From IMG/VR virus record IMGVR_UViG_3300049893_002249, positions 1-20,037 of that record: a DNA stretch of 20,037 nucleotides. One strand, 5' to 3'. Position 1 is the first letter of the stretch. Every line of letters begins with the position of its first letter. The notes below the pieces were generated by a model. The model was not told the origin of the DNA and made no database searches. It was given only the letters and a program-made list of their open reading frames with translations. Positions 1-20,037 of the stretch are shown here, one piece after another. Source of the DNA: a virus. A program made the translations under genes and the position numbers.

Positions 1-127
1 GCTTGGGCAACGCCCGCTTGAATTCGGCAATCTGCGCCGGCGAGTTGAGCCGCTCGCGGATCGTCATCGGCCGCCGCTCGGTCGCCGCCGCAGCCGGCGT
101 CGCTGGTGTAGCTGTGTCGGTAGTCAT
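1..127 (-). CDS. RecT-like ssDNA annealing protein, N-terminal fragment
   Basis: The gene runs off the left edge, so only about 42 N-terminal residues are visible: a Thr/Ala/Pro-rich leader followed by MTIRERLNSPAQIAEFKRAL. A charged helix of the form IRERL...F..ALPK is typical of the N terminus of phage RecT/Bet-type recombinases, which anneal single strands during recombination. The ATG at 125-127 has the Shine-Dalgarno AAGGAG about 6 nt upstream. It sits 9 nt after the stop of a RecE-like exonuclease on the same strand, and RecE-RecT is a standard phage recombination pair; that context carries much of the call. The core domain is outside the window, so another ssDNA-binding or recombination protein remains possible. 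Confidence 0.55.
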   Translation of the reverse strand, partial: MTTDTATPATPAAAATERRPMTIRERLNSPAQIAEFKRALPK

Positions 128-136
128 GGTCGCTCC

Positions 137-903
137 TTAATTGTTGCCGGCCCATGCCGGCTTGGAGAGGGTTAACAGCCGGCCGTAATCGTGTCGTTGC
201 CACTTGCCGGTCCGCTGGCACTCGGCAAACTCCCGCAGCAGGCGGTCGTTCTCGGCGAACCCCGCCCCGATAAACGGCTGGTCGAGTACGAAGGTCATCA
301 CGCCAAAGGGCGGTATGACCTGGGCCACGATAAAGGCAAAGCCGATTTCAATCAGGCCGTTCGCCCGGGCCCCGTCGAGATAGAACGCCGCCTGCCGGTG
401 GTAGCCGAAGTCGTAGGCTTTGCGTCCAAAGGCGTCCAGGTCGGCCAGGCTGGTCGTCTTCAGGTCGGCGATGAAAGCCGGGGTCAATCGGTCGGCCCGA
501 CCGCGGCAAGGCGTGCCCGTCTCGTCGTGCGTCCAGTGCAGCACGTGCTCGCTCCTGCCGCCGCCGTCGAACTCCAACAGCCGCCGCGCGGTCGGGTGCC
601 GGTAACAAGCTTCCCGCACCTCGGCGACGATTGCCGCGTCGCGTGGCCGCAACAGCACGCGGTCGGCGTGCTGGGCGCGGAACGCCTCCCACGCCTTGCC
701 GCGGCGTTGACCGTTGGCCGTCAGAACGCTCTCCGGAATCATCACCACGTTGCCGTCTCCACCGCACAGTACCGCGTCGTGAATCACCGTGCCCAGCATC
801 ATCGCCTCGCTCGCTTCAGGTTCCGGCCAGCGACCCTCCAAATACCGGCCGGCGTACAGTTCCGGCGACTCGCCGGCTGGTCGAGGATCGCTGCCGTGCT
901 CAC
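137..903 (-). CDS. RecE-like PD-(D/E)XK exonuclease (DUF3799-like), 5' end unclear
   Basis: This is probably the exonuclease partner of RecT, resecting double-stranded ends. Visible motifs are ESPELYAGRYLEGRWPEPE near the start, the LGTVIHDAVL helix with its conserved His, the CRGRADRL...FIADLKTT segment that supplies the metal-binding D...D-x-K residues, and YHRQAAFYLDG, which is typical of the RecE/DUF3799 group. The stop is TAA at 137-139. The 5' end is odd. A GTG at 901-903 overlaps the upstream gene's TGA in a GTGA coupling, but it lies in a different frame from the catalytic body and stops after about 34 codons. In the body's own frame the first good start is the ATG pair at 797-802, which would cut off the conserved SPELYAGRYLEG segment. 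The true start may therefore be rare or upstream, or a 1-nt frameshift lies between about 850 and 895. The span given is the coupled start to the stop. Confidence 0.75.
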
Positions 904-1178
904 AGGTTCGCCTCCGCTGCGCGCTCGTGGTCCTCGTCGCCGCGGCGGTTGTCCCGCTCAAAGACTTCGTACCTCCGCAAGGCCTCATGCCACTCCGTCA
1001 ACCCGGCGGCCCAGATCGACCGCGGATCGTCGTTCCGCTCACGGCACCAGTCGCAGAATCCATCCGCGGCGTCGAACGAGTCGAACAGCGTGCCGAACGC
1101 CGTCTCCGTCACGCTATCGACCAAGCATGCGTGCTGATCGCCCCCATTCGTCCAGCCGTCAAGAATCCAGACTGCCAT
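900..1178 (-). CDS. Unknown small acidic phage early protein
   Basis: This 92-residue protein begins MAVWILDGWTNGG and ends with a charged tail rich in Glu, Asp and Arg. It is Trp- and Asp-rich, has a DSFDAADGFCDWC segment with a CxxC-like pair, and shows no membrane segment or recognised domain. The ATG at 1176-1178 is supported by AAGGAG with a 7-nt spacer, so longer readings that start further upstream in this frame are unlikely. Its TGA overlaps a GTG that would couple to the RecE-like exonuclease, and it lies in the recombination operon, so a nucleic-acid-related accessory role is a guess only. Confidence 0.6.
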   Translation of the reverse strand: MAVWILDGWTNGGDQHACLVDSVTETAFGTLFDSFDAADGFCDWCRERNDDPRSIWAAGLTEWHEALRRYEVFERDNRRGDEDHERAAEANL

Positions 1179-1189
1179 TGTTTCGCTCC

Positions 1190-1378
1190 TTAGTTCGAGT
1201 TCAACGCCTCTTGCGCGGCTTGCAGTTTCCGCGCGAACGTATCCACCTCGCTCGGCCGCACGCCGAGCACCAGCAGCAGCCAGAGCCACTCGCGGTGACT
1301 CTGGACGGCACGGTCCAGGTCGCGGCGAGTGGCCGGCGTGGGGTCGATCCCGTAGCGGAGTCGGTTGCGCGGTTTCAT
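1190..1378 (-). CDS. Unknown 62-aa phage protein
   Basis: This short basic protein begins MKPRNRLRYGIDPTPATRR, followed by a helix HREWLWLLLVLGVRPSEVD and a further helix FARKLQAAQEAL. The hydrophobic WLWLLLVLGV run is short and looks like a buried helix rather than a clear membrane span. The ATG overlaps the upstream gene's TGA as ATGA, which supports translation by coupling. I do not recognise a family. It belongs to the run of small early genes ahead of the recombinase genes. Confidence 0.55.
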   Translation of the reverse strand: MKPRNRLRYGIDPTPATRRDLDRAVQSHREWLWLLLVLGVRPSEVDTFARKLQAAQEALNSN

Positions 1379-1785
1379 GTGACGCCTCGCTTTTCCAGGT
1401 CATCGGCCTCTTGGAATCTGCCGGCAGTCTCGCTCCCGAAGCCGCCGTCGTACTTGCGGTCGGAGACCGGCTCGACCTGCCGCGACTTCGGCCAGAGGCT
1501 CGGGTGCAGCGGCCTGGTCGCCCGCCCCTCGTCGATGGCGACCTCGAGCAGGTAGCAGTCGAGGCAGAGCAGTCGGCCCTCGACCACGTACCGCTCCGGC
1601 TTGAGCCGGTTGAGCGTGGCGAGTGCCTTCCGCTGCTCCCAGGTGAACTTGGCGCTGGTCGGCGCTTGGCGAATCCGCTGGGCCAAGGCTGCGTGGTCCG
1701 GCCGCTCGCCGCAGCCGCAGATTTCGCAAGCGTCCCAGGAAAGACGCATCGGGCAGTCGCGGAGTGAAGATCGTCGCTCGGTCAT
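1375..1785 (-). CDS. Small Cys-rich (zinc-finger-like) early protein
   Basis: This 136-residue protein begins MTERRSSLRDCPMRLSWDA. It carries a CEICGCG cluster at about residues 20-26 and a second pair LLCLDCYLLE about 50 residues later, an arrangement that could hold one Zn ion. A basic helical segment (TWEQRKALATLNRLKPERY) lies between them. The start was set at 1785 because AAGGAGG sits 6 nt upstream; the longer reading from 1818 lacks such a site. The stop overlaps the next gene's ATG. The function is unknown; a DNA- or protein-binding zinc protein of the early operon is the cautious reading. Confidence 0.65.
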   Translation of the reverse strand: MTERRSSLRDCPMRLSWDACEICGCGERPDHAALAQRIRQAPTSAKFTWEQRKALATLNRLKPERYVVEGRLLCLDCYLLEVAIDEGRATRPLHPSLWPKSRQVEPVSDRKYDGGFGSETAGRFQEADDLEKRGVT

Positions 1786-1814
1786 CCCGGACCTCCTTGT
1801 GAATCGGCAGTTTG

Positions 1815-2078
1815 TCACCCACCGTCGCCGTCGCCGTCGCCGGAGCCGGAGCCGGAGCCATCCCCGTAGCCGGAACCATCCCCGGAGCCGTAGCCGGAGC
1901 CGGAGCCGGAGCCGGAGCCGTAGCCGTAGCCGTAGCCGTCCCCGGAGCCGTAGCCGGAGCCGGAGCCGGAGCCGGAGCCGTAGCCGTAGCCGTAGCCGTC
2001 CCCGGAGCCGTAGCCGGAGCCGTAGCCGGAGCCATCCCCGTAGCCGTAGCCGTAACCAACAAGCATGGTCACGCCCAT
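1815..2078 (-). CDS. Glycine-rich (YG/SG/DG)n repeat protein
   Basis: After MGVTMLVG the 87-residue product is almost entirely dipeptides of Gly with Tyr, Ser or Asp. The DNA is an array of hexanucleotides GGCTAC, GGCTCC and GGGGAC. A 20-residue higher-order unit (GDG, three YG, four SG, YGS) occurs twice in exact succession. The ATG at 2076-2078 has GGGAGG 7 nt upstream, and the next gene starts 30 nt after the stop, so it is placed like a real gene of the early operon. Low-complexity Gly/Tyr/Ser proteins are often disordered or phase-separating, but no function can be assigned. It might instead be a non-conserved expansion within a small ORF. A reading on the other strand is equally open but has no comparable gene context. 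Confidence 0.55.
   Translation of the reverse strand: MGVTMLVGYGYGYGDGSGYGSGYGSGDGYGYGYGSGSGSGSGYGSGDGYGYGYGSGSGSGSGYGSGDGSGYGDGSGSGSGDGDGDGG
1818..2062. repeat. Hexanucleotide minisatellite with 60-bp higher-order period
   Basis: On the plus strand the units are GGAGCC, GTAGCC and GTCCCC/ATCCCC in irregular order. From about 1879 to 2019 the sequence repeats with an exact 60-bp period, so corresponding blocks at 1921-1960 and 1981-2020 match. The array keeps all three frames of each strand open, which produces several spurious long ORFs here. It likely expands and contracts by slippage or recombination, so its length may vary between isolates and assemblies. Confidence 0.9.
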
Positions 2079-2371
2079 GGCGCAGCCTCCCACCGCTCGA
2101 CGGCCTCCGGCGTGCATTCGATCACGGACGTCACTTTTCGCAGCGTGATATCCGCCGCCGGCCCCACGCGCGAACCAGCGAGGGGCCCGTGAGTCGCGAG
2201 GCCGAGGAATCCGCGCACGGTAGTCGGCCAGTACACGCAGTTTCTCGCGCGACGCAGCTTGATGGTGTCCCCGTCGGTGTCGGCCGAATAGCCGAAAAAC
2301 ACGCCGCGGTACTCAGTCGTCACTAGCACCGGCCGCCCGGCCGGCTCGCTTTTGGATCGTTTCATTGCCAC
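2069..2371 (-). CDS. DUF6948-like phage protein
   Basis: This 100-residue protein has the pattern PVLVTTEYRGVFFGYSADTDG, then RRARNCVYW, then TTVRGFLGLATHGPL, and ends with an ITLRKVTSVIECTPEAVERW segment. I recognise this as a small uncharacterised phage family that I associate with the name DUF6948; I could not search for it. A GTG start at 2371 is preferred because AGGAGG lies 5 nt upstream; the in-frame ATG at 2365 would give an 11-nt spacer. It is the first gene after the putative repressor-controlled promoter at 2407-2435, so it probably leads the early recombination operon. Its biochemical role is unknown. Confidence 0.7.
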   Translation of the reverse strand: MAMKRSKSEPAGRPVLVTTEYRGVFFGYSADTDGDTIKLRRARNCVYWPTTVRGFLGLATHGPLAGSRVGPAADITLRKVTSVIECTPEAVERWEAAPWA

Positions 2372-2398
2372 AATCGCCTCCTGAATTGAGTTCGTAAT

Positions 2399-2436
2399 GT
2401 TGACCCAAGATAATCGGACGTTTCCGATAGGTCAAC
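2399..2436 (-). promoter_or_regulatory. Early promoter with nested operator palindromes
   Basis: Read on the minus strand this holds TTGACC (2430-2435), 17 nt, then TATCTT (2407-2412). Inside the spacer lies a perfect inverted repeat TCGGA-4nt-TCCGA (2414-2427). A second perfect pair, GTTGACC at 2399-2405 and GGTCAAC at 2430-2436, brackets the whole promoter. Palindromes over the -35/-10 region just after an XRE gene are the expected form of a repressor operator. The predicted transcript would start near 2400, about 29 nt before the DUF6948-like gene. Assignment of the XRE protein to this site is inference. Confidence 0.6.
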
Positions 2437-2455
2437 CCCGGTTCCGGAAAAGTTT

Positions 2456-2671
2456 TCAGGCCAAGAGCCGGGCGGGCCTGACCCCCAGCACGGCCGCGAC
2501 CCGCTCGACCGTCGCTAGGCTCGGGGCGTGGTGGCCGTTCTCCAGCTCGGAGATTTCCGGCTGATGGCATCCCAGCCGCTCGGCAAGCTGGGCCTGGGTC
2601 CAGCCGCAGGCCAACCGCCGCTCGCGGACGCGGGCGCCGAAGGTCGCGTGAAGTGGTGGGGCAGTGCTCAT
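2456..2671 (-). CDS. XRE-family HTH transcriptional regulator (putative repressor)
   Basis: This 71-residue protein is essentially one Cro/CI-type helix-turn-helix: RVRERRLACGWTQAQLAERL, then GCHQPEISELENGHHAPSL, then TVERVAAVLGVRPARLL. It has no C-terminal dimerisation or autoproteolysis domain, so it is Cro-like in size. A strong sigma70-type promoter lies directly upstream with almost no room for a leader, and no good Shine-Dalgarno is visible, which suggests leaderless translation. Downstream lies a promoter with two palindromes that it may bind to control the recombination operon. Whether it acts as a lysogeny repressor or a Cro-like early regulator cannot be decided here. Confidence 0.85.
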   Translation of the reverse strand: MSTAPPLHATFGARVRERRLACGWTQAQLAERLGCHQPEISELENGHHAPSLATVERVAAVLGVRPARLLA

Positions 2672-2679
2672 AGTTGCCG

Positions 2680-2708
2680 ATCATATACTGCGGTTCCTAT
2701 CGTGTCAA
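2680..2708 (-). promoter_or_regulatory. Consensus sigma70-type promoter of xre, near-leaderless
   Basis: On the minus strand TTGACA (2703-2708) is followed by exactly 17 nt and TATGAT (2680-2685). A transcript starting 6-7 nt after the -10 box would begin at about 2673-2674, two or three bases before the ATG at 2671. The near-perfect consensus boxes stand out in GC-rich DNA. Confidence 0.7.
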
Positions 2709-2711
2709 TCG

Positions 2712-2769
2712 AAAACAGCCCGCCGCCCCTTTGCACTTGCCGGGTGACGAGTCCGGCGGGGCGGCGGGC
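2712..2769 (-). terminator. Rho-independent terminator-like hairpin
   Basis: GCCCGCCGCCCC (2718-2729) and GGGGCGGCGGGC (2758-2769) form a perfect 12-bp inverted repeat. Inside the 28-nt loop GCCGG (2739-2743) and CCGGC (2753-2757) can form a second stem. Read on the minus strand the hairpin is followed by TG and then TTTT (2712-2715). It sits between the stop of the 121-residue gene and the xre promoter, so it would insulate the repressor unit from upstream transcription. The T-run is short. Confidence 0.6.
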
Positions 2770-2780
2770 AGGAGTCGGGG

Positions 2781-3146
2781 TCAGACAATGAGGGTGGTCT
2801 GCTGGTCGATCCACCATTGCGGAGCACCGCTGGCGATGCCACTCTCCCGGCATTCCGAATGGTAATGGAGGGCGGCCTCTTGGCCCTGCCCGATCAGCAG
2901 GGCCAAGAAGAATGCGCACCGACCGTAGGCCTCGCCCCACCTGCCGTGGGTTGCGTCGAGGTGCGGGCCCCAGAGCATGTCGGGGTCATCGAACGCCAGC
3001 ACTGCGGTGTGCCGCTCGATCTTTGTGCGGCCACCGAACTTGGTCCGGGCCGTGATGTACAGGTGGTGGCCGCGGAACTCGGCGAACTCGATCGGCCGGT
3101 ACTCGCGATGCAGGGCCTCGATCAATCGTAGCTGCAAATCGGTCAT
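2781..3146 (-). CDS. Unknown 121-aa phage protein
   Basis: This soluble protein begins MTDLQLRLIEALHREYRPIE and contains an FRGHHLYITARTKFGGR strand pair, an AVLAFDDPDMLWGPHLDATH segment and a C-terminal GAPQWWIDQQTTLIV. It is rich in His and Trp, with no signal peptide or membrane helix. The ATG has GGGGGAG 6 nt upstream. It is set apart as its own transcription unit: a candidate promoter lies about 70 nt upstream and a strong hairpin terminator directly follows. I do not recognise the family. Confidence 0.65.
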   Translation of the reverse strand: MTDLQLRLIEALHREYRPIEFAEFRGHHLYITARTKFGGRTKIERHTAVLAFDDPDMLWGPHLDATHGRWGEAYGRCAFFLALLIGQGQEAALHYHSECRESGIASGAPQWWIDQQTTLIV

Positions 3147-3212
3147 CGTGTTCTCCCCCGGCGGTCAGCCGGTGTTAGGGTTCTGCGGGCCGTTTCTCTC
3201 GCCCGCTACCAT

Positions 3213-3247
3213 AGTATACGCTGGTCGGCGGTATTTCTGACCAGAAA
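3213..3247 (-). promoter_or_regulatory. Candidate promoter with TTTCTG/CAGAAA palindrome
   Basis: On the minus strand a good -10 box TATACT lies at 3213-3218. The -35 region, 17 nt upstream (3236-3241), is poor (GTCAGA) but falls inside a perfect inverted repeat TTTCTG-2nt-CAGAAA (3234-3247). A weak -35 under a palindrome is compatible with a regulated promoter for the 121-residue gene. Apart from this element I see nothing in the 131-nt gap between the two genes. Confidence 0.4.
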
Positions 3248-3277
3248 TCCGGGAAGATTTCCAAAATAGTTGCAAGC

Positions 3278-3499
3278 CTATGCCCCGCTTGGCTTTCGGG
3301 CGTCGATTTTTTTGCCGCTGCCCGGCGGTCGGCCCCTGGGGCGGCGGCACTTTGCTACCTTGGCGATGTCCGCTTCCGCCAGAATGCGTAGGCGGCTGCC
3401 GGCCATCAGCCCGATCCCGTGCTCCTGGCAAATCTCCCGCACGCGGCGAGTACTCAGGCCGAGTTGGCGAGCGACGGCGGTGACGGTGTAGAGGGTCAT
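3278..3499 (-). CDS. Small HTH protein with AT-hook-like tail
   Basis: This 73-residue protein starts MTLYTVTAVARQLGLSTRRV and continues REICQEHGIGLMAGSRLRIL, the pattern of MerR/excisionase-type winged helix DNA-binding domains (helix, turn, recognition helix, then a wing that reads an arginine-rich strand). The C terminus RRPRGRPPGSGKK contains the GRP core of an AT-hook, a minor-groove binder. The ATG was chosen because the domain starts at it; longer upstream reading adds only low-complexity sequence. It follows the coiled-coil gene by 20 nt. An excisionase or early regulator role is plausible but unproven. Confidence 0.7.
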   Translation of the reverse strand: MTLYTVTAVARQLGLSTRRVREICQEHGIGLMAGSRLRILAEADIAKVAKCRRPRGRPPGSGKKIDARKPSGA

Positions 3500-3519
3500 G
3501 GCAGGCCGGAGGCGTGGAC

Positions 3520-3789
3520 TTAATCGGCAGCAGTCAGCCACTTGAGCAGATTGACGGTCTCTTCGACGTGCCGCACCCGACCGCAAGCCAGGTCGATATC
3601 CAGGCCCGCACTCCCGACTTCGCCAAGCGAGTTGATCGCATACGACTCGCCGGCTAGTGCCTTGTCGCACTCGCCCATCAGCCGCGCCATCCGGTCGTGA
3701 AGATATTCGGCGCGCTTGCGAAGGCTCTTCAGCGCCTGCTCGCGGTGGCGGGCGACGTTCACAGCCGCGGATTCCAGCCTGGTCATCAT
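3520..3789 (-). CDS. Unknown 89-aa helical protein, first gene of the early block
   Basis: The product starts with two Met and is mostly helical: ESAAVNVARHREQALKSLRK and RAEYLHDRMARLMGECDKAL look like a coiled-coil hairpin, and RVRHVEETVNLLKWL closes the protein. No family is recognised. The first ATG (3787-3789) and the second (3784-3786) both fall at the predicted transcription start of the promoter at 3793-3821, so translation may be leaderless. It is divergent from the neu operon, with overlapping promoter elements, and so may be expressed in concert or in competition with it. Confidence 0.6.
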   Translation of the reverse strand: MMTRLESAAVNVARHREQALKSLRKRAEYLHDRMARLMGECDKALAGESYAINSLGEVGSAGLDIDLACGRVRHVEETVNLLKWLTAAD

Positions 3790-3792
3790 CGT

Positions 3793-3821
3793 ATTCTCGT
3801 CCGCGTCGGCGGGATTGTCAA
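3793..3821 (-). promoter_or_regulatory. Promoter of the divergent early gene, near-leaderless
   Basis: On the minus strand a perfect TTGACA (3816-3821) is followed by 17 nt and GAGAAT (3793-3798), a 4-of-6 match to the -10 consensus. The expected start at about 3786-3787 coincides with the ATG pair. Its -35 box shares bases with the -35 of the plus-strand neu promoter. Confidence 0.5.
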
Positions 3822-3843
3822 TTCGTGGTCGGCGGAATAGACT
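3815..3843 (+). promoter_or_regulatory. Promoter of the nonulosonate operon
   Basis: TTGTCA (3815-3820), a 17-nt spacer and TAGACT (3838-3843) predict a start near 3850, just before AAAGGA (3851-3856) and the neuB ATG at 3865. It overlaps the -35 box of the minus-strand promoter, so polymerase can bind only one way at a time. An independent promoter is a hallmark of phage moron cassettes. Confidence 0.55.
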
Positions 3844-3864
3844 ACGGGCGAAAGGACCGTGGCC

Positions 3865-4854
3865 ATGACCAGGATCGTCGCCGAAGTCGCGCTGGCCCAC
3901 GACGGCAGCCTAGGGGCGGCCCACGCCTATATCGACGCCGTGGCCGCCGCCGGCGCCGATGCGGTGAAGTTCCAGTGCCACCTCGCGGCCGAGGAATCGA
4001 CCGCCCGCGAGCAGTTCCGCACGCCGGCCGCTTGGAGGCAGGACGCCAGCCGCTACGACTACTGGCGGCGAACCGAGTTTACCGCGGAACAGTGGGCCGG
4101 CTTGGCGGAACATGCCCAAGAGCGCGGCCTGCTCTTCCTCTGCACGCCGTTCTCGTGCGCGGCGGTTGACCTGCTCAACCCGCTGGTACGGGCCTGGAAG
4201 ATCGGCTCTGCGGAGATCGACTTCACGGTGATGCTGGGCCACGTCGCCTCCACCGGCAAGCCGGTATTCCTTTCCTGCGGATTGGCCAGCTACCCGGCGA
4301 TCGACACCGCACTGGCCTGGCTGCGTGGCTGCGATGTGACGCTCATGCATTGCGTGAGCGAATATCCCACGCCGCCCGAGCACGTCGCCCTCAACCTCAT
4401 GGCCGAGCTTCGCGAACGCTACAGCCGCCCGGTCGGCCTATCCGACCACTCGGGCACGATCTGGCCGAGCCTATTGGCCGCCTACCAAGGCGCCACGATC
4501 GTCGAGGTCCACGTGACCTTCTCGCGCGAGTGCTATGGGCCGGACGTGCCCGCGTCGTTGACGATCGGCGAGCTGCGGCAGCTTGTCGCGGGGATTCGTT
4601 TCGTCGACCAGATGCGGCCCGTCGCCCGCGAGACGCTGCTGGCCGCCGCCGCCGAGACCCGCGAGCGGTTCGGCCGGTCGCTGGTCGCTTATCGCTCGCT
4701 TCCCGCGGGGCACGTGCTCGGCTGCGTCGACCTGCATTGCAAAAAACCACGCGGCGGATTGCCGCCGATGCGGCTGCAGACGCTGGTCGGTCGCCGCCTG
4801 CAGCGTGCCCTGGCGGCGGACGAGCCCATCACGGAGGCCGACCTTGAGCCGTAA
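3865..4854 (+). CDS. neuB: Nonulosonate (sialic acid) synthase, NeuB family
   Basis: The protein condenses phosphoenolpyruvate with an N-acetyl hexosamine (ManNAc for sialic acid) in the cytoplasm. The 329-residue length is usual. An (alpha/beta)8 barrel covers about residues 1-265, with ADAVKFQCHL (31-40), AWKIGSAEIDF (110-120), GKPVFLSCGLAS (131-142) and MHCVSEYPTPPE (161-172). It also has GLSDHS (191-196) and EVHVTF (214-219), whose H195 and H216 match the two metal-binding His of NeuB. A C-terminal SAF/antifreeze-like domain (about 270-329) fits bacterial NeuB. The ATG at 3865 has AAAGGA 8 nt upstream; the GTG at 3859 is too close to that site. The family name is firm, but the acceptor could be ManNAc or a dideoxy analogue. 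The LegB/C/H-type genes needed for legionaminate are not nearby, so Neu5Ac or Kdn-like products are favoured. Confidence 0.9.
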   Translation: MTRIVAEVALAHDGSLGAAHAYIDAVAAAGADAVKFQCHLAAEESTAREQFRTPAAWRQDASRYDYWRRTEFTAEQWAGLAEHAQERGLLFLCTPFSCAAVDLLNPLVRAWKIGSAEIDFTVMLGHVASTGKPVFLSCGLASYPAIDTALAWLRGCDVTLMHCVSEYPTPPEHVALNLMAELRERYSRPVGLSDHSGTIWPSLLAAYQGATIVEVHVTFSRECYGPDVPASLTIGELRQLVAGIRFVDQMRPVARETLLAAAAETRERFGRSLVAYRSLPAGHVLGCVDLHCKKPRGGLPPMRLQTLVGRRLQRALAADEPITEADLEP

Positions 4855-5989
4855 AGTTTGCGTGGTGCTGGTCGACCGGGCCAACTACGGTCGTCTTCAG
4901 CCGGTGATGCACGCGATTCTCGCTCATGAGTCGCTGTCGCTCCGGGTGGTCGCGGCCGGGACGATGCCCTTGGAGCGGTTTGGCCGGGCGGTCGAGATCG
5001 TGCGGGCCGACGGCTTCCCGGTCGATGCCGAGCTACACACCGAACTGGAAGGCTCGACGCCGCTGACGATGGCCAAGTCGGTAGCGTTGGCGGTCGACGA
5101 ATTCGCCACTGCCTTTGCCCGGCTGACGCCCGACCTGGTGCTGCTGATCGGCGATCGCTATGAGACGCTCGGGGCGGCGTTGGCCGCTGCCTACCTGAAC
5201 CTGCCGATCGTCCATCTCCAGGGGGGCGAAGTGAGCGGCTCGGTCGACGAGTCGGCCCGGCACGCCATCACCAAGCTGGCCCAGTTCCACGTGCCGGCCA
5301 CTGCGACCGCAGCAAAGAATCTCGTCGAGCGGCTGGGCGAGCGACCGGAGACGATCCTGACGGTCGGCTGCCCGAGCAGCGACCTGGCCCGCCAGACGCC
5401 GCGGACCTTCCCCATCGACGCGGTCAACGCCCACGGGTCGGGGCGACTTTTCGATGGCCAAGAGCGATACGTGTTGGCGGTCTTCCACCCGGTGACGACG
5501 GAATACGGCGGCGAGACGCAACAGGTCAACGCTCTCCTGGAGGCTCTGGCAGAGTTTTCCTGGCCCACGCTGCTGTTCTGGCCCAACATCGACGCCGGCG
5601 GGGAGCACGTCGCCAAGGCGATCCGCGTCTTCCGCGGACAGCACGAATCGGCCTGGCTGCGGACGCTCACGAACTTGCCCCCGACCGACTACCTGCGAGT
5701 GCTCGCCTGCGCCTCATGCGCGGTCGGCAACTCGTCCAGCTTCGTTCGCGATGCCGGCTACTTCGGCACGCCGGTCGTCCTAGTCGGTTCGCGGCAGCAG
5801 GGGCGGGAGCACGACCACCACGTGCATCCGGTCGGGGCCGCTCGGTGGTCCATCGGGCCGGGCATCCGGCTGCAACTCGCCGCCGGCCGCTATCCTGCCT
5901 CCGCCCTCTACGGCGACGGCTTCGTCGCACCGAGGATTGCCGAGCGGTTGGCGACGCTTACCACCTACGTGCAAAAGAGGCTGCGATGA
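4844..5989 (+). CDS. neuC: UDP-GlcNAc 2-epimerase (hydrolysing), NeuC family
   Basis: The enzyme would convert UDP-GlcNAc to ManNAc and UDP, supplying NeuB. The 381-residue GT-B-like fold shows DRANYGRLQP (11-20), LIGDRYETLGAAL (101-113), HLQGGEVSGSVDESARHAI (124-142), VFHPVTTE (213-220), PNIDAGGEH (247-255), GNSSSFVRDA (295-304) and GSRQQGRE (315-322). These match the substrate-binding motifs of the NeuC/LegG group; the usual Glu after GNSSS-F-x-R is Asp here. The start is a TTG at 4844, overlapping neuB by 11 nt, chosen because GGAGG lies 6 nt upstream and the protein then begins SRKVCVV, as the family does. A much longer upstream reading exists but only shadows neuB. A LegG-type substrate cannot be excluded by sequence. 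Confidence 0.88.
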   Translation: MSRKVCVVLVDRANYGRLQPVMHAILAHESLSLRVVAAGTMPLERFGRAVEIVRADGFPVDAELHTELEGSTPLTMAKSVALAVDEFATAFARLTPDLVLLIGDRYETLGAALAAAYLNLPIVHLQGGEVSGSVDESARHAITKLAQFHVPATATAAKNLVERLGERPETILTVGCPSSDLARQTPRTFPIDAVNAHGSGRLFDGQERYVLAVFHPVTTEYGGETQQVNALLEALAEFSWPTLLFWPNIDAGGEHVAKAIRVFRGQHESAWLRTLTNLPPTDYLRVLACASCAVGNSSSFVRDAGYFGTPVVLVGSRQQGREHDHHVHPVGAARWSIGPGIRLQLAAGRYPASALYGDGFVAPRIAERLATLTTYVQKRLR

Positions 5990-6927
5990 TGCCCTTGCTG
6001 ATGCTGGTTGGCGAACGCCCGAATCCTTGGGCGCGAAAGATTTTGGACGCCTCCTGGGAGTCTTATTCGATGGGCTATGTCGACCACGACACGCTCCAAC
6101 AGTTTGATGCGGTCTGGTGCGGCATGGGCCAGCGAATCCCGGCTGGCCCGCTCGATGGCCCCTACCGCTGCCAGGTGGTCGCTTGCCCGATGACCGGCAC
6201 GGAGCATATCGACCACGCGGCTCTCGCGGCGGCGGGAATCACCGTGCTCTCGCTGGCCGGTGAGGGGGACTTCCTGCGCACGATCCACGCCACCGCTGAG
6301 CACACGCTCTGCCTGATGCTGGCGGCCCTGCGGCGGCTACCGCAGGCCGTCGCCCAACGCCCGCGCTACGAGCGAGCCGAGCTACTGGGCGGCGAGCTGC
6401 ACGGCAGGACGGTCGGGATCGTCGGCGTAGGTCGCATCGGCCGGATGGTCGCGGGCTACTGCAAGGCGTTCGGCTGCCGAGTGCTGGGCTGGGACTGCGG
6501 GCACGTCCCTGACTCGATCGAACGGGTGGCCGATCTCGACGATCTGCTCTTGGAGTCGGACATCGTGAGCCTCCATCTGCCGCTGACCGGTCACACGCGC
6601 GGCCTCATCGATATGGACCGGCTGCGGATGATGAGACGCGGCTCGCTGCTGGTCAACACCGCCCGCGGTGCGCTGATCGACGAGGTGGCGTTGCTGCACG
6701 TGCTCCAGCACGGTCCGCTGGCAATGGCCGCCCTCGACGTGCTGGCCGGCGAGCCGGAGATTACCGCGGAGACTCCACTCGTGGGCTATGCCGCCGCGGC
6801 GAACAATCTGCTGCTTACGCCGCACATCGGCGGCAACACCGCGGAGTCACGCGAGGCGACTGATTGCTGGATGGCGAACAAACTGACAGGTTGGTGGAGC
6901 GAACGGCAATGCGCATCCTCGGCTTAA
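5986..6927 (+). CDS. D-isomer-specific 2-hydroxyacid dehydrogenase, NAD(P)-dependent
   Basis: The 313-residue protein has the full fold of this family, which interconverts 2-oxo and D-2-hydroxy acids. The nucleotide site is TVGIVGVGRIGRMVAGY (142-158), followed by an acidic residue at the end of the next strand (GWD, 168-170). Catalytic Arg227 lies in NTARGALIDE, Glu256 in AGEPEI and His280 in LTPHIGG. The ATG overlaps the neuC stop as ATGATG, with AGAGG 5-8 nt upstream. It lies between neuC and neuA in one operon, so its substrate is probably tied to the nonulosonate pathway, whose product is itself a 2-oxo acid. That is inference. A 3-phosphoglycerate or erythronate-type activity is equally possible from sequence. 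Confidence 0.85.
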   Translation: MMPLLMLVGERPNPWARKILDASWESYSMGYVDHDTLQQFDAVWCGMGQRIPAGPLDGPYRCQVVACPMTGTEHIDHAALAAAGITVLSLAGEGDFLRTIHATAEHTLCLMLAALRRLPQAVAQRPRYERAELLGGELHGRTVGIVGVGRIGRMVAGYCKAFGCRVLGWDCGHVPDSIERVADLDDLLLESDIVSLHLPLTGHTRGLIDMDRLRMMRRGSLLVNTARGALIDEVALLHVLQHGPLAMAALDVLAGEPEITAETPLVGYAAAANNLLLTPHIGGNTAESREATDCWMANKLTGWWSERQCASSA

Positions 6928-7580
6928 TCCCCGCCCGCGGCGGGTCGAAGCGGATACCGCACAAGAATCTGGCGTTGCTGGGAGGCCGACCGCTGGTGCT
7001 CCACGCCATGCTGGCGTTGCGTCAGTCGCGGCGTGTCGCGGCCCGCCGCATCTCGACCGACTGCCCCGAAATCGCCCGCGTCTGCCGGCCGCTGATGAGC
7101 GTGCTGATGCGGCCGGCGGAATTAGCGACGGACGACACTCCCATGCTCGCAGTGGTGCGGCACGCCTTGGAGACTCTCGGCAACTACGACGCAGTGGCGG
7201 TGATTCCGCCCTCCGCGCCGCTGACGGTCGCCCGCGACATTGACGGTACGATTGAGCTCTGGGAAGAGAGCGGAGCCGAGTCGGCCGCCTCCGTAATGCG
7301 GGTGCCGCACGCCTACCACCCGATCAAGGCCAAGCGGTTGATCGGTTCGGCCTTGCAACCCTATTGGGAGCCGGAATCGAATCGCTGGACTGCCGAGCAA
7401 TTGCCGGCGGTTTACGTGCGGAACTGCGCCGTCTACGTAACCCGCCTCTCGGCCATCGAACGGGGCCAGCTGGTCAGCGAGGATTGCGTCGGCTACGTCA
7501 TGCCAGCCGAGCGGTCGGTAGACATCAATGAGCCGATCGACCTGGAGTTGGCCCGCCTACTTTGGCAACAACGCCGCTAG
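6909..7580 (+). CDS. neuA: CMP-nonulosonate cytidylyltransferase, NeuA family
   Basis: This enzyme would activate the nonulosonate with CTP to a CMP-sugar. The 223 residues show IPARGGSKRIPHKNL (7-21), the P-loop-like CTP site, then STDCPEIA (49-56) and RPAELATDDTPM (68-79). They also show PPSAPLTVARDID (100-112), HAYHPIK (134-140), QLPAVYVRNCAVY (164-176, usually R..GA.Y) and SVDINEPIDL (203-212). Length and motif order are those of NeuA. Two points are unusual: the QPTSPL-type motif reads PPSAPL, and the DxD metal pair near the end reads D205-I-N207. The ATG overlaps the dehydrogenase by 19 nt, with GGAG 9 nt upstream. The 3' end overlaps the convergent late gene by 24 nt with no terminator seen. 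Confidence 0.87.
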   Translation: MRILGLIPARGGSKRIPHKNLALLGGRPLVLHAMLALRQSRRVAARRISTDCPEIARVCRPLMSVLMRPAELATDDTPMLAVVRHALETLGNYDAVAVIPPSAPLTVARDIDGTIELWEESGAESAASVMRVPHAYHPIKAKRLIGSALQPYWEPESNRWTAEQLPAVYVRNCAVYVTRLSAIERGQLVSEDCVGYVMPAERSVDINEPIDLELARLLWQQRR

Positions 7581-7850
7581 CCGCTCCCCGAGGGCGTTGA
7601 GCCAGGCCTTGCGTTTCGCGCAGCCGCAGCCCTGGGGCGGCTCGATGCCGACGTAGCCCAGCAGTTGGTCGCGGTACCACTGCCAACGCTCGGGCGTGAT
7701 GCCCGCCTTGCGTAACAGCCGCTCCACCGCGTCGCCGAGTTGGAACGGCTGGACGTTGCACCGCCGCCGCGAACGCCGCTCTTTGACGTGCCCACAGCGG
7801 GAGCATTTTACCTGGCCGTCGGGCGTGGGCTCGAACAGACACTCGTTCAT
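7557..7850 (-). CDS. Small zinc-ribbon-like phage protein, last gene of the late operon
   Basis: The 97-residue product starts MNECLFEPTPDGQVKCSRCG, with CSRCGH, a downstream CN, and QGCGCAKRKAW near the end. The Cys pairs CxxC and CxC look like a zinc ribbon. The middle (AVERLLRKAGITPERWQWYR) is helical, and the C-terminal CGCAKRKAWLNALGERLA recalls small late phage proteins of unknown role. The ATG overlaps the TGA of the upstream gene. Longer reading upstream only shadows that gene. The function is unknown. Confidence 0.7.
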   Translation of the reverse strand: MNECLFEPTPDGQVKCSRCGHVKERRSRRRCNVQPFQLGDAVERLLRKAGITPERWQWYRDQLLGYVGIEPPQGCGCAKRKAWLNALGERLAALLPK

Positions 7851-8365
7851 GCGGCGCTGATCGTGCAGGTGGCGACGCCGACGTTGCAAATCGTCTTCGT
7901 CCCGCCGTCGCAGCCCGCCGTGCCGGGCCCGGTCACGTTGTAACCGCTGTAGGTGGCGCACGGCTTGGGATCCGTCGCATCCGTGTGCACGAACTGGATG
8001 AGTCCCTGGATGCTGGTGGAGTTGATGTGTACCACGACGAAGTTGGCGTTGATGGCGAGTGTAATATGGTCGGCTCGACAGGTGGCATGGAGTGAGTTGC
8101 AAAATGACGCCGGAAAATCAAACTGCCAGTAGCAATCCGCGCCAGGCACCGTCTGCCCTTGGCAGGCGAGCGTGTAGGTGTCATTGAGCGATCCGCAGTC
8201 GGTGCAGTCCTGATTGCTCAAGCCGGAAATGGTTACGTCCATTTCCGCCGGAGTGGCGTCGCAGAATTCGCACTCGCAGCCGCAGCATGGGCAGCCGGCC
8301 CAAAAGAACATCGCCGGGCAGTGCAAGAAAGCGATCGCCAGCCAGGTCAGCAGCTCCCAGAGCAT
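7847..8365 (-). CDS. Cysteine-rich membrane-anchored or exported late protein
   Basis: The start MLWELLTWLAIAFLHCPAMF is a hydrophobic segment like a signal anchor. It leads to FWAGCPCCGCECEFC, a dense Cys cluster, and then a 140-residue domain with more Cys in spaced positions (CTDCG, TLACQG, ADCYWQF, FCNSLHATC, TICNVGVATC). The overall pattern looks like a disulphide-stabilised beta-rich domain. The ATG at 8363-8365 joins the upstream stop as TGATG; an upstream in-frame reading adds only ten residues. Its place at the end of the tail module suggests a host-contact or envelope role, without proof. No family is recognised. Confidence 0.65.
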   Translation of the reverse strand: MLWELLTWLAIAFLHCPAMFFWAGCPCCGCECEFCDATPAEMDVTISGLSNQDCTDCGSLNDTYTLACQGQTVPGADCYWQFDFPASFCNSLHATCRADHITLAINANFVVVHINSTSIQGLIQFVHTDATDPKPCATYSGYNVTGPGTAGCDGGTKTICNVGVATCTISAA

Positions 8366-9084
8366 CACAGGCACTCCGCGGCGACGATCTCCCAATGCCC
8401 CTGATTCCAGATGGCGAAGCCGTCCGCCTTGGTCGACGAGTCGGCGGTCAGGGCGCCGTAATAGTTATGCACGGTCGCCGTCCAGTTGGCAATCTGCGAG
8501 TAGCTGCCGCCGCTCTCCCGCTGCATGATCTTGCCGGTGCCCGAGGCGTTCTTGGCGATGTCGTCTTCAATCTGGAAGTGAATCCGGTCGAGGTCTTTGA
8601 TTCGTGCCAGCATCACGGCGTCGCCGGCGTTGGCCACCACCTGGCAGATGGCGACCTCGGGATAGTTGCGGTGGACCTTCCAGCTGTTGGCCTTGGGGCC
8701 GAACGAGTCCCCCGGGTCCGGTGACCCTTGCGACTCGTCGTAGAGCACGTGCTGATAGACGCCACGCTGCGCGAAGCCCAGTTCCCCTGCCGGCAGCGGC
8801 AGCCCGTTGTTGATGAGGAACTCCCGCTTGAACTCCGAGCCGATCTTGTCGACCCGCACCGCGAACGGTTCTTCGCGTTCCACCGCCACCACGTAGCCGA
8901 TCCCGAAGGCCGGCATCTCTTCGCCGGAGTCGTTGACGATCGGTATCCACTGCGGCGGCACCTGCCCGGGCTTGAAGATGTGCGGACGCCGAGCGACGCT
9001 CTTGCGTTGCCGCTCCACCCAGCGGACCGCCTCGACGACCCGCTGGGCCCCGGACCGATCGAAACCGTGTGCGTCGCCGGCCAT
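8365..9084 (-). CDS. Unknown late tail-region protein (239 aa)
   Basis: The protein begins MAGDAHGFDRSGAQRVVEAV, a helix with VRWVERQRKS, and then a beta-rich body including a WIPIVNDSGEEMPAFGIGYV strand set and YPEVAICQVVANAGDAVML. It ends with HWEIVAAECL. The N-terminal helix followed by a small beta barrel resembles late phage structural proteins that carry a binding domain, but no family is recognised. TGATG overlaps on both sides indicate coupled translation with the beta-helix-like and Cys-rich genes. Confidence 0.65.
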   Translation of the reverse strand: MAGDAHGFDRSGAQRVVEAVRWVERQRKSVARRPHIFKPGQVPPQWIPIVNDSGEEMPAFGIGYVVAVEREEPFAVRVDKIGSEFKREFLINNGLPLPAGELGFAQRGVYQHVLYDESQGSPDPGDSFGPKANSWKVHRNYPEVAICQVVANAGDAVMLARIKDLDRIHFQIEDDIAKNASGTGKIMQRESGGSYSQIANWTATVHNYYGALTADSSTKADGFAIWNQGHWEIVAAECL

Positions 9085-10301
9085 CAGGTTGCCCGGAAGA
9101 GGGTAAAGTTGCTGCCCAGGTCGAGCGTGATATCCGCCAGCGGGGACTGCACGCCGAAGCCGGTCGAGGGAAAGTTGATGGTCTTATTGGGGTCGCGGAT
9201 CACCGCCCCCTTGCGGAGCGTCAACGCCGTGAAGGCGCAGGCCCGGGCGTCCTGCCGCTTGTCGAACTCGCCGCCGTTGCTGATCGTCGCCGTAGCAATC
9301 GTGCCGGTCGAGTTGTAACGGAGTTGCCCGCCGTCGAGCGTCAAGGTAGCGATGCCGCCCACGTTCGCGGCGATCGTCTCGCCTCCCGAGTTGGTCAGCG
9401 TGGAGACGGTGGATTGCAGCGTCAGCGTGCCGCCGGTCTTCTTGATCGTCGTCAGCGTCACGCCCGGGCCGAGGAAGACGTCGGAGTCGCTGGTCTGGCT
9501 GGTCTTCCAGGACTGGTTGAGCGTGGCAATCGTCGCCACCTCGCCGCCGAACTGCGCCGCCGCGAAGCTGCCCTTGCTGATATTCACCACGTTCGTCGCG
9601 TTCGTTCCCTTCCACTGAAACGTCTTGAGCCCGGTTTCCGCCGAGGTGCCGGTGTTCGTGATGTTGAGCGTGCCCGCGACGCTGCCGGTGTTGAGCTTGA
9701 ACCGCGTGCTCTTGCCGGCGAAGTGCAGCGTCGTCACGCTGAGCTTGAGAAAGTCGTCGCGATACTCGGCGTAGGCGTTGCCGTCGGTGTTGGTCTTCGG
9801 CAGGCCGACGTTGCCCGTAAAGGTGTCGGTGACGATCATCGTCGTGACGGTCACCGTGTTCTGGTCGAGCCCGTAGAGGATGTCGCCGCTCCAATTGTCG
9901 AGCACGATGTCATCGGTCGAGGCGGGCACAACGCCGGCCGACCAGTTCGTGGCCGCCGACCAGAACTTCGGCCCGGTGCAGGTGGTCGGCTGCGTCTTGG
10001 TAAAGGTTCCGGTGGTCGCCGAAGTCGTGATCGTGAACGGCTTGCCGGCCGTGTCGGCGGTGGCGGTGATCGCGGTGGTAATGTCCGCGAAGGTGATCTC
10101 CATGAACTCCGCATGGGTCGAGGCGTTGCAGGAGGCCGTCAGTGCCGCCGTGATCGTCGGTACGGTCGCCCCGGTGGCGGTATAGCTGACCGCCTTGCCA
10201 TTGATCGTGACCGTAAACACGCCGCTGGTGGCGGTCGACGGCGTGAGCGTATCGACCTGGGCGACGGGCGAGGTATTGCCGATAAAGCGTTGCGTGGCCA
10301 T
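9084..10301 (-). CDS. Beta-solenoid-like tail protein, possible host-binding adhesin
   Basis: The 405 residues are Thr, Ser, Gly and Asn rich with few Cys, as in surface beta proteins. The N-terminal part (about 1-125) has VTINGKAVSYTATG and AGKPFTITTSATTG segments. A second part starts FWSAATNWSAGVVPASTDDI, a pattern shared with autotransporter-type beta-helix proteins, and the rest alternates short strands such as VATIATLNQSW, TLTTIKKTGGTLTL and IATLTLDGGQLRY. The stop codon overlaps the downstream ATG. In phages such proteins near the tail tip often bind or degrade surface glycans. Adhesin function here is inference from composition and position. Confidence 0.65.
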   Translation of the reverse strand: MATQRFIGNTSPVAQVDTLTPSTATSGVFTVTINGKAVSYTATGATVPTITAALTASCNASTHAEFMEITFADITTAITATADTAGKPFTITTSATTGTFTKTQPTTCTGPKFWSAATNWSAGVVPASTDDIVLDNWSGDILYGLDQNTVTVTTMIVTDTFTGNVGLPKTNTDGNAYAEYRDDFLKLSVTTLHFAGKSTRFKLNTGSVAGTLNITNTGTSAETGLKTFQWKGTNATNVVNISKGSFAAAQFGGEVATIATLNQSWKTSQTSDSDVFLGPGVTLTTIKKTGGTLTLQSTVSTLTNSGGETIAANVGGIATLTLDGGQLRYNSTGTIATATISNGGEFDKRQDARACAFTALTLRKGAVIRDPNKTINFPSTGFGVQSPLADITLDLGSNFTLFRAT

Positions 10302-10306
10302 TCCGA

Positions 10307-11185
10307 TTATCCCAAGAGGTTCTCCAGGCCCAGCACGCCGAAGTTGGCTAGGCCGTGAATTTGATGCGTGACGTAGACTGGGGCTGCGCCCGTTGGCAGT
10401 ACAAAGCCGGTCGCGGTCAGCGGGACTGGTTCGTTGACCGGGGCCCCCGTCGCCGGGTCGAGAACGGCCGCCTTGGTTTCGCCGTTGGCATGCTGGAAGT
10501 AGGCTCGAAAGCCTCGATCCAACACGGTCGGGTCCCAGGTGTTGTATTCGACGAAGTTGGCGAAGTCGAACTGGTAGCTAACCCGCCAGTACAGCACCGG
10601 GCGGTTGAATTGCAGCACGCCGGAGAAGTTGGTGCAGAGCACGGTACGCGGCGGCCAGCCATAGAAGGCGTCGGCGTTCATGCGGCCGATAAAGCCGGCC
10701 GCGAAGGCGGCGTTGTAGCCCAGTTCGTTGCGTGTGATGGAAAGCACCGGGTAGTATTCCACCCGTTCCAGCGGCGGGTCGTAGGGGTCGCCGGCGGCAT
10801 TGACGATCGGTCGGCCGTTGAAGTCGTTGACCGCGGCAACCGTCCGCTGGCCAAAGGTCCAGTTGACCTCCGGCGGGTCCAGGTCGGGTCGATTGGGGTC
10901 GTTGCCGCCGAACTGCTGCTGGTCGTAGTCGACCACCACTTCCCAGTAGCCGCCGCCGTCGGGAAGCTGCTCGACCTGCCGCGGCCTCACCCGCACTGCC
11001 ACGGCGCCTCCGTCGCCCGGGAACGCCGTGCCCAGCGAGGGGATGCCAGACGCCTCCATGACGGTGCGGGCATCGTCGCTGCGGCTGTTGGTCGTGACGC
11101 CGAATACCCGCGAGTAACCGCGGCGTTCGCGGTCCTTCTCGCCGTCCCGGTTCGGCGCTTTTTCCCAGACCCGATTCACGCCCAT
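10307..11185 (-). CDS. Distal tail protein-like, unknown family (292 aa)
   Basis: This is the first gene after the tape measure, the slot usually taken by distal tail or tail-tip proteins. It starts MGVNRVWEKAPNRDGEKDRE and continues into a mixed beta protein with EVVVDYDQQQFGG, ERVEYYPVLSITRNELGYN, LQFNRPVLYWRVSYQFDF and a C-terminal YVTHQIHGLANFGVLGLENL. The TGA of the tape measure overlaps its ATG. I do not recognise the family; the distal-tail call rests on position. Confidence 0.6.
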   Translation of the reverse strand: MGVNRVWEKAPNRDGEKDRERRGYSRVFGVTTNSRSDDARTVMEASGIPSLGTAFPGDGGAVAVRVRPRQVEQLPDGGGYWEVVVDYDQQQFGGNDPNRPDLDPPEVNWTFGQRTVAAVNDFNGRPIVNAAGDPYDPPLERVEYYPVLSITRNELGYNAAFAAGFIGRMNADAFYGWPPRTVLCTNFSGVLQFNRPVLYWRVSYQFDFANFVEYNTWDPTVLDRGFRAYFQHANGETKAAVLDPATGAPVNEPVPLTATGFVLPTGAAPVYVTHQIHGLANFGVLGLENLLG

Positions 11186-12837
11186 CAGAAATGCACCACC
11201 TTGAACACGGTTTTCACGCCTCGCTCGATGCGTTCCAGTACGTCGGTGTGCTCCTTAAGTTCCCGCAGCTGTTGCTTGGCCAGTTCCATTTCAGCCTTGG
11301 CCACGGGGTCGCGGTGGCGGAACATCGTAGCCGCCGCCTCGGCCGAGCCGAACAGAGCCGGCGCCCCGGCGGTATGGCTCGCGGCACGCATTCCCTGCTG
11401 GGCCTGCATGGCGGCCCGCACGAAGGTCGCGTCATCGATCGCGCCCGTCGCACGAAGCAGTTTGAGCTTGGCCATCTCACGCTGCATCTGCATGCCAGGA
11501 GTCATGCTCGACTCGAACACCTCCCCGCCGGCAGCTTGCAGCACTCCGCCGATCCCCGCCGCCAGTTTGCGGAGGCGTTCCAGCATCACGGGCAGCGACT
11601 CGAAGGTTTGATTCGCCAGCCCCGCGGCGTGAGCGTTCGCGAAGGCCCGCACGTGCGGCTCGATTGCGGCGATGCCACGCCCGACCAGCCGCTGCCCGCC
11701 GGCTGCCAAACCACGCAAACCCTTGCCCGCTTGCGTCGGGTCAAGCCCGAACAGATTGCCGATGCCCACGCGGAAATCCTCGAACATGGAATTGCGGAAG
11801 GCGCGATTGCGGATTGCGGCGTTCTCGACGTTGGCCCGGAATTGGATCGCCTCTCCCAGCCGTCTGAGCCGGTCCAACTCGGCGTTGTCTTCGAGATTGC
11901 CGAGCACGTCGAGCTGGAGTTCGTCGTGCCGCTTGGCAATCTCCGCTTGTCGGGCGGTGATTTCCTGCCCCATCTTCATCAGCTCGCGGAGCCGGGCCAG
12001 CGATTCCTCGCGGCCCGTCGATGGTCCGCCCAAGCCGGAGAGCCGCTGCTCCAAGTCACCCGCGAGCGTGCCGCCGACTTTACCGCTGACGATGCGAGTA
12101 ATCGTTTCCAGGTCGCGCCCCAGTCCACGGTTGGCGAGGTTCTCACCGATCGCCTCTTTGAGGTTCCCCCAGGCATTCGCGAGCTGCTGGACGCGGCCGG
12201 CGGTCGTCGCCCCCTGGGCCTGGGCTGCCCCGCCGACTCGCTTATTGATGGCGTCGAGCAAGCGGAGCTGTTGCTCCAACAGCGTGTTGCCCTTCTTGAT
12301 GTTGTCCATTTCCGCCGGCGTGATCCCGAAGCCGCGTAACAGCTTGCCCGCTTGGGCCGGATTGTTGAGTGACTTGCCCAGCGTCTCGACGACCGACTCC
12401 AAGGCCTCGCCGGTCTGGGCCGCGATATCCGCAGCCGCCCGCAGACTCTTGCCGAACACACGATCCGAGACGTTGCCGAACTTGGCCATCGCCGCCGCCG
12501 CCGCGATGATCGTGTCGTCGTCAAAGACCGTCGAGGCTTGCATCTGCTCGGCGAAGGCTTGGATGGAACTGACCGAAGTCGAGCGACCCATCGTCCGCAA
12601 GGCGTGCTGCAAACGCATCGCCGCGGTTTCCGCCTTGGCGAATTCCGTGACGGTCGACTTGAGGAATTGCGTCACGGCGGCAGCAGATAGACCGACTCCG
12701 ATCGTGCTCAGCGTCTTTTGCAACGCCGTCGCTTCCTGGCCGAGCGACCGCAGCGACTTCTGCGCACGCTTCGTGCCGCTCTCAAAGCCGCCCGTCGTGG
12801 CGGTGAGCTTGAACAGCAGTTCGCTAATCGTGGCCAT
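11185..12837 (-). CDS. Tail tape measure protein
   Basis: The 550 residues are mainly alpha-helical with Ala, Leu, Lys and Glu heptads. They open MATISELLFKLTATTGGFES, the N-terminal pattern of phage tape measure proteins, followed by RAQKSLRSLGQEATALQK and a Gly/Ala-rich membrane-friendly segment near residues 45-60. Further helices such as DIAAQTGEALESVVETLGKS and LLEQQLRLLDAINKRVGGAA follow. It lies after the tail chaperone pair and overlaps its stop by 14 nt, the usual gene order. By the rough rule of 0.15 nm per residue it would set a tail of about 80 nm, short for a siphovirus. Confidence 0.88.
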   Translation of the reverse strand: MATISELLFKLTATTGGFESGTKRAQKSLRSLGQEATALQKTLSTIGVGLSAAAVTQFLKSTVTEFAKAETAAMRLQHALRTMGRSTSVSSIQAFAEQMQASTVFDDDTIIAAAAAMAKFGNVSDRVFGKSLRAAADIAAQTGEALESVVETLGKSLNNPAQAGKLLRGFGITPAEMDNIKKGNTLLEQQLRLLDAINKRVGGAAQAQGATTAGRVQQLANAWGNLKEAIGENLANRGLGRDLETITRIVSGKVGGTLAGDLEQRLSGLGGPSTGREESLARLRELMKMGQEITARQAEIAKRHDELQLDVLGNLEDNAELDRLRRLGEAIQFRANVENAAIRNRAFRNSMFEDFRVGIGNLFGLDPTQAGKGLRGLAAGGQRLVGRGIAAIEPHVRAFANAHAAGLANQTFESLPVMLERLRKLAAGIGGVLQAAGGEVFESSMTPGMQMQREMAKLKLLRATGAIDDATFVRAAMQAQQGMRAASHTAGAPALFGSAEAAATMFRHRDPVAKAEMELAKQQLRELKEHTDVLERIERGVKTVFKVVHF

Positions 12838-13506
12838 GCGGGTTCTGCTTTGCGGCGATGCCCTGGAAGATGCTCATCATTTCCTCGGGCGTCTGCTGGC
12901 GTGGCGGCTCGGGTTCCGCCGGCATGAAATCCTTCGCCTGGTACACCTTGCCGGCGGCTTTGCCGGGAGCCAGGTTGGCGGCCAGGGCCCGATCGGCCGC
13001 GTGCTGGATGTCCTGGGCCATCCGGCCCCACGGGTCGAGATATTCCAGCACCTCCCACTCGGCCAGCTCGTGCGCATCGACGCTCGCCAACAGTTCCCGG
13101 ACCGTGCGACCGAGCAACGCCGCTAGCCTAAAGTGGCTGCGTCGCCGTCGGTCGCGTCGCAGTTTTTTTCGATCGTCTCCACCGCCTCTTTGCTCATGCC
13201 GTTGATCCGCTGGCACTCGTCGAAGAGCCGGTCCAGTACGACCGCACTCTTGCCTCCGAGGGCCTCCAAATCCTTCTCGGCGAACAGCCGTTTGCCGTCC
13301 GCGTCAACAGCGCACAGGGCGACCAGCCGCGCCCGCAAGTTCTTGGTGTTCAGTTTGCCGTCTTTGTTGATGCTGCCCTCGAAGGCGTCCCGCTCCATGC
13401 CCGTCATCACACGCAGCTGGATGGCGCCGCCCCATTCGGGAACCTCGACGCTCTGGGCCGGTAAATCTGCGGCCCGCAAAATCTGATCCTTGCTTAGGAG
13501 TGCCAC
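12824..13506 (-). CDS. Tail assembly chaperone GT-type fusion by programmed -1 frameshift
   Basis: The zero-frame ORF (next entry) carries the heptamer A AAA AAC at 13162-13168. A -1 slip there continues as KKLRRDRRRRSHF into a second ORF that stops at 12824. The joined protein is about 227 residues: 115 from the first frame and 112 from the second. The second part shows RLAALLGRTVRELLASVDAH and ELAEWEVLEYLDPWG, a T-domain-like segment (I associate it with DUF4035), and ends with EEMMSIFQGIAAKQN. In lambda and many siphophages gpG and gpGT arise this way and load the tape measure. No convincing separate start for the second ORF exists, which supports the slip. Confidence 0.75.
13123..13506 (-). 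CDS. Tail assembly chaperone, G-type (zero-frame product)
   Basis: The zero-frame product has 127 residues, beginning MALLSKDQILRAADLPAQSV, with VPEWGGAIQLRVMTGMERDA, a pattern of phage tail assembly chaperones. It continues VLDRLFDECQRINGMSKEA and ends NCDATDGDAATLG. The GTG start at 13506 has GGGAG 8 nt upstream. It follows the tail-tube genes and precedes the tape measure. Its last 12 codons overlap the frameshifted product. Confidence 0.8.
   Translation of the reverse strand: MALLSKDQILRAADLPAQSVEVPEWGGAIQLRVMTGMERDAFEGSINKDGKLNTKNLRARLVALCAVDADGKRLFAEKDLEALGGKSAVVLDRLFDECQRINGMSKEAVETIEKNCDATDGDAATLG
13138..13168 (-). promoter_or_regulatory. -1 ribosomal frameshift signal: slippery heptamer and hairpin
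   Basis: On the minus strand GAA AAA AAC gives the canonical X XXY YYZ heptamer A AAA AAC (13162-13168). Directly after it TGCG-a-CGC can pair with GCG-a-CGCA over an 8-nt loop (13138-13161). The hairpin starts without the usual spacer, so the stimulator may be weak or differently folded. The new frame matches the downstream chaperone part exactly. Confidence 0.7.
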
Positions 13507-13519
13507 GTAGAAGTCTCCC

Positions 13520-13918
13520 TCAGATCGTAGTCGGCATGGTCACCGCACCGGTAACCTGGATCGTAAAGTCCGCCGTGTGCAGGCCGTCGACGGTAATCGC
13601 CCCCGGATTGAATCCGGTGAGAATGCCGCCGAAGCTGTAGAACAATGTGGTAGTAGGAAAGACGACCTTCCAGGCCTTCGTGGTCGGCGTGGTCACGAGT
13701 GCCGTCAGCTTGGTATGATTGCTGGTCGGGTCATAGTTGAGCGTGCCGCTGACCGTCCCTCCCGAGGCAATGGTCGGGATGTGCGTCCGCCACGTCGAGT
13801 CCAGGTCGGTCGTCTCGACGGTGCCGACTTCCATCTGCGGCGGAGTGAGCGAAGTCACCTGCCCGATGATCGTGGAGTTCAGGATTAGCTTGGTGCCTTT
13901 GCCGGCGTAGGTTCCCAT
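13520..13918 (-). CDS. Major tail tube protein, copy 2
   Basis: The 132 residues start MGTYAGKGTKLILNSTIIGQ and show VETTDLDSTWRTHIPTIASG, LNYDPTSN, FGGILTGFNPGAITVDGLHT and ADFTIQVTG, the block order of phage tail tube proteins of the lambda gpV / HK97 type. It is a clear paralog of the gene just upstream, with roughly half the aligned positions identical by eye, mainly the VETTDLD, YDPTS and VDGLHTAD blocks. Copy 2 lacks about six residues near position 18. The ATG has GAGGGG 6 nt upstream. One copy may form the tube and the other a specialised ring or decoration. Confidence 0.8.
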   Translation of the reverse strand: MGTYAGKGTKLILNSTIIGQVTSLTPPQMEVGTVETTDLDSTWRTHIPTIASGGTVSGTLNYDPTSNHTKLTALVTTPTTKAWKVVFPTTTLFYSFGGILTGFNPGAITVDGLHTADFTIQVTGAVTMPTTI

Positions 13919-13929
13919 TGGAATCCCCT

Positions 13930-14349
13930 CTAGGGAGTGACGAAGCTGACTAGTCCCGTGATTTGCACCGTGATGTCCGCCGTGTGCAGGCCGTCGACCG
14001 TCAGAGCGCCTGGAGCGAAGCCGCTAACGATGCCGCCGAACTCGGGATAGCTGGTCGAGCCGGGCGGGAAGACGCGAAACAGCACCGTCGTCGGCGTCGT
14101 AATCAGCGTCTTCAAGCGTTCGCCGGTCGTGCTGGTAGGATCGTAGTTGATTGAGAACGTGCACACTCCTCCCGCACTCACTCCCGTCTGCCGATGAGTC
14201 CGCCAGGTCTGGTCCAGATCGGTCGTCTCGACCGAACCGGTCTCGGCAGCGTGCGGCGTAATGCTGGTTACCTGCCCCAGTACCACCAGCGTCGTCGACG
14301 CCGCGGAGTTGCAGTAGATCGTCGTGCCTTTGCCGGCAAGAATCGCCAT
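13930..14349 (-). CDS. Major tail tube protein, copy 1
   Basis: The 139 residues start MAILAGKGTTIYCNSAASTT and share VETTDLDQTWRTH, INYDPTSTTG, LKTLITTPTT, FGGIVSGFAPGALTVDGLHT and ADITVQITG with the next gene downstream. The beta-sandwich-type composition fits tail tube subunits. The ATG has GAGG 7 nt upstream. It directly follows the tail terminator gene, the usual place for the main tube gene. The tandem pair most likely arose by duplication; which copy is the structural major one cannot be read from sequence. Confidence 0.8.
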   Translation of the reverse strand: MAILAGKGTTIYCNSAASTTLVVLGQVTSITPHAAETGSVETTDLDQTWRTHRQTGVSAGGVCTFSINYDPTSTTGERLKTLITTPTTVLFRVFPPGSTSYPEFGGIVSGFAPGALTVDGLHTADITVQITGLVSFVTP

Positions 14350-14358
14350 CGCATCACC

Positions 14359-14802
14359 TCACAAACTCGGGATCGTCTCGACGTAGCGGATTGAGTAAAT
14401 CTGGCTACGCACGAAAATGCCGTCGTCCGAGCCGTCGTCGTAAGGCTCGAAGTCGTCCTTCTCATCGTCGAGCGTGATTGCCTGGATCGTCGTCGTGCTG
14501 GTGCTCCCCATCGTGCCGGCAAAGCCTTGCAGCTTGAGCCGCACCGCCTCGGCCAGCTTGTCGGCCGTTTCGTAGCTCGCCGCCCAGCAGTCGATCTGCA
14601 CGGCCGGCATCGCGGTGCCCGCCGAGCCGCCCAGGTCGTGATTGTGGCCGCCGCTCCGCCGCCAGTAGGTCAAGGCCGGCAGGCTCGTCTCGGTCCGCAG
14701 CTTGAGCGGCAGCCGCACCGGGTAGATGCGGCCCGTGCTGGTATAGGCGGTGATCGTCGCCTGGCTAACCAGGTAGTTTCGCAAGTCGCTGGAGAGGCTC
14801 AT
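14359..14802 (-). CDS. Tail terminator/completion protein, DUF3168-like
   Basis: This 147-residue protein starts MSLSSDLRNYLVSQATITAY. It has RIYPVRLPLKLRTETSLPAL, VQIDCWAASYETADKLAEAV and a C-terminal QIYSIRYVETIPSL, the plan of the DUF3168 tail completion family (alpha/beta, ring-forming cap of the tail tube). The ATG at 14800-14802 overlaps the TGA of the gp10-like gene as ATGA; the longer in-frame reading upstream is a shadow of that gene. The family call comes from motif shape and synteny between gp10-like and tail tube genes. Confidence 0.78.
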   Translation of the reverse strand: MSLSSDLRNYLVSQATITAYTSTGRIYPVRLPLKLRTETSLPALTYWRRSGGHNHDLGGSAGTAMPAVQIDCWAASYETADKLAEAVRLKLQGFAGTMGSTSTTTIQAITLDDEKDDFEPYDDGSDDGIFVRSQIYSIRYVETIPSL

Positions 14803-15326
14803 CGCAGGGGACTCGCTTTCAACAGTGCGACGCGCTGCCGCATCTCGCGGATGGCGGTCGCGGCCGCATGCTCTTCGACCCGTTTTCCGGCCCGCTCGAT
14901 AAAGTGCAGCCCGGGCACTTCCCGCCGCCCGTCCTCGGTCCGCACGCCGCGTTGCCGGCGGATGCCCAGCGGTCGCTTGCCGATCTTGTGGCCGAATTCG
15001 ACGAAGGCCCCGTAAAAGGCATCGACGCCGCGGAATCGCTCGGCCGAGGTGCTCACGGCATAGCCGATGGCCTTGCGGCTGCGACGCTTGGCCTTGATGG
15101 CGAGGCTCGCCTTGAGTAGTCCGCCGACTTTGCCGCGGCCCCGCTTGCTGGTCCACTTGCGGTTTCCGACCGGGGCGTCCTTACGGACCTCGGCCAGCAC
15201 GATCTTGGTGCCCGCGCGTAACGCCGGCCGCACGACCTTGCCGACGAGGTTGCGTGGCAGGTCACGCAGCGTCGCCCGCAGGGCGGCCATGTTGACCCAC
15301 TCGCCTTGCACTCCCAGCGTCCCCAC
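14799..15326 (-). CDS. HK97 gp10-like neck/tail completion protein
   Basis: The 175 residues begin MGTLGVQGEWVNMAALRATL and contain GTKIVLAEVRKDAPVGNRKW, GLLKASLAIKAKRRSRK and FYGAFVEFGHKIGKRP. The last is the YGxFVEFGT-type signature of the HK97 gp10 (PF04883) family. The basic central part fits. The GTG start at 15326 overlaps the head closure stop and has AAGGAG 8 nt upstream; a later ATG at residue 13 is possible. Position between head closure and tail terminator matches the standard order. Confidence 0.83.
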   Translation of the reverse strand: MGTLGVQGEWVNMAALRATLRDLPRNLVGKVVRPALRAGTKIVLAEVRKDAPVGNRKWTSKRGRGKVGGLLKASLAIKAKRRSRKAIGYAVSTSAERFRGVDAFYGAFVEFGHKIGKRPLGIRRQRGVRTEDGRREVPGLHFIERAGKRVEEHAAATAIREMRQRVALLKASPLR

Positions 15327-15646
15327 TACGGCATCTCCTTCGCCAACACGATCAGCTCCACGTTCCGCTCCTCAGTGTTCCGCGGCGGCTCCATGAAGTG
15401 GAAGGTCCGGCTTCCCCACACGATGCGCATCTTGCTGGTCACGCCGCTGCGATACCGCATCCGCACCTGGTGGGTGGCCTCCGACTGGAACTGCTGCGCA
15501 TTCCAGCGTTCCCGCCCGCTCAGCGGTTCGACCGAGGCAAAGATGTCGGAGACGGTGGACCAGGTGAGCGTAGGCTCCCCATAGCCCGTCTGGCTCTCCG
15601 TCGGGCTTTGCAAGGTCACGCGGTGGCGGAGCTGGCCGGCTTTCAT
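15326..15646 (-). CDS. Head closure / head-tail joining protein, SPP1 gp16-like
   Basis: The 106 residues start MKAGQLRHRVTLQSPTESQT, the N-terminal pattern of the phage head-tail joining family (PF05521). GYGEPTLTWSTVSDIFASVE, SGRERWNAQQFQSEATHQVR and a C-terminal NTEERNVELIVLAKEM follow. The R-HRVTLQ strand and ...W.A.. segments are characteristic. The ATG has a weak upstream CGGA. It lies 85 nt after the connector gene, a gap in which I see no other gene. Confidence 0.85.
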   Translation of the reverse strand: MKAGQLRHRVTLQSPTESQTGYGEPTLTWSTVSDIFASVEPLSGRERWNAQQFQSEATHQVRMRYRSGVTSKMRIVWGSRTFHFMEPPRNTEERNVELIVLAKEMP

Positions 15647-15731
15647 GGTTCCGTGTTCGTCGCGTCATAAAGCCGCAGGGGCCGCCGTGGGACCGTGGCA
15701 ATCTTCCGTCGGCCCGCTGCGGCCGTAAGTA

Positions 15732-16328
15732 TCAGGCGTACCTGGGGATCATGTAGGGTTCGAGCAACGCTTGGACCGTATTGGGGAGTGTGGCTAGGTT
15801 GTCCGGGCCGACCGGCTCACGGAATTCATACAGCATCGACACCTGATAACGAATCGCGTTGAGGATCGGCTGCGGCACGCTGGTCGAGCCGGCGTAGCCG
15901 TTGTCGAAGCGGACCTCGACGGCGTTGATCTGCTCCCGCGTGTCGGGCCACGTATCGCCGTAGCGGGGCGTGATCCGACCAGGCAAGCTATCGGTGTCGA
16001 CGAGGTAGTCGGTCGACGCCATCGTGGCGGTCGTGCCGTCCGGCTTGACGTAGCCGATGGCACTGATGCTCCGCAGCGGCGGCAGCGGCAGGCGAATCTC
16101 CCACTCCGGGAAACTGTCCATCCGCAGCCGGTAGCTGGCCGGCATCAGTTGCATTTGCAGCCGATGCTCCACTTGCCGCGTCGCCGCCGCGATCAGCCGC
16201 TGGATGTCGGCGTCATGATCGGTCGTCGTCGCGGTGATACGCAGATGGTCCTTGGCCTCGGCCAGCGTCAACGGGTCGCCCGTCGTGGCGGTGGTGAGCG
16301 TCGGATACTGCGGGCCGAAGGTACGCAT
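15732..16328 (-). CDS. Head-tail connector protein, gp6/phiE125 gp8-like
   Basis: About 198 residues with DPLTLAEAKDHLRITATTTD and HDADIQRLIAAATRQVEHRL near the start. This is the helical LxEAKxHLR..DxxLI..A...VE pattern of phage gp6-like head-tail connectors. YLVDTDSLPGRITPRYGD and AIRYQVSMLYEFREPVG follow. The start is uncertain: ATG at 16328 lies 2 nt after the upstream stop; GTG at 16346 would add six residues and overlap the upstream gene. Neither has a strong ribosome site. It would assemble under the portal to link head and tail. Confidence 0.83.
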   Translation of the reverse strand: MRTFGPQYPTLTTATTGDPLTLAEAKDHLRITATTTDHDADIQRLIAAATRQVEHRLQMQLMPASYRLRMDSFPEWEIRLPLPPLRSISAIGYVKPDGTTATMASTDYLVDTDSLPGRITPRYGDTWPDTREQINAVEVRFDNGYAGSTSVPQPILNAIRYQVSMLYEFREPVGPDNLATLPNTVQALLEPYMIPRYA

Positions 16329-16330
16329 GG

Positions 16331-17134
16331 TCAAAACCACTGCCACCAGTATTCCATGTCGTCAATCGCGCCACGGATCGCCGCCGCGTTGGTGGCGTGC
16401 TGCTGGGCCTGCTGCTCGTGCTGCGCGAGGCGCGCGTGCAGCTCTTTCTTGCGGGCTTCCCACTTCTTCCGCAGAGCATCGTTGGTGCCGTCGAAGGCGT
16501 AGAGCCGGCCCACCTTGCAAAGATCGGATTCCTCCGGGATTCCGACCTTGATGCCCGCTCCGACGGCCAGCCCGATAAAGTATTCGCAACTGGGCCGCTG
16601 GTGCTGGTACTCCCCGTTCTGCCCCCGCACCGGATCGCTCTGGGCCATGTTGACGCCGAAGACGCCGATCTCGGCGCACCCCTCGTCGATCGCCATCGCC
16701 AACATGAAGCTGATGCTGTTGGTGAAATACGACCCGAACTTGTCGAGGTATTGCCGCAGCGGGTAGCTCTTGGCGTGCGGCAGTTCGGGGTGCGTGTCCT
16801 GGATGTAGAGCGGCTTGCCGTGGTCCTCTTTGAGCCAGCTCCAGAAGCCGGGAGCCACCTTGGCCCACCGCTCGCGGTTCGCCTCCAGCGGGTGCAACTC
16901 GAACCAGCGATCCCACCGCTTCATCAGCTTGGCGCCGCAGCCCAGCCCCCATATTTCCCACGACGGATCGTCGTAGGGCACGAGGTGCTGGCTATCGGGG
17001 GCCTTGCCGACGATGGCAATCCGCCGCCCGGTCCTCAACTGCGGTAGTTCCACCAGGCTTGCGGCGGTCGGCTCAGCGGGTTCGTATTCGGCGAGACGGT
17101 TGACCACCGCCTGCCCGTTGTCAGAATCAGCCAC
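16331..17134 (-). CDS. Phage GKAP-motif Rossmann-like protein, possible glycosyltransferase relative
   Basis: The 267-residue product has RRIAIVGKAPDSQHLVPYDD (37-56), SWEIWGLGCG, KRWDRWFELHP (72-82), FTNSISFMLAMAIDEGCAEI (137-156), VFGVNMA (158-164) and CEYFIGLAVGAGIKVGIPEE (183-202). It ends in a coiled coil (about 222-256). I recognise this arrangement from uncharacterised proteins in many phage head-tail modules. The N-terminal G-x-x-P turn and the middle SG/NS...A...G..EI..G motif recall DUF115 and GT42 sialyltransferases, but this is only by eye. The GTG start at 17134 was chosen because GGAGG lies 7 nt upstream. It follows the methyltransferase by 13 nt, suggesting a modification pair. 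Confidence 0.7.
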   Translation of the reverse strand: MADSDNGQAVVNRLAEYEPAEPTAASLVELPQLRTGRRIAIVGKAPDSQHLVPYDDPSWEIWGLGCGAKLMKRWDRWFELHPLEANRERWAKVAPGFWSWLKEDHGKPLYIQDTHPELPHAKSYPLRQYLDKFGSYFTNSISFMLAMAIDEGCAEIGVFGVNMAQSDPVRGQNGEYQHQRPSCEYFIGLAVGAGIKVGIPEESDLCKVGRLYAFDGTNDALRKKWEARKKELHARLAQHEQQAQQHATNAAAIRGAIDDMEYWWQWF

Positions 17135-17147
17135 GATGATTCCTCCG

Positions 17148-17789
17148 TTAGAGAAACGAGACGATTCGATAGACGCCACTCAGTTGCCGGTAGGGTCGGC
17201 AGGAAGGCCAGGGGAACTTGGCCTCGCAGAGCAACTCCTGGTATCGCCGCGGAGTGCGGGCGAACTCGGCCGCGTCTTCACGCTGCCCTCCGTGGGCATG
17301 GCAGGCGGTGGCGAAGAGCAGTCCGTTGGGCTTGAGCACTCGCCGCATTTCATGCAGAACGGCCAGGCACTCCGCGTCGTCGAAGTGCTCGAGAAGGCCG
17401 ATCGAATACACGCAGTCAAACGACTCCGAGGCGTACCCTGTCTGCCGCACGTCCGCCAGGCACTTTGTGATCGGCGGCAGTCGAAACCGCTCGCAGTTCC
17501 GGTCGCACAGCTCGAAGCCATCGAGCGACAGGTCGACCATCTCCACCTCGCAACCGCGGCTGGCCAGGTACATCGCCGTCGTGCCGCGGCCGGCGCCAAA
17601 CTCGACGTAGCGGGCGGTGGCTGGCAGCCGCAGCGCCAGCTCGAACAGGTCGAGGAAGTAGAAGCGTTGCAGCCGCTCGTGGTCGGTGCGCGGCTCCTGC
17701 GGCGTGTAGAGGCAGGCGTTGGGCCCTTGGCCGATGGCCTGCCACTTCTCCGACCAGAGTTCGGGTTGTCCTGCGGTGGCGGTGGTCAT
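17148..17789 (-). CDS. Class I SAM-dependent methyltransferase
   Basis: The 213 residues carry motif I as YVEFGAGRGTTAMYLASRG (61-79), the acidic ribose-binding end VDLS (85-88), a DVRQTGY motif II-like turn, FDCVYSIGLLEHF (124-136) and VLKPNGLLFATACH. This is the pattern of small-molecule or sugar/protein methyltransferases (Methyltransf_11 type), with no DNA target domain and no DPPY/NPPY motif, so a DNA base methylase is unlikely. The ATG overlaps the upstream stop codon by one base. It sits in the head module between a small structural gene and the GKAP protein; a role in modifying a glycan or a virion protein is inference. Confidence 0.83.
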   Translation of the reverse strand: MTTATAGQPELWSEKWQAIGQGPNACLYTPQEPRTDHERLQRFYFLDLFELALRLPATARYVEFGAGRGTTAMYLASRGCEVEMVDLSLDGFELCDRNCERFRLPPITKCLADVRQTGYASESFDCVYSIGLLEHFDDAECLAVLHEMRRVLKPNGLLFATACHAHGGQREDAAEFARTPRRYQELLCEAKFPWPSCRPYRQLSGVYRIVSFL

Positions 17790-18256
17790 CAGGTGGTCAC
17801 CACGACAGTCGTGCCAGCCAAGCCGCTGCCGCCCAGGCCGGCGATGGCCCAGGCCGAGGTGCTGATGCCGATCAGCACGACGTGGTCGTGCTTGTTCGGC
17901 AGGTTCACCAATCGGTCGCTGGTACCGATGACCGTGTTCGTCGAGTTCAACACCACCTGGTGGCTGTTCGCCGCGTTGGCGGTCGAGACGCCGATCGAGC
18001 TGATGATCGCCATGCAGCCGGCGACCGGGGCGGCTAGCGTGACCGTGATCCGGGTCGTCCCGTTTACGGTCATGATGCCGTGATTCGGCATCGTGCTGCT
18101 AGCGGTGGTGGCGAAGACCGGCATCGTCAGGTAGCTGCCCGACTGCATGGCGATCGAGCCGCCGCTCTCGACCGTGATGACGCCGCTCGACGCGACCACC
18201 AGCTCATTGCCGCCCTGCTTGCGATAGATGCAAGGCTGGTAGGATTGATCGGCCAT
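17789..18256 (-). CDS. Small head-module structural protein, unknown family
   Basis: The 155 residues begin MADQSYQPCIYRKQGGNELV, then VASSGVITVESGGSIAMQSG, a beta-arch-like repeat of short V/I and Gly residues. They continue to GIMTVNGTTRITVTLAAPVA and the C-terminal AWAIAGLGGSGLAGTTVVVT. I have seen such YRKQGG..LVVASGG starts in phage head regions but know no function. It probably belongs to the virion (decoration or fibre-like). The ATG has GGAG 8 nt upstream. It lies 74 nt after the second of two paralogous head-region genes. Confidence 0.65.
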   Translation of the reverse strand: MADQSYQPCIYRKQGGNELVVASSGVITVESGGSIAMQSGSYLTMPVFATTASSTMPNHGIMTVNGTTRITVTLAAPVAGCMAIISSIGVSTANAANSHQVVLNSTNTVIGTSDRLVNLPNKHDHVVLIGISTSAWAIAGLGGSGLAGTTVVVTT

Positions 18257-18330
18257 GAGAGGGACTCCGTTGGTTGCCGCGGGCGTGCGACCGGCCGGGC
18301 CGCCGCCGCGTAGTCACGAGGGACACGGGT

Positions 18331-18765
18331 TCAGGTTGTGGTCGTGCCGACTCCGTAGGTCACTTGGGCCACGTCCGACGAGCTGGCCGGCTTGGTGAAG
18401 GCGCCGTAACGAAACGCCGAAACGCAAATCACTGTCGCCGTACTGTTCAGCGTCACCCGCGGTTGTATCCACCGCTGGGCCGGATGGTGGATGTCCAGCA
18501 CGGCCGCCTTGTTCAGGCTGGTGCTGGTTGCGGTCGCCACCGAGCCGCCGATGCGGATCGGCGTGAACGGTCCGCCCACAGCGGTCGATCCATTGGCCTC
18601 CAGCACCAGCGTGTAGTTGCCGCTGGCCGTCGAGCTGAACTGGCCGACGATCATCACCCCTTCGAAGCCCGACAGGTCCATGACCGCGAAGTCGGTCTGA
18701 TCGTAGGCCACGCCAATCTCCGGGCTGATGACCGGCGAGAATTTCAGCTGGTGGATCAAGGCCAT
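18331..18765 (-). CDS. Head-region paralog B, possible decoration protein
   Basis: The 144-residue Ser/Thr/Ala-rich beta protein starts MALIHQLKFSPVISPEIGVA and has a MDLSGFEGVMIVGQFSSTAS segment, KAAVLDIHHPAQRWIQPRVT and VSAFRYGAFTKPAS. The order and spacing of those blocks match the gene upstream: D..G..G......T, then LDV/LDI..P..R...V, then V.A..YGA. The ATG overlaps the upstream stop as TGATG. Position directly after the capsid gene suggests a head decoration or fibre protein; no family is recognised. Confidence 0.65.
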   Translation of the reverse strand: MALIHQLKFSPVISPEIGVAYDQTDFAVMDLSGFEGVMIVGQFSSTASGNYTLVLEANGSTAVGGPFTPIRIGGSVATATSTSLNKAAVLDIHHPAQRWIQPRVTLNSTATVICVSAFRYGAFTKPASSSDVAQVTYGVGTTTT

Positions 18766-19196
18766 CAGGTAGTCGCTCCCGAGCCGTGCATCTCCGCCGC
18801 CACGTCGGTCGAGCCGCTGGTGGAGGGCAGACCACGCGCCCCGTAGAGGATCGCCATCACGCCAGCGATGTTGCCGGCGGCAGTCGAATTGTGCGTCACC
18901 TTCACGTAGCGGTAGGCCGGGCGATAGACGTCCAGCACCAGCAGGCGATTGGCGACGGTACTCTGCGCCGTCAGGCTGGTGGAGTTGTACTGGAGCTGGC
19001 CAAAGGTGCCGCCCGTCGCCGTCGAGCCGACCGCCTTGATGTTCACCGCGGAGGTGGTGACGCCGACCGTGGCGACAAAGCAGACGCCATCCCAGCCGGC
19101 CATGTCGATCTCGTCCAAGGCGGAATCCGCCGTGGTCGTCGCCCCCGCCACCGGGCCGAGCAGTTGGAGGAACTTGACTCGCTTCGCAAGGTTCAT
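18765..19196 (-). CDS. Head-region paralog A, possible decoration protein
   Basis: The 143 residues open MNLAKRVKFLQLLGPVAGAT, then EIDMAGWDGVCFVATVG, RLLVLDVYRPAYRYVKVTHN and AGVMAILYGARGLPSTS. It shares its layout with the next gene downstream and looks like a tandem duplicate. GGGGAG lies 7 nt upstream of the ATG. It directly follows the major capsid gene by 30 nt. A decoration protein role is suggested by place, small size and beta-rich composition only. Confidence 0.65.
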   Translation of the reverse strand: MNLAKRVKFLQLLGPVAGATTTADSALDEIDMAGWDGVCFVATVGVTTSAVNIKAVGSTATGGTFGQLQYNSTSLTAQSTVANRLLVLDVYRPAYRYVKVTHNSTAAGNIAGVMAILYGARGLPSTSGSTDVAAEMHGSGATT

Positions 19197-19226
19197 GGGA
19201 AATCTCCCCAGTTGTTAGGTGGTGGG

Positions 19227-20037
19227 TTAGGCCAAGGTCACACGGGTAAAGGCTTCGGCCTTGACCGGGGCGCCGTCGAGCTTCATGCGGCTGACGAACG
19301 TCACCTGGTTGGTCCGCACCAGCAGCTCGTCGGCCCGCACGATCTCCATGTCGAGGGCGTCAACGATCCAGTACCACTGGAAGTCGCCGACGATGCCGAC
19401 GTAGAGTCCGGTGGTAAAGGTGCTCGGCGCCCACTCGCTCATCACCACGGGGCGGCCCAGGATCGAATCCGGCTGGCCGGGAGTCAGGCCTGGCGCCCAG
19501 AGGTACTGGCCATCGCCGGTCTTGAGCTTGCGAATCTGCTTCAAGGCCGTGCGGTGGAAGAGCCACGTCGCCCGAGCCTGGTAAGTGCTCTTCAAGTTGT
19601 AGAGGCACTCGATCAGGTTGTCGGACTGGATCGTGGTGGTGGTGTTCCCGGTCGACACGTCGCGGGCGGTCGAGATGCCGTCCGCCGAAGCCGTAAACAG
19701 CCCCAGCGGTTGCTGGGCACCCGAGCCGGTTAGAAAGGCCGCTTCCTCCGCCTCGGCAGCGTCGCGGGCCAGCTCCTCGCGGACCAACGCCTCGGGGTTT
19801 AGGGCCGACATCCGCAGCAGGTCGCGGCTGACGATGATCTCCCCAGCCAGGTAGTGCGGGGTCAGCCGCCGCTGCCCGAAGCGGAGCGAGTCGTCGGCCG
19901 AGGTGGTCTGCACCTCCTGCGACCAGTTGAAGGTATCGGCGACCGCGGTCCGGGTCGGGGCGACCATCGACACCGCCCCGGTCACGCGGAACTTGCGGGC
20001 CAGCCGGCGGATGTCGACCTGATCGTCGATGTTCTTG
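19227..20037 (-). CDS. Major capsid protein, HK97 fold (5' end cut by window)
   Basis: About 270 C-terminal residues are visible; the reading frame is open to the window edge, so the N terminus (and any delta domain) is missing. VTGAVSMVAPTRTAVAD, LTPHYLAGEIIVSRDLLRMS, AAFLTGSGAQQPLGLFTASA and the C-terminal LLVRTNQVTFVSRMKLDGAP are the typical motifs of HK97 gp5-like capsids. FLTGSG-Q-PLG is the most telling. A GTG inside the frame at 19985 is not the true start. Portal, protease and terminase genes would be expected beyond the right edge. Confidence 0.93.
   Translation of the reverse strand, partial: KNIDDQVDIRRLARKFRVTGAVSMVAPTRTAVADTFNWSQEVQTTSADDSLRFGQRRLTPHYLAGEIIVSRDLLRMSALNPEALVREELARDAAEAEEAAFLTGSGAQQPLGLFTASADGISTARDVSTGNTTTTIQSDNLIECLYNLKSTYQARATWLFHRTALKQIRKLKTGDGQYLWAPGLTPGQPDSILGRPVVMSEWAPSTFTTGLYVGIVGDFQWYWIVDALDMEIVRADELLVRTNQVTFVSRMKLDGAPVKAEAFTRVTLA

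Follow-up and report, generated by a model that had tools for sequence, protein, structure and literature searches.

The window analyzed here is the whole 20,037-base stretch of the IMG/VR virus record IMGVR_UViG_3300049893_002249. Positions 16331-17789 are occupied by two minus-strand open reading frames (ORFs), encoding a 267-aa protein and a methyltransferase. Both belong to a minus-strand operon with the order capsid, two paralogous small proteins, third small protein, methyltransferase, 267-aa gene, Ad1, Hc1, Ne1 and two major tail proteins. A preliminary description of this DNA had placed the two genes in the middle of structural genes, and their neighbors (HK97-type capsid, Ad1, Hc1, Ne1 and the major tail proteins) bear this out. 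The genes around the 267-aa gene are:

15732-16328, minus strand: head-tail adaptor Ad1 (phrog_442, E 9.9e-26)
16331-17134, minus strand: 267-aa GT42/Maf-fold protein, putative nonulosonic-acid transferase (ORF open from 17179)
17148-17789, minus strand: class I SAM-dependent methyltransferase (Methyltransf_11/25), putative accessory
17789-18256, minus strand: 155-aa Ser/Thr-rich small head-module protein (S+T 23.9%)
18331-18765, minus strand: cement/decoration-like protein, candidate acceptor (paralogue of 18765-19196; S+T 22%)
18765-19196, minus strand: cement/decoration-like jellyroll protein by predicted structure, candidate acceptor (S+T 20%)
19227-19985, minus strand: HK97-type major capsid protein (PF05065, E 1.5e-53), with coordinates as scanned; the gene may reach or pass the window edge

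The stop codon of 17789-18256 overlaps the methyltransferase ATG in the sequence TGATG, and a 2-nt gap separates the stop codon of the 267-aa gene from the Ad1 ATG (junction TGACCATG). We placed the start of the 267-aa gene at GTG 17134, which is preceded by a Shine-Dalgarno sequence (AACGGAGGAATCATCGTG) and yields exactly 267 residues. Residue numbers below follow the 282-residue long ORF; subtracting 15 gives the numbering of the 267-aa protein. Elsewhere, the window carries a tandem pair of major tail protein genes that are 52% identical to each other (13520-14349), and a 60-base tandem repeat built of 6-mers (1822-2054; 3.8 copies, 91% match) that encodes Gly/Tyr/Ser- or Ala/Pro/Thr-rich ORFs, depending on strand.

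The 267-aa protein matches no family in Pfam, PHROG or NCBIfam scans, and a single-sequence search of the PDB gave no match. Relatives are encoded by 67 IMG/VR viral contigs, one cultured phage and two Bacillota MAG contigs, and because so many viral contigs encode one, the reading frame is not a chance ORF. The MAG relatives (loci L119 and L120) were recovered by a second search of genome contigs, a first search having found none, and neither locus shows sialic-acid (neu) genes within the stretch examined. Four queries against 50,697 phage records found the family in a single record, and it is this near-absence from cultured phages that has left the family overlooked. The one cultured member, XAN61349.1 of Microcystis phage Mvi-Yong1342-1 (PP496355.1), is a full family member, 33-37% identical, whose gene (L005 7914-8717) adjoins terminase genes. 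It is annotated as a "type 11 methyltransferase"; our scans gave no methyltransferase match, and the label is likely a misannotation. Some records encode two family paralogues.

The GKAP and NS...A...G..EI..G motifs previously read from the sequence are both present in the 267-aa protein, as VGKAPDS and NSISFMLAMAIDEGCAEIGVFG. In an alignment of 45 family members, W77, R88, G175, E190 and G209 are invariant, and D71, E75, H96, S/T155, D177, Y191, Q194 and R195 are conserved. Residue 177, within a G-x-D motif, is D in 38 of the 45 relatives and N in the window protein. H96 is the only conserved histidine (39/45); no His-rich column follows residue 175, a region that holds the invariant E190 and the conserved Y191, Q194 and R195.

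We modeled the 267-aa protein with AlphaFold (AF2; mean pLDDT 85.9, pTM 0.79), obtaining a Rossmann-type domain at about residues 50-222 followed by a long C-terminal helix. Foldseek ranks seven GT42 chains (CstII and CstI) first, with E-values of 1e-5 to 4e-4 and probability 1.0. With VIA-align 2, the best match is the flagellin glycosyltransferase Maf (5mu5; Z 10.8, 4.0 Å over 173 residues), followed by GT42 enzymes at Z 9.1-10.0 (CstII: Z 10.0, 3.7 Å over 161 residues), and human GT29 sialyltransferases score about 7. A family profile searched against PDB sequences likewise returns GT42 sialyltransferases as its top seven matches, at weak E-values of 0.024-0.17, and the alignments fall on the NS...A...G..EI..G stretch. 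The assignment of the predicted structure to the GT42/Maf fold class is thus well supported, and to this extent the likeness to GT42 and DUF115 cores noted earlier by eye holds at the level of fold.

The likeness does not extend to family thresholds or to the GT42 active site. None of the 45 members matches Pfam CST-I (PF06002) above cut-off (best E 0.18, one member), nor does any match PF01973 (MptE-like/DUF115; best E 0.12, one member). An hhalign comparison with 20 bacterial Maf proteins was not significant (E 0.47), though it aligned the same motif, and a PF06002 search of 398 Bacillota genomes and 14 controls found none. The catalytic base of CstII is H188 (PMC4202792); by sequence alignment rather than superposition, this residue has no counterpart after the G-x-D motif. 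By these criteria, the 267-aa protein is best regarded as belonging to a separate, unnamed family outside GT42 and Maf, one that has their fold and probably works in a similar manner.

Since transferases have this fold in common with MptE and thiamine pyrophosphokinase, fold alone cannot separate a transferase from a pyrophosphokinase. The protein could be a diphosphokinase or other nucleotide-using enzyme on the MptE/thiamine pyrophosphokinase side, with no role in sialic-acid chemistry. The VIA-align 2 scores of the MptE HPPK (8sd5; Z 9.8) and thiamine pyrophosphokinases (Z 9.0) lie close behind the top matches, and the lack of a CST-I match above cut-off and of a GT42 base histidine also favors it. 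We nevertheless consider this reading unlikely: in Foldseek, the first match after the seven GT42 chains is 100-fold weaker, and a pterin or thiamine enzyme would not be expected to show the association with CMP-sugar synthetase and NeuB genes described below.

The window encodes all three genes of a sialic-acid-type (nonulosonic acid) pathway (NeuC, NeuB and CMP-transferase) on the strand opposite the 267-aa gene and 9 kb from it:

3859-4854, plus strand: neuB, nonulosonate synthase with SAF domain (PF03102, E 4.6e-61; PF08666; TIGR03569, E 1.5e-77)
4850-5989, plus strand: neuC, hydrolysing UDP-GlcNAc 2-epimerase (TIGR03568, 315.9 bits; cut-off 235.9)
5986-6927, plus strand: D-2-hydroxyacid dehydrogenase (PF02826, E 1.8e-47)
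6909-7580, plus strand: CMP-nonulosonate synthetase, NeuA/PseF-like (PF02348, E 3.4e-18; TIGR03584 PseF, E 6.7e-27)

NeuC scores above its NCBIfam equivalog cut-off; NeuB and NeuA score above the Pfam but below the NCBIfam equivalog cut-offs. The synthetases of family-bearing records are closer to PseF than to KdsB. The dehydrogenase gene, which overlaps neuC and lies between it and the CMP-transferase gene, is not a usual sialic-acid gene; it may mark an unusual nonulosonic acid, and a weak relative occurs in the neu cluster of locus L073.

We compared the occurrence of neu genes in records that encode the 267-aa family with that in 50 control records of at least 9 kb that share the capsid of locus L076 or the Microcystis phage terminase. 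NeuB (PF03102) was found in 11 of 50 records with the family and CTP_transf_3 (PF02348) in 16 of 50; among the controls, NeuB, CTP_transf_3 and the family were each found in one of 50, the same single record. Once records with the family had been grouped at 70% identity (39 clusters; control contigs were left unclustered), NeuB was present in 10 of 39 clusters versus 0 of 49 controls without the family (Fisher p 1.4e-4), the CMP-sugar synthetase in 12 versus 0 (p 1.9e-5), and either gene in 13 versus 0 (p 6.8e-6), where the p-values treat contigs as independent, an assumption that shared ancestry weakens. The control contigs are the longer ones, making the comparison conservative. The family's distribution is thus correlated with that of neu genes, lending statistical backing to a link that the preliminary description had offered as speculative. 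Neu-positive members are scattered over the family tree (at least 8 label changes, 4 forced), and in a reverse test the family was found in 7 of 12 contigs chosen by window-like NeuB, most of the others being short. In the 115-kb record G068, which contains locus L134, a TGA stop lies inside the NeuB match, possibly reflecting a pseudogene, a frameshift or recoding.

The earlier caveat that the family also occurs in phages without neu genes proved justified as well. No neu gene was found on the contig in 26 of the 39 clusters, including several contigs longer than 30 kb, and the complete genome of Microcystis phage Mvi-Yong1342-1 contains neither NeuB nor a CMP-transferase. A NeuB query from L076 found only three matches in the 50,697 phage records, and in two INPHARED records that encode NeuB, the 22 kb surrounding that gene contain no member of the family. 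The many relatives without neu genes, the 9-kb distance and opposite strand of the window's own neu cluster, and the methyltransferases and other genes that also land nearby would fit a different reading, hitchhiking, in which cargo genes tend to settle between the capsid/cement genes and Ad1 while the neu genes supply some other transferase. We find this quite unlikely, given that neu genes are found in none of the 49 related phages without the 267-aa family, that the synthetase and transferase genes overlap in the L025/L029/L038 group, and that our analysis of the window identified no further transferase.

The gene's position recurs across related loci. In 24 of 44 family loci we detected a head or packaging gene no more than 4 kb away, always on the same strand, and the putative transferase gene usually has capsid or cement-like genes upstream and Ad1 downstream. 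Locus L103 has the window's order (cement-like gene, methyltransferase, transferase, Ad1). In L024 and L076 the order is capsid, cement-like gene, transferase, synthetase, methyltransferase, neuB, Ad1, and in L017 and L073 it is neuB, methyltransferase, neuC, capsid, transferase, methyltransferase, Ad1. The synthetase gene abuts or overlaps the transferase gene in L025, L029, L030, L033-L038 and L040. The cement-like gene is retained where relatives of the capsid occur without the transferase, so the transferase and its helpers seem to have been inserted, as accessories, into an otherwise standard head module. One cassette, L074 48-5128, lies immediately upstream of portal and capsid and combines neuB, a short-chain dehydrogenase, a CMP-transferase, a transketolase-like gene, a second family paralogue and an FkbM methyltransferase; its content suggests a different nonulosonic acid route. 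Locus L083 encodes an 851-aa large terminase ORF (14067-16622) with what appears by eye to be an intein-like insertion (CLIAGTMVSTPTG...).

This position also bears on the target of the enzyme. Phages often carry surface-modifying transferases, and some family cassettes include additional sugar genes, among them a GT2 and a pyruvyl transferase; the nonulosonic acid might accordingly be placed on the host surface, for lysogenic conversion or superinfection exclusion, instead of on the virion. A gene inside the late head operon and tight with Ad1 is, however, expected to be expressed during assembly, and we judge a host-surface role distinctly improbable. The 267-aa gene lies in a late head operon, and its predicted fold and gene company suggest that this operon includes a phage-encoded transferase.

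The adjacent 213-aa protein (17148-17789) matches Methyltransf_11, Methyltransf_25 and Methyltransf_23 far above cut-off (E 1e-14 to 2e-17) and contains the glycine-rich motif VEFGAGRG. It lacks the DNA-methyltransferase motif [DNS]PP[YFW], in agreement with its initial description as a non-DNA methyltransferase. Methyltransferases recur in family cassettes, but their enrichment is not significant (5/49 vs 2/49, p 0.22), so the link is not established beyond the gene order common with L103. We regard the protein as a recurrent accessory, for which the sugar capping suggested earlier is a possible role.

Among the small head-module proteins, 18765-19196 is predicted by AF2 to form a jellyroll (pLDDT 75.7). 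Many jellyrolls match it in Foldseek, one of them the BPP-1 cementing protein (3j4u_H, E 1.7e-3), and its VIA matches include capsid proteins of phages Milano and 7-7-1. As DALI-like Z-scores of 8-10 are common for jellyrolls, position and the BPP-1 match mainly carry the cement reading. An iterated HMM search unites 18331-18765 and 18765-19196 in one family, and relatives of 17789-18256 occur in loci of the same phage group, including phages without the transferase. Its position makes 18765-19196, or its paralogue, a candidate acceptor.

Overall, we regard the 267-aa protein as a probable nonulosonic acid transferase if its target is left open, and we lean slightly toward one directed at the virion. 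In the model we propose, the protein would be a stripped-down, cytoplasmic glycosyltransferase of GT42/Maf (DUF115) fold that probably needs no metal, with the invariant E190 or the conserved H96 as candidate catalytic base. As donor it would use a CMP-activated nonulosonic acid that the products of the phage neuC, neuB and neuA genes generate in the cytoplasm. Head proteins encoded in this operon would receive the sugar directly on Ser/Thr hydroxyls, the likeliest targets being either the jellyroll cement-like proteins or the capsid protein, with a timing like that of Maf acting on flagellin before export, and the adjacent methyltransferase would probably methylate the sugar or its acceptor. 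C. botulinum Maf accepts both CMP-Neu5Ac and CMP-Kdo (PMC11339370), so relatives without neu genes could use host donors; in these phages the donor would probably be host-supplied, possibly CMP-Kdo. Our broadest proposal, held tentatively and a shade below an even call, is that a widespread, unnamed phage family attaches nonulosonic acids to the head proteins of virions and that some of these phages encode the whole CMP-sugar pathway themselves, which would make a self-contained virion sialylation cassette.

To our knowledge, few phages have been found to carry covalently bound sugars on their particles, and our literature search found no description of nonulosonic acids on phage virions. If the family sialylates heads, this would explain the sialic-acid genes of some uncultured phages, provide a minimal enzyme of the Maf/GT42 type as a new tool for protein sialylation, and raise the question of how a negatively charged sugar coat affects particle stability or adsorption. 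The family offers a system of two or three genes that lends itself to direct testing.

Three known systems invite comparison. Maf enzymes draw on CMP-nonulosonic acids and can place Neu5Ac as well as Kdo on Ser/Thr of proteins (PMC11339370), and the central MAF_flag10/DUF115 domain of Maf (PF01973; 5mu5) has the S...A...G..I...G.D.A motif in common with the phage protein. The phage protein, however, consists of one domain and a C-terminal helix without the N- and C-terminal domains of Maf, its family has no PF01973 match above cut-off, and its gene is linked to capsid genes whereas that of Maf is linked to flagellin. The GT42 enzymes (CstI/CstII and P. multocida 9c08; PF06002) are the top Foldseek and PDB profile matches, and the family's conserved S/T155 aligns with S132 of CstII. 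They differ in acting on lipooligosaccharide, while the phage gene sits in a head module and its family has neither a PF06002 match above cut-off nor the conserved base histidine. The third comparison is with mycobacteriophages Che8 and Rita, for which PMC11256854 (citing Freeman et al. 2023) describes phage-encoded transferases and glycans attached covalently to the capsid protein. In the related phage Maravista, the transferase genes are said to lie near the genome end, and no nonulosonic-acid pathway is mentioned; in the window, the putative transferase gene lies within the head operon of a phage that encodes such a pathway.
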